A program made the position numbers and the translations under genes. 64,000 bases of DNA from positions 186,001 through 250,000 of the forward strand of contig NZ_REFV01000002.1 of assembly GCF_003688895.1 (NCBI RefSeq), in the 5' to 3' direction. The stretch comes from Dokdonia sinensis (GTDB lineage Bacteria; Bacteroidota; Bacteroidia; Flavobacteriales; Flavobacteriaceae). The notes beneath the pieces are model-generated. The model was not told where the DNA came from. It worked only from the letters and a program-made list of their open reading frames with translations, and did no database searches. The number at the start of each line of letters is the position of its first letter. Positions within the stretch are counted from its first letter, which is position 1. Below, piece by piece: positions 1-64,000 of the stretch.

Positions 1-200
1 ATTACCGAATCCTAGAAACCCTAAACCCAGAGGATAAAACTAGGGTGCCTAAGTCCAAACTAGACGCTGCTGGTTTCGATTTTAACTATTTTACAAGTAT
101 CTACACCACAAAAGCGGGAACGGTCTATTACTTTATATACGACCAGGGGTACTTACCGCTGGACGGGGATTTTTACGCGCTGGTGAAACGTAATAAGTAA
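1..200 (+). CDS. C-terminal end of an unrecognised protein (5' end outside window)
   Basis: An open frame enters from the left edge, with codons in phase from base 3, and stops at TAA 198-200. About 65 residues are visible. They are rich in aromatic residues, with a Tyr/Phe cluster near the middle (VYYFIYDQGYLP) and a basic tail (LVKRNK). The composition is that of a normal coding sequence, but I do not recognise a family. The neighbouring GNAT gene lies 90 bases downstream on the same strand, with a repeat-like word in between. Confidence 0.6.
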   Translation, partial: YRILETLNPEDKTRVPKSKLDAAGFDFNYFTSIYTTKAGTVYYFIYDQGYLPLDGDFYALVKRNK

Positions 201-250
201 GTGTCAGATAATATATAAGAATATTTAATTAAGAGATTTCCGCCATAGTT

Positions 251-273
251 TATCCTGAGCGATAGTCGAAGGA
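251..273. repeat. Dispersed-repeat-like word CCTGAGCGATAGTCGAAGG
   Basis: The intergenic stretch before the GNAT gene contains CCTGAGCGATAGTCGAAGG, flanked by TAT and A. From memory, close variants of this word (CCTGAGCGTAGTCGAAGG) are scattered between genes in many Bacteroidota genomes. Only one copy is seen here, so repeat status is inferred from general knowledge. Confidence 0.4.
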
Positions 274-289
274 CGGGGATGAAAAGAAT

Positions 290-817
290 ATGGAATACCA
301 CATAGAAACAGAACATCTCATCCTTCGTGAGATACGCATAGAAGATACGGGAGATTTATATAGGCTAGATAGTAATCCCGTTGTACATAAATATTTAGGA
401 AATAAACCTATTTCCTGTATGGGGAAAGCGCGTCACTATATTGACTACATTATTATGCAGTACGAGAAGTATGGCATAGGACGCTGGGCAACCATTGAGA
501 AAAGTTCTGGGGATTTTATAGGCTGGTCGGGTCTTAAAATGAATTTTGAAGAGGAAATGAACGGTCATATAAACTACTATGATATAGGCTACCGCTTTAT
601 GCCAGAATATTGGGGTAAGGGCTATGCAACAGAATCCTCTATTGCCGCGAAAGATTACTTCTTTGGGCATTTTCCTGGCCACAAACTCTGCGGTTTAGCA
701 GAGATTGGTAATGGTGCTTCTTGTCGTGTTCTTGAAAAAATAGGACTCGAACGTAAGGATGATTTTTACTATGAAAAAGAGGATGTAGATATTGCTTGGT
801 TTGAGCTTGAGAAGTAA
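290..817 (+). CDS. GNAT family N-acetyltransferase (RimJ/RimL type)
   Basis: The 175-residue protein has the length and layout of RimJ/RimL-like acetyltransferases, which move an acetyl group from acetyl-CoA to an amino group. The N-terminus carries the usual 'HLILREIRIED' strand-turn (residues 9-19). The acetyl-CoA pyrophosphate loop is YWGKGYATE (about 108-116). The late motif N-x-A-S-x-x-VLEKIG (141-152) is typical of this subfamily. The substrate cannot be deduced. The gene is convergent with the CBS gene; the two stop codons abut at 817/818. Confidence 0.88.
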   Translation: MEYHIETEHLILREIRIEDTGDLYRLDSNPVVHKYLGNKPISCMGKARHYIDYIIMQYEKYGIGRWATIEKSSGDFIGWSGLKMNFEEEMNGHINYYDIGYRFMPEYWGKGYATESSIAAKDYFFGHFPGHKLCGLAEIGNGASCRVLEKIGLERKDDFYYEKEDVDIAWFELEK

Positions 818-1282
818 TTACTTCCACGTCTGTCCATTCAATTTTAAAGCAGCCTTGAGCACATCTTTTTGGCTAATCTGACCTACTAGTTTTCCATTTT
901 CTACGATGGGGAAACGACGTCGTTTGGTCTCTAGAAACTTATTTGCCGCATCAAAAACGTTCATATTTCCATCTATCGTATCCACGTTAGAAACCATATG
1001 TTTTTCGACTTTCATATTGTCCATAGGCATATTGTAATATCGACTTTCTGAAATCTGTTTCATACAATCGCCTTCAGAGATAATACCTAATAACTCGTTT
1101 TTGTCATTCACAACGGGCCCACCAGAAATTTTATTTTTAATGAGGCTGGTCATTACCTCCATAACAGACTGGTCTGGCTTAAAGGTGATGAGTTTACGAG
1201 TCATATAATCACTTACTTTAATTTCTGAGGTGGTGCCTTTGGTATCTTTTGCACGCTTGCCCATAAAACTTTTGATTGCCAT
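818..1282 (-). CDS. CBS-domain pair protein
   Basis: This 154-residue soluble protein consists almost entirely of two CBS domains, at about 25-80 and 90-150. The repeated pattern is 'PDQSVMEVMTSLIKNKISGGPVV' followed by 'LLGIISEGDC', then again 'RRFPIVENGKLVGQISQKDV'. CBS pairs bind adenine nucleotides and usually act as energy or ligand sensors for a partner, but no partner domain is fused here. The first 20 residues are basic. It stands alone, divergent from the M28 peptidase gene across an intergenic region that carries one copy of the CGCTTTCGCGAAAGCG palindrome. The target process is unknown. Confidence 0.88.
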   Translation of the reverse strand: MAIKSFMGKRAKDTKGTTSEIKVSDYMTRKLITFKPDQSVMEVMTSLIKNKISGGPVVNDKNELLGIISEGDCMKQISESRYYNMPMDNMKVEKHMVSNVDTIDGNMNVFDAANKFLETKRRRFPIVENGKLVGQISQKDVLKAALKLNGQTWK

Positions 1283-1338
1283 AACTGTCTGGTTTTGAAT
1301 TCTTGAAGTTAATGAATTTTGTTGATATTTTATGTTTC

Positions 1339-1354
1339 CGCTTTCGCGAAAGCG
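1339..1354. repeat. Iterated palindrome CGCTTTCGCGAAAGCG, copy 1 (intergenic)
   Basis: A full 16-bp perfect palindrome lies between the divergent CBS and M28 peptidase genes. No T-tract follows, so a terminator role is unlikely here. Confidence 0.9.
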
Positions 1355-1414
1355 TACTCCATCCTAAAAATCGTATTTTACGTTGACTAAAATTCAACCA
1401 AAACCAACTAGTTT

Positions 1415-3787
1415 ATGAAACGCCTTCGCCACATCGTCTCATTTGTTTTACTATTACTTCTCACCTGGCTCAGCTTTTACTCGCTATTGCCTAAGAAAGT
1501 GACTAAAGCAGACGCTCCCCTTACTGAATTCTCCACCGAAAGAGCCTTAGAACAACTCAAGGTAATTTCAGAAAAACCACATTATGTAGGGTCAGAGGCG
1601 CACGCTGAGGTGAGAGATTATATTATGATGGAGTTGCGTAAACTGGGTCTGGAGCCAGAAATTCAGGAAGGATTTGTGCTTGATAGTTGGTGGGGTTCCA
1701 GCACACTTGTAAAACCTCAAAATATAGTAGCTAGATATAAGGGAACCGCGCCCACCAAATCGCTATTGCTTATGTCGCATTATGATAGCGCACCACATAG
1801 CAAATCTTACGGGGCGAGTGATGCAGGTTCTGGAGTAGTAACTGTTTTAGAAAGTCTACGCGCTTATCTTGCAGGCTCAGAAAAACCAAAGAATGATATT
1901 ATTGTCCTTTTTACAGACTCTGAAGAACTCGGTCTCGACGGAGCAACGCTTTTTACTAAAGAACACCGTTGGGCAAAAGACGTAGGAGTAGCGCTCAATT
2001 TTGAAGCACGAGGAAGTGGCGGTCCTTCAAATATGATTGTGGAAACTAATGGCGGAAATGCCAATCTCATAAAAGAATTTAAAAATGCTTCTCCAGACTA
2101 TCCAGTCGCATCCTCTTTAATGTATAGTATCTACAAAATGCTTCCTAATGATACAGACTCTACAGTATTGCGAGAAGAAGGCGACATAGATGGGTTTTTC
2201 TTTGCGTTTATAGATGATCATTTTAATTATCATACGGCAAATGATACGTGGCAAAACCTTAATCCAGAGACGCTTGAGCATCAAGGAAGTTATTTAATGC
2301 CGTTGCTCAAGCATTTTGCACAGATAGATTTATCGCAAATTAAAACAGATGCAGAGTCTGTGTATTTTGACACCGCAGTTTTCAAGTTTGTAACCTATCC
2401 CTTTACGTGGATATGGCCTATGGTCATTATTGCGGTTTTAGGTTTTATAGGACTTTTGATTTTAGGATTTCGAAATAAAAAACTACACGGAGCGTCTATA
2501 GGAAAAGGATTTCTCATAATACTAGTGTTATTACTTGTAGTTGTAGGAACTGGATTTTTATATGCAGGATTGAGTCCTGTTTTATATCCTCAATACGAAG
2601 ATATGCTTCCTGTGTTTTTGTATAATGGGCACTGGTACACTGCTGCTTTTGTAGTGCTCATGTTGTCGCTATGTTTCGGACTGTATAGCAAATTCTCCAA
2701 AGCAGAAAAGACACCAAGTCTAATGGTGGCGCCACTTTTCTTTTGGATTGTAATTAATATTACTGTAGCGATTAAATTACAAGGGGCTGCGTATTTTGTA
2801 ATTCCATTGCTGTTTGGACTTGTTGCTTTTTATGTGATGCTTAAACAATCACGACCTAGCATGCTGTTAATGGTATTGTTGTGTGCACCGGCAATCTTCA
2901 TATTTACACCGCTTATCCAATTCTTACCCGTAGGACTTGGTCCTGAAGCTTACTGGATGAGTATGCTCTTTGCTGTGTTGCTCTTTGGGCTTTTAATTCC
3001 TGTCTTGGGCTATTATCGCAACAAGAAATTTTTAGGATATGCAGGATTGGTTCTTGCACTCCTTTTTTTTGCTATCGCGCATTTTAAATCTGATTATTCT
3101 CCAGAGCGCCAAAAGCCTAATAGTCTAGTATATTATCATCAAGAGGGAAAAGAAAGTGCCTATTGGGCAACGTATGATAATCATCTAGACCCTTGGGTAG
3201 AAAGTTATTTGGGAAAAAATCCAGATCCTGCGAACGACTATATTTCTAATGCTTCTGGGAGTAAATACAATATGAATTTTCGATATGCAAAGGCGACCCC
3301 TGTGATTGACCTTGCTCAAAGTCAGATTGCCATTAACAAGGATACTGTCATTTCGGGGGATCGTGCAGTTTCCCTAACACTAAAACCACAACGCAATGTG
3401 AATCGTATTCGACTTTTTGCAAATAAGGATGTTGTGTTTTCTGAACTTAGTTTTAATGGAAAGCGCAACACGCCAGATAGCACGGAAACGATCTATAAAA
3501 AACGTCGTACAAACAGCCTTTTAAGTTATTATGTTACACCAGGAGATAGTCTAACGCTCAGTTATACGGTTTTAGATGGAGCAGACCCCGAGCTGTTAAT
3601 ACGGGAATACTCGTTTGACTTACTGGAAAACCCTAAGTTTACTGTAGCGGCGAGGCCAGAGTACACGATGCCTAAGCCATTTGTAGTAAATGATGCCATC
3701 ATTGTGGATAGAAAGATAAATGTGGATGAGTACGCTTTCGCGAAAGCGGAAAAAGATTCGGTAGAACTTAATCTAATTTCTAACTAA
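1415..3787 (+). CDS. Membrane-bound M28 family zinc aminopeptidase
   Basis: A 790-residue protein with an N-terminal membrane anchor (8-25), an M28 peptidase domain (about 40-305), a polytopic membrane block (about 325-560) and a soluble C-terminal domain (570-790). The co-catalytic zinc site is visible: H122 in MSHYDS, D136 in GASDAGSG, E170/E171 in FTDSEELG, E197 in NFEAR and H273 in HFNYHTAND. This layout resembles the M28 proteins related to ERMP1/Pff1, in which a peptidase is followed by many membrane helices. It probably trims peptides on the periplasmic side. The palindrome repeat at 3733-3748 is translated near the C-terminus as YAFAKAE. Confidence 0.9.
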   Translation: MKRLRHIVSFVLLLLLTWLSFYSLLPKKVTKADAPLTEFSTERALEQLKVISEKPHYVGSEAHAEVRDYIMMELRKLGLEPEIQEGFVLDSWWGSSTLVKPQNIVARYKGTAPTKSLLLMSHYDSAPHSKSYGASDAGSGVVTVLESLRAYLAGSEKPKNDIIVLFTDSEELGLDGATLFTKEHRWAKDVGVALNFEARGSGGPSNMIVETNGGNANLIKEFKNASPDYPVASSLMYSIYKMLPNDTDSTVLREEGDIDGFFFAFIDDHFNYHTANDTWQNLNPETLEHQGSYLMPLLKHFAQIDLSQIKTDAESVYFDTAVFKFVTYPFTWIWPMVIIAVLGFIGLLILGFRNKKLHGASIGKGFLIILVLLLVVVGTGFLYAGLSPVLYPQYEDMLPVFLYNGHWYTAAFVVLMLSLCFGLYSKFSKAEKTPSLMVAPLFFWIVINITVAIKLQGAAYFVIPLLFGLVAFYVMLKQSRPSMLLMVLLCAPAIFIFTPLIQFLPVGLGPEAYWMSMLFAVLLFGLLIPVLGYYRNKKFLGYAGLVLALLFFAIAHFKSDYSPERQKPNSLVYYHQEGKESAYWATYDNHLDPWVESYLGKNPDPANDYISNASGSKYNMNFRYAKATPVIDLAQSQIAINKDTVISGDRAVSLTLKPQRNVNRIRLFANKDVVFSELSFNGKRNTPDSTETIYKKRRTNSLLSYYVTPGDSLTLSYTVLDGADPELLIREYSFDLLENPKFTVAARPEYTMPKPFVVNDAIIVDRKINVDEYAFAKAEKDSVELNLISN
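3733..3748. repeat. Iterated palindrome, copy 2 (inside M28 peptidase gene)
   Basis: A full 16-bp palindrome inside the coding region, read in the frame that gives AFAKA near the protein's C-terminus. Confidence 0.9.
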
Positions 3788-3844
3788 GGCTTCAATTTAG
3801 GAAACGACTGAAGAAAAGAACCCCAAATAATTGCAGAATAATTT

Positions 3845-4648
3845 ATGAATAAAAACATTACCATCGCAGGTTTAGGCTGGCTAGGGAAGCCTCTCGCCAC
3901 ACATTTACAACTGTTAGGATATCGCGTTAAGGGAAGTGTCACAGATGCACAAAAAGCTAAGGATCAAACCAAAGGCGGTATCGCCACATTCCCACTAATC
4001 ATCGCAGAGAGTGGCGTGGGCGGAATGGTAGATACTTTCCTTGCAGATACTGATGTGTTAATTATTATGATTCCGCCGGGATTGCGCAAGAATACCGGGG
4101 CAAACTATGCTTTGAAAATGGCTCATTTTTTACACGTTATTGAGGAGAGCGGTATTAAGAAAGTAATTCTTGTGAGTAGTACTTCCGTATATTCAGATGA
4201 ACAAGGAGTAGTTACTGAAAAAGATGTGCCTCAGCCAGAAACTGATGCTGGCAAACAATTGTATGATGTTGAGCAGATTTTCTTTAACAGTCCAGCGTTT
4301 CAAACGACGATTGTCCGTTTTGGAGGATTATTTGGAGGCAGTCGGAACCCTATAAAGTTTCTTGCGGGCCGCAAAGGGTTGAGTAATGGAAACGCAAGTG
4401 TGAATATGATACATCGTGATGATTGTATCGGGATTCTGATTCGGATTATAAAGGAGGATGCTTTTGGGCATATATTTAATGCGGTGGCACCGCAACACCC
4501 TTCAAAGCGCGATTATTACACACGACAGGCAAAAGAGCTTGGGCTTGAACCACCACAATATTCAGACGAAGGAGACGAAGATTTTAAGGAGGTACATAGT
4601 GTTCATATTAAGGACGTTCTGGGCTACACATTTCAAGTAAGTCTTTAA
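3845..4648 (+). CDS. NAD(P)-dependent SDR family epimerase/dehydratase
   Basis: The 267-residue protein begins with a Rossmann dinucleotide-binding loop (IAGLGWLGKPLA, residues 6-17). It continues with the extended-SDR pattern: VILVSSTSVYSDEQG (about 105-120) contains the Ser and Tyr positions of the strand-5 region, and VRFGGLFGG lies further on. It resembles the YeeZ group of single-domain extended SDRs rather than a sugar-nucleotide epimerase of full length (about 310-340). The substrate is unknown. It precedes the Cache-channel gene by 18 bases on the same strand, so the two may be co-transcribed. Confidence 0.8.
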   Translation: MNKNITIAGLGWLGKPLATHLQLLGYRVKGSVTDAQKAKDQTKGGIATFPLIIAESGVGGMVDTFLADTDVLIIMIPPGLRKNTGANYALKMAHFLHVIEESGIKKVILVSSTSVYSDEQGVVTEKDVPQPETDAGKQLYDVEQIFFNSPAFQTTIVRFGGLFGGSRNPIKFLAGRKGLSNGNASVNMIHRDDCIGILIRIIKEDAFGHIFNAVAPQHPSKRDYYTRQAKELGLEPPQYSDEGDEDFKEVHSVHIKDVLGYTFQVSL

Positions 4649-4666
4649 AATAATTATCTTTAAAGG

Positions 4667-6787
4667 ATGCAAACACGGCCTGTAGTTAAGAAAGTATTGT
4701 ACGGTATAACCGTAATTCTTTTTATGGCGTGTTGTTATGTCGTTTTTGACTTAGTGAGTTTCAATAAAAACCGACAAGCTACTGCGGTAACTTTAGGGGC
4801 AAAGACCACAAATGATTTAAGGGGAGACGTAAACGACTTGCTTACTGAGGTGATGCAGCAAGGAGAAGCACTTGCACAACAGCTAGAAAACGCATCGCCT
4901 TCTAATGAGGAACTTATTGCACTTATAAAAGAGCGTTCCCTAGCGTTAGACCAGATTCTTGGTGTTACGGTCGCATATCAACCTTATGGCTTTGATGAAA
5001 ACACCGCTCTTTATGCACCCTATTTTGATAAGAAGCAAAAAGAGATAATCCCGCTCCAGAATATCTATAACTATACAGATGGGCAATTAGAAACATCTTC
5101 CTGGTATACCAATGTTCTCAAAAATGGGAAAGGCTGGGTAGAACCCTATTATGGACAGGGAGCCCAAGCATTTATTTCTGATTACGGGATTCCGTTTTAT
5201 TACACTTCAGGACCCAAAAAGGGGCAAATACGAGGAGTAGTCTCAATGACGATTTCTTTAGATGGATTTACAGAATTAATACACGCACTAAGTTTAGGTA
5301 AAACAGGATATGGATTTGTGGCTTCGAGCAAAGGGACTATTCTTGCACATCCTGTAGGAAGTTACGTAGGAAAGAAAACAATACAAGAACTAAGCGCAGA
5401 AACTGAAATTCCAGCCCTACAAAAGGCTTATGTAGGATTAATGCAAGGCAAAACGGGAAACGTAGATTATATAGATGCGATAAAACAGCAAGAAACTATC
5501 TTCTTTTATGATCACGTTCTTGCTGCAGACTGGCGTATAGGGGTGCTTTTCTTTAAAAATGATTTGCTCGGGGGCGAAAACGAAGTGCGACAGAAATACA
5601 TCATTATTGCACTTGTAGTAAGTTTGCTTCTGTTCTTTTTAATGGCGGCATTTTTTAATCGTGATTATCTTTCGGAAAAGGAGATATGGCAGTTGGGATT
5701 TTTTGCTGGGTTTGTATTACTTGCAAATATTGTACTCATAGGCTACCTCCAGCACACAGCTGTACACACCGAAAAAGATTTATCCGAAAGTCCACCCATT
5801 GCAGATGTTACAACACTTAACAGCATCATAAACGAACAAGCACTACTCGCCGAAAAATCACAGCAATCCCCCCGAACAATTATTCCAACTGGTGTTTACG
5901 TGGATAGACTTTATTTTGAAGATTCCTATAATGTAAGCATCAGTGGTAAAGTATGGCAAAAGTATCCTACCGCAATTATAGATAGTGTGACGACTGGATT
6001 TGCATTTCCGCAAACGGCACCCTTTGCTGAGGCTCAGTTGATAGAAGAAATAGGTAGGCAGTTATATGATGACTATACCTTGATAACCTATTCTTTTAGG
6101 AATACGTTTAGGCTCAATTTTGAATATGGGGATTATCCTTTTGACAGACGGAATATCCATTTGTATTTTCAGCCACTATCTTTTAAGGATAGGTTGATGT
6201 TTGTACCTGATCTTGAAAGTTATACCTACACAAACCCTTCTCAAAAAAGTGGAGTGAGTAAGAAAATAAAACTTTCAGGGAGCAACATTCTTGAAACGTA
6301 TTTTAATTATAATTACTATGCGTATGATGCCAATTTTGGAGCACCTGTAAAAGGAAAAAGTGCAGAGGTTCCAGAGCTATACTTTAATATCAAACTCAAA
6401 CGAGTATTAATTACTGCATTTGTAACCTATCTCATCCCCATATTTGTAGTGCTTATTATGATGTATATGTTATTGTACACTATAAAGAAGAACAAGAAAA
6501 AAGAGGTGGATGGAAATATCGTCTCGGCGATGACGGCATTTTTCTTTGTGCTTATCTTCTCGCACATAGACCTACGTAAGAATATTGATACGGCTGAACT
6601 TATTTATATGGAGTACTTCTACTTTGTGACTTATGTTATGATTCTGATTTCTACCTACAATCTAATAGCCTATTCTAGAGGACCCCATAAAATTTTTAGT
6701 TACAAAAACAATCTCATTGTGAAGGCGACCTTTTGGCCTATATTTTTGGTGATGATCCTAATCATTACCTTATTAATGTTTTACTGA
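4667..6787 (+). CDS. dCache sensor fused to a pentameric ligand-gated ion channel-like protein
   Basis: In this 706-residue protein a membrane helix (10-30) leads into a periplasmic dCache-type domain (about 40-300, with GWVEPYYG, VVSMTISLDGF and GYGFVASSKGTILAHP). Two further helices (311-330, 342-361) follow. The C-terminal half reads as a Cys-less pentameric channel: a beta-sandwich (about 403-577) with GVYVDRLYFEDS and the loop YGDYPFDRRNIHLYF (487-501), then four helices M1 (579-603, internal Pro591), M2 (617-634), M3 (644-667) and M4 (682-705). Seven helices put both ligand-binding domains in the periplasm and the C-terminus outside, as a pLGIC needs. Cache domains bind small ligands such as amino acids or carboxylates. 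Gating by the Cache ligand is inferred. The 3' end overlaps the convergent lipoprotein gene by 7 bases. Confidence 0.8.
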   Translation: MQTRPVVKKVLYGITVILFMACCYVVFDLVSFNKNRQATAVTLGAKTTNDLRGDVNDLLTEVMQQGEALAQQLENASPSNEELIALIKERSLALDQILGVTVAYQPYGFDENTALYAPYFDKKQKEIIPLQNIYNYTDGQLETSSWYTNVLKNGKGWVEPYYGQGAQAFISDYGIPFYYTSGPKKGQIRGVVSMTISLDGFTELIHALSLGKTGYGFVASSKGTILAHPVGSYVGKKTIQELSAETEIPALQKAYVGLMQGKTGNVDYIDAIKQQETIFFYDHVLAADWRIGVLFFKNDLLGGENEVRQKYIIIALVVSLLLFFLMAAFFNRDYLSEKEIWQLGFFAGFVLLANIVLIGYLQHTAVHTEKDLSESPPIADVTTLNSIINEQALLAEKSQQSPRTIIPTGVYVDRLYFEDSYNVSISGKVWQKYPTAIIDSVTTGFAFPQTAPFAEAQLIEEIGRQLYDDYTLITYSFRNTFRLNFEYGDYPFDRRNIHLYFQPLSFKDRLMFVPDLESYTYTNPSQKSGVSKKIKLSGSNILETYFNYNYYAYDANFGAPVKGKSAEVPELYFNIKLKRVLITAFVTYLIPIFVVLIMMYMLLYTIKKNKKKEVDGNIVSAMTAFFFVLIFSHIDLRKNIDTAELIYMEYFYFVTYVMILISTYNLIAYSRGPHKIFSYKNNLIVKATFWPIFLVMILIITLLMFY

Positions 6788-7218
6788 GTCACTTTTTTAT
6801 AAGTAAGAATATTTCCCCTATCAACGTAAGTTAATTCTAAGTGTTCTGAGTTAATCGCGTCTATGGACCAACATATTCCATCTGATAGAATATAGAGCGT
6901 CTTCACTTTACTGTAAGTAGCTTTTTCGTCATCACAGTTTGCTGCGAGTTTAAATGGCTGACTATCTGGTTCTCGTCCTTGATATAACGCTATACGTTTT
7001 GTGCCTTCAAAAATCAGGAAAGACTTAGGGTCTTCAGTGCTTTGCCATTTTCCTTGCAATTTTCCAAAGGTGCTAGTTTTTGGAATTTCTTTAGGTTCTG
7101 CTGGTGTAGGCATTGATTCTACTGGAGGTATGGCTTCCTTTTTTGGAGCTTGTTTTGTGTCCTTGCAGGAGATTGCCACGGAGAGGGCACATATTATAAG
7201 TATGAGGTGAAGTCGCAT
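6781..7218 (-). CDS. Small lipoprotein of unknown function
   Basis: I place the start at the ATG giving MRLHLILIICALSVAISC; the open frame extends 20 codons further, but that part is charged and precedes the signal peptide. The lipobox AISC predicts a lipid-modified Cys18. A Pro/Lys/Glu-rich spacer follows, then a compact domain beginning FGKLQGKWQSTEDPKSFLIFEG, which resembles the one-barrel 'amount of substance above background' type of small lipocalin-like domain. About 145 residues in all. It is convergent with the Cache-channel gene and overlaps it by 7 bases. Function unknown. Confidence 0.75.
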   Translation of the reverse strand: MRLHLILIICALSVAISCKDTKQAPKKEAIPPVESMPTPAEPKEIPKTSTFGKLQGKWQSTEDPKSFLIFEGTKRIALYQGREPDSQPFKLAANCDDEKATYSKVKTLYILSDGICWSIDAINSEHLELTYVDRGNILTYKKVTQ

Positions 7219-7333
7219 AGTACTGTGTTTATATAAATATACGTTAGCTTTTTGGGTCTTGCTCTTTAAAATTTTCAATTTACATTAAAGATATTGTAAG
7301 TAGACTGTTTAATGCTATTACAAATATGGATGG

Positions 7334-7376
7334 GTGCTGAAATAAATTCAGCACGACCCTGAAACGAGTTCAGGGT
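7334..7376. repeat. Two tandem 8-bp-stem hairpins ending GAA-loop-TTC
   Basis: Two adjacent perfect hairpins: GTGCTGAA-ATAAA-TTCAGCAC (7334-7354) and ACCCTGAA-ACGAG-TTCAGGGT (7356-7376). Both have an 8-bp stem, a 5-base loop and the same inner closing words GAA/TTC, although their outer stems differ. A third member with a 5-bp stem sits at 7429-7443. No T-tract follows either hairpin. Confidence 0.7.
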
Positions 7377-7381
7377 AAAAG

Positions 7382-7412
7382 AAAAACCGCCTTCTGTTGA
7401 GAAGACGGTTTT
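7382..7412 (-). terminator. Rho-independent terminator of the M13 peptidase gene
   Basis: On the minus strand a stem of AAAACCG/CGGTTTT plus CTTCT/AGAAG (one internal mismatch) is followed by TTTTTCTTTT. It lies about 65 bases past the M13 peptidase stop codon. Confidence 0.75.
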
Positions 7413-7428
7413 GAGGCTTTTTACGCTA

Positions 7429-7443
7429 CCGAAATAAATTCGG
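7429..7443. repeat. Third hairpin of the GAA-loop-TTC group
   Basis: CCGAA-ATAAA-TTCGG forms a 5-bp stem with exactly the same loop (ATAAA) as the hairpin at 7334. It lies between the M13 terminator and the end of the M13 gene. Confidence 0.6.
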
Positions 7444-7448
7444 ATTAA

Positions 7449-7462
7449 TTTTCGCGAAAGCG
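7449..7462. repeat. Decayed copy of the iterated palindrome
   Basis: TTTTCGCGAAAGCG keeps the right half and centre of the palindrome but has lost the left GC. It is 14 bases from the M13 gene's stop codon. Confidence 0.6.
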
Positions 7463-7475
7463 TAACTATAAAAAT

Positions 7476-9536
7476 TTACCAAATACGCACTCGTTTTTCT
7501 GGTGCGAGATACATTTTATCTCCTTCTTTAATATCAAACGCTTCGTAAAATGCATCGATGTTTAAAAGCGGTTGTGTTGCACGTACCATTCCTGGAGAGT
7601 GCGGGTCTGTTTTTACTTGATTTCTTAAGGCTTCATCACGGCTTAGCGTTCTCCATACGGTTGCCCAAGACATAAAGAAACGTTGCTCTGGTGTAAATCC
7701 GTCTATATTTTCTGGACGTCCATTTTCTGCATAGAACTTCTGAAGACCATCATAAGCGCCCAAGACACCACCTAAATCTCCGATGTTTTCACCTAAAGTA
7801 AACTTCCCGTCTATGTAAACACTATCGAGAACCTCTACATTACTGTATTGCTCTGCAAGTTGATTTCCGCGCTCTGTAAATGCAGCGAGGTCCTCTTCTG
7901 TCCACCAGTTTTTAAGGTTTCCGTCACCGTCAAAACGCGCACCACTATCATCAAATGCGTGGGAAATCTCGTGACCGATCACAGCTCCTATACCTCCATA
8001 ATTTACTGCCTCATCTGCAGTATAATTGTAGAAAGGTGGTTGTAAAATTGCCGCTGGAAATACAATCTCGTTATTAAGCGGATTAAAATATGCGTTTACC
8101 GTCTGTGGAGACATTCCCCACTCCGTCTTGTCTACCGGCTCACCAATGTCTGCATAGTTCTTATCTTGAGCCCACTTAGAAACAGCAGTCATATTTTCAA
8201 AGTATGTCTTGTCTGCCGCTACTTCCATATCTGAGTAGTCTTCCCATTTATCTGGATATGCGATTTTCACTGTAAACTTATTTAGTTTTTCGACCGCTTT
8301 ATCTTTTGTCTCTGCACTCATCCAGTCTAGTTTCTGGATACGATCTTGATATGCCGCGATGACATTTGCAATCATTGTTTCGGCTTTGGCTTTAGCCTCA
8401 GGCGGAAACTTAGCATCTACATAAAGTTGACCTAACGCTTCTCCTACAGTACCATTTACAGTTGCAAGCGCACGCTCATCTGCTGGGCGTTGCTTCTTTG
8501 CACCATTGAGGTATTTACTGTAAAATTCCCAGCTTGCAGTTTCAGTTTCGGTAGTTAGTCTTCCTGCAGCGCTATTAAAAGTATCCCAGCGTACAAGCGT
8601 CTTAATATCTTCTATAGGAGTATCTGCAAGAAATTTATCAAGTGCCTCAGTATAGCGTAACTGTGTTACTGTGAGCGTATCAAATTTCTTAGTGATTCCT
8701 AGATCGGATATCATCTTTTTGAGGTCGATGTTAGATAGCATTGCATCTGCCTGAGCCACTGACCTTGGATTGTTAAAGTTACGAGCATCCCTGCTTTCTA
8801 CTTTATCCAGGCGAGGTTTCGCAAGTTCTGTTTCCATTGCGAGGATTTTTTCTGTATCAGCAACAGCTTTTGCAGGATCATCTCCTAGCATTTGTAACAT
8901 TTTAGAAACGTACATCTTATATTCTTCACGTATTTCCTTAGACTTGGTGTCGTCTAGAATATAGAAATCACGATCTGGAAGTCCGAGACCGTTTGCTCCT
9001 AAATATACGGTATTCATAGAGCTGTCATTTAAGTCTGCTCCGGCACCTATGCTTAAAAAAGGTGTAGAAATAGCAGGATTTGTAGCGACAACAGTTTGTA
9101 GATCGTTGAGGTTTTTAATGCTCGCAATATCATCTAGAGCTGGTTGCAACGGGGTCAGCCCAGCTTTATTTCTAGCAACGGTGTCCAGCTTTGTGTCATA
9201 TATTGCAAGCGCTTTAGCTTGGTCTGTCCCTGCACTATATTTTCCGCTTTCCTTAGCATCTGCAAGAATCTTAAGCACATCTGCATCTGTAGATTTACGC
9301 AGTACGCTAAAACCTCCCCAAATAGAGCGGTCTTCTGGGATTTCATTATTCTTAAGCCACGAGCCATTTACGTAGTTGTAAAAATCATCTTTAGGGCTAA
9401 CGGTCGTGTCCATATTTGCAAGGATGATTCCCGGTATTTTTTCTTCGGTTGAAGCTGTTTCTTTTGCCTCTTCTTTACAACTCGCAAGTGCAATGACGCA
9501 ACTCGCTGTGAGTGCAACAGTTTTGATTATTTTCAT
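7476..9536 (-). CDS. M13 family (neprilysin-like) zinc metallopeptidase lipoprotein
   Basis: A 686-residue protein with a lipobox signal (VIALASC, Cys20) and full-length M13 architecture. The N-terminal half starts with DTTVSPKDDFYNYVNGSWL, typical of the family. The catalytic motif is H522-E-I-S-H526 and the third zinc ligand is E583 in GENIGDLGG. The C-terminus ends in RVRIW; M13 enzymes normally end with a Trp close to the terminus. It likely degrades oligopeptides at the cell envelope. The gene stands alone with its own terminator and faces the small 9756 gene upstream on the same strand. Confidence 0.93.
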   Translation of the reverse strand: MKIIKTVALTASCVIALASCKEEAKETASTEEKIPGIILANMDTTVSPKDDFYNYVNGSWLKNNEIPEDRSIWGGFSVLRKSTDADVLKILADAKESGKYSAGTDQAKALAIYDTKLDTVARNKAGLTPLQPALDDIASIKNLNDLQTVVATNPAISTPFLSIGAGADLNDSSMNTVYLGANGLGLPDRDFYILDDTKSKEIREEYKMYVSKMLQMLGDDPAKAVADTEKILAMETELAKPRLDKVESRDARNFNNPRSVAQADAMLSNIDLKKMISDLGITKKFDTLTVTQLRYTEALDKFLADTPIEDIKTLVRWDTFNSAAGRLTTETETASWEFYSKYLNGAKKQRPADERALATVNGTVGEALGQLYVDAKFPPEAKAKAETMIANVIAAYQDRIQKLDWMSAETKDKAVEKLNKFTVKIAYPDKWEDYSDMEVAADKTYFENMTAVSKWAQDKNYADIGEPVDKTEWGMSPQTVNAYFNPLNNEIVFPAAILQPPFYNYTADEAVNYGGIGAVIGHEISHAFDDSGARFDGDGNLKNWWTEEDLAAFTERGNQLAEQYSNVEVLDSVYIDGKFTLGENIGDLGGVLGAYDGLQKFYAENGRPENIDGFTPEQRFFMSWATVWRTLSRDEALRNQVKTDPHSPGMVRATQPLLNIDAFYEAFDIKEGDKMYLAPEKRVRIW

Positions 9537-9686
9537 TGATTAAGGTTTTGTTTAATTACGGTAGATAAGACATTAAAGTCCTTGTATTGTTACAAGTATG
9601 ACGTCTTATTTAATGTCAAATATAGTGAGAATGCAATTTAGGATGATATGTTACCCAATTATGGCTGACGGGGTTGTTTTGAATTA

Positions 9687-9701
9687 CGCTTTCGCGAAAG
9701 C
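9687..9701. repeat. Iterated palindrome, copy 3 (intergenic)
   Basis: GCTTTCGCGAAAGC (14-bp core at 9688-9701) between two minus-strand genes. The next base is A, so the 16-bp form is broken on one side. An A-run follows. Confidence 0.85.
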
Positions 9702-9710
9702 ATAAAAAAA

Positions 9711-9738
9711 GAAAACCTCCGCAAGTAGCAGAGGTTTT
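9711..9738 (-). terminator. Terminator of the 9756-10058 gene
   Basis: AAAACCTC and GAGGTTTT form an 8-bp stem around an 11-base loop. On the minus strand the stem is followed by TTTTC then a T-run. Confidence 0.75.
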
Positions 9739-9755
9739 GAGAGATTGTTTGCAGT

Positions 9756-10058
9756 TTAAGCTTGTTCCAAATGGACTAAGATGCCCTGGCTGGAATCATC
9801 TTGCTGTTTATTCTTTTTATACCGTACTTCAAAACGTTTTCCGATAGCGTCATCGCGTTGAAGTAGATTTTTATTTATTGTGGTCTCATTATCTGCTTCG
9901 AGAATGACAGCTTTTCTAGACGTGTCTGTAAAAAAGTAATAGCCTCCTTCAAAACCATCATAAATAAAGGTTTCTACATTGATTTCGTCGTTTCTTGATA
10001 ATTCTTCGGTGGTAAAGCCCAAGGTAAAGATGCTGAAGATTAAAATTAAAGTTTTCAT
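9756..10058 (-). CDS. Small secreted protein of unknown function
   Basis: A 100-residue product with a hydrophobic N-terminal signal (MKTLILIFSIFTLGFTTEE). The mature part is short and charged, with FEGGYYFFTD and a basic stretch FEVRYKKNKQQDDSSQ. It has no Cys for a lipobox. The gene has its own terminator and sits alone between the M13 peptidase and the divergent T9SS protease-like gene. I do not recognise a family. Confidence 0.65.
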   Translation of the reverse strand: MKTLILIFSIFTLGFTTEELSRNDEINVETFIYDGFEGGYYFFTDTSRKAVILEADNETTINKNLLQRDDAIGKRFEVRYKKNKQQDDSSQGILVHLEQA

Positions 10059-10308
10059 AGTAGGTGTATTTTTGTGCTATAAGCTGTTGATTTTAGATTT
10101 ATATATGAACAAATTTTATTGTTCTATATAAATATAGCGCGCCTTAAGCTTCTTTTAATTTTCTTTAATAATAGTTTGTGAGGGGTTCTTAACGGTTTGT
10201 GAATTTAAAATTGCTAATGATGGCTTATATATAAGTCGATTTATACCTAGTAATGGGTATTTTTTTTATTATAAAAAAATGTTAATTTTCGACTCTAAAT
10301 AGATAACT

Positions 10309-12237
10309 ATGAAACATTTATTGCCTTATTTAGCTTTGTTTTCCTTTCTAATGATACGAGCTCAAAGCGTAAACTCTTTACAACACGATTGTCAAGTTTC
10401 TTATGATCAAGTCCATTCCTATCAAACAAGGTCACAGGCTTGTGCTAATCCAAATTTAGAATACTACCTCAAACGACCTCCTATCACTACAAGTTTTATA
10501 GTTACTGAAGATAGAATGGAAACCATACAGCTAGTTCTTAAAGATGAATATGATTTTACAGACATAGAAATCGTTTTTGGACAATTTTTTAATATTGCCG
10601 GTGTAGGATGGCAGTACACGACATATCAAATGTTTGATGATGGTACTCACGGAGATATTAGTGCTGGAGATAAAATATTTACAAGTGATGAAATTTTAAT
10701 TCAGCACGAAGAGACAAATACGTATACTCCAATCCTTTCAACTTTAGATGTAATATATAATGACAGTGGAAACCAAGTACACAATGATATATTTACTCCT
10801 GATTATACTTCAATAAACACCAGTTTTTTAAATACAATAGAAATTCCAAATATTCACAGATTTAATAATGATGATTATCTGTTTTCTGAAAATTTCATTT
10901 TTGTAAATAAGTATGAAAATTGGGGTGAGTTGTTATGTAACCAAATAGGAGGAGTTCTCGATCCATCATACGTGATATCCAAAAGCTTACTCTATGATTA
11001 CTGGGGTGAAGAGGTTATAAATAGTCAAATGGATAAAAATCTGTATATGCAAGTAGATTTTATTCAGCCTCACGGTCAGTTTCTCATTGGTCAAGATATA
11101 GCCCTTCACGTAAATTCTTTGTCGGGGGTTGAATCGCACGAGATTTTACACCTTTGGATCCCTAGAATAAATGGTTATTTAGGCTTTGGTGAGGAGACTC
11201 TTTATAATAATACAAATCATCATCCTAATATTTTCAAAAACACTTCTGGATTTCTATACTCATCTTGGTCACGGGTAAATGGTATTTATTGTGAGAATTC
11301 TATTAATAATTTACAAGAAGATGATCAAGGTACTTTTGTTTATTTAGACTATACGTCAAACTATGAATTGTGCAATGGTGAGATAGACCAAAGTAAAGAC
11401 AAACAAATCTTTAACGATTTTGAGCAGTATCTTATGGGGCTTATTACTATAGATGAGGTTGATCTTCCGCTAACATATTTAAACAATATTTATGCTGTTG
11501 AGGAAGTGATTGATCCTCAAACTAACTTTCTAGTAGGGGAAAGAAGGTATTATGAATCATTCATAGAAATTGATCGTGAGCAATTAGAGCAGGCAAAAAG
11601 TGATATGCTCGATGACGCTGGAGACGCGCCATTTCTAGATGCGGCAGAGCCAAATAATTTTTTCCTAACCTTTACGGGGAACAAGTCAACATTATCTGAT
11701 AATGAGATTAAGTTCTTATCTATTTTAAGTCAAGATTTGACAACCACAGAAGACAGATTACAGGAAACAAATGTAAATACGTACCATCAAAATACAGAAG
11801 GAAGATCTACTATCACAGCGAATATTCCAAACCCTACATTGTATACTGGAGATATTTTTACAGAAGAACACATTACAATTTTAGAAGGGGAGGAGTACAA
11901 CGGCTGGACGGTTAACGGTACTTATGAGCGAATCTTAGATTCAGAGCAATATAATGACAGCATCGTCACAACATATCTTACAGTCGAAGAAGCATTATCT
12001 ATAAATGATCTTAAACCGATAGGTGTTAAATTATACCCTAACCCAGCTAGTTCGACAATATTTATTGACACGGAGTCTCTTAAAAGTTATAAGCTATATA
12101 ATACGCTGGGTCAAGTTGTAATTGAGGGAGAGAAGAATCAGGTTAATGTGTCAAATTTAGAATCAGGAATGTATTTTATGCAAGTATTAGGATTGTCGCA
12201 AAGAGGTATGCAAACAATTAAAGTAATAATAAAATAA
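10309..12237 (+). CDS. Secreted HExxH zinc-protease-like protein with T9SS C-terminal sorting domain
   Basis: The 642-residue product starts with a signal peptide (1-19, cut after IRAQS). Mid-protein it carries H277-E-I-L-H281 (GVESHEILHLWIP), the signature of a gluzincin or metzincin zinc site; E295/E296 in GFGEETL could supply a third ligand. Two early Cys pairs may form disulfides. The last about 70 residues are a type A T9SS sorting domain (LYPNPASSTIFID, LYNTLGQVV, NVSNLESGMYFMQV), so the protein should be exported through the outer membrane. Overall similarity to a named peptidase family is not evident, so the activity is inferred from the motif. Confidence 0.75.
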   Translation: MKHLLPYLALFSFLMIRAQSVNSLQHDCQVSYDQVHSYQTRSQACANPNLEYYLKRPPITTSFIVTEDRMETIQLVLKDEYDFTDIEIVFGQFFNIAGVGWQYTTYQMFDDGTHGDISAGDKIFTSDEILIQHEETNTYTPILSTLDVIYNDSGNQVHNDIFTPDYTSINTSFLNTIEIPNIHRFNNDDYLFSENFIFVNKYENWGELLCNQIGGVLDPSYVISKSLLYDYWGEEVINSQMDKNLYMQVDFIQPHGQFLIGQDIALHVNSLSGVESHEILHLWIPRINGYLGFGEETLYNNTNHHPNIFKNTSGFLYSSWSRVNGIYCENSINNLQEDDQGTFVYLDYTSNYELCNGEIDQSKDKQIFNDFEQYLMGLITIDEVDLPLTYLNNIYAVEEVIDPQTNFLVGERRYYESFIEIDREQLEQAKSDMLDDAGDAPFLDAAEPNNFFLTFTGNKSTLSDNEIKFLSILSQDLTTTEDRLQETNVNTYHQNTEGRSTITANIPNPTLYTGDIFTEEHITILEGEEYNGWTVNGTYERILDSEQYNDSIVTTYLTVEEALSINDLKPIGVKLYPNPASSTIFIDTESLKSYKLYNTLGQVVIEGEKNQVNVSNLESGMYFMQVLGLSQRGMQTIKVIIK

Positions 12238-12264
12238 ATGAAAGACTCTTTGGGGGCAAATAGA

Positions 12265-12315
12265 AAAAACCCCAATCTTAATAAAGACTGAGGTTCTCGT
12301 ACCGAAAGTGGGAAT
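12265..12315. repeat. Copy A of a 51-bp direct repeat: duplicated tRNA-Leu 3' end plus terminator
   Basis: This stretch matches 12394-12444 at 50 of 51 bases; only the C/A in GGTTCTCGT versus GGTTCTAGT differs. The second copy is the last 16 bases of tRNA-Leu and its terminator. Here the tRNA part is cut off after GGGAAT, so this is a truncated remnant lying between the T9SS gene and the tRNA. Confidence 0.9.
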
Positions 12316-12393
12316 TACGTCACGTTAACGCAAAGTTTTTTAAGTTTTGTAGAAAAGTTACAAAACTTAAAAAAACAACCACCGTTTAAAGTG

Positions 12394-12425
12394 AAAAACC
12401 CCAATCTTAATAAAGACTGAGGTTC
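12394..12425 (-). terminator. Terminator of tRNA-Leu
   Basis: On the minus strand, just past the tRNA 3' end, CCTCAGTCTT-TATT-AAGATTGGGG forms a 10-bp stem with two G:U pairs, followed by TTTTT. Confidence 0.8.
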
Positions 12426-12444
12426 TAGTACCGAAAGTGGGAAT
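12394..12444. repeat. Copy B of the 51-bp direct repeat (functional tRNA-Leu end)
   Basis: This is the intact counterpart of 12265-12315; it contains the terminator and the final 16 bases of the tRNA gene. Confidence 0.9.
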
Positions 12445-12509
12445 CGAACCCACACTCCAAAGGAACGCGAGTTTGAGTCGCGCGCGTCTACCAATTCCGC
12501 CATTTCGGC
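12429..12509 (-). tRNA. tRNA-Leu (anticodon CAA)
   Basis: Read on the minus strand, the 81-base gene opens with GCCGAAATGGCGGAATTGG and has a seven-pair acceptor stem (one G:U). The anticodon stem CGCGA/TCGCG encloses the loop CTCAAAC, so the anticodon is CAA (decodes UUG). A variable arm follows, as expected of a type II tRNA, then the T-arm GTGGG-TTCGATT-CCCAC. The terminal CCA is not encoded, as is common in Bacteroidota. The gene is followed by its own terminator. Confidence 0.95.
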
Positions 12510-12524
12510 AATTAATGCTAACAT

Positions 12525-12541
12525 CCCGATTACTATCGGGA
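12525..12541. other. Small perfect hairpin next to tRNA-Leu 5' end
   Basis: TCCCGAT-TAC-ATCGGGA-type inverted repeat (7-bp stem) immediately between the tRNA 5' end and the 12-bp copy of that end at 12542. Confidence 0.55.
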
Positions 12542-12553
12542 GCCATTTCGGCA
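12542..12553. repeat. 12-bp duplicate of the tRNA-Leu 5' end
   Basis: GCCATTTCGGCA here repeats 12499-12510, the acceptor-stem start of tRNA-Leu. Together with 12265-12315, fragments of both tRNA ends flank the intact gene. Confidence 0.7.
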
Positions 12554-12657
12554 AATGGAAAGCGATTGTCGCTTTAATAGAGCACAAAATTAAAGAATAA
12601 TTAGACACGATAGTTATAAAACGCTCATTTTTATATAGACATCCACTTTTAAATCAC

Positions 12658-12665
12658 TATTTTTG
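12658..12665 (+). promoter_or_regulatory. Candidate -7 box (TATTTTTG) of prs
   Basis: TATTTTTG fits the Bacteroidota sigma-A consensus TAnnTTTG and lies 53 bases before the prs start codon. No convincing -33 TTG is seen at the usual distance. Confidence 0.45.
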
Positions 12666-12718
12666 CACCTCCTTTTTAGGAAGGTTAAAGAAATCAACGA
12701 TTTAACACCCGTTTAAAG

Positions 12719-13660
12719 ATGTCACAATCGGTACCGCAACCCAAGTTATTTGCCTGTTCACAGAGTAAGGAACTTGCCGAAAAAATTGCGAAAGCGTATG
12801 GTCAAGAACTAGGAAAAATCATCACTTCAACCTATAGTGATGGAGAGTTCCAGCCGTCTTTTGAAGAATCCGTGCGTGGTTCACGTGTTTTCCTCATTGG
12901 AAGTACGATGCCGTCTAGTGATAATCTTATGGAAATGTTGTTAATGCTGGATGCTGCAAAACGTGCATCTGCTAGACATATAACAGCTGTAATACCATAT
13001 TTCGGGTGGGCGAGACAGGACCGCAAGGATAAACCTAGAGTTCCTATTGCCGCAAAGATGATTGCAAGTATTCTTGAAACTGCAGGTGCAACACGTATCA
13101 TTACGATGGACCTTCACGCAGATCAAATTCAAGGATTTTTTGAACGTCCTGTAGATCATTTATTTGCGTCTACGCTGTTCTTGCCACACCTAAGGTCTTT
13201 AAATCTTGAAAATTTGACAATTGCCTCACCAGATATGGGAGGAAGTAAACGAGCTTACGCATATAGCAAGGCGCTAGAGAGTGAGGTTGTGATCTGTTAT
13301 AAGCAACGCGCAAAAGCAAATGTGATATCTCATATGGAACTCATAGGGGACGTAAAAGGTCGCCACGTAGTTCTTGCAGATGATATGGTAGATACTGCAG
13401 GAACCTTGACAAAGGCAGCAGACCTGATGATGGAGAAAGGAGCGTTGAGCGTACGTGCAATTTGTACACACGCTATTTTAAGTGGTAATGCTTATGAACG
13501 TCTAGAAGCAAGTGCGCTTGAGGAATTAATTGTAACAGATTCTATACCGCTTAAGAAAGAAAGTAAAAAAATTAAAGTAGTGTCTTGTGCACCACTTTTT
13601 GCAGATGTAATGCACCGTGTAAACAGTAACACGAGTATCGCGTCCAAGTTTATTATGTAA
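12719..13660 (+). CDS. prs: Ribose-phosphate pyrophosphokinase
   Basis: The 313-residue protein matches the PRPP synthetase family at its full length. This enzyme makes PRPP from ribose 5-phosphate and ATP for purine, pyrimidine, histidine and NAD synthesis. Visible signatures are the N-terminal LFACSQSKELAEKIA with SDGEF, the ATP loop YFGWARQDRK, the metal-binding stretch IITMDLHADQIQGFF (about 125-140) and the PRPP loop VLADDMVDTAGTL (about 218-230). It is followed after 25 bases by rplY on the same strand, the usual flavobacterial pairing. Confidence 0.97.
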   Translation: MSQSVPQPKLFACSQSKELAEKIAKAYGQELGKIITSTYSDGEFQPSFEESVRGSRVFLIGSTMPSSDNLMEMLLMLDAAKRASARHITAVIPYFGWARQDRKDKPRVPIAAKMIASILETAGATRIITMDLHADQIQGFFERPVDHLFASTLFLPHLRSLNLENLTIASPDMGGSKRAYAYSKALESEVVICYKQRAKANVISHMELIGDVKGRHVVLADDMVDTAGTLTKAADLMMEKGALSVRAICTHAILSGNAYERLEASALEELIVTDSIPLKKESKKIKVVSCAPLFADVMHRVNSNTSIASKFIM

Positions 13661-13685
13661 TTAATTAACATTTAATATATTTAAA

Positions 13686-14318
13686 ATGAAGTCAATTTCG
13701 ATCAACGGATCTAAAAGAGAAAGCGTGGGCAAGAAAGCAACAAAAGCCTTACGTAATGCTGGACAGGTACCTTGCGTAATATACGGAGGGGATCAACCAG
13801 TACACTTTAACGCACCAGAACTTGCGTTTAAAGATTTGGTTTACACTCCTAATGCGCATACTGTGGAGATTGATGTAGATGGACAGACGATACACGCTAT
13901 CCTTCAAGACATCCAGTTTCACCCAGTAACAGATCGTATTTTACACATAGATTTTTATCAAATCTTTGAGGATAAACCAGTAGTTATGAATATCCCAGTG
14001 CACTTTGAAGGAACTGCAAAAGGTGTTCGTAATGGTGGAGTCTTACGTAAGACGAACCGTGTGTTACGTGTAAAAGCGTTACCAGGGAATCTTCCAGATT
14101 ATCTTGTAGCAGATATTACTGACCTTAAGATAGGAAGCAAGTTATATGTAAGTGCTCTTGCAAGTGATGATTATACTGTGATGCACCCAGACAACTTTGT
14201 GGTGTGTCAAGTAAGAACTTCTCGTACCGCGGTTGTGGATGATGAAGATGATGATGATGAGGATGCAGGAGATGTTCCAGCAACTGAAACCGATGATACG
14301 GCAGCAGTAGCAGAATAA
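13686..14318 (+). CDS. rplY: 50S ribosomal protein L25/general stress protein Ctc
   Basis: The 210-residue protein begins [35 protein letters not shown], the signature of the two-domain L25/Ctc (TL5) form that binds 5S rRNA. Residues 1-90 form the 5S-binding domain and 95-190 the second beta domain. The C-terminus is an acidic Asp/Glu/Ala/Thr tail, common in Bacteroidota. It lies in a prs-rplY operon and is closed by a strong terminator. Confidence 0.96.
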
Positions 14319-14341
14319 ATCTGAAACAAACATTATATCAC

Positions 14342-14372
14342 AAAGCATCCCGTTCTTCGGGATGCTTTTTTT
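14342..14372 (+). terminator. Terminator of the prs-rplY operon
   Basis: AAAGCATCCCG-TTCTT-CGGGATGCTTT is an 11-bp perfect stem followed by a long T-run. Confidence 0.92.
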
Positions 14373-14430
14373 ATTTTTATGCAATATTGATGTAGAGCTT
14401 AAAGACTCTCATTTAATAGTAAGATGCGTT

Positions 14431-15093
14431 ATGAAACTGAACTTTTTATACTTAATTTTATTTTTTACTTCTTCGCTACTTTGCCAACAGAATTCAAGGG
14501 AAGACATTGGACGAAAAATCTTAGATATTGATTATCCAGAAGGGATTTATAAATCAAAAGAAGATTTCCTTAATAAAACACCCGACAGTAGTTTGAAAAT
14601 AGTAAAAAAAGATTTTGGGCAAAACCGCACAGACGGTCTCATCATACCTCCATTTTTTTATGATTCAAATAAGGATAAGAAGATCAAAAAAGTCTTTGCT
14701 ATTTCGTACGAAGGTGATCTTTATTTTCAAATAAGAGCAATCCTAGACAATAGAAATAAAGAAGATAGAGCTCAAGATTCAAACTCGAAGAATGGATTTG
14801 CAAAAGTTATTATAGGTGGTAAAAATTATCTCTATGCTGAAGCACCTATTGTAAATAAATGGGGTTACGCTGTGGCCTTAAATACTGGTGAAAATACAGT
14901 TAATAATGCTATAAGTACGATCAAAGGAAAAGGAGTTGTATGGGACTTTGTGAATAGAGAGTTTAATATTTTTAGAACTTGCGAGGATTACAATACATTT
15001 ATATCAGACAAACTGCCTGATGCCAAACAAAAATGCGAATTTGGTATGGAGGACATTTTAGAAATCCGAAAAGCTGTACAAGTCATTAAGTAA
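14431..15093 (+). CDS. Secreted protein of unknown function
   Basis: I start the gene at the ATG giving MKLNFLYLILFFTSSLLCQQ, a clear signal peptide; the longer frame begins inside the rplY terminator. The 220-residue product has SREDIGRKILDIDYPEGIYKS after the signal, and two Cys late in the chain (CEDYN, KCEFG). It is AT-rich compared with its neighbours. No family recognised. It lies alone between the prs-rplY terminator and pth. Confidence 0.7.
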   Translation: MKLNFLYLILFFTSSLLCQQNSREDIGRKILDIDYPEGIYKSKEDFLNKTPDSSLKIVKKDFGQNRTDGLIIPPFFYDSNKDKKIKKVFAISYEGDLYFQIRAILDNRNKEDRAQDSNSKNGFAKVIIGGKNYLYAEAPIVNKWGYAVALNTGENTVNNAISTIKGKGVVWDFVNREFNIFRTCEDYNTFISDKLPDAKQKCEFGMEDILEIRKAVQVIK

Positions 15094-15159
15094 TTTCAGA
15101 CGAACTAGTTTGGAAATTTAATTTAATAATGAAACTTCTCAAAATCTTATAACAACAAT

Positions 15160-15807
15160 ATGCTCGCATTCTTTGGACGTATTTTCAATCGTAAGAAGCC
15201 ACAAGGGCCAGCAGTAGATCCTATGAAAAAATTTCTCATCGTCGGTCTGGGCAACATTGGTCCCAAATATGAAAACACCCGCCATAACATTGGTTTTAAG
15301 GTGGTGGACGCTTTTGCTAACCTTGCCTGCAGGCAGGCAGGAGCGCAATGTGAATGGTCAACCGAAAAATTAGGCGATATTGCCAAAATCAAGGTTAAAG
15401 GAAAAACAGTCATCCTCCTAAAGCCGAACACGTACATGAACCTAAGTGGCAAGGCGGTAAGATACTGGTTGCAACAGGAGAAAGTCCCTTTAGAAAATTT
15501 ATTGGTTATTACAGATGATCTCAATTTAGACTTTGGGACTATACGCGTAAAAATGAAAGGCTCTGACGGTGGTCACAACGGCTTAAAAGATATACAAGCA
15601 CAACTCAATACAACGAAATACAATAGATTCCGTTTTGGGATAAGCGCACAGTTCTCAAAAGGACGACAAGTAGATTATGTTTTAGGCGAATGGGGCACTG
15701 ACGAAGAAGCAGCATTGCCCGAACGACTAGATATGGCCTGCGAGGTAATCACCTCATTTGTAAGTGGCGGAATTACAAATACAATGAACAACTACAACGG
15801 AAAGTAA
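15160..15807 (+). CDS. pth: Peptidyl-tRNA hydrolase
   Basis: This 215-residue enzyme cleaves peptidyl-tRNA released from stalled ribosomes. The core begins MKKFLIVGLGNIGPKYENTRHNIGF (residue 22 on). It carries the catalytic His of TRHNIGF, the Asn of LKPNTYMNLSG, the ITDDLNL Asp and GSDGGHNGLK. A 21-residue basic leader precedes the core; such leaders are usual in Flavobacteriia, so I keep the upstream start. Between VVDAFAN and TEKLGD the chain is longer than I expect, and that stretch is encoded by a TGCCTGCAGGCAGGCA element. It is followed one base later by ribF. Confidence 0.95.
   Translation: MLAFFGRIFNRKKPQGPAVDPMKKFLIVGLGNIGPKYENTRHNIGFKVVDAFANLACRQAGAQCEWSTEKLGDIAKIKVKGKTVILLKPNTYMNLSGKAVRYWLQQEKVPLENLLVITDDLNLDFGTIRVKMKGSDGGHNGLKDIQAQLNTTKYNRFRFGISAQFSKGRQVDYVLGEWGTDEEAALPERLDMACEVITSFVSGGITNTMNNYNGK
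15324..15339. repeat. Palindrome-like repeat TGCCTGCAGGCAGGCA inside pth
   Basis: The 16 bases contain a palindromic GCCTGCAGGC core and encode part of LACRQAG within Pth, in a surface loop by position. The word is much more GC-rich than its surroundings. From memory, GGCAGGCA-type repeats are dispersed in other Bacteroidota; no other full copy is in this window. Confidence 0.55.
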
Positions 15808-15808
15808 G

Positions 15809-16738
15809 GTGATCATACATAAAGGTGCACAACATTTTAATACAGAAAAAGGGACGGTGGTTACTATCGGGACCTTTGACGGGGTGCATATAGGACATCA
15901 AAAAATTATCAAGAAACTCGTCGAAAATGCTCAAGCAAACGACTGGGAATCTGCCGTGCTTACTTTTTTTCCACACCCTAGGATGGTGCTGCAGAAGGAC
16001 TCAGAAATTAAGCTTATCAACACCATAGATGAGCGGGCAAAACTGCTGGACGTATTAGGACTTCATCACTTGATCATTCATCCTTTCACTATGGAATTTT
16101 CGAGAATGAGCGCGGAGGCTTTTGTGGAAAATATTCTTGTAAAAGCACTCAATGCAAAAAAGGTAATTATAGGCTACGACCACCGTTTTGGTCGTAATCG
16201 TAATGCAAATATTGAGGATTTAAAAGGCTTTGGCGAGCAGTTTGGATTTGAGGTGGAGGAAATCTCAAAACAAGAGTTAGAAGATGTTGCCGTGAGTTCC
16301 ACAAAAATTAGAAAAGCACTTGAAGCTGGAGATATTGCACAAGCAAATCAATACTTAGGAGCGCCCATAATGCTTTCGGGAACGGTTGTAAAAGGCAAGA
16401 GCATAGGAAAAACCATAGGGTATCCTACCGCAAATCTCGCCATTGCAGAAAGCTATAAATTGATTCCTGCACAAGGGGTGTATATTGTTCAATCGTTTAT
16501 TGAAGGAATAAATATATACGGAATGATGAATATAGGTACGAATCCCACTGTGGGAGGTCACGATCAAACCGTAGAAACCTATTTCTTTGATTTTGATGCC
16601 GACTTATATGGTAGGGATATAGAAATACAGGTGCTCAAAAGAATAAGGGAAGAGAAGCATTTTAATTCTGTAGAGGAGCTAATTGTAGCGATGAAAAAAG
16701 ACGAGTCATTCTCTAGAGCATATATTGAAAGTTTATAA
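15809..16738 (+). CDS. ribF: Bifunctional riboflavin kinase/FAD synthetase
   Basis: The 309-residue enzyme phosphorylates riboflavin to FMN and adenylates it to FAD. The N-terminal nucleotidyltransferase domain has VTIGTFDGVHIGHQ (HIGH-like motif, about 16-29) and the later GYDHRFGRNR. The C-terminal flavokinase domain has the GKTIGYPTANL loop (about 197-207) and MNIGTNPTVGG. Translation appears to start at GTG, one base after the pth stop codon. The 3' end overlaps the next start codon by one base, giving a pth-ribF-HTTM operon. Confidence 0.95.
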   Translation: MIIHKGAQHFNTEKGTVVTIGTFDGVHIGHQKIIKKLVENAQANDWESAVLTFFPHPRMVLQKDSEIKLINTIDERAKLLDVLGLHHLIIHPFTMEFSRMSAEAFVENILVKALNAKKVIIGYDHRFGRNRNANIEDLKGFGEQFGFEVEEISKQELEDVAVSSTKIRKALEAGDIAQANQYLGAPIMLSGTVVKGKSIGKTIGYPTANLAIAESYKLIPAQGVYIVQSFIEGINIYGMMNIGTNPTVGGHDQTVETYFFDFDADLYGRDIEIQVLKRIREEKHFNSVEELIVAMKKDESFSRAYIESL

Positions 16739-18183
16739 TGCTCAAAAAGTTAAACACATATCTTTTTGCTCGAGTGGACAATAGTTCACTCGTGGTGTTT
16801 AGAATTATTTTTGGTTTCTTAATAACTGCAGAAGCGTGGGGTGCAATTGCTACAGGATGGTTAAGGCGTGTTTTTGTGGAGCCAGAGTTCACCTTTAATT
16901 TCATAGGGTTTGATTTTCTACAAGTTTTTCCGGGAACAGGGCCTCATATGTATGCTTATTTTGCCTTGATGGGTGTTTTTGGGGTAATGGTAATGGTAGG
17001 ATATAAATATCGATTTGCCATTTTAGGGTACGGAGTAATGTGGAGCGCTGTATACTTAATGCAGAAGTCCTCTTACAATAATCATTACTATTTACTAATG
17101 CTTCTCTGCGGGATGATGGCCTTGCTTCCTGCGGCTCGCAATATTTCTGTAGACGCTTGGAAAAATCCTGCTATAAAGCGCATCAGTATGCCACGCTGGG
17201 TCGTCGTTCTAATCATCATCCAGTTATGGATTGTTTACACCTACGGGTCTATTGCAAAGCTGTATCCAGATTGGCTCAATGCCACAGTACCTCAAATATT
17301 GATGAAGAGTAGGGCAGATTACTGGCTTATAGGTGACGTTTTGCAACAGCGGTGGGCACATTATACGATATCGTATGTAGGAATTTTATTTGACGGATTA
17401 ATTATTCCTATGTTACTGTGGAGGCCCACAAGGAAATTTGCCTTCTTTATATCCATTTTCTTTCATCTCTTTAATTCCATTGTGTTTCAGATTGGGATTT
17501 TTCCATATATGTCTCTGGCATTCACATTGTTCTTTTTTGATGCTAAAACCATACACAGCATTTTCCTTAAACGATGGAAGCCTCTCTACAAGCGCAGCGA
17601 AGTAGTCTCTGGGGCTCCAAAATCTACGACCGCTTCGCAAAACATAGAAACCTCAATCGCCCAAACCACAAACACCACATTACAACCCGCCAGGGTGGAG
17701 GAAGTCATAATCCCAAAATATAAAAACTTCTGGACAGCAATTTTAGCAATCTATTTTATATTTCAAATAGGATTACCCTTGCGCCACTGGTTCATAGAGG
17801 ATAATGTATTATGGACGGAAGAAGGTCACCGTCTAAGTTGGCGTATGATGCTACGTTCTAAAACGGGTAGCGTCATTTTTTATTTAGAAGATAAAGCGAC
17901 TGGTAAAAGAGAAATTATACCATACAGAGATTATCTTTCTAAAAAGCAACAGCGCAACATACGATCTAAGCCAGATATGATTTGGCAATTTGCCCAACGC
18001 CTAAAAAAGCAATATGCCGCAGAGGGCAAAGATGTAGCCATCTATGTAGACTGTAAGATCAAAGTAAACGGTCGCAAGTTGCGACAGTTCATTAAGAAGG
18101 ATGTTGACCTGGCATCTGTTCCCTGGGAATTTTTTAAGCATAATCCTTGGCTGGAGGATAGTGGGGTTTATTTGCTGGAGTAA
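16738..18183 (+). CDS. HTTM-domain membrane protein (vitamin K-dependent carboxylase-like)
   Basis: A 481-residue protein with about eight or more membrane segments in residues 15-330 and a soluble C-terminal part (340-481). The sequence VVFRIIFGFLITAEAW near the start and K110-SSYNNHYYL fit the HTTM domain found in vitamin K-dependent gamma-carboxylases and their bacterial relatives. In the animal enzyme this region binds the hydroquinone and does the chemistry; in bacteria the reaction and substrate are generally unknown. A hydrophilic linker (about 285-325, Ala/Thr/Gln-rich) separates two membrane parts. It overlaps ribF by one base, so it is co-transcribed. Confidence 0.8.
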   Translation: MLKKLNTYLFARVDNSSLVVFRIIFGFLITAEAWGAIATGWLRRVFVEPEFTFNFIGFDFLQVFPGTGPHMYAYFALMGVFGVMVMVGYKYRFAILGYGVMWSAVYLMQKSSYNNHYYLLMLLCGMMALLPAARNISVDAWKNPAIKRISMPRWVVVLIIIQLWIVYTYGSIAKLYPDWLNATVPQILMKSRADYWLIGDVLQQRWAHYTISYVGILFDGLIIPMLLWRPTRKFAFFISIFFHLFNSIVFQIGIFPYMSLAFTLFFFDAKTIHSIFLKRWKPLYKRSEVVSGAPKSTTASQNIETSIAQTTNTTLQPARVEEVIIPKYKNFWTAILAIYFIFQIGLPLRHWFIEDNVLWTEEGHRLSWRMMLRSKTGSVIFYLEDKATGKREIIPYRDYLSKKQQRNIRSKPDMIWQFAQRLKKQYAAEGKDVAIYVDCKIKVNGRKLRQFIKKDVDLASVPWEFFKHNPWLEDSGVYLLE

Positions 18184-18208
18184 TTCGGCGATAATGCTCC
18201 CATTTCGC

Positions 18209-18216
18209 TAAATTTG
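18209..18216 (+). promoter_or_regulatory. Candidate -7 box (TAAATTTG) of serS
   Basis: TAAATTTG fits TAnnTTTG and lies 20 bases before the serS start codon. No clear -33 element is seen. Confidence 0.4.
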
Positions 18217-18236
18217 CCCTTCACAAAACAATCACC

Positions 18237-19508
18237 ATGTTAGAAGTAGCACAAATACGTGAGCATAAGGACGCTTTCGCGAAAGCGTTATCAAAAAGAA
18301 ACATAGACGCCAGCGAGATGCTGGACAAAGTCATCGCAGCAGACGAGCTACGTCGCAGTTCGCAGGCACAACTGGACGAGGTACTAGCAGACAGCAATAA
18401 ATTTTCTAAAGAAATAGGGATACTCTTCAAAAATGGTGAGGCTCAAAAGGCTAATATCCTCAAGGAGAAGACTGCAGGACTCAAAGAACAGAGCAAGACA
18501 CTGCAGGAACAACTCAATAATGCTACAGAGGAGTTGCAAGCACTACTTTATAATATTCCCAATATCCCAAATGAGAGTGTTCCAGAGGGGAACAGTGATG
18601 AAGATAATGAGGAAGTTTTCAGAAAAGGAGACATCCCCGTACTGCACGGCGATGCACAACCGCACTGGGAACTTGCCAAAAAATATGACATCATAGATTT
18701 TGAACTGGGAACTAAAATTACCGGAGCAGGTTTCCCTGTGTACAAAGGCAAAGGTGCAAGATTACAACGAGCGCTCATCGCTTATTTTCTTGATAAGAAT
18801 ACAGCCGCTGGCTACACAGAATATCAAGTGCCACATCTTGTAAACGAGGCGTCGGGCTACGGTACGGGACAGCTTCCAGACAAAGAAGGGCAGATGTACC
18901 ACGTCACGGCAGACGATTTATACCTCATCCCCACGGCAGAGGTTCCTGTGACTAATATGTTCCGTGGTGATTTGATTGCGCATAGTGAACTACCCATAAC
19001 GTGTACAGGGTACACCCCTTGTTTCCGTCGTGAGGCTGGTTCTTATGGGGCGCACGTGAGAGGTTTAAATAGGTTACACCAGTTTGACAAGGTAGAAATC
19101 GTGCGTATCGAGCATCCAGATAAAAGCGCAGCTGCGCTGGATGGAATGGTCGAGCACGTAAAAGCCATTCTTGATGAGCTGGAATTACCATATAGAATCT
19201 TACGACTTTGTGGTGGTGATTTAGGCTTTACAGCACATCTTACCTACGACTTCGAGGTGTTCTCAACAGCACAAGACCGCTGGCTGGAGATAAGCTCAGT
19301 TTCTAACTTTCAAACGTTTCAGGCAAACCGTTTAAAATTACGTTTTAAGGATACGGATGGCTCTAACAAACTAGCCCACACCCTCAATGGAAGTGCACTT
19401 GCACTACCGAGAGTGCTCGCAGGAATTTTAGAAAATTGCCAGACGCCTGAAGGGATAAAAATCCCAAAAGCACTTGTGCCTTATTGCGGGTTTGAGATGA
19501 TAGATTAG
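18237..19508 (+). CDS. serS: Seryl-tRNA synthetase
   Basis: The 423-residue class II synthetase has an N-terminal antiparallel coiled-coil arm (about 1-105) that grips the long variable arm of tRNA-Ser. The catalytic domain shows motif 2 FRREAGSYG (about 262-270) and motif 3 GSALALPRVLAGILEN (about 382-397). The palindrome repeat at 18272-18287 is translated as DAFAKAL in the first arm helix, a position where many family members have variable residues. Confidence 0.97.
   Translation: MLEVAQIREHKDAFAKALSKRNIDASEMLDKVIAADELRRSSQAQLDEVLADSNKFSKEIGILFKNGEAQKANILKEKTAGLKEQSKTLQEQLNNATEELQALLYNIPNIPNESVPEGNSDEDNEEVFRKGDIPVLHGDAQPHWELAKKYDIIDFELGTKITGAGFPVYKGKGARLQRALIAYFLDKNTAAGYTEYQVPHLVNEASGYGTGQLPDKEGQMYHVTADDLYLIPTAEVPVTNMFRGDLIAHSELPITCTGYTPCFRREAGSYGAHVRGLNRLHQFDKVEIVRIEHPDKSAAALDGMVEHVKAILDELELPYRILRLCGGDLGFTAHLTYDFEVFSTAQDRWLEISSVSNFQTFQANRLKLRFKDTDGSNKLAHTLNGSALALPRVLAGILENCQTPEGIKIPKALVPYCGFEMID
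18272..18287. repeat. Iterated palindrome, copy 4 (inside serS)
   Basis: Full 16-bp palindrome, read as AFAKA in the N-terminal coiled-coil arm of SerS. Confidence 0.9.
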
Positions 19509-19582
19509 TTCATCACTTCACAAATTAAATAAGAAACGTGCTATGGCAATTCCTGTGGCACGCTTTTCGTTATCTTAGTCCT

Positions 19583-21376
19583 ATGAAGAAGAAGATTGTT
19601 TTGGTGGTTGTATGTGTGTTGTATTTTTGCGCTTTTGCAGTAGCGCAATCCTCCCAGCTCGCACAAAATTACTACGACCAGGGCGAGTTTAAAAAAGCGC
19701 GTTCATCTTACGAGAAAATCCTAAAAAAAGAACCCAGCAACATAAATGCAACATTGGGTCTTATTCAAACCCAGCAACAACTTGAAGCCTACGATGAAGT
19801 AGAAAAATTTATTGCAAATAGATTAAGAGATCCTCGGAACACAGGAACGCTGTTAGTTGAAATGGGTTATAATTACCAATTGCAACAAAAAGATTCTCTC
19901 ACACAACTTTATTATGAGAAAGCACAAGATCTTGTGCGTGAAAATCCTAATAATGCATACCGTGTAGGTAAAGCTTTTCAGGAACATAGTCTTCTTGAAC
20001 AAGCCGTCGCAACGTATGAGACAGGAATGGAGCTCAATCCTCGTGCAAACTATAGCGCACAACTTGCCCGTTTATACGGAGAGCTGGGAGAGGTAGAAAA
20101 AATGTTTGACAGCTATCTTGCGCTTGTAAATAAGAACGCGGGATATATCAGGGTCGCTCAGCGTAACTTTAGCCAATATATAACCGACGATGGTACAAAT
20201 GAGGCAAATATCATCTTCAGAAAACTGCTGCTCACAAAACTCCAAACAGAGCAAAATGTAATGTACAATGAGTTGCTCAGTTGGCTATTTATCCAGCAGA
20301 AAGAGTACGACAAAGCGTTCCGTCAGGAGAAGGCTATTTTTAAGCGTAATGACGGCGAGATTCAGGGCATCGTAGATCTGGCAGGGATTACTATAGAAGA
20401 AGGTAACATCGAAATATCAAAGGAGATTTTGCTGTATATCATAGATAATGCGATAGATGATACTACAAAGCTGGACGCTCAGACAAAGCTTTTACTTCTA
20501 GAATCTAAAGAAGCAAATACAGCAGAACAAAAGAAGAGTGTAAAGGAGCGATATGAGTTCCTGGTCGATAAATATAAGAATTGGGATTATGCAATCCCTT
20601 TAAAAATAGATTATGCCCACTTTCTTGCTTTTCAAAACAATGAGGCATCACAGGCGGTTGACTATTTAAAGAAAGAGATTGCTAACCAGAGATCAAGATT
20701 TCCAGAAGCACGGCTCAAAATGGAACTAGGAGACATCTTGGTTTCGCAGGAGAAGTTTAATCAGGCGCTTATTTATTTTAGTCAGGTGCAGAATAGTATA
20801 AAGAATAACGTGATCTCTCAAGAAGCGCGCTTTAAAGTGGCAAAAACAAGTTATTATAAAGGTGATTTTTCTTGGGCAGAGACGCAACTTGATGTACTCA
20901 AGGGTGGAGCGACCCAGCTCATTGCAAACGATGCACTTGAGCTATTACTTACGATACGAGACAATTCTCAGGAAGATAGTACACAGACTGCGCTTAAAAA
21001 GTATGCACGAGCAGACCTTTTGGCGTTCCAAGGTAAAGATGATGAAGCAATTAGTCTTTATGGAGAAATAGTAACCTTGCATAAAGGAGAGAGTATGGAA
21101 GACGAGGCTTTGCTGGCTCAGGCTAAGTTGTTTGAGGGGAAGTCCGCTTTCGCGAAAGCGGAAAAAAACTACAACCTCATCATTGCATTTTTTAGCGACG
21201 GGATCCTGGCAGATGACGCCCACTACCGCCTTGCCGAATTGTATGCTGGACCACTCGCCGAACCTGATAAAGCAAAACAACATTACGAACGTATCATTTT
21301 TGACTTTCAAGACAGTATTTACTATGTGGAAGCACAGAAGAAATTCCGCGCATTGCGGGGGGATGCTATAAATTAA
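19583..21376 (+). CDS. Secreted TPR-repeat protein
   Basis: The start is set at MKKKIVLVVVCVLYFCAFAVAQS, a signal peptide; the frame is open 15 codons further upstream but without a sensible N-terminus. The 597-residue product is built of helical repeats: LAQNYYDQGEFKKARSSYEKILKKEP near the start, several degenerate repeats in the middle, and a clear Tol-Pal/YbgF-like series at the end (ADDAHYRLAELYAGPLAEPDKAKQHYERIIFDF). It probably acts as a periplasmic scaffold. The palindrome repeat at 21145 gives SAFAKAE inside one repeat. Confidence 0.85.
   Translation: MKKKIVLVVVCVLYFCAFAVAQSSQLAQNYYDQGEFKKARSSYEKILKKEPSNINATLGLIQTQQQLEAYDEVEKFIANRLRDPRNTGTLLVEMGYNYQLQQKDSLTQLYYEKAQDLVRENPNNAYRVGKAFQEHSLLEQAVATYETGMELNPRANYSAQLARLYGELGEVEKMFDSYLALVNKNAGYIRVAQRNFSQYITDDGTNEANIIFRKLLLTKLQTEQNVMYNELLSWLFIQQKEYDKAFRQEKAIFKRNDGEIQGIVDLAGITIEEGNIEISKEILLYIIDNAIDDTTKLDAQTKLLLLESKEANTAEQKKSVKERYEFLVDKYKNWDYAIPLKIDYAHFLAFQNNEASQAVDYLKKEIANQRSRFPEARLKMELGDILVSQEKFNQALIYFSQVQNSIKNNVISQEARFKVAKTSYYKGDFSWAETQLDVLKGGATQLIANDALELLLTIRDNSQEDSTQTALKKYARADLLAFQGKDDEAISLYGEIVTLHKGESMEDEALLAQAKLFEGKSAFAKAEKNYNLIIAFFSDGILADDAHYRLAELYAGPLAEPDKAKQHYERIIFDFQDSIYYVEAQKKFRALRGDAIN
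21145..21160. repeat. Iterated palindrome, copy 5 (inside TPR gene)
   Basis: Full 16-bp palindrome read as AFAKA within a TPR-like helix. Confidence 0.9.
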
Positions 21377-21381
21377 ACAGA

Positions 21382-21690
21382 ATGCTCATATACAACGTTA
21401 CCATAAACATAGAAGAATCAGTAGAGCAAGAATGGCTTGCCTGGATGCAGAAGGAACATATCCCTGAGATGATTGCCACGGGAAAATTTGAAAAAGCACT
21501 AATGACAAAAGTTCGTGTAGATGAGGAAATGGGAGGGGTGACATACTCTGTGCAATATGGATGTCCAAGTCAAGAACATTTACAGTCCTATTATGACAAT
21601 GATGCAGACCGTCTGAGAGCTCAAGGTAATCGCTTTGCAGGAAAATTTGTCGCTTTTAGAACAGAGTTGGAAGTCATCTCGCAACATTAA
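21382..21690 (+). CDS. DUF4286 family protein
   Basis: This 102-residue protein matches the DUF4286 pattern: MLIYNVTINIEESVEQEWLAWMQKEHIPEMIATGKF, then YSVQYGCPSQEHLQSYYDNDA. The fold is probably a small ferredoxin-like alpha/beta domain similar to NIPSNAP or ABM dimers, with no known activity. It begins six bases after the TPR gene, so the two are co-transcribed, and it precedes rsmA, an arrangement I recall from other Flavobacteriia. Confidence 0.85.
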   Translation: MLIYNVTINIEESVEQEWLAWMQKEHIPEMIATGKFEKALMTKVRVDEEMGGVTYSVQYGCPSQEHLQSYYDNDADRLRAQGNRFAGKFVAFRTELEVISQH

Positions 21691-21750
21691 TAAAATATTT
21701 CTTTATTCACTTTCTCTTTTTGGGAGAAGGGGTTAGGAGATGAGGTAAAT

Positions 21751-22620
21751 ATGTCAAAAACCAAAAAGAACTCAAAACGTAAATTCGATAAACCTCATTC
21801 TAAGAATGGGCATCACGATCAAGGAGTTACGGCAAAAAAGCATCTGGGACAACATTTTCTAGGTGATGAGTCTGTAGCTCAGGATATAGGTGATACCCTC
21901 ACTCTGGAAGGATATACGAATGTTCTTGAGATTGGTCCAGGGACGGGCGTACTTACAAAATATATTGTTGAAAAGCCTTTAAATCTTGTTGTGATGGATT
22001 TAGACCGTGAGTCTATTGAGCACTTAAACTCTACGTTTAAGTTAGAACATCAGGTTAATAATGATGAGAAATTTAAAGTGCTGGAAGCAGATTTCTTAAA
22101 GTATGATATGGATACTTTGTTTCCAGGCGAGCAGTTTACAATTACGGGGAATTTTCCTTATAATATTTCCACACAGATTGTCTTTAAAACTCTAGAACAT
22201 AAAGAACGAATACCGGAGTTTACAGGTATGTTCCAGAAAGAAGTAGCGATGCGTATTTGTGCTTCTCACGGGAGCAAAACCTATGGCATACTTTCGGTGC
22301 TTGCGCAAGCTTTTTATGATGCAGAGTACTTGTTTACCGTGCCTCCCACAGTTTTTATACCACCGCCTAAGGTGGATAGCGGGGTACTTCGATTGCGTCG
22401 CAAGGAGAATTATACGGACATAGGTTGTGACGAAAAAATGCTCTTTAGAGTGGTAAAAATGGCTTTTCAACAGCGTAGAAAGACGCTCCGTAATAGCTTG
22501 AAAGGAATGGAGATGAGTGACCGCTTTCGCGAAAGCGAAATATTAAACAAACGTCCAGAACAGCTGTCTGTTCAAGATTTCATAACACTTACTGGGGCTA
22601 TCGCTCAGGATATTGCGTAG
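21751..22620 (+). CDS. rsmA: 16S rRNA (adenine1518/1519-N6)-dimethyltransferase
   Basis: RsmA (KsgA) dimethylates two adjacent adenosines in helix 45 of 16S rRNA. The 289-residue protein has a basic 28-residue leader, then [14 protein letters not shown] (family motif X), the SAM loop [12 protein letters not shown] (about 61-72) and the catalytic NFPYNIS (motif IV, about 135-141). The palindrome at 22522-22537 is translated as DRFRESEI in the C-terminal helical domain. The 60-base gap upstream carries a TTCTC-loop-GAGAA hairpin followed by GGGGTTAGGAGATGAGG, which resembles another dispersed Bacteroidota repeat. Confidence 0.96.
22522..22537. repeat. Iterated palindrome, copy 6 (inside rsmA)
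   Basis: Full 16-bp palindrome, here in the reading frame that gives RFRES. Confidence 0.9.
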
Positions 22621-22674
22621 TTTTTCCGACTTAGTTCTTTCTTGTATATTTAGGTAAGTATTTACTACCTACAG

Positions 22675-25179
22675 ATGAAAGTTTATGCCCTTCTTTTTTT
22701 AACCCTCTTATTTGGAACTGTAACTAATTGTATTGCTCAAAAAGTGATAGCTCCAGAGACGGAAAAAGCGCTTATTAAAAACCTTAATGAGGAGGCACTT
22801 AAAATGCCTAGTCAGAATATTTATATACAGACAGATAAGGATATTTACGAGTTGGGAGAAGACGTGTGGTTTAAAAGTTATGTGATAGATGCACAAACTA
22901 AAAAGCTAGATGACAGCGCGTATGTTTTATTTGTACAGCTTTTAGATAATACTTCAAAAGAAGTCTTAGTAGAAGAGCGTTTTGAGATCCAAAATGGAAT
23001 AGCAACAGGTCATATCTTTATTCCGGAAGAATGGGAGGAGGGTAGTTATACTCTGATGGGTCATACAAAATTCTCATTGCTTAATAACAATGCGGAAATT
23101 ACATCTTTTAAAGCTCTTAAGTTTAAGAAGAGTATTGTACCTAAAATTATTTCTCACTTAGATTTTGATAAGAATGACTATCAAGCTCAAGACACCATAA
23201 GATTTAAACTAGAGGTATACAGTCCGCGCGGAGAGCCACTAGAGAATGCTCGTGTTAAGATTTCTGGTATGCAGGGAGATAGGAAGGATAAGGTGTGGAG
23301 AGAGAATACAGATGATAAAGGATTGATTTCGTTAGAAATTGTACCTACTTCTAAAAGGCTCTACTCCAGTTTAGATGTGATTGTAAATCATAATGATTTT
23401 GAGGAGCGTTTTTCATATATCATTCCTAGAGAAAGTAATAGAACCCTGCAATTAGGCTTCTTTCCAGAGGGTGGCCATCTTGTGGGGGATATGGAGAATA
23501 ATTTAGCTTTTAAAGCGGTAGATGAAGCTGGTCTGCCTATTGCTGTTCAAGGGGCTATCTACGAGGGTGCTAAATCAATCTTAGAATTTAATAGTGAACA
23601 CAACGGTATGGGAGTGGTGCGCTTTAAACCAAGGCCGGGAATGAATTATACTGCTAGATTGAACACTCCTGGGAGCGATAGTATTTATGTGTTGCCCGAT
23701 ATTGAGTCCAAAGGAATGGTTTTACGAGCGAAAGAAATCAGGGATAATAAAGCACATTTTACTCTAGAGAAGTCTAAAGATTTTCAAATAAGAGATATCT
23801 ATGTGAGGGCTCAATCTAGAGGGGTTGTTCATTGGCTGGCAAAAGGTAAATTTGATAAGTTAAAATTGAACTTTACGATCCCTATGGATAGATTACCTCA
23901 AGGAATCGCAGAGATTACAGTCTTTGACGGCAGTAATAATCCTATAGTAGAACGTCTCATATTTGCACATTATGCTCAAAATTTAAATATAGAACTTGCA
24001 AACAAGGAATTAGCCCCTTTTAGGCGCAGGGAAAAGATTAATTTAAAGTTTAAGGTTGGTAGCTATAAGAATGAAGTTGCCAGACCTAACTTAGGGGTAC
24101 GGATTTACAGCGAGAGATATAGCGACAGTATTCATAAAGAAAATATTATTACGCATCAATTTTTGAAAACGGATATCAAAGGAAAAATACATCATCCTAC
24201 ATATTATTTTAAAGAGCAGGACTTGCTGAGAGAGAGGCATTTAGATCTACTTTTGATGACACAGGGTTGGAGGTCATATCGTTGGAACAAATTAAATCTT
24301 TCTAAGATAAAAAAATTGGATGTTGTGGGGTCCTTACAAGAAGATCTATACGGAAGTTTTTATCTCCCATCAAAGGAAGGTTTGCTTGACCCAGGAGGAA
24401 GAACGGTGATTCAAGTAGCCTCTACCTATGGAATTATTCCAATAACAACTAATATAAGAGGAGCATTTACTCTTTCTAAAGGTGTTTTAAAGCAACATCA
24501 AGGACAAACTTTTTTAGTAAAGCCTTCTAAAAAAGGGGTATTAAAATTTCAAAACTCTTTTGACTTTATAAACAAAGTCAGAGCAGAATCGTTGTTTAAA
24601 TATACAGCCGCTAAGCGTTTTCTAAGTAATCAGAAAGTCAAGTTTTTAGATAATTCTTTCGGCTTTGATAGAGTAAATGCCCTTCAGGAAGTAGTACTAA
24701 CAGGCTATAAAACTAAAAAACGTAATACAGGAAATCCTTATAATGCCGAATTTGAGTTTAAAACAACAGATTATGTATGTCTATATCAGATATTAAATTG
24801 TGTAAATCACTCTAGCGGTTCGAAACCTCTTATAGGTAATATTTACAGAACTAATTCGGGACAAACTGTAACGTATAGGGCTCCATTTCCAGAAGAGATC
24901 GATGATTCTAAGCCTAGTGAAGAATTTGTTGCTCTCAGAGGATTTTATCCTAACAAATTATTTTATATGCCTAATTATGATGAACCCGATGAATTTTATG
25001 TGCCTGACTATCGCAAAACGCTACTATGGGCACCTCTAGTTATACCAGACGAAGAAGGATGGGTTGAACTGGACTTTTACACCTCAGATGTTTTATCTAC
25101 ATACAACCTAGAAATAGAAGGAATAGATGAAAATGGGGAAATGGGTGTTTTTACTTCTAAAATTAAAGTACAGGATTAA
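22675..25179 (+). CDS. MG2 (alpha-2-macroglobulin-like) domain protein with plug-like C-terminus
   Basis: The 834-residue product starts with a signal peptide (MKVYALLFLTLLFGTVTNCIAQ). The next 110 residues match an MG2 domain: NIYIQTDKDIYELGEDVWFKSYV and GHIFIPEEWEEGSYTLMGHT. Further immunoglobulin-like segments follow (about 160-450). Near residue 670 LQEVVLTGYKTKK resembles the start of a TonB-receptor plug domain, but no beta-barrel follows and the protein ends with Ig-like YTSDVLSTYNLEIEG. Such MG2-plug proteins without a barrel are common in Bacteroidota; their job at the envelope is not known to me. Confidence 0.75.
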   Translation: MKVYALLFLTLLFGTVTNCIAQKVIAPETEKALIKNLNEEALKMPSQNIYIQTDKDIYELGEDVWFKSYVIDAQTKKLDDSAYVLFVQLLDNTSKEVLVEERFEIQNGIATGHIFIPEEWEEGSYTLMGHTKFSLLNNNAEITSFKALKFKKSIVPKIISHLDFDKNDYQAQDTIRFKLEVYSPRGEPLENARVKISGMQGDRKDKVWRENTDDKGLISLEIVPTSKRLYSSLDVIVNHNDFEERFSYIIPRESNRTLQLGFFPEGGHLVGDMENNLAFKAVDEAGLPIAVQGAIYEGAKSILEFNSEHNGMGVVRFKPRPGMNYTARLNTPGSDSIYVLPDIESKGMVLRAKEIRDNKAHFTLEKSKDFQIRDIYVRAQSRGVVHWLAKGKFDKLKLNFTIPMDRLPQGIAEITVFDGSNNPIVERLIFAHYAQNLNIELANKELAPFRRREKINLKFKVGSYKNEVARPNLGVRIYSERYSDSIHKENIITHQFLKTDIKGKIHHPTYYFKEQDLLRERHLDLLLMTQGWRSYRWNKLNLSKIKKLDVVGSLQEDLYGSFYLPSKEGLLDPGGRTVIQVASTYGIIPITTNIRGAFTLSKGVLKQHQGQTFLVKPSKKGVLKFQNSFDFINKVRAESLFKYTAAKRFLSNQKVKFLDNSFGFDRVNALQEVVLTGYKTKKRNTGNPYNAEFEFKTTDYVCLYQILNCVNHSSGSKPLIGNIYRTNSGQTVTYRAPFPEEIDDSKPSEEFVALRGFYPNKLFYMPNYDEPDEFYVPDYRKTLLWAPLVIPDEEGWVELDFYTSDVLSTYNLEIEGIDENGEMGVFTSKIKVQD

Positions 25180-25243
25180 TAATTATAGTCTAATTGAATA
25201 AAATCACGAGCATTGTCATTAAGGTGAGCCACATCGCTTTTCC

Positions 25244-25251
25244 TATATTTG
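25244..25251 (+). promoter_or_regulatory. Candidate -7 box (TATATTTG) of mgtE
   Basis: TATATTTG fits TAnnTTTG and lies 22 bases before the mgtE start. A TTG at 25213 is 28 bases upstream, longer than the usual spacing. Confidence 0.4.
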
Positions 25252-25273
25252 TGCAACGCACAAAATCACTTCT

Positions 25274-26623
25274 ATGCAATTCTTACTCAGCAGCGAACTT
25301 ATAGACCAAATTAAAGCCCTTATAAACGTAAAAGATGATAAGGGATTGCAAGAGTTACTGCACGATGTGCACCACGCAGATATTGCCGAAATCTTAGATG
25401 AGGTAAATGGTGATGAGGCAACTTACCTCGTAAGATTATTAGATAGTGAGCAAACGTCTGAGGCTATTATGGAGCTGGACGAGGATGTGCGCGAGAAACT
25501 TCTCGATCAACTCACACCGCTGGAAATCGCTGGAGAAATCGAAGAGATGGATACTGATGATGCGGTAGATATGATTGCAGAGCTGGACGACGATATCCAG
25601 CGGGCTGTAATCGATCAGATAGAAGATGAAGAACACAAGGCAGACATCCGCGAGATGCTGCAGTATGATGAAAATAGTGCAGGAGGATTAATGGCAAAAG
25701 AACTCGTTCGTGTTAAGGAAACCTGGACGGTAGCCGGATGTGTACGCGAGATGCGCAGGCAGGCAGAAGAAGTGACAAGAGTACACTCTGTGTATGTTGT
25801 AAATAAGAATGACGAACTTATAGGAAGACTTTCCCTTAAGGACCTTCTTACCTCCACAACAACCACAAAAATATCCGAAATCTATATCCCTAAAGTTGAC
25901 TTTGTAAACGTAAATGACCCGGCCGAAGACGTTGCAAAATTAATGCAGAAGTACGACCTAGAGGCCGTACCCGTGGTCGATGAAAATAAACGGTTATTAG
26001 GTAGAATTACCATAGATGACATCGTAGATTTTATAAAGGATGAGGCAGATAAGGATTACCAGATGGCAGCGGGTATCTCGCAAGATGTTGATACAGAAGA
26101 CAGTATTCTCACACTAACTCGAGCACGATTGCCGTGGTTGTTTTTAGGGCTTTTAGGAGGAGTAGGAGCCGCTGCAATAATGGGTGGATTTGAAGAAGTG
26201 TTGCAAAATCACGTCATCCTCCTATTATTTACACCGCTTATCGCTGCAATGGCTGGAAACGTGGGCGTACAGTCTAGTGCAATCATTGTACAGGGACTTG
26301 CAAACGATGATGTAAAAGGCAGTATAGGGAACAGGCTGCTCAAAGAAATGCTCCTTGCAATGCTCAATGGAGCGGCACTGGCAATCGTATTGTTCTTTTT
26401 TGTATGGGTGTCAGAAGGCGCTGTAAACTATGCCGCATCTATTTCCATCTCACTTTTTGTAGTGATTATTGTTGCAGGAATTATAGGAACCTTTATTCCG
26501 TTGTTTCTTCATAAGCGAGGCATTGATCCAGCAATTGCTACGGGACCATTTATTACGACGAGCAACGATATCTTTGGAATTTTGATTTACCTCTACATTG
26601 CAAAACTTATTCTAGGAATATAA
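25274..26623 (+). CDS. mgtE: Magnesium transporter MgtE
   Basis: The 449-residue protein has the complete MgtE layout: an acidic N-terminal superhelical domain (about 1-130), a CBS pair (about 135-255, with GRLSLKDLL and GRITIDDIVDFI) and five membrane helices (about 285-449) with TPLIAAMAGNVGVQSSAIIVQGLA, the family's pore segment. It imports Mg2+ and closes when cytosolic Mg2+ binds the N/CBS domains. The 3' end overlaps the thioesterase start codon by one base. Confidence 0.95.
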   Translation: MQFLLSSELIDQIKALINVKDDKGLQELLHDVHHADIAEILDEVNGDEATYLVRLLDSEQTSEAIMELDEDVREKLLDQLTPLEIAGEIEEMDTDDAVDMIAELDDDIQRAVIDQIEDEEHKADIREMLQYDENSAGGLMAKELVRVKETWTVAGCVREMRRQAEEVTRVHSVYVVNKNDELIGRLSLKDLLTSTTTTKISEIYIPKVDFVNVNDPAEDVAKLMQKYDLEAVPVVDENKRLLGRITIDDIVDFIKDEADKDYQMAAGISQDVDTEDSILTLTRARLPWLFLGLLGGVGAAAIMGGFEEVLQNHVILLLFTPLIAAMAGNVGVQSSAIIVQGLANDDVKGSIGNRLLKEMLLAMLNGAALAIVLFFFVWVSEGAVNYAASISISLFVVIIVAGIIGTFIPLFLHKRGIDPAIATGPFITTSNDIFGILIYLYIAKLILGI

Positions 26624-27045
26624 TGTCTTCATCTTTTGAATATTATCTTACTGTTCCAGCTGGTGCTATTGATGTGTTGGGGCACGTAAACAATGTGGTA
26701 TATTTAGATTGGGTACAAATCGCTGCTTCAAAACATTGGAACCACGCTACCAAAGAGTATTTTAAGGACTCAGACCAAAATGCAGAACGCATCGGGATAG
26801 AAAAAATGGCTTGGGTGGTTATGAATCACTACATAGAATATAAGACCCCAGCGATGGAAGGAGATGAAATCGTTGTGACTACTACAGTAAAGAATATTTC
26901 GGGCGCAACTTCAGAACGTCATACACAAATTCGAAAAAAAGGAGAGGATAAAATCTTAGTGACCGCGGTCACAAACTGGTGCCTACTGAAAATGCCAGAC
27001 GCAAGACCGATGCGCGTTCCTCAGGAGATTATCGCTTTGTTCTAA
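26623..27045 (+). CDS. Acyl-CoA thioesterase (4HBT hot-dog fold)
   Basis: A 140-residue single hot-dog domain. The family pattern D-x-x-GHVNNVVYLDW (about 18-30) carries the catalytic Asp/Asn region of 4-hydroxybenzoyl-CoA-type thioesterases (YbgC/FadM-like). It hydrolyses an acyl-CoA of unknown identity. It is translationally coupled to mgtE by an overlapping TAATG. Confidence 0.87.
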   Translation: MSSSFEYYLTVPAGAIDVLGHVNNVVYLDWVQIAASKHWNHATKEYFKDSDQNAERIGIEKMAWVVMNHYIEYKTPAMEGDEIVVTTTVKNISGATSERHTQIRKKGEDKILVTAVTNWCLLKMPDARPMRVPQEIIALF

Positions 27046-27066
27046 TTCGTATCTTGTTGAGAAAAA

Positions 27067-27624
27067 ATGCAAGAGTCCTATTTACAAAGCGTTCTGAAAC
27101 AATTTGAGTATTACAAAACACTCGGTGAGAAAACGTTTGAACAACTGTCTGACGAGGATTTATTCTGGAATTATAATAAAGAGAGTAACTCCATTGCTGT
27201 GATTGTAAATCATCTTTCTGGTAATATGAAATCGAGATGGACAGATTTCCTTACGGCCGATGGCGAAAAATCTTGGAGAAATCGAGATATGGAGTTTGAG
27301 GAAATCTTAAATACGAGAAAAGATATTTCAACTAAATGGAATGAAGGTTGGGACATCCTTTTCAGCGCACTTAGAAGCATTAATGCCGAGAATTTTAACA
27401 GCAAGATTTTTATTCGAAACCAAGAACACACCATCCCAGAAGCTATAAATAGACAAATGATGCACTATGCCTATCACGTGGGACAAATAGTCTATATAGG
27501 TAGGATGGCTAAGGGAGATCACTGGAAAAGCCTTTCTATCCCAAAAGGGGATTCTCAAGCATTCAACAAGAAAAAATTTGATCAAGGAACTCATAAAGGA
27601 CATTTCACAGACGACATAAAATAG
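27067..27624 (+). CDS. DinB-like DUF1572 family protein
   Basis: The 185-residue helical protein matches the DUF1572 branch of the DinB/YfiT four-helix-bundle superfamily: LKQFEYYKTLGEKTFEQLSDEDLFW, NSIAVIVNHLSGNMKSRWTDFLT, and the late MMHYAYHVGQIVYIGRM with two His. The three conserved His (near 54, 147 and 151) probably bind a metal. Related proteins are thiol-dependent transferases, but no substrate is known here. It is followed four bases later by the cupin gene. Confidence 0.85.
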   Translation: MQESYLQSVLKQFEYYKTLGEKTFEQLSDEDLFWNYNKESNSIAVIVNHLSGNMKSRWTDFLTADGEKSWRNRDMEFEEILNTRKDISTKWNEGWDILFSALRSINAENFNSKIFIRNQEHTIPEAINRQMMHYAYHVGQIVYIGRMAKGDHWKSLSIPKGDSQAFNKKKFDQGTHKGHFTDDIK

Positions 27625-27628
27625 CATT

Positions 27629-28015
27629 ATGAAACCCATCAACATCAAAGAAAAGTTTTCAAAATTTGACAAGCAATGGCATCCACATCAAATTGCTACG
27701 GTAGATGATATGCAGGTGATTTTGGCCAAAATATCTGGCGAGTTTGTTTGGCACAGTCATAAAGATGAGGACGAGTTATTTTATGTACAAAAAGGAGTTT
27801 TAGAAATACGCTTTCGCGAAAGCGGAAACCCCAAAAATCAATGGTCTGAAACCGTAAACGAAGGCGAAATTATCGTCGTCCCTAAGGGAGTGGAACATTG
27901 CCCTACGACTCAAGAAGGCGAGGAAGTGCATTTGCTTCTTTTTGAAAAATTGAACACGGCTCACACGGGAGATGTCAAGCACGAGAAAACACAATCGGAA
28001 TACCCTAAGATTTAG
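27629..28015 (+). CDS. Cupin-domain protein
   Basis: A 128-residue single cupin. Motif 1 is visible as GEFVWHSHKDEDELFYVQKG (His-x-His and Glu metal ligands) and motif 2 as VPKGVEHCPTT (final His). The function could be a small isomerase, dioxygenase or binding protein; nothing narrows it. The palindrome repeat at 27809 sits between the two motifs and gives IRFRESGN in the loop before the second strand set, which probably lengthened that loop. It follows the DUF1572 gene by four bases. Confidence 0.85.
   Translation: MKPINIKEKFSKFDKQWHPHQIATVDDMQVILAKISGEFVWHSHKDEDELFYVQKGVLEIRFRESGNPKNQWSETVNEGEIIVVPKGVEHCPTTQEGEEVHLLLFEKLNTAHTGDVKHEKTQSEYPKI
27809..27824. repeat. Iterated palindrome, copy 7 (inside cupin gene)
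   Basis: Full 16-bp palindrome in the RFRES frame, in the inter-motif loop of the cupin. Confidence 0.9.
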
Positions 28016-28052
28016 TCGAACGTTTCAAACTTAATATATTACATCTCTCACA

Positions 28053-28991
28053 ATGAAAATTCTCCATCTAGATAGAAACCATCCGCTTTTAATCGACCAA
28101 CTTGCAGATGCGGGTCACCAAAATGATGAAAACTACACCATATCAAAGTCAGATACGGAGAAGATCATCGGGATGTATGACGGGATTGTCATTCGGAGTC
28201 GGTTTAAAATTGATAGGCTATTCATTGATGCGGCAACAAATCTTAAGTTTATCGCACGGGTGGGCGCAGGACTGGAAAGTATTGATATTCCGTATGCCGA
28301 AAGTAAAGGCATCTACCTCATAAGCGCACCAGAGGGCAACCGAAATGCCGTAGGTGAGCAAGCACTGGGGATGTTACTTAGCCTTTTTAATAACCTCAAT
28401 CGTGCAGACGCTCAAGTAAAAGCGGGTCACTGGAATCGCGAGGAAAATCGAGGGGTCGAACTGGAAGGGAAAACAGTTGGAATCATTGGGTACGGCAATA
28501 TGGGAAAGGCATTTGCCAGGAAACTACAGGGATTTGATTGTGAGGTGCTGTGCTACGATATTTTGGACGGTGTAGGTGATGGAAATGCAAGACAGGTTTC
28601 CCTTAAGGAGCTGCAAGAGAAAGCCCATGTACTAAGTTTGCACACCCCGTGGACACCGGAGACAGATAAGATGGTGGACGCAGATTTTATTTCCGCTTTC
28701 GCGAAAGCGTTCTACCTCATAAACACCGCAAGAGGAAACAGTGTTGTCACGGCAGATCTTGTCGAGGCACTAAAATCAAAGAAAATACTGGGCGCTGGTC
28801 TTGATGTTTTAGAATACGAAAAACTATCCTTCGAAAACCTCTTTACTGAAGATGAGATGCCTATGCCGCTACAATATTTAATACGGGCTGATAACGTCCT
28901 CCTAACTCCACATATCGCAGGATGGACAGTCGAGAGCAAGCGCAAGCTAGCACAGACTATTGTCGATAAGATTTTAGACAAATTTTCTTAA
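28053..28991 (+). CDS. D-isomer-specific 2-hydroxyacid dehydrogenase
   Basis: A 312-residue NAD-dependent dehydrogenase related to SerA. The nucleotide-binding loop is VGIIGYGNMGKAFA (about 145-158). The catalytic Arg lies in NTARGNSV (about 226), the Glu near GLDVLEYEK, and the His in LTPHIAGW (about 289). It lacks the C-terminal ACT/ASB regulatory domain of long SerA enzymes. D-3-phosphoglycerate is a plausible substrate but a relative such as a 2-oxoacid reductase is possible. The palindrome gives SAFAKAF between the cofactor and catalytic Arg motifs. Confidence 0.88.
   Translation: MKILHLDRNHPLLIDQLADAGHQNDENYTISKSDTEKIIGMYDGIVIRSRFKIDRLFIDAATNLKFIARVGAGLESIDIPYAESKGIYLISAPEGNRNAVGEQALGMLLSLFNNLNRADAQVKAGHWNREENRGVELEGKTVGIIGYGNMGKAFARKLQGFDCEVLCYDILDGVGDGNARQVSLKELQEKAHVLSLHTPWTPETDKMVDADFISAFAKAFYLINTARGNSVVTADLVEALKSKKILGAGLDVLEYEKLSFENLFTEDEMPMPLQYLIRADNVLLTPHIAGWTVESKRKLAQTIVDKILDKFS
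28694..28709. repeat. Iterated palindrome, copy 8 (inside dehydrogenase gene)
   Basis: Full 16-bp palindrome read as AFAKA, just before NTARGNSV. Confidence 0.9.
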
Positions 28992-29039
28992 ATTCAGGAG
29001 TTGGTAGAAGAAATTTATTATCCCTTAAACCCTTAAACT

Positions 29040-29558
29040 ATGAACATAGCAGTACGTAAATTCGGTTGGATTGCATTTTTAGTAGGTGCGATAGGTTTTG
29101 GTATTGCACTTATTTTTGGACAAAAGATGAATTACAGTACCCAAGAACTTATAGGATATGCAGTGATGGGGATGACGGTGGCACTGGTCTATTTTGGTAT
29201 TGCATACTATCGTGATTCTGTAAATGGAGGAAAACTCACCTTTGGGGAAGCACTTAAAACGGGATTACTCATCGCAGGTCTTGGAGCTCTGGGAATGGCG
29301 CTTATAGATATTTTCTTTACCACATTTATAAATCCAAACTTCTTTGCAGAATATGGCGCCTATCAGATCCAGATGGCAGAAGAAAGCGGGAATAGCGCTC
29401 TCGTAGAGCAAGCTAAAGAAAGCAATAAACTTTATGAGGAGATAAATCCCACAGCACTGTCATTTCTGGGAGGGGCAATGATGTTCTTTATGACCTTTGT
29501 GTTAGGAGCAATTGTGACGGTAATCTCTGGATTCATTTTGAAGAAAAGTAAATTATGA
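29040..29558 (+). CDS. DUF4199 family membrane protein
   Basis: The 172-residue protein has four predicted membrane helices (about 8-28, 36-58, 74-97, 143-166) and a charged loop between the third and fourth (AEESGNSALVEQAKESNKLYEEINP), the DUF4199 arrangement. GKLTFGEALKTGLLIAGLGALGMALID is characteristic. Function unknown. The stop codon overlaps the start of the VOC gene (ATGA), so the pair is co-translated. Confidence 0.85.
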   Translation: MNIAVRKFGWIAFLVGAIGFGIALIFGQKMNYSTQELIGYAVMGMTVALVYFGIAYYRDSVNGGKLTFGEALKTGLLIAGLGALGMALIDIFFTTFINPNFFAEYGAYQIQMAEESGNSALVEQAKESNKLYEEINPTALSFLGGAMMFFMTFVLGAIVTVISGFILKKSKL

Positions 29559-29947
29559 AAAGAGTCACAGGAATAGGCGGGATGTTTTTTAAAAGTGAAG
29601 ATCCAGACGCACAAAAAGAATGGTATAAAAAACATCTGGGAATACCTACAGATCAGTATGGATGGACCTTCTGGTGGCGCGATGAAAATGGGAATAAATG
29701 CTCAACACAATGGAGCCCGATGAATGCAGATACAACATATTTCTCGCCCAGTAAAAAGCAATTTATGTTCAATTTTAGGGTTGAAAATTTGCTAGAGTTG
29801 CTCAAAGTTTTAAAACAGGAAGGCGTGACTATTGTGGGCGAAGTAGAGGAATATGATTACGGGAAATTTGGATGGATACTGGATCCGGAGGGGAATAAGA
29901 TTGAACTTTGGGAGCCTATAGATAGTGTATTTGAAAAAGAAGAATAG
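29555..29947 (+). CDS. VOC family (glyoxalase/bleomycin-resistance fold) protein
   Basis: A 130-residue protein with the paired beta-alpha-beta-beta-beta pattern of VOC enzymes: GGMFFKSEDPDAQKEWYKKHLGIPT at the start and GKFGWILDPEGNKIELWEP (metal-ligand Glu) at the end. It could be a small dioxygenase, lyase or binding protein; nothing specifies the substrate. It overlaps DUF4199 by four bases. Confidence 0.87.
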   Translation: MKRVTGIGGMFFKSEDPDAQKEWYKKHLGIPTDQYGWTFWWRDENGNKCSTQWSPMNADTTYFSPSKKQFMFNFRVENLLELLKVLKQEGVTIVGEVEEYDYGKFGWILDPEGNKIELWEPIDSVFEKEE

Positions 29948-29965
29948 AACGTAGTACGGAAGAAA

Positions 29966-29973
29966 TACTTTTG
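29966..29973 (+). promoter_or_regulatory. Candidate -7 box (TACTTTTG) of the TM2 gene
   Basis: TACTTTTG fits TAnnTTTG and lies 34 bases before the start codon. No -33 element was identified. Confidence 0.4.
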
Positions 29974-30007
29974 TAGTTTTATTACCACGAACACTAACAA
30001 TCATAAT

Positions 30008-30436
30008 ATGAGTACAGACGACGAAAAAATTCCAGGAGATAAAATAGGCAATGATGCAAAAGATATGGCAAATAAGGCCGAATCTACAGCAAATGAGTTT
30101 GCCAGTGAAGCAAAGGAATCTGCAAAGGAAATGAAGGAAGAGTGGAATAGAATGACAAATAGTAATACGGATAATAAGAAGGTGCTTGCAGGGATTCTAG
30201 CTATTTTTTTAGGTTCATTAGGTATTCATAAATTTGTGCTAGGTTATCAAAATGAGGGAATTATCCTCTTAGTAGCTAGTGTTGTTGGGTATTTAACCAT
30301 CTGTTTGTTGGGACTTGGATTCATCATATTATCCGCGACAGGAATAATAGGACTTATAGAGGGAATAATTTACCTAACAAAAACAGACGAAGAATTTTAT
30401 CAGACCTACCAGGCGAATAAGAAAGCTTGGTTCTAG
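30008..30436 (+). CDS. TM2-domain protein
   Basis: The 142-residue protein has a hydrophilic, Lys/Glu/Ala-rich N-terminal half (1-55) and a TM2 domain (about 57-125): KKVLAGILAIFLGSLGIHKFVLGY, then a glycine-rich second helix. The 'GxxGxHxFYLG'-like turn is GSLGIHKFVLGYQNEG. Role unknown. The gene has its own terminator, directly before the ArsR operator. Confidence 0.88.
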   Translation: MSTDDEKIPGDKIGNDAKDMANKAESTANEFASEAKESAKEMKEEWNRMTNSNTDNKKVLAGILAIFLGSLGIHKFVLGYQNEGIILLVASVVGYLTICLLGLGFIILSATGIIGLIEGIIYLTKTDEEFYQTYQANKKAWF

Positions 30437-30441
30437 AATAG

Positions 30442-30470
30442 AAAAACGCAAAGCTAGTCTTTGCGTTTTT
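30442..30470. terminator. Bidirectional-looking terminator after the TM2 gene
   Basis: AAAAACGCAAAG-CTAGT-CTTTGCGTTTTT is a perfect 12-bp stem flanked by A-run and T-run. Confidence 0.92.
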
Positions 30471-30479
30471 TATGGGCTA

Positions 30480-30503
30480 TAATATCGCAATATTGCGATA
30501 TTA
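30480..30503. promoter_or_regulatory. 24-bp perfect palindrome, candidate ArsR operator
   Basis: TAATATCGCAAT is followed at once by its own reverse complement, giving a 24-bp perfect palindrome. It sits 61 bases before the ArsR-type gene and ten bases after the previous terminator, where the promoter should be. ArsR-family repressors bind AT-rich 12-2-12-like palindromes and usually regulate their own gene, so autoregulation is the simple reading. Confidence 0.7.
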
Positions 30504-30563
30504 CAATTATTTTATTATTTTTACATTATCTTATCAATACAACAGGACTAAATAATTAAAAAT

Positions 30564-30887
30564 ATGGGAGTTACAAAGAGACACATTCACTCGATGCGAG
30601 CAAACCAGATAGCAGATCTCGCAAAAGTTCTTTCAAACCCAGCTCGGGTTGCAATCATAGAATACATAGGAGATTGCGACGGTTGCCTCTGTCAAGACAT
30701 ATCTGAAAAGATAAGACTCTCCCAACCTACAACTTCCCAACACCTACAAGTGATTAAAAAGACAGGGATTCTTAAAAGTCAGTTTCGAGGGAAGGCACAA
30801 TATTACAGTATTGATGTAAGGAAATGGGAACAAGCCCAACAACTCTTTCAGGACTTTTTTGACGCAACAAAAGCAAAATGTATTTAA
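30564..30887 (+). CDS. ArsR/SmtB family transcriptional regulator
   Basis: A 107-residue winged-helix protein: ANQIADLAKVLSNPARVAIIEYI (helices 1-2), then ISEKIRLSQPTTSQHLQVIKKTGIL (recognition helix, about 46-70). Cys38, Cys41 and Cys43 (DCDGCLCQDI) lie where ArsR has its ELCVCDL metal site, so thiophilic metal(loid) sensing is possible; an organic ligand is not excluded. It sits four bases before the PLP decarboxylase gene, and a 24-bp palindrome precedes it. Confidence 0.9.
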   Translation: MGVTKRHIHSMRANQIADLAKVLSNPARVAIIEYIGDCDGCLCQDISEKIRLSQPTTSQHLQVIKKTGILKSQFRGKAQYYSIDVRKWEQAQQLFQDFFDATKAKCI

Positions 30888-30891
30888 AATT

Positions 30892-32310
30892 ATGGGTACT
30901 CCGCTCTTACGAAAAGCTTACGATTTTGAGACCTTCAGAAAGGAAGGGATCGACCTTATTGAACAAATAAGCGAGCATCTGGAAAAAACAATATCTGGAA
31001 CTTCCAGTCAGGTTATATCCTGGACAAAACCAGAAGAGGAGTATGTTTTTTGGAAGAATTATAACAAACAAGCCCATTCTTCTGAGGATTTTTTTAGAAC
31101 AGTTATTGCGCGCTCTATTCACACACACCATCCCAAATATATAGGTCATCAAGTAGCTCCTACGGTCCCTGTTTCTGCTCTGGCGACCTTACTGAGTGCA
31201 CAACTCAACAACGGGATGGCAGTATACGAGATGGGTGCTGCCAGTACGGCTCTGGAGCGTATTGTTATCGAGCAGTTTACTGCGGCTTTCGGCTTTGAGA
31301 ATGGAGATGGATTCCTTACTTCTGGTGGGACACTTGCAAATCTCACAGGGCTACTTGCTGCACGTAGGGCTAAATCCTCTACCGATGTTTGGAATGAGGG
31401 TCACGGGCAGAAACTTGCAATATTGGTTTCAGAAGAAGCACATTATTGCGTGGATCGTAGTGCGCGCATTATGGGATTGGGTGAGGCGGGGATCATTAAG
31501 GTACCAGCAAACGAGAAGTTTGAGATGCGCCTAGATGTATTGGAGGCTTCCTACCGTTCGGCAGTAGAGAATGGGTTTGAAGTGATCGCCATCGTGGGAA
31601 GTGCCCCGAGTACGAGTACTGGAGTTTATGATGATCTGGAGGGGATTTCTGCTTTTGCAAAAGCGCACAACCTATGGTTTCACATAGACGCAGCCCACGG
31701 GGGAGCCGCCATCTTTTCGTCTAAATATAAACACCTCCTCAAGGGTGCTGAAAATGCAGACTCTATCATAATAGATGGACATAAAATGATGGGAACAAGT
31801 GCAATTACCACAGCGGTTATTTTTAAAGAAAGTGTGGCGAGCTATGCCACCTTTGAGCAAAAAGCACAGTACCTCTGGGAAAAAAATGATGACCCAGATT
31901 GGTTCAACCTAGCGAAGCGTACTTTTGAGTGCACTAAGAGTATGATGAGTATAAGGTTTTATGCGATTATTAATGCCTATGGATTGAAGTTTTTTGATGA
32001 TTTTGTGACCACATTATATGATGCCGGAAGGAGTTTTGGCAAACTGATTGATCAGCAAAAAGACTTTGAACTTGCCCTACAACCTATTTCAAACATCGTA
32101 TGTTTTAGATACTCAAAAGGCAAACAAGAAAATATAAACGAGATAAATCAAAAGATAAGAAATACCCTACTGGAAGATGGTGAGTATTACATTGTCGCTA
32201 CTACATTACAAGGTAAATATTTTTTGAGAACGACATTTATGCATCCATTTACCTCGGAAAAGGAGATGGTGGGTCTGCTTGATAAAATAAGAGGGGTAGC
32301 TGGGAGTTAA
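30892..32310 (+). CDS. PLP-dependent group II amino acid decarboxylase
   Basis: The 472-residue protein (start at the ATG MGTPLLRKAY; a TTG 33 bases upstream inside arsR also keeps the frame open) belongs to the glutamate/aromatic amino acid decarboxylase group. Visible are FLTSGGTLANLTGLLAAR (cofactor phosphate contact), FHIDAAHGGAAIF (Asp for the pyridine nitrogen) and IIDGHKMMGTS with the Schiff-base Lys. Which amino acid is decarboxylated is unclear. An imperfect form of the palindrome repeat (GCTTTTGCAAAAGC, 31651-31664) encodes SAFAKAHN. Co-transcription with arsR suggests regulated expression. Confidence 0.87.
   Translation: MGTPLLRKAYDFETFRKEGIDLIEQISEHLEKTISGTSSQVISWTKPEEEYVFWKNYNKQAHSSEDFFRTVIARSIHTHHPKYIGHQVAPTVPVSALATLLSAQLNNGMAVYEMGAASTALERIVIEQFTAAFGFENGDGFLTSGGTLANLTGLLAARRAKSSTDVWNEGHGQKLAILVSEEAHYCVDRSARIMGLGEAGIIKVPANEKFEMRLDVLEASYRSAVENGFEVIAIVGSAPSTSTGVYDDLEGISAFAKAHNLWFHIDAAHGGAAIFSSKYKHLLKGAENADSIIIDGHKMMGTSAITTAVIFKESVASYATFEQKAQYLWEKNDDPDWFNLAKRTFECTKSMMSIRFYAIINAYGLKFFDDFVTTLYDAGRSFGKLIDQQKDFELALQPISNIVCFRYSKGKQENINEINQKIRNTLLEDGEYYIVATTLQGKYFLRTTFMHPFTSEKEMVGLLDKIRGVAGS
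31651..31664. repeat. Decayed palindrome copy GCTTTTGCAAAAGC
   Basis: A perfect 14-bp palindrome with the CG pairs of GCTTTCGCGAAAGC changed to TG/CA; it still encodes AFAKA, so the change is symmetric and synonymous in peptide terms. Confidence 0.55.
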
Positions 32311-32403
32311 TTTTTTTATGTCTTAGAGTATCAATCAATGATAGTAACATCAGAAGACAAAATGGCCATTTTTTTTTCGAAACTGTTATTTAAACAGACC
32401 TTG

Positions 32404-33009
32404 TCAGTAACACTCCTTATTATAAAATCTCACAAATTCTGGGACATAAAAATTCTCATCTTCTAAATTTCTATACTTTAAAACTACAGCTTGACAATCG
32501 TTAAATATTTGAATGATCTCATCTCTTTCTGAGGGCAATGGCGTAACATAATCAGACGCGCCTATATTAGAAAACCAAATAGGGACTAATGTGGGTTCAA
32601 TTGTTGTCGTTTTTGCAACAAATTTTACGTTTCCTATTTTAAGAGGATTTCCAGTTCTTGTTTTCGCTTTGAAACGCTGTTTAGAATCCATATACAAGCT
32701 CAATTTAGGATTGAGAATTATTTCCTGAAGTAACCTTGGGACACCTCCTGCTCCATCTACAATCTTGTAAACATAAGTATTAGAATCATAACCCGTCATT
32801 TGGACATATTTTACCGCTCTATAATTGTAGGATTTGCGCTTTTTGGATTCACTTTTCTTAAAAATAATATCATTGGAGTGCCACACTATTTTTATGGAGC
32901 CACTCAGAGAGTCGCCGTTCCTGAAATGCAGAATGCCTTTGTCAAAATCCCCAGACTGGCCAAAACTTTGTATACAAAAGAGCAGGACTAAAAATGTGGT
33001 TTCTCTCAA
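32404..33009 (-). CDS. Secreted protein of unknown function
   Basis: A 201-residue protein with an N-terminal signal (MRETTFLVLLFCIQSFGQS). The mature part begins DFDKGILHFRNGDSLSGSIKIV, which resembles an Sm-like small beta domain for a few strands, followed by a loosely conserved C-terminal half. No family recognised. It is AT-rich and sits next to a decayed lipoprotein gene on the same strand. Confidence 0.65.
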   Translation of the reverse strand: MRETTFLVLLFCIQSFGQSGDFDKGILHFRNGDSLSGSIKIVWHSNDIIFKKSESKKRKSYNYRAVKYVQMTGYDSNTYVYKIVDGAGGVPRLLQEIILNPKLSLYMDSKQRFKAKTRTGNPLKIGNVKFVAKTTTIEPTLVPIWFSNIGASDYVTPLPSERDEIIQIFNDCQAVVLKYRNLEDENFYVPEFVRFYNKECY

Positions 33010-33047
33010 AGCGTATTTTTAATTAGACTATTAAACTAACTTTTAAA

Positions 33048-33215
33048 CTAAAACCTAGCCCTGAAACTGCCATTCCGAACTTGTTTGGTAGAGGTGCCAC
33101 CATCTACCTCAATTCCAGTAAATTCAAATCATCCGCTTGAGTCATCATTATCATCTGTCTCACAACTTGAAAATACCATTCATATGATGGAAAGAAGAAC
33201 AATACTCTTTTTCAT
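33048..33215 (-). pseudogene. Short lipoprotein gene interrupted by two in-frame TGA codons
   Basis: On the minus strand ATG at 33215 opens MKKSIVLLSII, then TGA (33180-33182), then MVFSSCETDDNDDSSG, a second TGA (33129-33131), then FEFTGIEVDGGTSTKQVRN up to TAG at 33048. Without the two stops it reads as a lipoprotein with a signal peptide, lipobox FSSC, an Asp/Asn-rich spacer and a short tail. Both TGAs could come from a TGG Trp codon by one G-to-A change. TGA is a normal stop elsewhere in the window, so decay is the likeliest reading. It lies between the 32404 gene and the oxidoreductase. Confidence 0.6.
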
Positions 33216-33285
33216 AGGTCTTGATTTTTCTAGTCTTAATCGTTCTCCTCCAGAGTAGCTTTTGTTCTTTTAAAATTACACTATT

Positions 33286-34698
33286 TTATAGCTCCCATCC
33301 CTCACGATATTCTCTTTTTACCCAAGCATTTGCCTCGTCATAGTTCGTTACTTTCATAGCGTCGCCATCCCATTTTATTGTGCGACGTCCGGGATAATTA
33401 TAGGGATCCCAATCACCCAGTTTTTTCCCTTCTTTGAGTTTTTTATATTGGAAGGCTTTAATGGCTAGATTACCCATAAGGACAGCTTCGGTAAGTGGTC
33501 CGCCGTATGAAAATGGAGAAGACGTTTCTTTTCCGTTTAGGCAAGCCTCTACCCATTCTCCTGCGTGAGATACTTTAACTCTTGGAATGGTTTCATTTGG
33601 TTTCTTGAAATCTTTCATTCTTTCTGACGGGAGTAATCTCGGGTTTGCAGAGTAGGTATCTGTAATCATAATACCATCTGTCCCGTGAAAAATGCTTCCG
33701 CCACCACCGTCTCCTGGTTTTTCTCCTTCTCCTAATTCACTTGGTAAATCAGGCATAATTCCACCATCGTACCAGTTTAAAGAAACATCTCCTTGCGATG
33801 GTGAATCAAACTTTAGACGGACAATAGAACTGGGCGGACAGGCCTCACTATAATCTGCCTCTACAAAATCACCAGACCAGATGGAAGTACAACTTGCTTC
33901 GGCCTCATAAGGGAAGCCTAGTTGTAGTGCTTTAAATGGTGTTTCCATAATATGACATCCCATATCTCCCATTGCCCCTGTGCCAAAATCCCAAAAACCT
34001 CTCCACTTAAAAGGCAGGTAATTCTCATTGTAAGGGCGATACGCTGCCGGCCCTAACCATAGGTCCCAGTCTAAATGTGCGGGTACTGGTTGTCCCTCTG
34101 TAATATGTTTAAACCCTTGCGGCCATACAGGTCGATTTGTCCAGCAATCTACGCGGTGCACTTTACCTATAACTCCTGCATTTATCCATTCTTGAGCAAT
34201 GCGTATACCATCTCCAGAAGCACCTTGATTTCCCATTTGCGTCACGATGCCTTGTGCTGCGGCAGTTTCGGCCATAAGTCTTGCTTCATAAATATTATGA
34301 GTTAGTGGCTTTTCTACATAAGCGTGTTTTTTTTCTCGCATAAACGGTAACGCAATCGTGGCGTGTGTATGGTCGGGAGTCCCTACCATTACGGCATCTA
34401 CATCTTTAATATGATTATCATATAATTTTCTAAAATCTCGGTATGTTTTTGCCTTGGGATGCATCGCATAACTTGTAGCTCCCATTTTGTCATCAACATC
34501 ACACATAGCTACAAATTTGACCTTTCCGTACTGAGTGAGATCTCGCACTACGCCACCACCGCGACCCCCTACGCCGACCGCGGCTATATACAAGGTGTCA
34601 CTAGGAGCAGTATGCACACCACCCAAAACAAAACTGGGAACAATAGAAAATGCAGCCCCTGCAGCTGCTGATTTTTGAATAAAGGAACGACGTTTCAT
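33286..34698 (-). CDS. Gfo/Idh/MocA family oxidoreductase with Tat-type signal
   Basis: A 470-residue protein. The N-terminus MKRRSFIQKSAAAGAAFSIVPS has a twin-Arg-like RRSFIQ motif and a hydrophobic stretch, suggesting export in folded form with its cofactor. The Rossmann loop IAAVGVGGRGGGVV (about 33-46) binds NAD(P), and EKPLTHNIYEARLM (about 134-147) is the family's EKP motif. Substrates in this family are usually sugars or cyclitols. The rest of the chain (150-470) forms the dimerising beta domain. The gene stands alone. Confidence 0.88.
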   Translation of the reverse strand: MKRRSFIQKSAAAGAAFSIVPSFVLGGVHTAPSDTLYIAAVGVGGRGGGVVRDLTQYGKVKFVAMCDVDDKMGATSYAMHPKAKTYRDFRKLYDNHIKDVDAVMVGTPDHTHATIALPFMREKKHAYVEKPLTHNIYEARLMAETAAAQGIVTQMGNQGASGDGIRIAQEWINAGVIGKVHRVDCWTNRPVWPQGFKHITEGQPVPAHLDWDLWLGPAAYRPYNENYLPFKWRGFWDFGTGAMGDMGCHIMETPFKALQLGFPYEAEASCTSIWSGDFVEADYSEACPPSSIVRLKFDSPSQGDVSLNWYDGGIMPDLPSELGEGEKPGDGGGGSIFHGTDGIMITDTYSANPRLLPSERMKDFKKPNETIPRVKVSHAGEWVEACLNGKETSSPFSYGGPLTEAVLMGNLAIKAFQYKKLKEGKKLGDWDPYNYPGRRTIKWDGDAMKVTNYDEANAWVKREYREGWEL

Positions 34699-34803
34699 AG
34701 TTAAAGCTTTAATTGCTTTCTAAAGGTATTAAAAGGAATTGATATAAATTATTATGGAAATATTACTTATATTTGGAATAAATGCTAATTATAGATGAGA
34801 TTC

Positions 34804-34819
34804 CGCTTTCGCGAAAGCG
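34804..34819. repeat. Iterated palindrome, copy 9 (intergenic)
   Basis: Full 16-bp palindrome within the 220-base gap between the oxidoreductase and the 34921 gene. No T-run on either side long enough for a terminator. Confidence 0.9.
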
Positions 34820-34920
34820 GAATAAAACAAAAAAGAATTTAGGAAACTAAGGTGACCGCCATTACAGCAGGGAGATGAGTTATAAAGGACGTGGAGCGCA
34901 ACAACAGGTAAATAATCGAT

Positions 34921-35529
34921 TTAATAAGTGAAACTACCAATTTCTTCTTTCTCGTAATAAAGTTTATATAACGTTGGCTTGTTCGTTTTTGAAACTCCGA
35001 AATAAAGATTTGCCTTCTTTAAACCTTTTCTGCTTACGGGGGCGAGATACAAAACAGATTTGTTATTCTTCCCCGTTGAGGTTTTAATTACAAATTCAAC
35101 ATTTTGAAAACCCTCTAAGCTATATTCAGGAAAGGTGTCAGGAATTTTTTCGTCATAAGACACCCAAAAACTAGGCATTTTAATATTAGACCTTTTTGCC
35201 AATTTATCTGCAGGACTGGCTCCTCCAAAAGAATTTTTCAAAGTCATATCCAATATTCTGTATCGTAACCTATGTTCTGGATCAATCAAAGATATTTTAT
35301 TGAAATCAATATTTTCTCCTTTTTTATTTTCAAACGCTAAGGCCACTTTTACTTGAATCCTGTCATTATTTTTACCCACAGTAGACATAGAGTGATCCCA
35401 GCTTACAGTTTTAGACATTTTCTTAACTCTGAGGATTTCAATCTTTAAATCTTCATCTTCGATGTCTAATTGAGCAAATAGACTAGCTGTTCCAAATAGT
35501 AAAGCAGTAATAAGCAGACTAACCTTCAT
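34921..35529 (-). CDS. Secreted protein of unknown function
   Basis: The 202-residue product has a signal peptide (MKVSLLITALLFGTASLFAQ) and a mostly beta-type mature chain: LKIEILRVKKMSKTVSWDHSM, IQVKVALAFENKKGE, and a final YKLYYEKEEIG. It could be a small Ig-like envelope domain. No family recognised. It follows the AhpD-like gene by 40 bases on the same strand. Confidence 0.7.
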   Translation of the reverse strand: MKVSLLITALLFGTASLFAQLDIEDEDLKIEILRVKKMSKTVSWDHSMSTVGKNNDRIQVKVALAFENKKGENIDFNKISLIDPEHRLRYRILDMTLKNSFGGASPADKLAKRSNIKMPSFWVSYDEKIPDTFPEYSLEGFQNVEFVIKTSTGKNNKSVLYLAPVSRKGLKKANLYFGVSKTNKPTLYKLYYEKEEIGSFTY

Positions 35530-35569
35530 TTATTTTCGGCTTTTAGGTTTTTTACAAATTCCTTAAAAA

Positions 35570-36160
35570 TCAAACGTGCTTCCCAACCTCAAATCCGTGT
35601 TTACCTAAATACTGATTACCAGAATCTATTGCATCTTCTTCTAGCGTAGTTCCCATAGAATCGTTCCAGCGATTTAAGTAGCCGAAAAGTGAAATCACGC
35701 CCAGCATTTCAACAATTTCTCCTTCATCCCAATATTTGTACAATGCTTCTTTAATTTTTGCATCTACAGCATTAGGGACTTGTGAGGCGGCGAGTGAAAA
35801 ATCTAGGGCTGCGCGCTCTGCATCTGAAAATGAGGGATGCGTACGGTATTCCCAGATGTTGTCCAGTTGTTCTTGCTCTGCTCCATAACGCTCTGCAGCT
35901 CTTATGGCGTGAGCCTGACAGTAGCGACATCCTGTTGCGTTACTCGATACCCAAGCAATCATTCTTTTTAAAGCAGAAGTCACGCGACCTTGATTTGCCA
36001 TTACAGCTTTATTTAAATTGATAAACGCACGTGAGATATCAGGACGGCGTTGCATCGTAAGTACAGAATTTGGGCAGAAACCCAAGGTCTCATTAAAAAA
36101 CAAAGCGAGTTCCTTTGTGGTTTCATCGTGTTCGGCAGAGAGAGGTGTTACTAATGGCAT
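35570..36160 (-). CDS. AhpD/carboxymuconolactone decarboxylase-like peroxidase-related protein
   Basis: I start the gene at the ATG giving MPLVTPLSAEHDETTKEL; the frame remains open 13 codons upstream but the extra residues are basic and unlike the family. The 196-residue protein carries the CxxC of AhpD-like proteins in NATGCRYCQAHAIRAAERYG, with the following His. Such proteins are small thiol peroxidase/reductase partners or alkylhydroperoxidase-like enzymes. ALDFSLAASQVPNAVDA and the later FGYLNRWNDSMG are typical of the 'peroxidase-related' branch. Confidence 0.85.
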   Translation of the reverse strand: MPLVTPLSAEHDETTKELALFFNETLGFCPNSVLTMQRRPDISRAFINLNKAVMANQGRVTSALKRMIAWVSSNATGCRYCQAHAIRAAERYGAEQEQLDNIWEYRTHPSFSDAERAALDFSLAASQVPNAVDAKIKEALYKYWDEGEIVEMLGVISLFGYLNRWNDSMGTTLEEDAIDSGNQYLGKHGFEVGKHV

Positions 36161-36314
36161 AGTTCTAATTAAATTTCGGCGAAGGCCTGGAAATCTCATC
36201 TAGGCCACTCGCAATTGTTGTTATTTTAGTGAGTCTTCCGCTTGCGCGCAAGGGATTTAAATTAAATAGACGGAATCTTGTCCTTCCTATATGGAATTGT
36301 TTTAATTGGTTTTA

Positions 36315-36329
36315 CGCTTTCGCGAAAGC
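36315..36329. repeat. Iterated palindrome, copy 10 (intergenic)
   Basis: GCTTTCGCGAAAGC core (36316-36329), left extended by C but right base A. It lies between the AhpD-like gene and the Delta-60 gene. Confidence 0.85.
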
Positions 36330-36420
36330 AAGATACTCAAATATGATTCAAAGATAAGCTTCCATAAAAACGTTTTTAGGAGGGACTCAATTTGAAAAGT
36401 GTAGAAAACTGTCCTTAAAT

Positions 36421-37851
36421 TCAAAACTTCAACAAACGTTGCGCTGTGGCACCTAGGCGAAGAACATAAATACCTTGAGGTAAGTCACTAATGTCTAAAA
36501 TATCTTCAGACTGTCTAAACAAGCCTTCTTTTACTTTCTTACCCAGTAAGTTAAACAATGAATAGTTTGAAGTGTCCGGAATACGTTGGATATTGTATAG
36601 ACCGCTACTAGGATTAGGAAAAACTTTGAATTGTTCGCGTTCATTTTCGGGAACAGATAGCGGGTCATTGTTGTAGCGCAATAGTAGTGCTCTTTCTGTA
36701 CCATTATACCAAATGGTGGAAACTGCAAAAAGCATTCTTCCCTGCCTATCTAATTTCAATCTGGCAGTCCCTAATTCTTCATAAAACGGGTCAAAACTAA
36801 AGGTGTCATCTACCATCCCGTCCGGTAAAAATCGTTGATAACCCAAAACAAATCCTCCTTCAAAATCTGAATAGGAGCTGTTCCCAATAAAGCGTTGATT
36901 TTCTTGAATGAGAGCTCCCGCACTGTTACTTACAATACCGTCATCACCAAAATTGTCCATAAATGCACCACTCGGACTATATTTACGGGTAGTCCTTATC
37001 GTGGTAAGATCCTCATTGCTATAAAAATTGCATCCTGCGAGTATACTACCATCATAAAAAACACTTAGCCTGCAAAAATTGTATGGTCCATCCTCTATAT
37101 TCACTTTCCCGTCGTTGCCAAAGGAACTGTCTAGACCACCATCGCTCAGAAAGCGTGTGATAGTCCGTTCACGATTTTCGTAATCTCCATTTGTGTGAAG
37201 TGTGATAAGCCTGTCATTGTCTAGCACAATTTGTCGTAAAAAGACGAAATTTTCAGCCTCATCTAATTCAAAGAGTTTTACACCATCATTTCCAAAAGTG
37301 GTATCTAAATCACCATTTGCGCTATATTTTCTTTGCATAACTGTGATCTGCCCTTGGATATCTTTGATAGTGAAAACGTAGAATGAATCGTCATCTAGGA
37401 GTTGGATATCACTCAAACCTTCATCTGTGGGAACTATGGTAAGAGTTCCCTGATTTCCAAAAGAGGTGTCTAATGAGCCGTCAATATTCCAAGAAACCAT
37501 AGTGCCATCAGATTCATAAAGGAGTATCCTATTCGTTTCTTGAACATAAATACGTCTGTAGTTAGTACTTGCTGAGGTATACAGTCCATCTGTAGAAAAA
37601 TCTGTTTCTACACTACCGTCATCTCTTATGGCGGTAATATAATTCAGAGGATTATCGCTATTTTGGCCTACTTTTCCTAAAACGTAAATCGTTCCTGCAG
37701 GACTTATGGCAAAATCATAAACTTCCTCCTGTTCGTTTGAAATTTCAAGCTCAACAACCCCGTTGCTGCCAAAAGACGCATCAAACTGACCATCCTGAGC
37801 AAAGGAAAACTGGGTAAAGATGAATATGACAAGTAAAGTAAAAATTCTCAT
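36421..37851 (-). CDS. Secreted Delta-60 repeat protein with T9SS sorting domain
   Basis: The start is set at MRIFTLLVIFIFTQFSFAQ, a signal peptide; the frame is open 64 codons upstream, but that part overlaps the divergent OsmC gene. The 476-residue product contains Delta-60 repeats of the pattern DGSLDTSFGNQGTLTI, NGDLDTTFGNDGVKL and DGGLDSSFGNDGKVNI, each followed by a blade-like beta segment, so a propeller-like structure is likely. The C-terminal 75 residues are a type A T9SS sorting domain (FKVFPNPSSGLYNI, YSLFNLLGKKV, DISDLPQGIYVLRL). Confidence 0.85.
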   Translation of the reverse strand: MRIFTLLVIFIFTQFSFAQDGQFDASFGSNGVVELEISNEQEEVYDFAISPAGTIYVLGKVGQNSDNPLNYITAIRDDGSVETDFSTDGLYTSASTNYRRIYVQETNRILLYESDGTMVSWNIDGSLDTSFGNQGTLTIVPTDEGLSDIQLLDDDSFYVFTIKDIQGQITVMQRKYSANGDLDTTFGNDGVKLFELDEAENFVFLRQIVLDNDRLITLHTNGDYENRERTITRFLSDGGLDSSFGNDGKVNIEDGPYNFCRLSVFYDGSILAGCNFYSNEDLTTIRTTRKYSPSGAFMDNFGDDGIVSNSAGALIQENQRFIGNSSYSDFEGGFVLGYQRFLPDGMVDDTFSFDPFYEELGTARLKLDRQGRMLFAVSTIWYNGTERALLLRYNNDPLSVPENEREQFKVFPNPSSGLYNIQRIPDTSNYSLFNLLGKKVKEGLFRQSEDILDISDLPQGIYVLRLGATAQRLLKF

Positions 37852-38007
37852 AAGAACACTCGTTTTTAAAAGAGTGATAGTAAAATACAAAAAAGAGATT
37901 AAAACATTGAATTTCAGAGAACCTCTGGATAATAGGTCTCTCCAGCAATGAAAAAATCTATCCATTCCGATAGTATTTCGTACTTTTCGACACAAAGCAA
38001 ATTTACA

Positions 38008-38439
38008 ATGGCACAACACATCGTTACCACCGTTTATAAACAAGGAATGCAGTTTGAAACCGATAGCCCTACGGGTTATAAAGCATTAATAGATACATCT
38101 CCAGAAAATGGAGGAAATAATGAAGGACTGGGTCCCAAGGGTATGATGCTCTCGGCTCTTGCAGGTTGTACGGGATTAGACATTGTCTTTGTGCTAAATA
38201 AAATGCGAGCAGATATTCCAAAATTTGAAATGGTCGTAAAAGGTGAACTTACCGAAGAACACCCTAAAACATATCACACCGTTCATCTGGATTACCACTT
38301 TTATGGAGAAGACCTGAAGAAAGATAAAATCCAAAAAGCGGTAGACCTTTCGGCAGAGCAGTATTGTGGGGTTATGGAAATGTTTCGACAGTTTTGCGAT
38401 TTGAAAATAGGAGTCCATTTTCACGAAAGTGAAACATAA
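38008..38439 (+). CDS. OsmC family protein
   Basis: The 143-residue protein starts MAQHIVTTVYKQGMQFE (the frame is open further upstream, in the region shared with the Delta-60 frame). GPKGMMLSALAGCTGLDIVFVLNKM carries the first catalytic Cys (GCTG) and EQYCGVMEMFRQFC the second, so the peroxidatic Cys pair of OsmC/Ohr-like proteins is present. It probably reduces organic hydroperoxides or relates to the redox-inactive YhfA type. The next gene starts 7 bases after its stop. Confidence 0.87.
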   Translation: MAQHIVTTVYKQGMQFETDSPTGYKALIDTSPENGGNNEGLGPKGMMLSALAGCTGLDIVFVLNKMRADIPKFEMVVKGELTEEHPKTYHTVHLDYHFYGEDLKKDKIQKAVDLSAEQYCGVMEMFRQFCDLKIGVHFHESET

Positions 38440-38446
38440 AAATTAT

Positions 38447-40024
38447 ATGAAAAACTATTTCTTTTTAATTCTATTACTACCCATTTTAGCTATTGCGCAG
38501 GATTCCAAAACCTTTACTCGCGATAAGGAATTTTACATACGCGGGAATACAAAAGTTATTGGTAATAATATTTTGAGCAAGGATGCGACTAAGCCATTTG
38601 ACGAAGATGACAGGGTAAACGACGAGTTTAAAATGCAATATGTAGATATCGATAACGATGAGAGCACATATAGTTCGAGTAGTGCGTATCTGGATATAGA
38701 CGATGATGCTACCATTGTTTATGCAGGGCTGTATTGGACAGCAACATACTACGGTGAGAAAGGTGTGAAAAAATTTAAGGATAACCGCACTTTTTACAAA
38801 AAGAAAGAAGAGCGCGCTCACGATTTTCAGGATGTGAAGTTTGCTTTACCACAGGGTGGCTATGAAAACGTACGGGGTTCACTCATTTTTGACGGTGAGC
38901 AATCTCGCAACAAGATGCTTAGTTCCAGATCGCCCTATGCCTGTGTGGCAGATGTGACAGCGCTTGTTAAGAGTCAAGACAAGAAAACGGGAATGTACAC
39001 CGTCGCAAACGTAAGCGCTACCGAAGGACTTATCTTAGGCGGAAGCTCTGCAGGCTGGATGTTATATGTCGTTTATGAGCAGGAAACCGAACCTTTACAA
39101 TACATCACGACCTATCACGGGTTTGAATTTATAAATAAGCAACCTGTGGAGGTGGAATTTGGAAATTTTAAATCAGATGAAAAAGGAGAGGTGCGCACCG
39201 CTGTAACGGTAGGAGCTTTAGAGGGAGACGTTACACTTGCCCGCGATCAAATAGGGATTTACAACCCAAAAGAGGATGCATTTATCACGTTGGACAACCG
39301 GGTACGGGCTTCAGATAACTTCTTTAACAGTACGATAACGATAAACGACACCATTTTTACAAAACGAAATCCTGCCAGTCGAAACACACTAGGTTTTGAC
39401 ATAGCAAAGCTCAATATTCCAAATACTGAAAATGCTGTGATTGCAAACAGTTCCAGCGGAGTAAAAATGCAATTCAAAACAAGGTCAGACCGTTACTTTT
39501 TGTTTTTCACAGCTTTTCAAACCACGATAAGCGAGGCGTTTTTTAGTTCGCTTGGCGCGAAAGAAAATGAAACTGAGGTAGAACCTAGTGTAGAAGAAGA
39601 TATAGCAATCGCAGTCAAAGCAAAGGAAAACACACCCATCACTATAGATGTTTTAAATCGTGTTGATGAAAACACAGAAGAAGCCGAAGAAAAAGAAGAA
39701 GTAGACAAGCCCTCAAGTCCATTTATAAAAGATCCAGAAGTCACAAGAATACTTGAAAAACCATCGGTTTCTATTCCAGAAATAGGAAAGGGATTTTACA
39801 TTGTGACTAACGTGTTCTCAACACTTGAGAATGCCGAAAAATGGTCTACAACCTTGACAGAAAGAGGATTTACTCCACAAACGATGCTCCGACCTGATAA
39901 TGGACTTTTTTACGTTTTCTTAAACAGCGGGACAGATTTGCCTGCACTTTATGAAGAGCTCAAACAAGTAAGATTAGAGAAAGACTTGGATAAAGCCTGG
40001 ATGCTCAAAATCAATATGGAATAG
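38447..40024 (+). CDS. Secreted protein with C-terminal SPOR domain
   Basis: I start at MKNYFFLILLLPILAIAQD (signal peptide), 18 bases downstream of the longest frame. Of 525 residues, about 20-370 form a beta-rich region: EFYIRGNTKVIGNN, then YLDIDDDATIVYAGLYWTAT and SPYACVADVTALV. This resembles N-terminal parts of large flavobacterial cell-surface proteins. Residues 375-435 are an acidic, Glu-rich linker. The last about 75 residues (FYIVTNVFSTLENAEKWSTT and onward) match a SPOR domain, which binds denuded glycan strands of peptidoglycan. It is contiguous with recJ, whose start codon follows the stop directly. Confidence 0.75.
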   Translation: MKNYFFLILLLPILAIAQDSKTFTRDKEFYIRGNTKVIGNNILSKDATKPFDEDDRVNDEFKMQYVDIDNDESTYSSSSAYLDIDDDATIVYAGLYWTATYYGEKGVKKFKDNRTFYKKKEERAHDFQDVKFALPQGGYENVRGSLIFDGEQSRNKMLSSRSPYACVADVTALVKSQDKKTGMYTVANVSATEGLILGGSSAGWMLYVVYEQETEPLQYITTYHGFEFINKQPVEVEFGNFKSDEKGEVRTAVTVGALEGDVTLARDQIGIYNPKEDAFITLDNRVRASDNFFNSTITINDTIFTKRNPASRNTLGFDIAKLNIPNTENAVIANSSSGVKMQFKTRSDRYFLFFTAFQTTISEAFFSSLGAKENETEVEPSVEEDIAIAVKAKENTPITIDVLNRVDENTEEAEEKEEVDKPSSPFIKDPEVTRILEKPSVSIPEIGKGFYIVTNVFSTLENAEKWSTTLTERGFTPQTMLRPDNGLFYVFLNSGTDLPALYEELKQVRLEKDLDKAWMLKINME

Positions 40025-41734
40025 ATGCGCTGGACACTTAAGCCAAAACCAGACCCCGAAGCCGTAAAGCAACTTGCTCAGGAATTGGGTGTAGAAAACC
40101 CTGTAGCCTCACTTTTGATACAGCGTGGTGTGGATACTTTTGCGAAAGCAAAAAAATTCTTCCGTCCATCTCTTGAGGATTTGCACGATCCATTCTTGAT
40201 GAAGGATATGGACAAGGCTGTGAGGCGCATACAGGAAGCGATAGAGCAAGGGGAAAACATATTGGTTTTTGGCGATTACGATGTAGATGGGACGACGAGT
40301 GTTGCCCTTATGAGCTCCTATCTGGAGACCTATCATCCCAACGTTGCCACCTACATACCAGACCGTTATGCAGAGGGTTACGGCGTTTCCTATATGGGAA
40401 TAGATTATGCGGTAGACAATGATATGACGCTCATTATTGCCTTGGATTGCGGTGTAAAAGCAGTAGATAAGGTAGCTTACGCGAAAGAAAAAGGCGTCGA
40501 TTTTATCATCTGTGACCACCACAGACCAGGCGATTCCTTACCAGATGCCGTTGCTATTTTAGACCCAAAACGGGAGGACTGCTCGTATCCCTTTGACGAA
40601 TTGTGTGGTTGTGGCGTAGGATTTAAACTTATCACCGCCCTAGAACAAACCCTAAGCATCGCCGAAGGACGAGACTTTGATTTTAATAACCTAATTCCCT
40701 ATTTAGATCTTGTCGCCACAGCGATAGGCGCAGATATTGTTCCCATCATAGGCGAGAACAGAATCCTTGCCTACCACGGTTTGCGAGTAATTAATACTGC
40801 ACCCAGAGCGGGATTTAAGGCGATCATTCAGCAAGTAAAGAAAGAGACCCTTACGATTACAGATGTAGTTTTTATCATCGCACCACGTATAAATGCTGCG
40901 GGAAGAATGGTGCACGGTAATCACGCTGTGACGTTACTTAAAGAAGAAGATTGGGACGCGGCCTGCAAGTACGCGATCGAGATAGAAACGTACAACGCAG
41001 ACCGAAAGGATGCAGACAAATCCATTACTGTCGAAGCGCTAGCTCAGATTCAAGAAAATAAAGAAGAAGGGCGAAAAACAAGTGTGGTTTTTCAGGAGGA
41101 TTGGCATAAGGGTGTGATCGGGATTGTCGCCTCACGCTTAATAGAAACATATTATAGGCCAACATTGGTTTTTACAAAAAGTGGAGACAAACTCGCGGCA
41201 TCGGCGCGGTCTGTAAAGGGATTTGATGTGTATAACGCACTACAAGAATGCGCTGAGCACATTGAGCAATTTGGTGGACATAAATATGCAGCCGGACTTA
41301 CGTTAAAGCCAGAGCAGTATGAAGCTTTTAAAGCCAAATTTGAAGAGGTAGTCGCCGCAACTTGTGATGAACGCTTGCTCGTTCCAGAAATCACGATAGA
41401 TGCGCAGATAGACTTAAAAGATATTACACCCAAGTTTCACCGTATTCTCAAGCAATTTGCACCCTTTGGGCCACGCAATATGTCGCCCACGTTTATGACC
41501 AAAGACTTGGTAGATACAGGCTATGGTAAAAAAGTAGGAGCAGATGAGACGCATCTCAAAATTACCGTTACCCAAAATGGAAAAGGACAGCGCATAGGTG
41601 GTATAGGATTTAATTTGGGAGATAAATTTGATTTCATAACAGACCAAAAACCGTTTATGGCAGCTTATGCAATAGATGAGAATGTATGGAATGGTGAGGT
41701 AAGTTTACAGTTGAGGCTTAAAGACATTAAGTGA
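40025..41734 (+). CDS. recJ: Single-stranded-DNA-specific exonuclease RecJ
   Basis: The 569-residue DHH-family nuclease degrades single-stranded DNA 5' to 3' in recombination and repair. Motif I is FGDYDVDGTTS (about 80-90), motif II ALDCGVK, motif III CDHHRPGD (DHH, about 163-170), motif IV GFKLITALEQ with Cys-rich CGCGVG nearby. The DHHA1 part includes GVIGIVASRLIETYYRP and GGHKYAAGLTL. The start codon abuts the stop of the SPOR gene. Palindrome-like words appear at 40137 (TTTTGCGAAAGCAAAA, giving FAKAK) and are decayed. Confidence 0.96.
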   Translation: MRWTLKPKPDPEAVKQLAQELGVENPVASLLIQRGVDTFAKAKKFFRPSLEDLHDPFLMKDMDKAVRRIQEAIEQGENILVFGDYDVDGTTSVALMSSYLETYHPNVATYIPDRYAEGYGVSYMGIDYAVDNDMTLIIALDCGVKAVDKVAYAKEKGVDFIICDHHRPGDSLPDAVAILDPKREDCSYPFDELCGCGVGFKLITALEQTLSIAEGRDFDFNNLIPYLDLVATAIGADIVPIIGENRILAYHGLRVINTAPRAGFKAIIQQVKKETLTITDVVFIIAPRINAAGRMVHGNHAVTLLKEEDWDAACKYAIEIETYNADRKDADKSITVEALAQIQENKEEGRKTSVVFQEDWHKGVIGIVASRLIETYYRPTLVFTKSGDKLAASARSVKGFDVYNALQECAEHIEQFGGHKYAAGLTLKPEQYEAFKAKFEEVVAATCDERLLVPEITIDAQIDLKDITPKFHRILKQFAPFGPRNMSPTFMTKDLVDTGYGKKVGADETHLKITVTQNGKGQRIGGIGFNLGDKFDFITDQKPFMAAYAIDENVWNGEVSLQLRLKDIK

Positions 41735-41744
41735 GATACTTAGT

Positions 41745-41773
41745 TTTGTTAAAAATTTGTGAAATTAATTTTG
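41745..41773 (+). promoter_or_regulatory. Bacteroidota-type promoter of the small membrane protein gene
   Basis: TTTG (41745-41748), a 17-base spacer, and TAATTTTG (41766-41773) fit the -33/-7 consensus of Bacteroidota sigma-A closely. Transcription should start near 41780, which favours the ATG at 41808 as the start of the downstream gene. Confidence 0.65.
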
Positions 41774-41807
41774 ATTTCTTAAATTTATGTTAACAAAATT
41801 AAATACT

Positions 41808-41996
41808 ATGAGATACTCACAAGACAATAAGCAATTTCAGGACGTTTTAGAAGTTGTTGTTTTAGGTATTTGCTTACTTGCGGCAATCATAGTTTGTTAC
41901 GAATATTTCACTATCGAGAGCTTCGAAGATGCGCAGGCATCTTTTGCTCGTTCGCTAGATGCTTGGGATAGGCAGCTTGCCAGTACAAACCCTTAG
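41808..41996 (+). CDS. Small single-pass membrane protein
   Basis: I start at the ATG giving MRYSQDNKQFQDVL, because the promoter's expected start site leaves almost no leader for the ATG at 41787. The 62-residue product has one membrane helix (VVVLGICLLAAIIVCYEYF) and a hydrophilic tail. It is AT-rich and has its own promoter. Function unknown. Confidence 0.6.
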   Translation: MRYSQDNKQFQDVLEVVVLGICLLAAIIVCYEYFTIESFEDAQASFARSLDAWDRQLASTNP

Positions 41997-42000
41997 TGAC

Positions 42001-42936
42001 TCATTCTTTTAAAAAAGAGCTGATTAGCGTAATAATCTTGCTATCCTTTTCCTCCTGAACGAAATGTTTAGCATCAATAAGATGCACATTTTCTGGTTTT
42101 ACGTTCAGGTCATTTATTACCTGTTCTTTCTGGGGTTCCCAAAGCAACATCTCGTCGTGTGTACCCCAGATTACGGTTGTAGGAATATCGACTTTTTGAA
42201 TCATCGGTTGGTAGTCGGGTAATGCATTACAGGTTTGGGTAAAGAAATAATACATACCGCGTGTTTTTCCTTCTCTTAATGGGGTTTTGTATCCAGCTAC
42301 ATCTGTTTTATTAAGGGTGCTTTCTTTAAGTCCAGATTTAAAGAGTCCTTTGAGTAACATATTTGTGGTGATCCCATTACGATACCCCCACATCGCCGTG
42401 CGGGCAAAAAAGCCTTTTTTCATTCGCACCGGCGGGTCAAAACCTTCTTCGTAAATGATGGTGTTAAGGATGACGAGATTTTCAATGCGTGTTGGATCTT
42501 TTTCTATAAGTTCCCACGTCCATAACCCTCCTGCATCGTGCATCACGTGTGTCCAGTTTTGGATACCTAGATGATCCATAAGCGCGAGTAATCGTTTCCC
42601 GTGATTTTCTTCGGAGTATATGTCGTAGCCTTTTGGATTTGCACTGCTCCCAAAACCCAGCATATCTGGCACAATAACACGAAATCCTTCGGCAACGAGC
42701 GGGTCTATCATTTTTCGGTAGAGCCATCCCGATGTGGGCACACCGTGCACTAGGACGATTACCTTGTCACTTGTTCCTCGGTCTATGTAAGCAATGTCAC
42801 CATCTGTGGAGTTGAAGATTTTTTGGCTTTCGCGAAAGCGGTCATACGTCACTTGTCCTTCTTTCATAATGGTGCTTTGATACGGTTTACAGGAAAATAA
42901 TAGGAGCGCACAGAGTGCGGAGAGTAATAATCGCAT
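42001..42936 (-). CDS. Alpha/beta-hydrolase lipoprotein
   Basis: A 311-residue protein with a lipobox signal (LLFSC, Cys16) and a haloalkane-dehalogenase-like hydrolase core: VLVHGVPTSGWLYRKMI (oxyanion loop, HGVPTS), MHDAGGLWTWEL with the nucleophile Asp in HDAGG, and the final His in DAKHFVQEE. The nucleophile elbow HDAGG rather than GxSxG points to the Asp-nucleophile (haloalkane dehalogenase/epoxide hydrolase) group. The palindrome at 42836 gives DRFRESQ near the N-terminus, just after the lipid anchor. Confidence 0.87.
   Translation of the reverse strand: MRLLLSALCALLLFSCKPYQSTIMKEGQVTYDRFRESQKIFNSTDGDIAYIDRGTSDKVIVLVHGVPTSGWLYRKMIDPLVAEGFRVIVPDMLGFGSSANPKGYDIYSEENHGKRLLALMDHLGIQNWTHVMHDAGGLWTWELIEKDPTRIENLVILNTIIYEEGFDPPVRMKKGFFARTAMWGYRNGITTNMLLKGLFKSGLKESTLNKTDVAGYKTPLREGKTRGMYYFFTQTCNALPDYQPMIQKVDIPTTVIWGTHDEMLLWEPQKEQVINDLNVKPENVHLIDAKHFVQEEKDSKIITLISSFLKE
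42836..42849. repeat. Iterated palindrome, copy 11 (inside hydrolase gene)
   Basis: 14-bp core GCTTTCGCGAAAGC; on the minus strand it is read in the RFRES frame. Confidence 0.88.
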
Positions 42937-43008
42937 TTTTAAGGTTTTGACTAAATATAAAAGGAAACGTTTCTTAGTGCAGTAAGTTTAAGAGAAATAT
43001 GGGAAAAC

Positions 43009-43776
43009 CTACTTCTCAAACTCCTTTAACTCAAATCCAGATTCCTCATTATAAACGCCATAAGTAAAATGGGTAATCCAGTCACCCAGATTGTAGTAGG
43101 TTGAGTTCTCGCCCACTTTTATGGTCATAGGAAGATGCCGGTGGCCAAAGACAAAATAGTCAAAGTGTTCTTTTTCTAGCTTACGCTTTGCATACGTAGC
43201 GAGCCATTCATTTTCCTCACCTAGAAAAATATGGTCATCATTCCCAGAAATGAGCTTGTTCTTAACGGAGAAATACTGAGCGATTTTCATCCCAATATCT
43301 GGATGCCCCCACCGGAAAAGCCATTGAAAAAACCTTCCGCGGAATACTTTTTTCATACGCTTATATCCCTTGTCTCCGGGACCAAGACCATCGCCGTGAC
43401 CTAAGAAAAACTTCTTGTCATTTATGGTAAAAACTTCTGGGTCGTGAAAGACGGGAATGCCCAGCTCATCTTCAAAATAGCCATTCATCCACAGGTCGTG
43501 GTTGCCTACAAAAAAGTAAATCTCAATGCCCTCGTCACGCATTTCGGCGAGTTTGCCTAGGGTGCGTACGAAACCCTTTGGTACCACGGTGCGATACTCA
43601 AACCAAAAGTCAAAAAGATCTCCCATCAAGAAAATGGCCTGCGCATCTTTGCGAGCCATTTCTAGCCAGCGCAGGAACTTGCGCTCGCGAGGACGGCTCT
43701 CATTAATCGTGGGAGCGCCCAAGTGATTGTCACTCGAGAAATAAATTTTCTTGCCTTTAGGTAGCGTAACGTTCAT
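43009..43776 (-). CDS. lpxH: UDP-2,3-diacylglucosamine diphosphatase (LpxH-like)
   Basis: The 255-residue metallophosphoesterase has the five motifs of the LpxH family: SSDNHLGAP (motif with Asp, here Asn-His variant), MGDLFDFWFEY, FVGNHDLWM, GHGDGLGPG and FGHRHLPM. LpxH removes UMP from UDP-2,3-diacyl-glucosamine in lipid A synthesis. In the first motif the usual D-x-H is S-D-N-H, so Asp is still present. Its start abuts the queD stop codon, so the two genes form an operon although their pathways are unrelated. Confidence 0.88.
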   Translation of the reverse strand: MNVTLPKGKKIYFSSDNHLGAPTINESRPRERKFLRWLEMARKDAQAIFLMGDLFDFWFEYRTVVPKGFVRTLGKLAEMRDEGIEIYFFVGNHDLWMNGYFEDELGIPVFHDPEVFTINDKKFFLGHGDGLGPGDKGYKRMKKVFRGRFFQWLFRWGHPDIGMKIAQYFSVKNKLISGNDDHIFLGEENEWLATYAKRKLEKEHFDYFVFGHRHLPMTIKVGENSTYYNLGDWITHFTYGVYNEESGFELKEFEK

Positions 43777-44229
43777 TTATGAATTATCACTTGCAAACCA
43801 CTCTGCATAGCTCGTTGCCGTTTCTGATAGGCGCAAGGAGTGCAATTGTATGTTTTCTGGAAGTAGCGCTTTAATTTTAGACGCAAAGTCTATGACCATC
43901 ATCTCACTCGTGGGCTGGTAATCTACCAGAAGGACAGAGTGACCGCGGTCTGAGAGTTCTTTAGCCAGCTCTACGTGTGGCGTATTTTTATTAAAAACAG
44001 TCGCGTGGTCAAATACGTTTACAATCTCTCGATTTACAATTTTCTTCAAATCGCTAAAATCGATAACCATCCCATATTTCACATTATCTGTATCACTTAT
44101 GGGTGTTCCAATTACGGTCACGTTGAGTTTGTAACTATGCCCGTGCACATTACGGCATTTCCCGTCATAACCGTACAGCGCGTGTCCGGTCTCAAATGTA
44201 AACTGTTTTGTAATGCGAATTTTTGACAT
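43777..44229 (-). CDS. queD: 6-carboxytetrahydropterin synthase/6-pyruvoyl-tetrahydropterin synthase homologue
   Basis: Start set at MSKIRITKQFTFETGHALYGYDG; the frame runs 19 codons further, but those codons overlap a palindrome repeat copy (giving TFRES) and are unlike the family. The 150-residue enzyme carries the zinc ligands His of TGHAL and HGHSY, the catalytic Cys in GKCRNVHGH, and DHATVFN. It makes 6-carboxytetrahydropterin for queuosine synthesis or is a pterin-synthase relative. No other queuosine genes are in the window. Confidence 0.9.
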   Translation of the reverse strand: MSKIRITKQFTFETGHALYGYDGKCRNVHGHSYKLNVTVIGTPISDTDNVKYGMVIDFSDLKKIVNREIVNVFDHATVFNKNTPHVELAKELSDRGHSVLLVDYQPTSEMMVIDFASKIKALLPENIQLHSLRLSETATSYAEWFASDNS

Positions 44230-44264
44230 TGGTTTGATGCTTTGTTGAGGTTTTGTATGAATTC

Positions 44265-44279
44265 CGCTTTCGCGAAAGG
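44265..44279. repeat. Iterated palindrome, copy 12 (imperfect, upstream of queD)
   Basis: CGCTTTCGCGAAAGG keeps the CTTTCGCGAAAG centre, but the outer right C is G. It lies 36 bases upstream of the queD start, in its leader. Confidence 0.75.
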
Positions 44280-44296
44280 TTCCCATTAAACCATAA

Positions 44297-44392
44297 CTAT
44301 TTTCTGAACTTCTTATACAAAACTACGACAATCAGTATGATTCCCAGTAAAAGGAAAAGGCCGTTGCCAGAGATGAATTTCATTATGTCCAT
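44297..44392 (-). CDS. 31-residue membrane peptide
   Basis: ATG at 44392 to TAG at 44297 encodes a 31-residue peptide: MDIMKFISGNG, a single hydrophobic helix (LFLLLGIILIVVVLY) and a basic tail KKFRK. This is a textbook tiny membrane protein, positive-inside. It sits between queD and the 65-residue membrane gene on the same strand. The function is unknown, but the two neighbours may form a unit. Confidence 0.55.
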   Translation of the reverse strand: MDIMKFISGNGLFLLLGIILIVVVLYKKFRK

Positions 44393-44413
44393 AAGAGTTA
44401 TTACTTTTTTAAA

Positions 44414-44611
44414 TTAATCAAAAATTGAAATTAGTCCTTTGATAATAAAACCAAAACCGATAATTATAAGTGTACTGGCTAGAACGAAGGATTCTGTAAA
44501 AAATGATTTTTGCAAATACTGATCTTTTCGTAGAGCCTTATATCTTTTGCCTTCTTCTAAAAACAGCCAAATTCCTGAGGTAATTAGGACGATACCAAAA
44601 ACAACTTTCAT
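44414..44611 (-). CDS. Small membrane protein with two helices
   Basis: The 65-residue protein has two hydrophobic stretches, residues 1-18 (MKVVFGIVLITSGIWLFL) and 41-63, separated by a charged turn (EEGKRYKALRKDQYLQKS). No family recognised. The gene ends 21 bases before the 31-residue peptide gene and starts 5 bases after trpS, so the three could be one transcript. Confidence 0.6.
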   Translation of the reverse strand: MKVVFGIVLITSGIWLFLEEGKRYKALRKDQYLQKSFFTESFVLASTLIIIGFGFIIKGLISIFD

Positions 44612-44616
44612 TACGC

Positions 44617-45588
44617 TTAATACCCCACAACTTTCCTAACTCTCCCCAAAATCTCGTCAGCCACTGCAGTAGCTTTTCCAGCTCCTATTGCCAGCGCATC
44701 GTCTATCTCGTTGGGGTTTTCCATATAGTATTGGTATTTCTCACGTTGTACGGCATACTTTTCTATGATTACTTCGTACACCGCCTGCTTTGCGTGGCCG
44801 TAGCCAAAATCTGGGCGGGCGTAGCTTTCGCGTAAGCGGGATACTTGTTCTGGAGTGGCTAGTAGCTTATATAAGTTAAAGACGTTGCAACCTTCTGTCT
44901 CCATAGGTTCTTCCATTGGGGTGCTGTCCGTTTTTATGCCCATAATCTGTTTGCGCAATTTTTTATCTGGAAGGAAAATGTCAATGATGTTTCCTTTGGA
45001 TTTGGACATTTTGGCTCCGTCCGTTCCGGGAATATACATGGTCTCCTCGTTATGACTCGCTTCGGGAAGTACAAATACCTCACTTTTTGTCGCCGCGTGA
45101 AAACGGCTGGCCACATCGCGCGTCATTTCTATATGTTGCGCTTGGTCTTTTCCTACGGGAACAATTTGAGCATCATATAATAAGATGTCTGCAGCCATAA
45201 GCATCGGGTAGGAGAACAGTCCTGCGTTTACATCTTCCAATCTATCTGCCTTGTCTTTAAAACTATGGGCTAGCGTTAGCCTTTGATACGGGAAGAAACA
45301 GCTCAAATACCAGGACAACTCCGTCACTTGGGGGATGTCGCTCTGACGGTAGAAAACCGTTTTGTTCACATCTAGCCCAAAAGCGAGCCACGTTGCAGCC
45401 GTGCTATATGTATTGTGGCGCAACTGGTCGCCATCTTTTATTTGGGTAAGAGAATGCATATCTGCAATAAAAAGAAACGACTCGTTTGCAGGGTCATTTG
45501 CCATGTGTATTGCAGGAATTATGGCTCCTAGTAAATTTCCTAAATGTGGTGTTCCGGTGCTTTGTACACCTGTAAGTATTCTAGACAT
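44617..45588 (-). CDS. trpS: Tryptophanyl-tRNA synthetase
   Basis: The 323-residue class I synthetase shows the HIGH-like motif TGTPHLGNLLGA (about 11-22) and the KMSKS loop AKMSKSKGN (about 192-200). Its length is standard for the bacterial enzyme. An imperfect palindrome word (GCTTTCGCGTAAGCGG at 44824-44839) encodes RLRESYARP, a decayed copy. The TAACTTTG-like box at 45605-45612 on the minus strand lies 17 bases before the start and could be its -7 element. Confidence 0.96.
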   Translation of the reverse strand: MSRILTGVQSTGTPHLGNLLGAIIPAIHMANDPANESFLFIADMHSLTQIKDGDQLRHNTYSTAATWLAFGLDVNKTVFYRQSDIPQVTELSWYLSCFFPYQRLTLAHSFKDKADRLEDVNAGLFSYPMLMAADILLYDAQIVPVGKDQAQHIEMTRDVASRFHAATKSEVFVLPEASHNEETMYIPGTDGAKMSKSKGNIIDIFLPDKKLRKQIMGIKTDSTPMEEPMETEGCNVFNLYKLLATPEQVSRLRESYARPDFGYGHAKQAVYEVIIEKYAVQREKYQYYMENPNEIDDALAIGAGKATAVADEILGRVRKVVGY

Positions 45589-45604
45589 AAAAAAAAGTAA
45601 AAAG

Positions 45605-45612
45605 CAAAGTTA
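45605..45612 (-). promoter_or_regulatory. Candidate -7 box (TAACTTTG) of trpS
   Basis: The minus strand reads TAACTTTG, 17 bases before the trpS start codon. The divergent plsC gene starts 47 bases away and has its own TATTTTTG box at 45646-45653, so the two promoters share about 70 bases. Confidence 0.4.
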
Positions 45613-45658
45613 CCGTTTTCTGCGCATTGGCTTGAGACAATTCCCTATTTTTGGTGGG

Positions 45659-46396
45659 ATGAGTATTCTAAAGAAAGTTGCGGTTGCCTTGTGGAAGGTG
45701 TGGTTTTACATCCTCATTTTTGTGATGATTATCATACTATTCCCGTTTCTCGTTATTGGGATTTTGAAGGAATCCTGGTACCCGCTGTATTTTAGGTGTA
45801 CGCAAATCTGGGCACGCGTCATAATGCTTGGGATGGGTTTTTACCCTAAGGTCGTGCGCGATGAAAAATTTGTGAGAGGCAAGAGTTACATGCTGGTGTC
45901 TAATCACACATCGATGACGGATATAATGATGATGTTGCACGTGGCTAAAAATCCATTTGTATTTGTAGGTAAAGCGGAACTTGCAAAACTTCCATTGTTT
46001 GGGTTTTTCTATAAGCGTACTTGTATTCTGGTCGATAGAGGAAACGCTCGTAGTCGCAAGGAGGTTTTTGACCAAGCGCAACGTAGGCTGTCACAGGGAA
46101 TGAGCATCTGTATATTTCCTGAGGGTGGCGTTCCTAATGATTTGTCCCTAGTGCTTGATACCTTTAAAGATGGTGCTTTTAGACTTGCCATAGACCATCA
46201 GATTCCTATAGTTCCTATTACCTTTTACGATAATAAGGAGCGATTTCCTTATTTCTTTTTTAAAGGAAGTCCTGGGAAGATGCGTGCGCGAGTGCACAAT
46301 TTTATCCAAACTTTAGGTCTAACTCAGGATGATAAGAGAGCATTGAGAGACAATACCCGGGAGGTTATTTTAGGGGAGTTAGAGAAGAGGGATTGA
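45659..46396 (+). CDS. plsC: 1-acyl-sn-glycerol-3-phosphate acyltransferase
   Basis: I start at MSILKKVAVALWKVWF; the frame is open 99 codons upstream, but that part is the reverse of trpS. The 245-residue enzyme has N-terminal membrane segments, the catalytic SNHTSMTD (NHxxxxD, motif I), KLPLFGFFYKRTCILVDRG, FPEGGVPN (motif III) and a C-terminal VPITFY. It puts the second acyl chain on lysophosphatidate. A TATTTTTG word at 45646-45653 ends only five bases before the ATG, so either the message is nearly leaderless or the real promoter lies elsewhere. Confidence 0.92.
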   Translation: MSILKKVAVALWKVWFYILIFVMIIILFPFLVIGILKESWYPLYFRCTQIWARVIMLGMGFYPKVVRDEKFVRGKSYMLVSNHTSMTDIMMMLHVAKNPFVFVGKAELAKLPLFGFFYKRTCILVDRGNARSRKEVFDQAQRRLSQGMSICIFPEGGVPNDLSLVLDTFKDGAFRLAIDHQIPIVPITFYDNKERFPYFFFKGSPGKMRARVHNFIQTLGLTQDDKRALRDNTREVILGELEKRD

Positions 46397-46440
46397 TTTT
46401 CTAGCTATAAAGTGATAGAAAAAAAATATTTATGGGAGTT

Positions 46441-46456
46441 CGCTTTCGCGAAAGCG
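46441..46456. repeat. Iterated palindrome, copy 13 (intergenic)
   Basis: Full 16-bp palindrome between the convergent plsC and anti-sigma barrel genes. Confidence 0.9.
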
Positions 46457-46552
46457 TAATAAACAGACCCCAATAGACGAGTGTCTTTCCTAAGCAAAGA
46501 TAAATTGCTGAGCCACTATTTGTTGAAAAAGAGATATTTGCATTCGCAGGCA

Positions 46553-46585
46553 TAAAAAAAAGGCTCCGAACCACCAGAGCCTTTC
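46553..46585 (-). terminator. Terminator of the sigma/anti-sigma barrel operon
   Basis: On the minus strand AAAGGCTC...GAGCCTTT (stem with a 10-base loop) is followed by a run of seven T. It lies 65 bases after the barrel gene's stop. Confidence 0.8.
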
Positions 46586-46649
46586 GTCATCATTGCAAGC
46601 GCAATAACTAACCTAACCAACTAAAAAAATTAACCTAACTTAAAATCGT

Positions 46650-48179
46650 TTAGAAGCGATAACTCACTCCTGTATATAGCCCTATATAGTAAGGCTTAAA
46701 ATCTGCCGCAGCACCTTCAAATGCGTTGAGCTGATATTTAAGCGTGGGTTCTACATTTACTTTTACTTTATCTGTAACCTTGTAATTTACGCCCACTCCT
46801 ACGTTCGTGGTAAAACTCACATCATTAAGACTGTTTGACTCTCCTATCGGCGTGCGTAATCCTTCTTGCGACTCTATAGCAATTTCATTGTCATTAAGAA
46901 AGAGTGTACTCATCCCACCTATGACCTCTATGCCAAGTCTCTTGTCTGAAATAGTATAAACTGCTTCCACGGGTACTTCAATATAGCCCACAGACTGCTG
47001 GAGCGAGCCATTGGACACGCTCGTGCCTCCTTGAAAGTTATCGGCTTCTATGCTTGAGAGTTCGTCAGTAGTGTTAACTCGATCAGTAACACTTAGAAAA
47101 CGAGCATTATCATTATAATCTACTCCAGAAAGTAGGGTGGCGCTTATGTCTGGCGTAAATGAAATATCGTTTGTCCCATAGCTTAAATCTACGTTACTCA
47201 CTCCGGTACGTACTTTGAACTTCTTATTCACAGCATAACTTACTTGGACACCATAACTTAAGTTTACATCGCCGCTCTTTCCATTATCCTTAAATTTAGG
47301 ATCAATACCCGACCCCCCAAAATCTCCGTAATACACAGGAGCAGCTACAGCTCCTACATCCCAACGTTTGTTATTAGGAGTGTCAACGTTTATTGTTATC
47401 GCTTCATCTAGTTTGTTTTCTTCTATTTCTTGGGCAACGTCAATCAACGATTTTCCCTCGTCGCCTTTTACTTCCTCACTATTGTTTTGAGCGATTGTAG
47501 TTGTCTCGCCTTTTTGAGGTGTTGTGATGTTGGGGTTAGTTACGCGGTTATTATTTGCATCTTCAGACTTATTAGAGAGCACATTTTCCTCATTTATAGA
47601 TGTATTATCGGTAAAAACAACAGCGGTATTTGAGTTTAAATTACCAGACGTTCTAGTATTGTTTTTTTGGTCAGGGGAATCATTATTAACCTTACTTGCG
47701 TATTGACTTGTAACTATGCTATTGTTTTGAGAACTATTATTGCTTGTAGTCCTATTGCGTTGTTCAGATTTTTGTGCTTTAGTGTCAGTATTTACACCTG
47801 CAATGTTATCAGTTGTTACAAAGTTGTTTTTTTGTTGCGTATTGGCATTTTTTTCTTTCTCATTACTTTGTTCTTGCGCAACTTGCTCTTCGGTATTTGA
47901 GAAATTCTTATCTTCGTTCTCCTTTGCAGCATTCTCGGTAGTCGTGTCTACGATCGTAGATTCACCTTCGGTAGGATTAAATAATAGGCTCCCTAGTCCG
48001 ATTAGGAGTGCGAGGGCTGCGGCTATACCACCTAGGCGCCACCATAAGGGAACGACTTTTCTATTTTCCTTTTCTGCTTTTGCAAGAGCAATTTTCTCCC
48101 AAACCGCATCACTAGGTTGCGCTTCAAAGTTTTTAAATTTCTCCTGAAACAGACGATCTATATTTTTTTTCTCCTTCAT
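46650..48179 (-). CDS. Anti-sigma-like membrane protein fused to an outer-membrane beta-barrel
   Basis: The 509-residue product has a short cytosolic N-terminus (MKEKKNIDRLFQEKFKNFEAQPSDAVWEKI...) as in flavobacterial anti-sigma-like proteins, one membrane helix (about 47-67), then about 190 residues of low-complexity Asn/Thr/Glu/Gln-rich linker (70-260). The C-terminal 235 residues show alternating beta strands (VNLSYGVQVSYAVNKKFKVRTG) and end in Phe (YTGVSYRF), as outer-membrane barrels do. This topology links the sigma factor in the cytosol with the outer membrane. It overlaps the ECF gene by four bases (ATGA), so both are made together. Confidence 0.8.
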   Translation of the reverse strand: MKEKKNIDRLFQEKFKNFEAQPSDAVWEKIALAKAEKENRKVVPLWWRLGGIAAALALLIGLGSLLFNPTEGESTIVDTTTENAAKENEDKNFSNTEEQVAQEQSNEKEKNANTQQKNNFVTTDNIAGVNTDTKAQKSEQRNRTTSNNSSQNNSIVTSQYASKVNNDSPDQKNNTRTSGNLNSNTAVVFTDNTSINEENVLSNKSEDANNNRVTNPNITTPQKGETTTIAQNNSEEVKGDEGKSLIDVAQEIEENKLDEAITINVDTPNNKRWDVGAVAAPVYYGDFGGSGIDPKFKDNGKSGDVNLSYGVQVSYAVNKKFKVRTGVSNVDLSYGTNDISFTPDISATLLSGVDYNDNARFLSVTDRVNTTDELSSIEADNFQGGTSVSNGSLQQSVGYIEVPVEAVYTISDKRLGIEVIGGMSTLFLNDNEIAIESQEGLRTPIGESNSLNDVSFTTNVGVGVNYKVTDKVKVNVEPTLKYQLNAFEGAAADFKPYYIGLYTGVSYRF

Positions 48180-48724
48180 CGTGTCTGCATTTGTCGCAGA
48201 GGCTGAACGTTCATTGCCTCTATTTTATCTTTTAATATGTTTCTAGCACGTGCTAAGTTAGACTTAGAAGTGCCATCTGAAATATTGAGCATACTCGCTA
48301 CTTCCTTGTGAGAATAACCGTCAAGCACGTAAAGATTAAAAACCAACCTGTACCGATCTGGTAATTCTTGAATGATTCGAAGTAAAAAATCGAGAGGGAT
48401 GTTAGTTTCATCTACTTCGACCTCTACTTCTTGTATCGCTTCCTCATTTATGATACCTAAAACCGATTGCTTGCGATAGCGTTGCAAAGCCGTGTTTATG
48501 GCAATTCTCTTGAGCCAACCCTCAAAAGAACCTTTTCCCTTGAACTGACCTATTTTGTCAAAAATCACAATAAAAGCATCCTGCAGCGTGTCCTCGGCGT
48601 CTGCATAATTAGGAGAATACTTAAGACAAACTGAAAAAAGTTTACTGGCATATCGCTTGTAAAGTTCTTCTTGAGCCTTTGCATTCTTCTTTTTACAATT
48701 CGTAATGAGTTCTTCTTGACTCAC
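48176..48724 (-). CDS. ECF-type RNA polymerase sigma factor
   Basis: The 182-residue protein has sigma region 2 (about 12-80: YKRYASKLFSVCLKYSPNYADAEDTLQDAFIVIFDKIGQFKGKGSFEGWLKRIAINTALQRYRK) and sigma region 4 (about 112-165: LPDRYRLVFNLYVLDGYSHKEVASMLNISDGTSKSNLARAR). It lacks regions 1 and 3, as group IV sigma factors do. Its stop codon overlaps the start of the anti-sigma barrel gene, so that protein is the likely regulator. Confidence 0.93.
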   Translation of the reverse strand: MSQEELITNCKKKNAKAQEELYKRYASKLFSVCLKYSPNYADAEDTLQDAFIVIFDKIGQFKGKGSFEGWLKRIAINTALQRYRKQSVLGIINEEAIQEVEVEVDETNIPLDFLLRIIQELPDRYRLVFNLYVLDGYSHKEVASMLNISDGTSKSNLARARNILKDKIEAMNVQPLRQMQTR

Positions 48725-48746
48725 ACAGGGCTTTTATAGGTTAGGC

Positions 48747-49163
48747 CTATTCTTCTTCTATAGGCACTTCAATATCTAAAAATTGTTGCTCTCCATCAGC
48801 ATCATCTCCTTGAAAAAATCTTAAAACGACTGTTCCGGTCGCTTCTGGTCTAAAGATAAAGGGAACGACACGATCTTCTTCATCTGGATCGACACACTGA
48901 TCTCCACCCTCTAATACACGTGTTACAACTGCGATCTTGCGAGTATTTCCTTCTCTTTCAAATTCGAAACCTTGGAAGCTATGGCAAATGGAAGGGCGTG
49001 CAAATCTTACCACAAGGGTGTCTGCTTGGTTCAAAATAAATTTTTCAGGAACGTTTTCTACACTAGCGGTAGGTACAAGTTCAAAGAAAAACATCTGGGC
49101 ATCATCATCACTACAACTCATAGCAACAAACGCCAAAACTAAAACTATTAAAATCTTTTTCAT
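48747..49163 (-). CDS. Small lipoprotein with Ig-like chain
   Basis: A 138-residue lipoprotein: signal MKKILIVLVLAFVAMSCSDDD (lipobox AMSC, Cys17), then a beta-type chain that keeps two Cys (PSICHSF, GGDQCVDP) which may form a disulfide. It is acidic overall and ends EVPIEEE. No named family. It lies 23 bases upstream of the ECF sigma gene in the same direction and could be part of that operon. Confidence 0.7.
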   Translation of the reverse strand: MKKILIVLVLAFVAMSCSDDDAQMFFFELVPTASVENVPEKFILNQADTLVVRFARPSICHSFQGFEFEREGNTRKIAVVTRVLEGGDQCVDPDEEDRVVPFIFRPEATGTVVLRFFQGDDADGEQQFLDIEVPIEEE

Positions 49164-49230
49164 CTTTTACGTATCTAGGGTAATACACACTATAGATACG
49201 TTGTAAAGTAAAAGGTTGCGTCTTAAATGA

Positions 49231-49261
49231 AAAAACCTCCTGAAAAAATCAGAAGGTTTTT
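49231..49261. terminator. Terminator between recA and the lipoprotein gene
   Basis: AAAAACCTCCTGA-loop-TCAGAAGGTTTTT forms a stem with one mismatch and A/T-runs on both sides. It ends the recA transcript on the minus strand. Confidence 0.8.
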
Positions 49262-49286
49262 GATATAATTTATCTTGAATTCAAGA

Positions 49287-50294
49287 TTATTCTTGTGAGC
49301 TTTTAATTGCCGCGTGTATTTTAGTCTCGAGTTCTTCCATAAGATCTGGATTATCGAGTAAGAGTGCTTTTACAGCGTCCCTGCCTTGTCCCAGCTTCGT
49401 GTCTTGATAGCTGAACCAAGACCCTGCTTTCTTAACAATCTCATAGTTTACACCTATGTCTATAATCTCGCCTACTTTTGAGACACCCTCGCCATACATA
49501 ATGTCAAACTCGGCCGTTTTAAATGGTGGTGCAACTTTATTTTTGACAACTTTTACACGGGTTTTATTCCCCATTACGTTTGCATTGCTATCCTTTATCT
49601 GGGTGGAGCGACGTATGTCAAGTCGCACAGAGGCATAAAATTTAAGCGCATTTCCTCCAGTAGTAGTTTCTGGATTCCCGAACATAACTCCAATCTTCTC
49701 ACGAAGTTGGTTAATGAAGATTACGGTACAATTTGTTTTACTTATCGACCCTGTGAGTTTACGCAACGCTTGTGACATTAATCTCGCGTGCAATCCCATT
49801 TTTGAATCTCCCATCTCGCCTTCAATTTCACTTTTAGGCGTAAGTGCGGCAACCGAGTCAATGACGACAATATCAATTGCGCCAGAGCGTATTAAGTTAT
49901 CTGTAATTTCTAAGGCCTGCTCACCATTATCTGGTTGTGAGATAATGAGGTTATCTATATCTACTCCTAGTTTTTCTGCATAAAAGCGATCAAAGGCGTG
50001 CTCGGCATCAATAAATGCTGCGATTCCACCTGCTTTTTGAGCCTCGGCAATTGCGTGTAGGGTTAGGGTGGTTTTACCAGAAGATTCTGGTCCGTATATT
50101 TCGATCACGCGACCACGAGGATAACCGCCTACTCCTAAAGCAACATCTAGTCCGAGCGAACCCGTCGGTATAGACTCTACATCGACAATTGCCTGGTCTC
50201 CCATCTTCATTACGGCGCCTTTGCCGTAAGTCTTGTCCATTTTGTCCAGGGTAAGTTTTAGTGCTTTTAGTTTTGCATCTTTCTCGCTGCTCAT
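49287..50294 (-). CDS. recA: Recombinase RecA
   Basis: The 335-residue RecA starts at [26 protein letters not shown] (the frame extends 14 codons upstream without family likeness). Walker A is GPESSGKTT (about 66-74), Walker B is [10 protein letters not shown], and the L2 loop [28 protein letters not shown] is intact. It promotes strand exchange and LexA-type self-cleavage. The upstream region holds a palindrome copy and the structured stretch described below. No LexA box is recognised. Confidence 0.98.
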
Positions 50295-50347
50295 AGCTTC
50301 TTCATTTTTTATAAGTGGAACGTAAAAATAAAACAAGTATAGGAGTA

Positions 50348-50363
50348 CGCTTTCGCGAAAGCG
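50348..50363. repeat. Iterated palindrome, copy 14 (upstream of recA)
   Basis: Full 16-bp palindrome 53 bases upstream of the recA start codon, so it may lie within the recA leader. Confidence 0.9.
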
Positions 50364-50400
50364 GAATACTTTTTAACAAATTAAATTGTCAAATAACCTC

Positions 50401-50635
50401 ACGAACAACGCAACCTTATGGCCTAATCCACATCTACTCCTAAAGGAGTATTAACCGAATCTTATTTTTATGAACGTATTGGTATTCCCAAGTGCGCCTT
50501 TGAGAAGCTCTTTTATTCTGAGCTGGCGCAAGTTAGAGAGCGGCTAGCTTGTTTTAAACGACACTTAAAACAAGTATAACTATGAATTAGCCGTTCAAAA
50601 AAATGCCCGCAACACGATGTTCCGGGCATTTTTTG
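50401..50635. ncRNA. Structured non-coding region between recA and the haloperoxidase-like gene
   Basis: About 235 bases without a credible gene contain four clear stems. TACTCC-TAAA-GGAGTA is at 50435-50450. GCGCC...GGCGC (50494-50529) encloses AGCTC/GAGCT. CGGCTA...TAGCCG (50541-50593) encloses a perfect 10-bp stem CTTGTTTTAA/TTAAAACAAG with loop ACGACAC (50548-50574). A terminator-like AAATGCCCG/CGGGCATTT with T-run closes it at 50601-50635. This fits a small RNA on the plus strand, running away from recA, but the strand is not certain. The terminator could instead serve the minus-strand gene at 50656. It does not look like tmRNA, RNase P or SRP RNA. Confidence 0.5.
50601..50635. terminator. 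Bidirectional terminator
   Basis: AAATGCCCG...CGGGCATTT, a 9-bp perfect stem with a 13-base loop and A/T runs on both sides. It ends the haloperoxidase-like gene on the minus strand and would also end a plus-strand RNA from 50400. Confidence 0.85.
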
Positions 50636-50655
50636 TTTCAATATGAATAATAAAA

Positions 50656-52125
50656 TTAAAGAGTACCGATATGTTTTAGGTAAAAATCATTGTAAATATA
50701 CGTCGCTAGATCACGACCTAACTTGAGTCCTGCACTATTATCTGATTCGATATGATATCCTCCTAATACTCTTGATTTTCCAGCCATATTAGCCGTTTCT
50801 GTAAACGTAGGGAACTTAAGAGTTATAGTGTCTCCCAAGGCTTTGGGCTCAGTAAGTGCTCCAGCTACAAGAGTAACTTCAGACCCAAATGTATCACTAC
50901 CCGTAAAAAGTCTCAATGCTTCTGCACAGGCACCGCTTATTGTGCTATGCCCTGAAACGTAACTCGGGAATGGGGGACATAAAAAAGTGTCAGGTGAATA
51001 AGGTCGCCACTTATTTCCGTCCATAGTAACTAAGCCTTTATAAGGGCCACCCCACGCTTGAATTTTTTGCTTGTCGTAGTATTCGTGCACAAGGGCATAC
51101 GGCCTTGCAAAGTCATAAAACATTTTTGAATCCCAAGAGGCTATAAAAGCATCCATGGCTACAACTTGATTTAAAAAGTACATTTTTACGTCCGTATCTA
51201 GGTCATTCTGGTCTCTTCTAGATACTTCTTGAGCAAACTTAAGCCAATGTCCGGCTTGCTGTACAGATTGTGGTCCATCCCTCATAAACTCAACGAGAGC
51301 CTTTTGCTCATCGGTAAGAGTTGCTTGTAGCTCGATGACTTCCTGAACCTCTTTTTTAAGTTGTTCTGACCCAATCATAGGTGGTGGTCCTGGTCTAAAT
51401 TGATCTCCAGACTCCATGGCTATAGGAGTTACTTTATCCCAAAAAGGAGTGAGACAGGAAGGAGCAACAAATCCTCCTTCTCCGTCAGAAAAGTATTTGG
51501 GTTGCCATTTATTAGGATCAATGTTAGTATCTGGATCGTTTACGGGTTCATATCCCGTGTAATTAAAATAAGCTACACCATTAGATCCTTCTTCTTCTCC
51601 GTATTGATTTGCACCGTCATTTTTGCGCTTTGCAATAATTGTAGCTGCAGCTAGATTACCTATACCTTGTGGTGTACTGGTGTTTGTAGATGTGTTTTCT
51701 GGATCATACCCTAACTCGACCATCTTCTTTTTGTACACAAGACTGTCTGCTGGATAGTACTCCATAAGAGTTCTAAGGGCAGCATAACTTATTGCTATTT
51801 GTTTGTTTTCTAGTGTCCTTTCTTTTTCTCCAACTCGATCCACATTTTGTAAATAAACGGGGATTGCTTTGTCATCATATCGTGACCAAGCGTCAAAGAC
51901 GGAAGTAAAAATAAGCCCCAAGTATCTTGAAGTAACTGTAGGTCGCGGCTTATATCGTTCAGTATCATTAGCCTGAGCAAGCAATGCTATTTCTCCCCAC
52001 TTGTAGGCTACGTTATTTTCTCCTAGTGGTTGGTCTTTAAGATTAAATTCAGCTTTGTCATTGCTTTTTTTATTGAGGTTACAGCTTGAGACTAACAACC
52101 CTAAACAGAGCAAAAAAAGCCTCAT
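50656..52125 (-). CDS. Vanadium-dependent haloperoxidase-like (PAP2 superfamily) lipoprotein
   Basis: I start at MRLFLLCLGLLVSSC, which gives a perfect lipobox (VSSC); another ATG six codons upstream is possible, while the longer frame overlaps asd. The 489-residue product carries the PAP2/haloperoxidase active-site pattern: FARPYALVHEYY with Lys/Arg upstream, FPSYVSGHSTISGA (His acting as acid-base), and SRVLGGYHIESDNSAG (His that would bind vanadate or be phosphorylated). Enzymes of this group bind vanadate or cleave phosphate esters; the substrate here is unknown. It follows asd by 67 bases. Confidence 0.85.
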   Translation of the reverse strand: MRLFLLCLGLLVSSCNLNKKSNDKAEFNLKDQPLGENNVAYKWGEIALLAQANDTERYKPRPTVTSRYLGLIFTSVFDAWSRYDDKAIPVYLQNVDRVGEKERTLENKQIAISYAALRTLMEYYPADSLVYKKKMVELGYDPENTSTNTSTPQGIGNLAAATIIAKRKNDGANQYGEEEGSNGVAYFNYTGYEPVNDPDTNIDPNKWQPKYFSDGEGGFVAPSCLTPFWDKVTPIAMESGDQFRPGPPPMIGSEQLKKEVQEVIELQATLTDEQKALVEFMRDGPQSVQQAGHWLKFAQEVSRRDQNDLDTDVKMYFLNQVVAMDAFIASWDSKMFYDFARPYALVHEYYDKQKIQAWGGPYKGLVTMDGNKWRPYSPDTFLCPPFPSYVSGHSTISGACAEALRLFTGSDTFGSEVTLVAGALTEPKALGDTITLKFPTFTETANMAGKSRVLGGYHIESDNSAGLKLGRDLATYIYNDFYLKHIGTL

Positions 52126-52192
52126 AAAGATAACTTTTCTCATTTTAGTAAACTTTAAATTGGCGCACAATATATAAAAACTAGTCGTGTTC

Positions 52193-53182
52193 TCAAACCA
52201 ACCCATTCCCAACAAGATACTCTGCAATCTGAACTGCATTTGTTGCGGCTCCTTTTCTTAAATTATCGGAAACAATCCACATGTTTAAGGTGTTTTCTTG
52301 AGAATAATCTCGGCGTATGCGCCCTACAAAAACATCATTTTTACCCTCGGCATAAATAGGCATCGGATAAGTGTTTGTATCTGGGTTGTCCTGAACGGTA
52401 ACTCCAGAGGTTTCGTTCAAAATCTTGCGAATGTCTTTTTCGTCAAACTCTTTGTGCAACTCCACATTTACAGACTCACTATGACCTCCTACGACTGGGA
52501 TACGCACGGCAGTTGCCGTAACGGCAATCGAGCGGTCATCAAGTATCTTTTGTGTTTCGTTTACAAGTTTAAGTTCTTCTTTAGTATATCCATTCTCTTG
52601 AAAGACATCACAAGCAGGAATTGCGTTACGGTGTATTGGGTATGGATACGCCATTTCTCCTTTTTCTCCAGCATATTCGTTTTCTAGTTGCTGAACAGCC
52701 TTTACTCCAGTTCCCGTGATAGATTGATAGGTTGAGATTACCAGACGCTTAATTCCATACTCTCGGTGGAGCGGGGACATAGCAAGTACCATCTGGATCG
52801 TGGAGCAGTTAGGGTTTGCAATAATTTTATCTTTTTTGGTAAGTGATGTTGCGTTTATTTCTGGAACTACCAGCTTCGTATTTGCATCCATACGCCACGC
52901 AGAAGAGTTGTCTATAACCGTAGTCCCGACAGCAGCAAACTTAGGAGCAAACTCAAGCGACGTATCTCCTCCAGCTGAAAAGATGGCAATAGCCGGACGC
53001 GCGGCAATAGCATCATCCATAGAGTGAATGGTGTATTCCCCCTCCTTAAATAGTATTTTTTTTCCAACAGATCGTGATGATGCTACAGGGATTAATTCTG
53101 TAATTGGGAAATTACGTTCGGCTAGGACTTTTAACATGACTTGGCCTACCATTCCGGTGGCGCCTACAACTGCTACTTTCAT
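52193..53182 (-). CDS. asd: Aspartate-semialdehyde dehydrogenase
   Basis: The 329-residue enzyme reduces aspartyl phosphate to the semialdehyde for lysine/DAP, threonine and methionine. The NADP loop is VVGATGMVGQVML (about 5-17), the nucleophile is Cys126 in NPNCSTIQ, and a His/Glu acid-base site is seen in VGGHSESVNVEL. A candidate -7 element TAACTTTG (minus strand, 53244-53251) lies upstream, and a palindrome copy (53212-53227) sits between it and the start codon. Confidence 0.96.
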   Translation of the reverse strand: MKVAVVGATGMVGQVMLKVLAERNFPITELIPVASSRSVGKKILFKEGEYTIHSMDDAIAARPAIAIFSAGGDTSLEFAPKFAAVGTTVIDNSSAWRMDANTKLVVPEINATSLTKKDKIIANPNCSTIQMVLAMSPLHREYGIKRLVISTYQSITGTGVKAVQQLENEYAGEKGEMAYPYPIHRNAIPACDVFQENGYTKEELKLVNETQKILDDRSIAVTATAVRIPVVGGHSESVNVELHKEFDEKDIRKILNETSGVTVQDNPDTNTYPMPIYAEGKNDVFVGRIRRDYSQENTLNMWIVSDNLRKGAATNAVQIAEYLVGNGLV

Positions 53183-53211
53183 AAGATAAAATTATAATGA
53201 GAGGATTAGTA

Positions 53212-53227
53212 CGCTTTCGCGAAAGCG
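53212..53227. repeat. Iterated palindrome, copy 15 (leader of asd)
   Basis: Full 16-bp palindrome 30 bases upstream of the asd start, downstream of a candidate -7 box, so probably in the transcribed leader. Confidence 0.9.
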
Positions 53228-53243
53228 CACTTACAAAAAGCCC

Positions 53244-53251
53244 CAAAGTTA
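53244..53251 (-). promoter_or_regulatory. Candidate -7 box (TAACTTTG) of asd
   Basis: The minus strand reads TAACTTTG, 61 bases before the asd start. It fits TAnnTTTG. No -33 element found at the usual distance. Confidence 0.4.
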
Positions 53252-53340
53252 GCAAGGAACAATGGATTAAACTGTTGCAGAAATGACAAAAGTTCGGTCT
53301 ATATTTGATTATTCTTCAATTATAAATTACAAATACAAAA

Positions 53341-53371
53341 AAACCACCTTGCTAGATACACAAGGTGGTTT
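53341..53371 (-). terminator. Terminator of mscL
   Basis: AAACCACCTTG...CAAGGTGGTTT is an 11-bp perfect stem with a 9-base loop, A/T-rich on both sides, about 38 bases after the mscL stop on the minus strand. Confidence 0.88.
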
Positions 53372-53409
53372 AGGGTTAAAATATGTAGCATAGCGGTGCT
53401 ACGTTCTTT

Positions 53410-53820
53410 TTATTGCTTTTTGAGCTCGTCTCTTATTTCCTTAAGAAGATCTATTTCGCTTGGTCCTGGATCTGGAGCTGGCGCCTCTTCTTTTGGTTTT
53501 TTAGTCTTATTATATGCCTTTATGATCATAAATAATACAAAACCTACTATGATAAGGTTTATAATACTATTAATCCACGCTCCGTACATGATTGCGTTTT
53601 CTGGAGTAGCTACTGTCCCATCTGCGGCAAGTACTGCTTCGGCCAGAACGACTTTCTTGTCTGAAAAATCGACTCCGCCTGTAAAGTATCCTATGATGGG
53701 CATCATAATATTAGTGGTAAATCCTTTTACAACTTCATTAAGGGCGGCACCCAGAATTACGGCTACCGAAAGCTCTATGACGTTCCCCGTCATTATAAAA
53801 TTCTTAAATTCTTTTAACAT
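53410..53820 (-). CDS. mscL: Large-conductance mechanosensitive channel MscL
   Basis: The 136-residue protein has the standard amphipathic start (MLKEFKNFIMTGNVIELSVAVILGAALNEVVKGFTTNIMMPIIGYF), TM1 with GxxxG-like packing residues, a periplasmic loop longer than E. coli's (about 48-73, VDFSDKKVVLAEAVLAADGTVA), TM2 (FVLFMIIKAY) and a cytosolic bundle helix (EIDLLKEIRDELKKQ). It releases solutes on osmotic downshock. It follows alr by 82 bases in the same direction. Confidence 0.96.
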   Translation of the reverse strand: MLKEFKNFIMTGNVIELSVAVILGAALNEVVKGFTTNIMMPIIGYFTGGVDFSDKKVVLAEAVLAADGTVATPENAIMYGAWINSIINLIIVGFVLFMIIKAYNKTKKPKEEAPAPDPGPSEIDLLKEIRDELKKQ

Positions 53821-53902
53821 TTTGATGTTTGGTTTTAAGTTAGTAATGAACTAAGATACTGAAAAAACCAAAACAGGTTAACAAAAATTTAAGAATACGC
53901 AA

Positions 53903-55000
53903 TCATTTTAAAACAACTCGCTTTACCCGTTGGCCAACAGCGGTGAGTAATTCGTAAGAAATGGTCCCAGCGTTTTGAGCCAAAGTGTCCGCACCCGTAA
54001 TATCTCCAAAGATTTCTACCTCATCACCTTCTTTACAATCTATGCCTGTTATGTCTATCATCGTCATATCCATACAGACATTGCCTATGATGGGTGCTTT
54101 TTCCCCTTGTACGGTCATATAACCAACTCCATTTCCATAAATTCTTGAAATACCATCTGCGTGGCCTATCGGGATGGTGGCGGTGGTCATATAGTCCGAG
54201 GCCTTGAAGGCACGGTTGTATCCCACGCTTTCTCCTGGCGCAATCTTATGGATTTGTGAAATGACAGATTTTAATCGCGCCACGGGTTTTAATCGTGCAG
54301 TTTCTTCCTCAGAATTGCCATAACCATATAACCCGATGCCAGAACGTACACAATCAAACTGCGCCCGAGGATAGTTAATTATAGCCGAAGTATTGCTCTG
54401 GTGCAGGAATGGCACGTAATCCAATCCTTCCAAGAGTTCTTTTGAAATGTTTGTAAAACTCAGGATCTGATTGAGGGTGAATTCCTCCTCGGCTTTGTCT
54501 TCGCTGGCAACTAGGTGTGAGAATATGGATTTTACCTTTATGCTGTTTTTTTCGTGCAAGCGGTCTAAAATCCAAGACACATCAGACTCCCAGAATCCCA
54601 ACCGATTAAGGCCCGTGTTAAATTTTAAATGGATGGGGTAGTTGGTTTGGTTTTTCGCTTTCGCGAAAGCGGAAAAAAGCTCCATCATCCTCGCGCTATA
54701 AATACTTGGCTCCAGGCACCGCTCGACCATTTCTTCAAAATTATCCGGCTGAGGATGCAATACAAGAATGGGCGTTTGGACTCCTGCATCTCGCAGTGCG
54801 ACTCCTTCAGAAACATAGGCCACGGCAAAATAATCGACACCCAGTTTTTCAAGTTCTATTGCGACCGCTTGAGCCTCGCTACCATATCCATAAGCCTTAA
54901 CCACGGCCATCATTCGTACACCATCGGTAAGTTTAGAACGTAAATATTGGTAATTGTGGCGCAGGGCCTCGAGGTCTATTTCTAAGCGGGTAATCGCCAT
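53903..55000 (-). CDS. alr: Alanine racemase
   Basis: The 365-residue PLP enzyme supplies D-alanine for peptidoglycan. The cofactor Lys lies in AVVKAYGYGSEA (about 34-35). The C-terminal beta domain has IGNVCMDMTMID and the catalytic Tyr in GISYELLTAVGQR. The palindrome copy at 54656 gives SAFAKAKNQ in the alpha/beta barrel. The gene begins 3 bases after the tdk stop, so tdk-alr form an operon. Confidence 0.95.
   Translation of the reverse strand: MAITRLEIDLEALRHNYQYLRSKLTDGVRMMAVVKAYGYGSEAQAVAIELEKLGVDYFAVAYVSEGVALRDAGVQTPILVLHPQPDNFEEMVERCLEPSIYSARMMELFSAFAKAKNQTNYPIHLKFNTGLNRLGFWESDVSWILDRLHEKNSIKVKSIFSHLVASEDKAEEEFTLNQILSFTNISKELLEGLDYVPFLHQSNTSAIINYPRAQFDCVRSGIGLYGYGNSEEETARLKPVARLKSVISQIHKIAPGESVGYNRAFKASDYMTTATIPIGHADGISRIYGNGVGYMTVQGEKAPIIGNVCMDMTMIDITGIDCKEGDEVEIFGDITGADTLAQNAGTISYELLTAVGQRVKRVVLK
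54656..54671. repeat. Iterated palindrome, copy 16 (inside alr)
   Basis: Full 16-bp palindrome, read on the minus strand as AFAKA in alanine racemase. Confidence 0.9.
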
Positions 55001-55003
55001 ATT

Positions 55004-55657
55004 TTATGAGTTGTTAGACTCCTTTTCAGATTTTGGAGCGATTTCTTGGGCATCTGCTACGTCCATTTTTCTCAGTCTGTCACGCAGCATTGCTTTGTAG
55101 TAGGCTCCTCGAGAAAGTGGCTCGTATTCTTCGGTCTCTCCCAGCATCACGATGTCCTGATTTTTTGCCTTTCGGTAGCTGTATTGGGCTAGATTTCCTG
55201 TGCGGGTGCATACGGCGTGTACTTTAGTCACATACTCGGCCGTGGCCATAAGTGCGGGCATCGGGCCAAAGGGATTTCCTTTAAAATCCATATCCAGACC
55301 GGCTACAATCACTCTTATGCCACGATTTGCCAGATCATTGCATACCTGCACGATCTCATCGTCAAAAAATTGAGCCTCATCAATCCCCACCACATCACAA
55401 TCGTCTGCCAGGATAGGAATATTTGCCGCCGCGGGAACGGGTGTGGAGCGTATCTCGTTGCTGTCGTGTGAGACGACCATTTCCTCGTCATAACGCACGT
55501 CTACAGCAGGTTTAAAGATTTCCACCTTTTGTTTTGCAAACTGAGCGCGCTTGAGCCGGCGGATGAGCTCTTCTGTTTTACCAGAGAACATCGACCCACA
55601 AATGACCTCAATCCAGCCAAATTGCTCTTTATGATTTACCGTGTTTTCGAGAAACAT
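55004..55657 (-). CDS. tdk: Thymidine kinase
   Basis: The 217-residue type II thymidine kinase has the P-loop [14 protein letters not shown] (about 21-34), the lasso-like [17 protein letters not shown] (Walker B-like, about 95-100) and the C-terminal region with VHAVCTRTG Cys/zinc motif. It phosphorylates thymidine in the salvage pathway. The first codons (MFLEN) are duplicated 111 bases upstream as MFLEK. Confidence 0.95.
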
Positions 55658-55689
55658 TAAACTGTAATTGGTTCAATTTTCAGTTCCCG

Positions 55690-55740
55690 GCCCTAAAGGG
55701 AGCGAAAATTAAACAATAAAAAAAGTACACCCTTTAGGGC
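55690..55740. repeat. Long-loop inverted repeat GCCCTAAAGGG/CCCTTTAGGGC
   Basis: GCCCTAAAGGG (55690-55700) and CCCTTTAGGGC (55730-55740) are perfect inverted copies 29 bases apart in the tdk leader region; CCCTAAAGGG is also palindromic by itself. Confidence 0.6.
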
Positions 55741-55754
55741 TGGGGCAAATGCTT

Positions 55755-55769
55755 TTTTCGAGAAACATT
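55755..55769. repeat. 15-bp duplicate of the tdk start region
   Basis: TTTTCGAGAAACATT here repeats 55644-55658, which covers the tdk start. On the minus strand it opens a 19-codon frame MFLEKSICPSPKGCTFFIV that stops at 55709. Confidence 0.6.
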
Positions 55770-55786
55770 TTGTACTTTTCTACACC

Positions 55787-55810
55787 AAAACGGGCAATCT
55801 CCCGTTTTTA
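55787..55810 (+). terminator. Terminator-like hairpin with no gene upstream on its strand
   Basis: AAAACGGG-CAATCT-CCCGTTTT followed by TA-TTTA lies 75 bases before the 55883 gene. No plus-strand gene precedes it, so it may be a leader attenuator of the 55883 gene or a remnant. Confidence 0.45.
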
Positions 55811-55882
55811 TTTAGCCCCGACGATTCGGGAGCGGTAAAAGTATCAAAAAAAGCTACTACTCTGCCGTACAATCTCAAAGTT

Positions 55883-56770
55883 ATGAAGAAAACAATCAAG
55901 GCCGAACTCGTAAGCCTAGCACACAAAATACTCCAACTGCGCGATACTGCAGACTATGCTCAGATGGCAACCCAAGCCAGAGAACTGCAGGACAAACTCA
56001 CCATTCTTGCCTATGCAGAGAAGCTGGAAAAAATGGGAATGCCCACCATAGGATTAAAGGAGATAGAGGAGGAGATTACGCTTTCGCGAAAGCGTGATAA
56101 CAACGATACCATACCAGAAGAGGTTGCGGAAATAGAAGAGCAACCCGCGACGCAAGTTGCGCCAAAAAAAGAGCAAGCTCCCGCTATCAAAAAGAAGTCA
56201 AAAACCCCAGCCGAAATCCGCGCCGAAAATCAAGCACGGTACGAAAAGGCAAAAGGTACAGACGAGGCAGACAGGCATCGTCCAGACGGAACGCAGTTTA
56301 ACAAAGAAGAACCCCTACACGAGCCTGTTATCGAAAAGATAAAAGATATGTGGCCAGAGATGACTCCAGAGGCCGCCGAAATAGACAAGGTTATCGAGTC
56401 CATCATACCACAGCAACCCGCCGTGGGAAAAAATGATAGTTTTGAGATAGGCAACGAATACCAAATGCCCATTTTTGAACGTAAAGACACCACGATAGAG
56501 GAGGTAGATGACAAACCAAAAAACCTAAATGACCGCTTAAAAACAGGACTCAAAATTGGTCTGAATGATAAATTGTCTTTTATAAAGCACCTATTTAATG
56601 GGAGCGCCTCAGACTACAACCGAGTGCTCAGCCAGCTAGAAACTTTCCAAACCGCCACCGAAGCGAGACAATTTATAATCCAAATGATAAAACCAGATTA
56701 TAACAACTGGGAAGGAAAAGAGGTGCAGGAAGAGCGGTTTATGGAGATTGTGGAGGGGAGGTATTCTTGA
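55883..56770 (+). CDS. Conserved Bacteroidota protein of unknown function
   Basis: The 295-residue soluble protein has a helical N-terminus (KAELVSLAHKILQLRDTADYAQMATQARELQDKLTILAYAEKL), a basic/acidic low-complexity middle (about 70-180) and a conserved helical C-terminal part (KLSFIKHLFNGSASDYNRVLSQLETF). No membrane segment or signal. I recall that such proteins are widespread in Flavobacteriia without a known role. The palindrome at 56079 is read in the third frame as TLSRKRD, at the boundary into the low-complexity region. Confidence 0.8.
   Translation: MKKTIKAELVSLAHKILQLRDTADYAQMATQARELQDKLTILAYAEKLEKMGMPTIGLKEIEEEITLSRKRDNNDTIPEEVAEIEEQPATQVAPKKEQAPAIKKKSKTPAEIRAENQARYEKAKGTDEADRHRPDGTQFNKEEPLHEPVIEKIKDMWPEMTPEAAEIDKVIESIIPQQPAVGKNDSFEIGNEYQMPIFERKDTTIEEVDDKPKNLNDRLKTGLKIGLNDKLSFIKHLFNGSASDYNRVLSQLETFQTATEARQFIIQMIKPDYNNWEGKEVQEERFMEIVEGRYS
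56079..56094. repeat. Iterated palindrome, copy 17 (inside the 55883 gene)
   Basis: Full 16-bp palindrome; the only copy read in the LSRKR frame. Confidence 0.9.
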
Positions 56771-56821
56771 ATGGCAGTGTAGTCTTTAGCTTGTAATCGT
56801 TAGCTTATCGAATAACGCTAT

Positions 56822-57175
56822 ATGGATCGCCCTGTTATTATTTTTCAAAAAAGGTCTGAGCCCTCTGTAGGAGAGGCACTATTATTAAACTCATCTGGTA
56901 TTTTACCATTTTTAATAACGCACCTACGAAACAAGAAATTTGACAGTATTATTTTTTCAAAAAACACGGTTCGTCTTAAATTAAAAAACAAAATTGTTTT
57001 TGATAAAACTTTTGTCCATATAAAATCTATAGACTACGATAGTATAAAGGAAAGTCTTAAAATTAATGCTGATGGTAAAATCTCACAGCTTTCATTAAAA
57101 GCTTTTAGAATTACTTACGACGAAGCAAAAAGATTAAAAGGGGAAATTGATAATTTTAATAGGAGTTTGCGGTAA
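56822..57175 (+). CDS. Small protein of unknown function
   Basis: A 117-residue soluble protein with alternating beta strands (RPVIIFQKRSEP, IIFSKNTVRLKLKNKIVFDKTFVHIK) and a helical end (RITYDEAKRLKGEIDNFNRSLR). No family recognised. It is AT-rich and lies between the conserved 55883 gene and a DoxX-like gene on the same strand. Confidence 0.6.
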   Translation: MDRPVIIFQKRSEPSVGEALLLNSSGILPFLITHLRNKKFDSIIFSKNTVRLKLKNKIVFDKTFVHIKSIDYDSIKESLKINADGKISQLSLKAFRITYDEAKRLKGEIDNFNRSLR

Positions 57176-57213
57176 GACTAGATCAATTTTTCCAATCTAA
57201 ATAATAGCTAAAT

Positions 57214-57576
57214 ATGAAAGCACAACGTATCATTTACTGGATTGCCACAGGACTTTTCTGTGCTTTAATGTTATACTCAGCAAGTATGTATTTTATGAAT
57301 ACAGAAATGATTGAGAGTTTCTTCCAGAGTTTTAATCATCCTACGTATGTCGTGATACCGCTAGCAATTCTTAAGATTTGCGGGGTTTTGATGCTACTGT
57401 GGCGCGGCATTCCGTGGCTTACAGAGTGGGCGTACGCAGGGTTCTTTTTTGATATTGTCCTTGCCGCAGCGGCACATCATTACGCAGGCGATAGTATTAC
57501 GCAGACATTAGTTGCTTTGATTCTTCTTGTGGTATCTTATTTTTTTGGGAAGGAAGTACGACCTATGTATCGCTAG
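57214..57576 (+). CDS. DoxX-like membrane protein
   Basis: The 120-residue protein has four membrane helices (8-26, 44-62, 70-90, 97-113) and the DoxX/DoxD-like pattern YVVIPLAILKICGVLMLLW and WLTEWAYAGFFFDIVLAAAAHH. DoxX-like proteins in this size range are small quinone-linked or unknown membrane proteins. Function not deducible. It is convergent with the DUF3109 gene. Confidence 0.85.
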   Translation: MKAQRIIYWIATGLFCALMLYSASMYFMNTEMIESFFQSFNHPTYVVIPLAILKICGVLMLLWRGIPWLTEWAYAGFFFDIVLAAAAHHYAGDSITQTLVALILLVVSYFFGKEVRPMYR

Positions 57577-57604
57577 CATTTCGTTTAAAATGGAAGCCAA
57601 CGGT

Positions 57605-58180
57605 TTACTGCATCTCTGCGGCAGTCTTTTCTAACTCGGCATACCACGCCTCTCCGAACTTACGTATGAGAGCATCTTTCGTAAACTTATACACAGGCAC
57701 TTTGAGCTCTTGCCCAAGTGTACACGCATCATCACATATAGGCCAGCGATGGTAATTTACAGCCGAAAAGGAACTATACTTCTGAACGCGAACTGGATAT
57801 AAATGACAAGAAATAGGTTTGCGCCAGTCTACTTTGCCAGCATTATACGCATCTTCTATTCCACAACTTGCCCAGCCTTTGTCGTTAAAGGTTACATAAG
57901 CACATTCCTTCCCGTTTACAAGTGGAGTTTCTAAATCCCCAAGGTCGGTCTCAATGTGTGTCCCTTGTGCCTCAATCGCAGCGATTCCTTCAGGTCTCAA
58001 AAATGGCTTTACATCTTTATAAATAGCAGCCATAATTTCTGTCTCGTCCTCATCTAGAGGAGCACCAGCTTCTCCTGCAATACAGCACTCGCCCTTACAA
58101 GCATTAAGATTACAAACAAAATCCTTCTCGATAATGTCTTCTGATACGATGGTGTCCTTAAGTTGAAACATAGATTGCAA
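57605..58180 (-). CDS. DUF3109 family protein
   Basis: The 191-residue soluble protein has a Cys-rich start (CNLNACKGECCIAGEAGAPLDEDE) and further Cys/His (CAYVTF, CGIED, CHLYPVR, RWPICDDACTLG). The spacing resembles the YkgJ-type zinc/iron-cluster-binding family, in which DUF3109 is placed. A metal or Fe-S site is therefore likely. The job is unknown. It ends 29 bases after DoxX, convergent. Confidence 0.87.
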   Translation of the reverse strand: MQSMFQLKDTIVSEDIIEKDFVCNLNACKGECCIAGEAGAPLDEDETEIMAAIYKDVKPFLRPEGIAAIEAQGTHIETDLGDLETPLVNGKECAYVTFNDKGWASCGIEDAYNAGKVDWRKPISCHLYPVRVQKYSSFSAVNYHRWPICDDACTLGQELKVPVYKFTKDALIRKFGEAWYAELEKTAAEMQ

Positions 58181-58363
58181 AGATAATGGGTATGAGAATT
58201 AGAACTAAGAAAAATAAGAGGGTAAATTTTTAGTGGCTTTTACGGGAATCCGTGTTTAGTTAGGAGGTAGGATGGTTATATTTACGATGTATCGATAAGA
58301 GAAAACTGTTGTTAATCTGTGTTCTCTTAAGGTATAAGAATAATAGAATTGATTATATAACGA

Positions 58364-58373
58364 GTTGTACGCA
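58364..58373. repeat. Left boundary word GTTGTACGCA of the AT-rich insert
   Basis: GTTGTACGCA, preceded by TATAACGA, is an inverted repeat (9 of 10) of TGCCTACAAC at 59308-59317. The two words bracket the DUF1963 gene and an AT-rich stretch. Confidence 0.55.
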
Positions 58374-58504
58374 ATATCCCAAAAACATTACGCTGAAATA
58401 AATGTTTAGTTTTAAAAAATAGTAATTTAGAGAAAATAAAGTCATTCATTCGGAATTCGGAAGAAATCGAAATTGAAAAAGCGGACAAGGAAAAACTAAT
58501 CAAA

Positions 58505-59302
58505 ATGATTAGACCAACTATTGGAATTAAAACAAAAGCGAGTGATGACAAAAACTTAAAAGTTGGAAAATCTAAAATTGGTGGAAAACCTGATTTGCCA
58601 AAAGACTTTGAATGGCCAAGAGCGAATAATATTCCAATGTTATTTTGTGCTCAATATAATTTGTCTGAACTGAAGAGATTTGACAAAGAAAATATTTTGC
58701 CGAATAAAGGTTTCTTTCATATCTTTTTAAGTCTTGATGAGAAATGGAAAGAATTTAATGGAGTAAATCAAGAATTTAAATTTATCTACAGCGAATCTGA
58801 AAATCTCACCAGAACGCAATTCCCAGAAGACCTTGAAGAAAATCAATCTTTCAATACAGCTTTAATCGAGTATTTTGAATTCTATACAATTCCAGATGAC
58901 GAGAATTACAGATTTTTTGAACTCAATAAAAAGTACGATGATTTATACTTCTATTTTTATCAACCAACAGAGGAGTTTATAACAGAGGAATTATATCAAG
59001 ATTCAGATAATATGCATCAGATTCTTGGATATGACAGGTCAATTCAATCGAGCGTTGTTTATGATTTTGCTTCAAAAGAATTAGGACTTTATGGAGTTGA
59101 TAGTTCGGAATATAAAAAGAGATGGAATGATATATTAGAATTATCAAAAACATTTGAATTGCTTTTACAATTTGACTGTTATGATATAAATTCTGATTTG
59201 ACAAAATTTGGTGGAAGTGGAACTTATTATTTTGGACTATCAAAAACAGATTTAGAAAATAAAAACTTTAACGATATTAAAATGTCGTTTCAAATGACAT
59301 AA
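58505..59302 (+). CDS. DUF1963 (YwqG-like) protein in an AT-rich insert
   Basis: The 265-residue protein starts at MIRPTIGIKTKA and carries the DUF1963 pattern: VGKSKIGGKPDLPKDFEWP, IPMLFCAQYNLSEL, and GGSGTYYFGLSKTDLEN at the end. Function unknown. The reading frame stays open for 36 codons upstream of the ATG with protein-like residues (NSEEIEIEKADKEKLIK), so the true start may lie further upstream with a non-ATG codon or may have been cut. The gene is clearly more AT-rich than its neighbours and sits between inverted boundary words, as a gained accessory gene would. Confidence 0.75.
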   Translation: MIRPTIGIKTKASDDKNLKVGKSKIGGKPDLPKDFEWPRANNIPMLFCAQYNLSELKRFDKENILPNKGFFHIFLSLDEKWKEFNGVNQEFKFIYSESENLTRTQFPEDLEENQSFNTALIEYFEFYTIPDDENYRFFELNKKYDDLYFYFYQPTEEFITEELYQDSDNMHQILGYDRSIQSSVVYDFASKELGLYGVDSSEYKKRWNDILELSKTFELLLQFDCYDINSDLTKFGGSGTYYFGLSKTDLENKNFNDIKMSFQMT

Positions 59303-59307
59303 AATAC

Positions 59308-59317
59308 TGCCTACAAC
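59308..59317. repeat. Right boundary word TGCCTACAAC of the AT-rich insert
   Basis: TGCCTACAAC, in the context ACTGCCTACAACACC, follows the DUF1963 stop codon by 5 bases. It is the inverted counterpart of GTTGTACGCA at 58364. Confidence 0.55.
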
Positions 59318-59487
59318 ACCAGCATAAAACAAAACATACCCTCAGACCCATCCACTCATAACAAATCTGCTTCTTCCTAAAAATTATCTTATCTCAGAAA
59401 AAAGGAAACCCTCAAAATCCGTATCTTGATGTGATACTAAAAATTCTTTTTTGCGAAAGCAAAAGAAACCTGTCAAAACTTGATTAG

Positions 59488-60987
59488 ATGAAAACCTTCC
59501 TTGCGCTCCTCCTCTCACTACCATTCCTAACGATAGCCCAAACCAACTACGACACTCAAATAAACGAAGTTCTCTCAAAAACTCTAAAACAACACCGCGA
59601 ACTGGTAAGTATCCCAAACCTCCCAGCAGATCCTGACTTGATGCTTAAAAACATTTCTTGGGTACAAGAAAAATATAAAGCACTGGGTTTTAAAACCAGC
59701 TTATTAGAATCAAGCACACTTACTATCCTTCTTGCAGAAAAAGTTTACGATCCAGAATACAAAACGGTGCTCTTTTACGTCCATATAGACGGTCAACCCA
59801 TAAATCCCATGACGTGGAATCAAGAGGACCCGTTTACGCCCGTGCTTAAAGAACAAGATGCAGCTGGAAATTGGCAAGCGATAGACTGGAGTAAACTGGA
59901 TGGAAACATTAATGATGAGTGGCGCATCTTTGGCCGTGCTGCGGCAGATGATAAGGCGCCAATAACCATATTTCTTACGGCACTAGAAGTATTACAGCAG
60001 CAAAATAAAACACCAAAATTTAATGTCAAAATCATTTTTGACCCCGAAGAGGAGTATGGGTCTAGCGCGTTACTTTCTACCTTAGCTACTTATAAAGCAC
60101 GCTACGCTGCAGATTATTTTGTGGTGATGGACGGTCCGGCGCACGATTCTAATAAGCCTACGCTCACCTTTGGGTGTCGCGGGATAGCGACCTGTGCCAT
60201 CACCACCTATGGTGCACGATTACCGCAGCATAGCGGACATTACGGAAACTATGCGCCAAATCCAGTCTTTAGACTGACACATTTACTATCTAGTATGAAG
60301 GATGAAGATGGACGAGTGCTTGTAGATGGTTTTTATGAAGGGATTAAAATCACTCCAGAAGCTGCCGAAGTTCTTTCTTCAGTTCCTTATTCTAAAGCTC
60401 AATTTAATGCCGCTCTCGGGATTCACTCCGCAGAAAAAGTAGGGGATACCTATCAAAAAGCGCTACAATTCCCCTCCTTAAACATTCGCCAGATTGGAAC
60501 TTCGTGGACCGGCGAAGGCCTTAAAACCGTCGTGCCAGAATATGCTGTTGCAAACATAGATGTGAGACTCGTCCCAGAAACCGACGGCGATAGCCAACTA
60601 GAAAAAATCAAAAAACATATCAAGGACGAAGGATACTACGTCATAGACCGCGACCCAACCGAGGAGGAGCGTCTGACCTACGCAAAAATTGCAAAGTTTA
60701 CAGGAAAGACATCTGTAAATGCCTTTAGAACGCCAACTGATTCTGAATTTGGTAAGAACATCCGAGGACGTCTGGTAGAAGCTTTTGGCGAAAACCCCGT
60801 GACTATCCGCATTATGGGCGGCACCGTACCTATTGTACCCTTGATAAATACGCTGGATATTCCTACGGTTATTTTGCCTATGGTAAATATGGATAATAAC
60901 CAGCATAATCCCAACGAGAATATACGTGTGGGCAATATCAGACAAGGGATTAAGATTTGTCTTGCGCTTCTGGAGACGGAGTTCTAA
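59488..60987 (+). CDS. Secreted M20 family zinc peptidase
   Basis: A 499-residue protein with a signal peptide (MKTFLALLLSLPFLTIAQT). The di-zinc site is present: H98 in FYVHIDGQP, D in GRAAADDKAP (about 153), the catalytic Glu and zinc Glu in FDPEEEYGS (about 190-192), D in VVMDGPAH, and the last His in MDNNQHNPNENIR. The inserted dimerisation domain spans about 230-390. It resembles the CPG2/peptidase V branch acting on dipeptides or amidated amino acids. Confidence 0.92.
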   Translation: MKTFLALLLSLPFLTIAQTNYDTQINEVLSKTLKQHRELVSIPNLPADPDLMLKNISWVQEKYKALGFKTSLLESSTLTILLAEKVYDPEYKTVLFYVHIDGQPINPMTWNQEDPFTPVLKEQDAAGNWQAIDWSKLDGNINDEWRIFGRAAADDKAPITIFLTALEVLQQQNKTPKFNVKIIFDPEEEYGSSALLSTLATYKARYAADYFVVMDGPAHDSNKPTLTFGCRGIATCAITTYGARLPQHSGHYGNYAPNPVFRLTHLLSSMKDEDGRVLVDGFYEGIKITPEAAEVLSSVPYSKAQFNAALGIHSAEKVGDTYQKALQFPSLNIRQIGTSWTGEGLKTVVPEYAVANIDVRLVPETDGDSQLEKIKKHIKDEGYYVIDRDPTEEERLTYAKIAKFTGKTSVNAFRTPTDSEFGKNIRGRLVEAFGENPVTIRIMGGTVPIVPLINTLDIPTVILPMVNMDNNQHNPNENIRVGNIRQGIKICLALLETEF

Positions 60988-61057
60988 AACTAGCCTTTAT
61001 TAGGTTTAAAAAAATTGGTATATTTATCTGACTATTAGCACTTTAAAATCTTATGCT

Positions 61058-62041
61058 ATGAAAAGATATCACTCTATTTTGCTTCTTATAAGTTTTATAA
61101 CGGTGTTTGCTCCCGATATAACAACGGCCTCAACAAAAACAGCACCCACAGAAATCGTAACCGATGGGCTTTATTATGCTGAGTTTTATGACTACATCTT
61201 TCGAGGGCATTTTGAGCATATCAAAATGACGTCTGAAGACCCTATGTTTCTGTCTATTTTTAGTGAATATCTGTATACTTTCGGTAGTCAATGTGCTCAA
61301 TATCTACCCGATAATAAAGTAGAAATGCAGAAACAGGTCTGCAAGACAGAAAGTGTTACCACAGATGGTTACGGAGTAGAAACAAATAGATATTGTGTGG
61401 AATATGTTTGGATAGGCTCTGGGGTGTACGCAAAACCCGACTTATATAATGCAAAAGTAACCTCAGAAAATGCGCTTAGAAAAAAAGGATTACAAGTCAC
61501 ATTTGAAATCCTAACAGACCCTAATGCTATGGGAAACTCGGTCGATATGATACATAAAATGCAAGGGCTTAAAGTTGATATGCTTACTTTTTTTAAACTT
61601 AATCCCTGTAATAGTCCTGCGATCCTCGCCTTTGAAGAAAATCTAAAACGCTTTGCCCTCAACCAGCCTGCAGTACGTATAAACGCAGAAAGCAAGTATA
61701 CTAAGATGAAAAAAGCCGGGGGTCCCACCGCGACACAGAACAAAAAGAAACTACTAGACGACCTTATAAAAGACCAATCCAGAACTTGGGCAATGAACCG
61801 GTATGTGCCGGGTAGCATTTCTAGTATCTTTGAACGTAAAGACACTACTGGGAAGATTGTCGTTATGGGCGGTAGTTATCAATACAAAGGATTTTTAGGA
61901 ACACAAAAAAACAATGTGCGTGTCACCTTCAAAAATGGTATTCCCGAATGTATCTACTTTTCAGACTACCCCAACAACTGTAAAACACCTAATAGCGGGA
62001 TTGTTTCGGCATTTGCGAGTGGCAAGTATACGGTGCAGTAG
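61058..62041 (+). CDS. Secreted protein of unknown function
   Basis: The 327-residue product has a signal peptide (MKRYHSILLLISFITVFAPDITTAS). The mature part has six or more Cys (CAQY, VCKTESVTT, YCVEY, PCNS, ECIYF, NCKTP) that may pair, and a beta-like C-terminal domain ending VRVTFKNGIPECIYF. AT content is normal for the window. No family recognised. It is convergent with the outer-membrane barrel gene, with a palindrome copy between the two stop codons. Confidence 0.7.
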   Translation: MKRYHSILLLISFITVFAPDITTASTKTAPTEIVTDGLYYAEFYDYIFRGHFEHIKMTSEDPMFLSIFSEYLYTFGSQCAQYLPDNKVEMQKQVCKTESVTTDGYGVETNRYCVEYVWIGSGVYAKPDLYNAKVTSENALRKKGLQVTFEILTDPNAMGNSVDMIHKMQGLKVDMLTFFKLNPCNSPAILAFEENLKRFALNQPAVRINAESKYTKMKKAGGPTATQNKKKLLDDLIKDQSRTWAMNRYVPGSISSIFERKDTTGKIVVMGGSYQYKGFLGTQKNNVRVTFKNGIPECIYFSDYPNNCKTPNSGIVSAFASGKYTVQ

Positions 62042-62101
62042 CAACACTAAAAGTATATGGGCGTTTAAGCATTCTCTTTATAATGGCATTTTGTATAGTT
62101 A

Positions 62102-62117
62102 CGCTTTCGCGAAAGCG
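62102..62117. repeat. Iterated palindrome, copy 18 (between convergent genes)
   Basis: Full 16-bp palindrome embedded in TTACGC...GCGTAA, followed by AAAAAAA, so here it could double as a terminator for the 62129 gene on the minus strand. Confidence 0.9.
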
Positions 62118-62128
62118 TAAAAAAATCC

Positions 62129-64000
62129 CTACAAACTATAGACCACTCTAAAAGTCAAGAAACGTGGTTGTATAAACGTTTCGGCGTTAAAAACCGAAAT
62201 GTTATTTGCACTATTGCGTACCTGAGAGTCGATATTTAATAAGTTCGTTGCTCTAATTTCATATTCAAATTTTGCATCGCGGTCCTTACGATATGAAAGA
62301 TTTGCATCCCAATTCTGGAAGGATTGTGACTGGCCATTACCTATGTCTTGATTTGTGTAACTGTAATTTGTACGGAAAGTAAACTTTTTTAAGATATACG
62401 CATCTACCTCTATAGATGGTGCATTTGTCACAAACGTTGTTTTGCGATTACCCTGATTATTATCTGTCACACTATAGCGGTATTGCAGGCTCACGTTAGG
62501 TGCTATTTTAAAATTAGTGCGTACTCCTGGGGTGTATGTTTGCGTAAATCCTTCATTAAGAGATTGCGTGCCCTGAATAAACTGGTTTATCTTGCTGTAA
62601 TTAAAACTTGCGTTAAGCGTTCCTCTTATCTTCCCAAAAGTGCGCTGCACACGACCAAAAACACTTACATTTTCGTCTGCAAAATTAGAATTAAAGAAAG
62701 TACTTGTCCGTATCACATTGTCAAAACTGGTCAAGCTACGGATCTGGTCTACATTGCTGGAATAGGCAGCTCTCGCAAAGACATTTGTATAATTAAATAA
62801 ATTAAAGCTACTGTAGAGTAAGCTTACGTTATGTGAGAGTGCGTTCTGTAGGTCTGGTTCTCCAAATTGTATGCTATTGATATCGTTAAGCACTAAACCC
62901 TGAGCAAGCCTAGTCACATCTGTAAACTGGTTACGCAGTTCATAACGCGCCGTAAGAGATTCACTCTTTTTAAACTGGATACGCGTCTCAAAATCTGGAA
63001 GGATGCGCACAAAATTATCTTCAAAAGTTTCTCCAAACTGGATATTCTTATTGCCATAAGCGTGTACAGAAAAGCCAGGAGTAAAGGTGAAAATTCCAGT
63101 TTTTACTCTATAGTGTGCTCCAAGGTAAATATCCCGAAAATTATATTCGGTATCATTAGAGGCACGGCCGGCGTTAAAATTAGGCGTGGGATTTAAGATT
63201 TCACCCCCTGTAAGAAATTGGAAAATATTGGAGTTAAACTCCTGACGACTCAATATCGTTCCAAAAGTGAAATTTATATTACTACGCTTATTGAGAATAT
63301 GAAAATAATCAAGCTTTGCGTCTAGCTGATTTGATTTTATACGACGTTCTTGCCCTACGTTGTAATTATCAAGAGAAGTGTCCAGTCCTAACGCAATTGC
63401 CGTATTATCAAATGCATCTTCTCCCTCTGGATCATTGTCTAGAAAAGCATTATAAAAAGGATCCTCATTTTTAAATAAATGTTGTGCTTCAAAAGCAAAT
63501 ATATTATTCTCATCTAGTGTATAATAATAGTTGAGACTTTGATTAAGACTAAAAGGTGTTACTTCATCTAGTTGATTTGTATTACCTATTACAGAAGAAA
63601 AACGGTTCTGGTCTTGAGAGTCCTGTGATATACGACCTAGGATATCATAATCCATTTGATTATTCAAATTAGGTTGGTAAGAAGCGCTTAGCTTCATAAG
63701 TCCTTGATCAGATCGTTCTCTTGTACTTTGCTCTGTGACTTCGTCCGGAATTCCTAAATCCGTATTTGTGTATTGTATAAAGCTTGTTTCTCTGGAAATA
63801 ATACGACTGCTATTAAAAATAGCAAAACCGCTCAGGTCTAGGGTAGGGTTAGGTGCGTAACTAAAGTTTGCCGTAGCCAGCTGGTTTTCAATTTCTAAAG
63901 CATTGTTTTGATTTGTCAAAAAACTGAGACTGTTATCACCTAAGTTAATGTCTGTACCACTACTCCTGCTAGGAGACCTAAAACCTCCTCCAAAACCTCT
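62129..64000 (-). CDS. TonB-dependent-receptor-like outer-membrane beta-barrel (5' end outside window)
   Basis: The frame is open to the right edge, so about 623 residues are seen and the N-terminus is missing. The visible part is an outer-membrane barrel: repeated pairs of strands with aromatic girdles (FSYAPNPTLDLSGFAIF, YYTLDENNIFAFEAQHLF, INFTFGTILSRQEF, VSLLYSSFNLFNYTNVFARAAY) and the end FQ-free YRVVYSL with Leu last. It fits the 'outer membrane beta-barrel family' of TonB receptors common in Bacteroidota. The ligand is unknown. A TTG codon is the first start-like codon in the window, but coding clearly continues upstream. Confidence 0.85.
   Translation of the reverse strand, partial: RGFGGGFRSPSRSSGTDINLGDNSLSFLTNQNNALEIENQLATANFSYAPNPTLDLSGFAIFNSSRIISRETSFIQYTNTDLGIPDEVTEQSTRERSDQGLMKLSASYQPNLNNQMDYDILGRISQDSQDQNRFSSVIGNTNQLDEVTPFSLNQSLNYYYTLDENNIFAFEAQHLFKNEDPFYNAFLDNDPEGEDAFDNTAIALGLDTSLDNYNVGQERRIKSNQLDAKLDYFHILNKRSNINFTFGTILSRQEFNSNIFQFLTGGEILNPTPNFNAGRASNDTEYNFRDIYLGAHYRVKTGIFTFTPGFSVHAYGNKNIQFGETFEDNFVRILPDFETRIQFKKSESLTARYELRNQFTDVTRLAQGLVLNDINSIQFGEPDLQNALSHNVSLLYSSFNLFNYTNVFARAAYSSNVDQIRSLTSFDNVIRTSTFFNSNFADENVSVFGRVQRTFGKIRGTLNASFNYSKINQFIQGTQSLNEGFTQTYTPGVRTNFKIAPNVSLQYRYSVTDNNQGNRKTTFVTNAPSIEVDAYILKKFTFRTNYSYTNQDIGNGQSQSFQNWDANLSYRKDRDAKFEYEIRATNLLNIDSQVRNSANNISVFNAETFIQPRFLTFRVVYSL

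Follow-up and report, generated by a model that had tools for sequence, protein, structure and literature searches.

The open reading frame described here raises the question of whether one bacterial chain can join a Cache-type chemical sensor to a pentameric ligand-gated ion channel (pLGIC) and, if so, how the two parts are assembled and what the sensor might do to the channel. The gene lies in a stretch of 64,000 nucleotides from Dokdonia sinensis (contig NZ_REFV01000002.1, positions 186,001 to 250,000), called the window throughout. A first-pass annotation, made from the sequence alone, had read it as a Cache sensor fused to a pLGIC, with seven helices and both binding domains in the periplasm. 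The reading considered probable here is that of a divergent prokaryotic pLGIC subunit with a complete membrane-anchored dCache sensor, in which the sensor and channel modules stand head to tail and a dCache ligand would shift channel opening. The interest of this flavobacterial product is that of a distant relative of the animal neurotransmitter-gated ion channels with an additional chemical-sensing domain.

Architecture and identity of the two halves

The order of the parts, derived from hydropathy and AlphaFold2 (AF2) secondary structure, is TM1, the dCache domain, two helices, a pLGIC-type ligand-binding domain (LBD) and M1-M4 (Table 1). Seven helices are predicted in this way (TM1-TM3 and M1-M4); M3 of the window protein falls below the hydropathy cut-off, yet it is helical in the AF2 model and exceeds the cut-off in remoter homologues. 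The full-length model, for which 15 homologues served as input (mean pLDDT 69, pTM 0.46), comprises a helix at residues 4-75, a dCache fold, helices at 305-330 and 337-365, a helix and beta-sandwich at 381-579 and four terminal helices. The proposed seven-helix topology is supported, and counting helices places the two binding domains in the periplasm, as had been claimed.

Table 1. Coordinates of the features discussed (window positions unless a locus is given)
Feature	Position	Strand	Remarks and basis
Cache-pLGIC fusion gene	4667..6787	+	706 aa, ATG start; ORF list and full-length homologues
TM1	4697..4762	+	Residues ~11-32; runs on into long N-terminal dCache helix; hydropathy, AF2 helix 4-75
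Periplasmic dCache sensor domain	4763..5578	+	Residues ~33-304; Pfam, PDB 3li8/3lib, Foldseek
S144-S145-W146-Y147	5096..5107	+	WY retained; carboxylate-Arg position (two before W) is Ser/Thr in 15/15
T195	5249..5251	+	Ligand-nitrogen Asp position of amino-acid and amine dCache motifs; Thr/Ser in 15/15
TM2	5579..5656	+	Residues 305-330; predicted exit helix of sensor module; AF2 and hydropathy
TM3	5675..5761	+	Residues 337-365; predicted anchor helix of channel module; aligns with N-terminal helix of Cache-less homologues
Linker	5762..5806	+	Residues 366-380, mostly low confidence; pLDDT < 50 at 362-380
pLGIC-type LBD	5807..6403	+	Residues 381-579; hhalign to canonical pLGICs, Foldseek
W430	5954..5956	+	Universally conserved pLGIC Trp; invariant in alignment A7, aligns with invariant Trp of canonical pLGICs
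Pro-loop YGDYPFDRRNIHLYF	6125..6169	+	Residues 487-501; PFD aligns with ELIC and pH-gated channels; invariant in A7
M1	6407..6490	+	Residues 581-608; conserved kink proline P591
M2	6515..6577	+	Residues 617-637; predicted pore helix; R637 close to outer end
M3	6593..6676	+	Residues 643-670; conserved acidic E649
M4	6713..6781	+	Residues 683-705; AF2 and hydropathy
Barrel-like gene	L007:2891-4150, L009:3843-4994, L016:3746-5005 and four more		Uncharacterised; directly upstream of Cache-pLGIC gene

The front half gave clear matches to the Pfam families dCache_1 (1.5e-16, residues 132-293) and MCP-like_PDC_1 (2.5e-9, residues 85-202), so that the Cache part of the earlier claim stood without difficulty. 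When the whole protein was compared with PDB sequences, the significant matches were dCache domains only, 3li8/3lib being the best, and a Foldseek search with the front part of the model also led to dCache domains (3lib, E 1.9e-14). The long N-terminal helix, the two PDC lobes and the flanking TM helices that characterize the class are recognizable from Pfam, AF2 and Foldseek, and on these sequence matches and this predicted fold the dCache identity of the N-terminal half is regarded as certain. Receptor dCache domains usually function as dimers, which implies a symmetry mismatch with a fivefold channel.

The channel half is less readily recognized. Single-sequence searches of Pfam, NCBIfam and the PDB gave no pLGIC match (no Neur_chan family in Pfam), and the NCBIfam model LGIC_1 reached at best 9.8e-5, in three of 21 homologues, with no match in the window protein. 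This reflects the reach of the curated models, since accepted pLGIC-type relatives such as L043 and L046 also lie below the PF02931 cut-off; moreover, the Pfam absence is uninformative for this half because PF02931 matches just two of 297 Bacteroidota genomes and none of 14 control genomes. A profile of 21 relatives run against the PDB was led by pLGICs, at marginal values (0.22 for a pH-gated chloride channel, 0.23 for ELIC), and in other Bacteroidota it matched proteins of short length (1e-6 to 1e-9). Seven of these, together with three found through PF02931, made up a canonical set of ten aligned sequences, which matches GLIC and ELIC at about 1e-30. Against this set the family profile aligned by hhalign with an E of 2.6e-16 (probability 98.7) over 242 columns covering the LBD and the helices; Trp, PFD loop and M1 proline fall in register, and identity to canonical pLGICs is about 13%. 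The top 50 Foldseek matches of a channel-half model (residues 368-706, pTM 0.63) were all pLGICs, namely GLIC, ELIC, DeCLIC or GABA-A receptors, over at least 300 columns. The expected pLGIC match was thus missing from single-sequence Pfam and NCBIfam searches and present in profile-profile and fold comparison. A reader might still hold that this half is no pLGIC and shares with them nothing beyond four helices and the short PFD motif, pointing to the missing Neur_chan family and the marginal single-profile PDB values; an alignment through both LBD and TMD, and top-50 fold matches exclusively to pLGICs, make that reading very improbable.

The class features found comprise a beta-sandwich LBD (helix 381-397, strands 404-579 by hydropathy and AF2 secondary structure) with Pro-loop and conserved Trp, as seen by profile-profile alignment, AF2, Foldseek and A7, followed by four predicted C-terminal helices with the M1 proline and the pore helix M2. 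Residues invariant across all family lineages in alignment A7 include W430, P491-F492-D493, P591, R637 and E649, and the motif that the first-pass annotation had quoted, YGDYPFDRRNIHLYF, is present as given. TM-scores to pLGIC chains were 0.42-0.57 over the query and model confidence was modest (pLDDT ~70; pTM 0.46 and 0.63), so the details of the pore are unreliable. The modelled M2 carries aromatics, including three consecutive Phe, where most pLGICs have Leu/Ile, with a register against the canonical M2 uncertain by about one residue. So unusual a pore helix would suit a non-conducting receptor in which the pLGIC fold passes a signal by conformation only, but M2, the M1 proline and features of the M2-M3 region are conserved as in channels and the protein has no cytoplasmic signalling domain to receive such a signal; this alternative is considered improbable.

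Distribution of the fusion and its Cache-less relatives

One scan of species genomes found 14 other full-length homologues (44-55% identity) in Flavobacteriaceae and Saprospiraceae. A copy with a broken frame, another truncated at the end of its contig and, in Roseobacteraceae, five relatives that lack the Cache part came out of the same scan. The Aquimarina agarilytica copy (L018:4956-7103) reads as two frames (438 and ~209 aa), perhaps through sequencing error or as a pseudogene. Since the 14 homologues share the entire architecture, the fusion is taken to be real, and its identical occurrence in many independent assemblies rules out a chance fusion or an assembly error. In 396 genomes of the phylum, a further search turned up 14 loci (L028-L041) in another family whose products are nearly full-length; the 13 that were aligned match from end to end (hhalign E 5.7e-54), and the Cache half of these proteins is highly divergent (best Pfam E ~1e-3). 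A third lineage is represented by a Vibrio record labelled plasmid (25% identity over residues 55-703, E 7e-47 pairwise; dCache_1 6.8e-9). As judged by sequence comparison, the fused architecture is therefore conserved in three lineages and is not a chance fusion. The distribution of the gene is rare and patchy: among 39 relatives the fused form occurs in the window's genome only and the Cache-less form in one congener, and across the class three of 395 genomes gave matches, of which two were weak ones to short pLGICs. No homologue was found in the phage records searched.

The Cache-less proteins come from Roseobacteraceae (L019-L023), Acaryochloris (L054) and the congener of the window species (L002). 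They belong to the same channel subfamily, those aligned being 28-31% identical to the window protein; they differ from it in lacking dCache and in starting straight at a helix equivalent to TM3, a single hydrophobic segment at residues ~6-26 that aligns onto TM3. Because these relatives begin with such a helix, the two spacer helices can be read as the exit helix of the sensor (TM2) and the anchor of the channel (TM3). These alignments are most simply explained by the union of two complete modules: a sensor of the chemoreceptor and sensor-kinase type, TM1-dCache-TM2, and a channel, TM3-LBD-M1-M4. The tree places fused and Cache-less forms in one family (100/99), separate from canonical pLGICs, with the Cache-less forms as a single clade (100/99). 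Parsimony requires two changes of the Cache label, whose direction, gain or loss, is not fixed by the tree because long branches meet at its base. The congener's form (L002:1492-2718) falls with those of Roseobacteraceae and Acaryochloris, which suggests gene transfer. The Acaryochloris marina channel (L054:2818-4278) is located on the conjugative plasmid pREC1 and has an additional C-terminal tail of ~110 residues. What the sensor contributes could readily be studied by comparison with these naturally Cache-less relatives.

Taken together, sequence and predicted fold establish that the two modules are present and in what order, that their fusion is conserved and that the channel half has a pLGIC fold, and the claim of a Cache sensor and a pLGIC in one frame is upheld, by Pfam for the former and by profile-profile and fold comparison for the latter.

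Ligand, gene neighbourhood and proposed mechanism

The pocket residues of amino-acid and amine dCache domains were taken from PMC10104139, mapped by dCache alignments and checked as columns across the 15 full-length proteins (the window protein and the 14 others). The amino-acid Arg aligns to S144 and the Asp shared by amino-acid and amine pockets to T195; W146, Y147 and D172 are invariant. The dCache_1AA motif (Arg two before WY, Asp at the PctA D173 position) is replaced by S/T and T/S in 15/15, and at the PctD D235 position, the one considered for the dCache_1AM motif, T/S likewise takes the place of Asp (T195). Since the Asp and Arg columns hold only Ser/Thr, a standard amino acid or a biogenic amine appears unlikely as the dCache ligand. 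The amino-acid or carboxylate signal of the first-pass annotation is therefore not supported; a carboxylate seems less likely, the Arg being absent, and another small polar molecule is possible.

As regards gene context, a gene at 3845-4648 of the window lies 18 bp upstream of the fusion gene; it is absent from all other loci, and for this reason no partner is claimed. Seven of the 14 other full-length Flavobacteriaceae/Saprospiraceae loci have directly upstream a gene for an apparent outer-membrane barrel, so assigned from sequence, for which Pfam, NCBIfam and the PDB gave no match; the window's genome was searched for a homologue and yielded none. In Vibrio sp. THAF191d (L053:1663-5914) the Cache-pLGIC gene is the last in a run of overlapping genes: it overlaps by four bases a gene for a membrane-like 207-aa product without Pfam match, which in turn overlaps, also by four bases, a gene whose product has a family-3 solute-binding domain and, after it, apparent membrane segments. 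This run suggests a transport-linked operon and echoes a remark by Tasneem et al. (2004) on operons with PBP-II proteins (PMC549065). The Roseobacteraceae Cache-less gene (L019:1439-4765, L020:6033-9650 and equivalents in L021-L023) follows, in 5/5 loci, a protein with SAM domain, class III cyclase, AAA and TPR, and in 4/5, as judged by clustering, it is next to a phytochelatin synthase, flavoprotein, ankyrin protein. Elsewhere in the window (10309-12237) lies the gene of a large secreted protein whose one recognised part is a Por_Secre_tail sorting domain (type IX secretion).

As for the mechanism, we infer that five subunits would form a homopentameric, conducting pore with M2 as its lining. 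The dCache domain would bind a small molecule in the periplasm, probably other than a standard amino acid or amine, and the domain's movement would be passed by TM1/TM2 and TM3, coupled as a hairpin, to the LBD, shifting channel opening; the channel would thereby integrate two periplasmic signals. Alternatively, the channel's own LBD alone might gate it, with dCache only concentrating or separately sensing a ligand in the periplasm, without driving the gating. Such an arrangement would agree with the complete channel module retained by the Cache-less sisters, presumably able to work alone, and with the predicted flexibility of the TM3-LBD linker. Retention of the full-length fusion across divergent lineages and the invariance of W341, Y360, L361 and H363, in the spacer and TM3, within the flavobacterial clade suggest, however, a coupled unit, and gating by the LBD alone is thought unlikely. 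That alternative is close to the 2004 proposal of Tasneem et al. Returning to the sensor-coupled channel, a broader proposal is advanced tentatively, at slightly less than even chances: that these proteins constitute a distinct prokaryotic pLGIC subfamily with a five-helix channel module, its LBD suspended from an anchor helix that is not cleaved off. Entire membrane sensor modules would have been added to it, and a chemoreceptor-type sensor would control the channel via a helical hairpin in the membrane, in place of the ECD stacking of DeCLIC.

Comparison with known systems

The first-pass annotation had thought the Cache version little described, which overstated its novelty, as Cache fusions to prokaryotic pLGICs have been in print since 2004. 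Tasneem et al. (2004) reported MCP-N and Cache domains fused ahead of prokaryotic pLGICs in Methanosarcina, Cytophaga and Microbulbifer, proposing homopentamers with several ligand-binding domains and a role in chemotaxis (PMC549065). Compared by description, the window protein has the same arrangement as these Cache-ART-LGICs, a Cache-type sensor N-terminal to an LBD and a four-helix channel in one chain; the extra helices between Cache and LBD, which the 2004 text does not mention, are a possible difference. The chemotaxis proposal fits the window's genome poorly: the MCP signalling domain (MCPsignal) was not found there, while the same search matched seven of 14 control genomes, so that, as far as the MCPsignal search goes, the protein is unlikely to act as a chemotaxis receptor by way of MCP pathways. 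Jaiteh et al. (2016) worked with terminal domains removed. A search of the open-access literature, reaching few subscription papers, found no experimental work on any Cache-pLGIC. The window protein thus adds to a known kind of fusion and its novelty is modest; a conserved Cache-pLGIC family missed by present profile libraries is, at the same time, a tractable system for studying how pLGICs may be tuned by an extra sensor, and it has a parallel in the Cache domain that the alpha2-delta subunit of calcium channels carries.

The dCache domain of a Methanosarcina mazei histidine kinase (3LIB), which the Cache half matches best in both sequence and fold, is of the amine-type class in PMC10104139; the window protein has Thr/Ser at the ligand Asp position and thus departs from the amine motif. 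With GLIC and ELIC it shares the LBD and TMD fold, the Pro-loop, the conserved Trp and the M1 proline, at ~13% identity, whereas those channels have neither an N-terminal sensor module nor an anchor helix before the LBD. DeCLIC from Desulfofustis, stated to be the sole pLGIC with an experimentally characterised N-terminal domain (PMC12664993), is likewise a prokaryotic pLGIC with a large additional N-terminal periplasmic domain, and its structures 9eva and 9ev1 are among the Foldseek matches of the channel half. The N-terminal domain of DeCLIC consists, however, of two jelly-roll lobes atop the ECD (PMC12664993), whereas the extra domain of the window protein is a dCache domain tied to the channel through two predicted membrane helices.

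Follow-up and report, generated by a model that had tools for sequence, protein, structure and literature searches.

The single-gene unit at positions 58364 to 59317 of a 64,000-nucleotide stretch of the Dokdonia sinensis genome (contig NZ_REFV01000002.1; the whole stretch is referred to as the window) is likely a relic gene cassette of an integron-like system, as inferred from sequence alone. All of the evidence is comparative sequence; neither recombination nor circles nor gains or losses between strains were observed. The unit and its surroundings comprise the following features.

58331 to 58363, forward strand: attI-like left flank ending in TATATAACGA, directly before the crossover G|TT; the core is shared with other loci, and the reach past the core is inferred
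58364 to 58373: left end word GTTGTACGCA, by sequence position
58364 to 58378, forward strand: cassette start, R' box side, GTTGTACGCAATATC; 4 of 10 homologies start at 58364, and 12 of 15 positions are complementary to the right end
58402 to 59302, forward strand: DUF1963 gene, by Pfam PF09234 and the start codons of relatives
59303 to 59317, forward strand: cassette end, R'' box, ATACTGCCTACAAC side, by position and comparison with relatives
59308 to 59317: right end word TGCCTACAAC, by sequence position
59318 to 59335, forward strand: possible remnant of the left arm of a lost hairpin site, resting on weak evidence (likeness to relatives judged by eye)

The sequence-only reading had described an AT-rich insert with a single DUF1963 gene, bracketed by inverted 10-bp words with one mismatch. 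This description held, except that GTTGTACGCA and TGCCTACAAC have 934 bases between them, not 935, and that the inverted repeat is longer than claimed, reaching 15 bases (GTTGTACGCAATATC versus GTTGTAGGCAGTATT, the reverse complement of the right end; identity 12/15). The GC content of the unit is 0.288, compared with 0.42 in the 5 kb to its left and 0.394 on the right side up to the window end, and only 2 of 1,261 sliding 954-bp windows were equally AT rich. Its gene matches DUF1963 (Pfam PF09234) with an E value of 8.5e-27. Ten of 11 relatives use a start 34 codons upstream of position 58505; the ATG at this place (58402) is out of frame in the window, where the ATG-bearing open frame covers 58505-59302 (265 aa). 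By themselves, the end words are weak evidence; GTTGTNNGCA occurs three times in the window versus 1.56 times expected, and three or more occurrences were reached in 23 of 100 shuffles. It is the comparison with relatives that gives the words their significance, since the homology stops at them.

A genome scan retrieved relatives of the DUF1963 protein at 13 loci, with named hosts that include Xanthomarina, Winogradskyella, Polaribacter, Gelidibacter, Aestuariibaculum, Lacinutrix, Tenacibaculum, and Marivirga. Window positions 57601-60000 were then compared by blastn with these 13 loci and two further loci. Ten near-full-length matches, with 80-85% DNA identity, started at 58347-58405 (four exactly at 58364) and ended at 59304-59329 (six at 59318-59319). 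Identity was 74% for L058 and 69% for the G206 copy, a place covered by both L015 and L020, and L059 and L061 matched in parts only. As judged by eye, the sequences outside the unit are unrelated among the relatives. Both words are found at the unit ends in 7 of the 12 loci compared and are not found in the other 5 (L051 and L057-L060); the right word of the window is one base off that of the seven relatives bearing it (TGCGTACAAC). The end words are thus the termini of a mobile one-gene unit. Hairpin sites flank this unit on both sides in L049, L052, L053, L055, and L056, on the left only in L050, and on the right only in L054, L057, and L060.

The end words of the window are probably just the outer ends of such a hairpin site, an imperfect palindrome of ~125 bp with the ends AAC (R'') and GTT (R'), which was lost in the window copy. 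A set of 18 sites of 122-128 bp was obtained with a regular expression that already required the arm words, so that their pairing is partly due to selection, but wobbles and double changes were not asked for. L050 and L054 were left out of alignments A2 and A3, in both cases after A1. Aligned as bottom strands, the 18 sites form a 20-pair structure with 98.9% of the cells paired, versus 29-53% in slid controls, and 8 pairs show double changes. For the 150 best model-fitted sites, 98.3% were paired, 12 pairs had double changes, and one G.T pair was present in all 150 and another in 140. Bottom-strand G.T pairs occupied 47 cells of the 18 sites, versus 2 for the top-strand equivalent. Folding predictions also indicated that the bottom strand is more stable in 198 of 209 sites, compared with 80 of the 230 segments used as controls; this energy test was limited to sites of 136-166 bp, which removed 26 of 235. 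The hairpin spacers are unequal (5-6 versus 3 nt), the L-stem bulge column is filled in 5 of the 18 sites, and no conserved extrahelical base was seen. No match to Rfam was obtained in L117, L114, or L106.

The words alone were rejected as a search key: AACGNGTTGTNNGCA was found in 11 of 99 genomes and was mostly chance-like by context, L012 being a real site. The covariance model R1 replaced the word search. R1 matches were found (i) in 175 of 199 genomes of the family at an E value of 0.001 (one genome per genus, 15 candidates scored per genome), (ii) in all 25 chosen genomes, most of them single contig and with up to 126 candidates scored, of which five had 102-126 matches and the others down to 2, and (iii) in 70 of 296 genomes of the phylum sample (10 candidates scored per genome). 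The right-hand sites of L050 (5802-6020) and L057 (5801-5944) have other arm sequences and belong to more distant hosts; they may point to additional families of sites that R1 fails to detect or detects only with low scores.

Twenty stretches contained 239 R1 matches, 235 of which were used, as 4 were cut by locus ends. Within each of the 20 stretches the sites are uniformly oriented, L109 and L110 having one site each. Intact arrays consist of head-to-tail cassettes, each starting at G|TT and carrying one forward gene and the ~125-bp palindrome at its end, and have a tyrosine recombinase and an attI-like site at their head. Over 204 cassettes, the start matched the reverse complement of the cassette's own end at 7.33 of 9 positions, versus 3.29 (sd 0.10) for shuffled ends. 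Dropping 6 cassettes with an end match of less than 5/9 left 198, in which start position 11 is always A, opposite a wobble partner in 163. The differences between start and end included 188 bottom-strand wobbles and a single top-strand wobble. The longest ORF was forward in 154 of these cassettes and reverse in 2, and none of at least 50 aa was present in 42. In L114 (443-19502), thirty sites occur in 20 kb, many ~280-310 bp apart, which likely represents an array of apparently short cassettes without a long gene.

These data bear on further claims of the sequence-only reading. Its remark that similar words flank genes in other Flavobacteriia held, TATAACGAGTTGT being found before single cassettes or after a recombinase gene in L012 and L144. 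Its suggestion of gene-cassette ends was supported by the many different single genes enclosed by such end pairs in related genomes. Its statement that the core does not match GTTRRRY was also correct, and this motif is present in only 11 of the 198 cassettes.

The cassettes encode diverse proteins. Among 148 cassette proteins, 72 Pfam families were matched at an E value of 1e-5, and the commonest were found in at most 3 proteins each. PADLOC returned 126 models, which include relatives of HerA, PtuA, AbiGi, and candidate defence proteins, nearly all with one member each. Since a single protein can be matched by several models, and since general ATPases are among these models, a defence role of cassette genes is merely suggested as a possibility.

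In all of 13 loci, the start of the first cassette lies 26-134 bp past the stop codon of the recombinase gene; in nine loci, 12 of 13 bases at this junction matched the cassette's own end, and in four, 10-11 bases did. Nine of these loci had been picked where sites were known nearby, and L118-L121 were picked by their recombinase. In loci studied later, the junction was found at 45, 81, and 63 bp in L156, L157, and L159, respectively, and at 276 bp in the plasmid locus L148; no junction was found near the recombinase of L158. The first-cassette junction often lies at the core ATATAACnA|GTT. Among the 13 loci, the left-flank core is exactly ATATAACNA|GTT in five (L104, L107, L110, L112, and L119) and has one extra base in L108 and L111, and the other left flanks differ. 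L144, from the genus of the window, contains a full-length recombinase followed by TATAACGA|GTT. The core also precedes a cassette in the window (TATATAACGA|GTT), L127, and L012, and no recombinase was seen in those stretches. The left flank of the window unit is thus likely to be an attI-like insertion point lying outside the cassette, which is again an inference from sequence alone. A second recombinase class, of 274 aa in the frames read, lacks the N-terminal domain found in most array recombinases and is divergent from the array in L145, L154, and L155. The junction is ~112 bp from the start of the recombinase gene in L145 and L155, and none was found near that gene in L154.

In 100 genomes, the presence of a high-scoring recombinase (TIGR02249 E value under 1e-25) goes with that of five or more sites (both in 21, neither in 62, p 1e-8, uncorrected for shared ancestry); five or more sites without such a recombinase were observed in 9 genomes and the reverse in 8. 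The cut-off of TIGR02249 (IntI) was reached in none of the 100 genomes and in none of 8 proteins. The IntI additional segment is lacking: between aligned blocks, L119 has 17 residues versus 60 in IntI4 (2a3v). The best NCBIfam model was NF040815 in all 8 proteins scanned and exceeded its cut-off in 3, and the best solved homologue is XerA (5hxy); class 1 IntI1 is also a homologue, with 31% identity. In a phylogenetic tree, the array recombinases are set apart from the housekeeping Xer proteins of the genus; the long IntI1 branch leaves the placement of IntI1 unresolved, and two Xer rows are partial. Most array recombinases have an extra N-terminal domain of ~90 residues, predicted by model to adopt a small alpha/beta fold (pLDDT 82). 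A Chryseobacterium plasmid (L148, NZ_CP041688.1, 6038-27054) contains an array-type recombinase, small same-strand genes, and three R1 sites (E values of 5e-8 to 4e-5); it is possible, then, that the platform itself is mobile.

The window copy is likely a relic that has lost its hairpin, changed one end word, and acquired a frameshift near the gene start. R1 detected no site in the window at E values up to 1, and no hairpin was predicted at the right end of the unit. The empty site that the sequence-only reading had proposed to look for in a close relative was found: in three genomes of the same genus, the DUF3109 and M20 peptidase genes are 197 bp apart and the cassette is absent. Neither of the results that would have refuted that reading therefore occurred, given this empty interval and the many single genes between end pairs. 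The relatives are too diverged to resolve the insertion boundaries from the empty interval, and six other relatives with the M20 gene were, by eye, not syntenic. We infer that a cassette carrying DUF1963 was inserted at an attI-like site located between the genes for DUF3109 and the M20 peptidase and later decayed; in this decayed state, it is not expected to move on its own. Intergenic regions of the genus contain a recurrent palindromic word similar to GCTTTCGCGAAAGC, which is present at window positions 59440-59470 and also upstream of the M20 gene in L027-L029.

Elsewhere in the genome of the window, R1 matches were found at E values of 5e-18, 2.6e-6, and 0.012, all close to contig ends, and a second-class recombinase with an uncertain start is located on contig C13; this genome therefore contains such a system or did so in the past. 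A second single cassette of the same genome, near 10630-10802 of L127, is at an attI-like core, and the contig ends there in what looks like the start of an IS3-family transposase gene.

The system is inferred to work like an integron. In this view, the recombinase would bind the folded single bottom strand of a cassette site, cut it at G|TT, and join it to double-stranded attI, resulting in capture, or to another cassette site, resulting in excision or shuffling, in the manner of IntI acting on attC. The strand would be chosen through the asymmetry of the central spacer together with the conserved G.T wobbles, which would pair on the bottom strand only.

Four alternative explanations were considered. 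(i) The window unit may be the last piece of a whole local integron from which the recombinase was deleted, and not a single insertion at a scattered attI-like site. In favor of this reading, which we consider the less probable of the two by a modest margin, the left flank of ~33 bp resembles the attI-like region after recombinase genes, and other such pieces are located at contig ends of the same genome. Against it, no recombinase remnant was noted adjoining the unit in the best matches examined (tblastn of array recombinases upstream of the unit gave no convincing match among these; best E value 0.039, within the M20 gene), and three relatives have neither recombinase nor cassette at the locus. 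(ii) The system may be a canonical integron with a true IntI elsewhere in the genome, the neighboring recombinase being a bystander. The site architecture and array layout are as in integrons and IntI1 is homologous to the array recombinase, but this is very unlikely, given that none of 100 genomes exceeded the TIGR02249 cut-off and that the neighbor heads the array in 13 of 13 loci and its score tracks the number of sites. (iii) It is also very unlikely that the unit is a nonautonomous MITE-like transposon, with the words as terminal inverted repeats and a transposase acting in trans. Short inverted ends around one gene and copies dispersed in different places would agree with this, but there is no target-site duplication (the 10-bp flanks of the window unit are not the same, TATATAACGA versus ACCAGCATAA), each unit's end is matched to itself, the units of an array share one orientation, and units are separated by a folded site; empty sites without an attI-like or hairpin site, and units without duplications, were partly seen. 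(iv) An ordinary horizontally acquired AT-rich gene with coincidental inverted words, compatible with the unremarkable word count in the window and with the 5 of 12 loci of the gene lacking both words, is all but excluded, because the homology of relatives stops at the words, relatives share exactly this unit with other flanks, and the end rule holds in 198 of 204 other cassettes.

The relic cassette of an integron-like system hence remains our preferred reading. In a bolder version, which as a joint claim we favor only slightly over its negation, a second and widespread integron system would exist in Flavobacteriaceae and some other Bacteroidota, with arrays of superintegron size and XerA-like recombinases that lack the IntI segment; a DRD/HARP-like N-terminal domain, present in most of these, would read the folded hairpin, and invariant G.T wobbles, not extrahelical bases, would set the strand choice. 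If recombination occurs as inferred, this would represent a gene-capture system with more than 100 cassette sites in some genomes that is largely unreported in a major family. It would also mean that cassettes can recombine on folded single strands without need of the IntI additional segment, with a new basis for strand choice, and would give access to a large reservoir of cassette genes, most of them unnamed and some related to defence proteins. The arrays may have escaped notice, as both recombinase and recombination sites miss the standard integron signatures.

Integrons in this phylum are not new, since the Bacteroidetes/Chlorobi group and Bacteroidota have been named among integron-bearing phyla (PMC2426708 and PMC9668308). 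IntegronFinder 2.0 (PMC9024848) reported Bacteroidetes with only In0, plus one complete Salinibacter integron, and the site models of PMC8352920 include no Bacteroidota. Our search of the open-access literature, which did not extend to preprints and subscription journals, found no description of such arrays in Flavobacteriaceae, and we do not claim priority. The lytic Polaribacter phage P12002L (L160) contains one R1 site (14492-14633, E value of 1.8e-12) beside the hypothetical gene P12002L_0024 and is conceivably a cassette vector; blastn of a single site against phages returned no match. For this phage, attC sites have been published (PMC9892861) that cluster with genes for DNA methyltransferases; the annotation places these genes at 29-32 and 37-39 kb, and the R1 site is at 14.5 kb. 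As the published attC sites are not at the R1 site, the published IntI1 assay was not taken as evidence.

A comparison with known systems revealed the following. (i) The array recombinase resembles XerA, XerC, and XerD, and NF040815 is XerA_Arch, a "site-specific tyrosine recombinase/integron integrase"; unlike these proteins, it is located at cassette arrays and mostly has the N-terminal domain. The predicted fold of this domain is closest to the XPB damage-recognition domain (Z 6.7-7.2, 54-57 residues, rmsd 1.7-2.1) and the SMARCAL1 HARP domain (4o66; Z 4.4, 48 residues, rmsd 1.7). With Foldseek E values of just 0.06-0.1 and Z scores under 8, which may mean a common arrangement, this likeness is merely suggestive, and hairpin binding is a hypothesis. 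(ii) As in Treponema integrons (PMC3607928), the recombinase gene reads toward attI and has the same direction as the cassettes. The Treponema recombinase is treated in that article as an IntI, and the Flavobacteriaceae system differs further by its second, divergent layout with a shorter recombinase (L145 and L155). (iii) IntI integrons, for which the attC features were taken from PMC2727003, share the one-gene cassettes in one orientation, the ~125-bp palindromes with AAC and GTT ends, the better folding of the bottom strand (here as predicted), the G|TT junction, and the attI-like site at the array head. The differences are the rarity of GTTRRRY, which is a soft criterion given that only AAC and GTT are conserved (PMC2727003), the invariant G.T wobbles, the lack of a visible conserved extrahelical base in the L-stem, and a recombinase that remains below the IntI cut-off and has no additional segment. 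Because this segment was looked for and is lacking, we did not file the system as an IntI integron; the most fitting description is a variant of the integron kind, distinct from IntI integrons.
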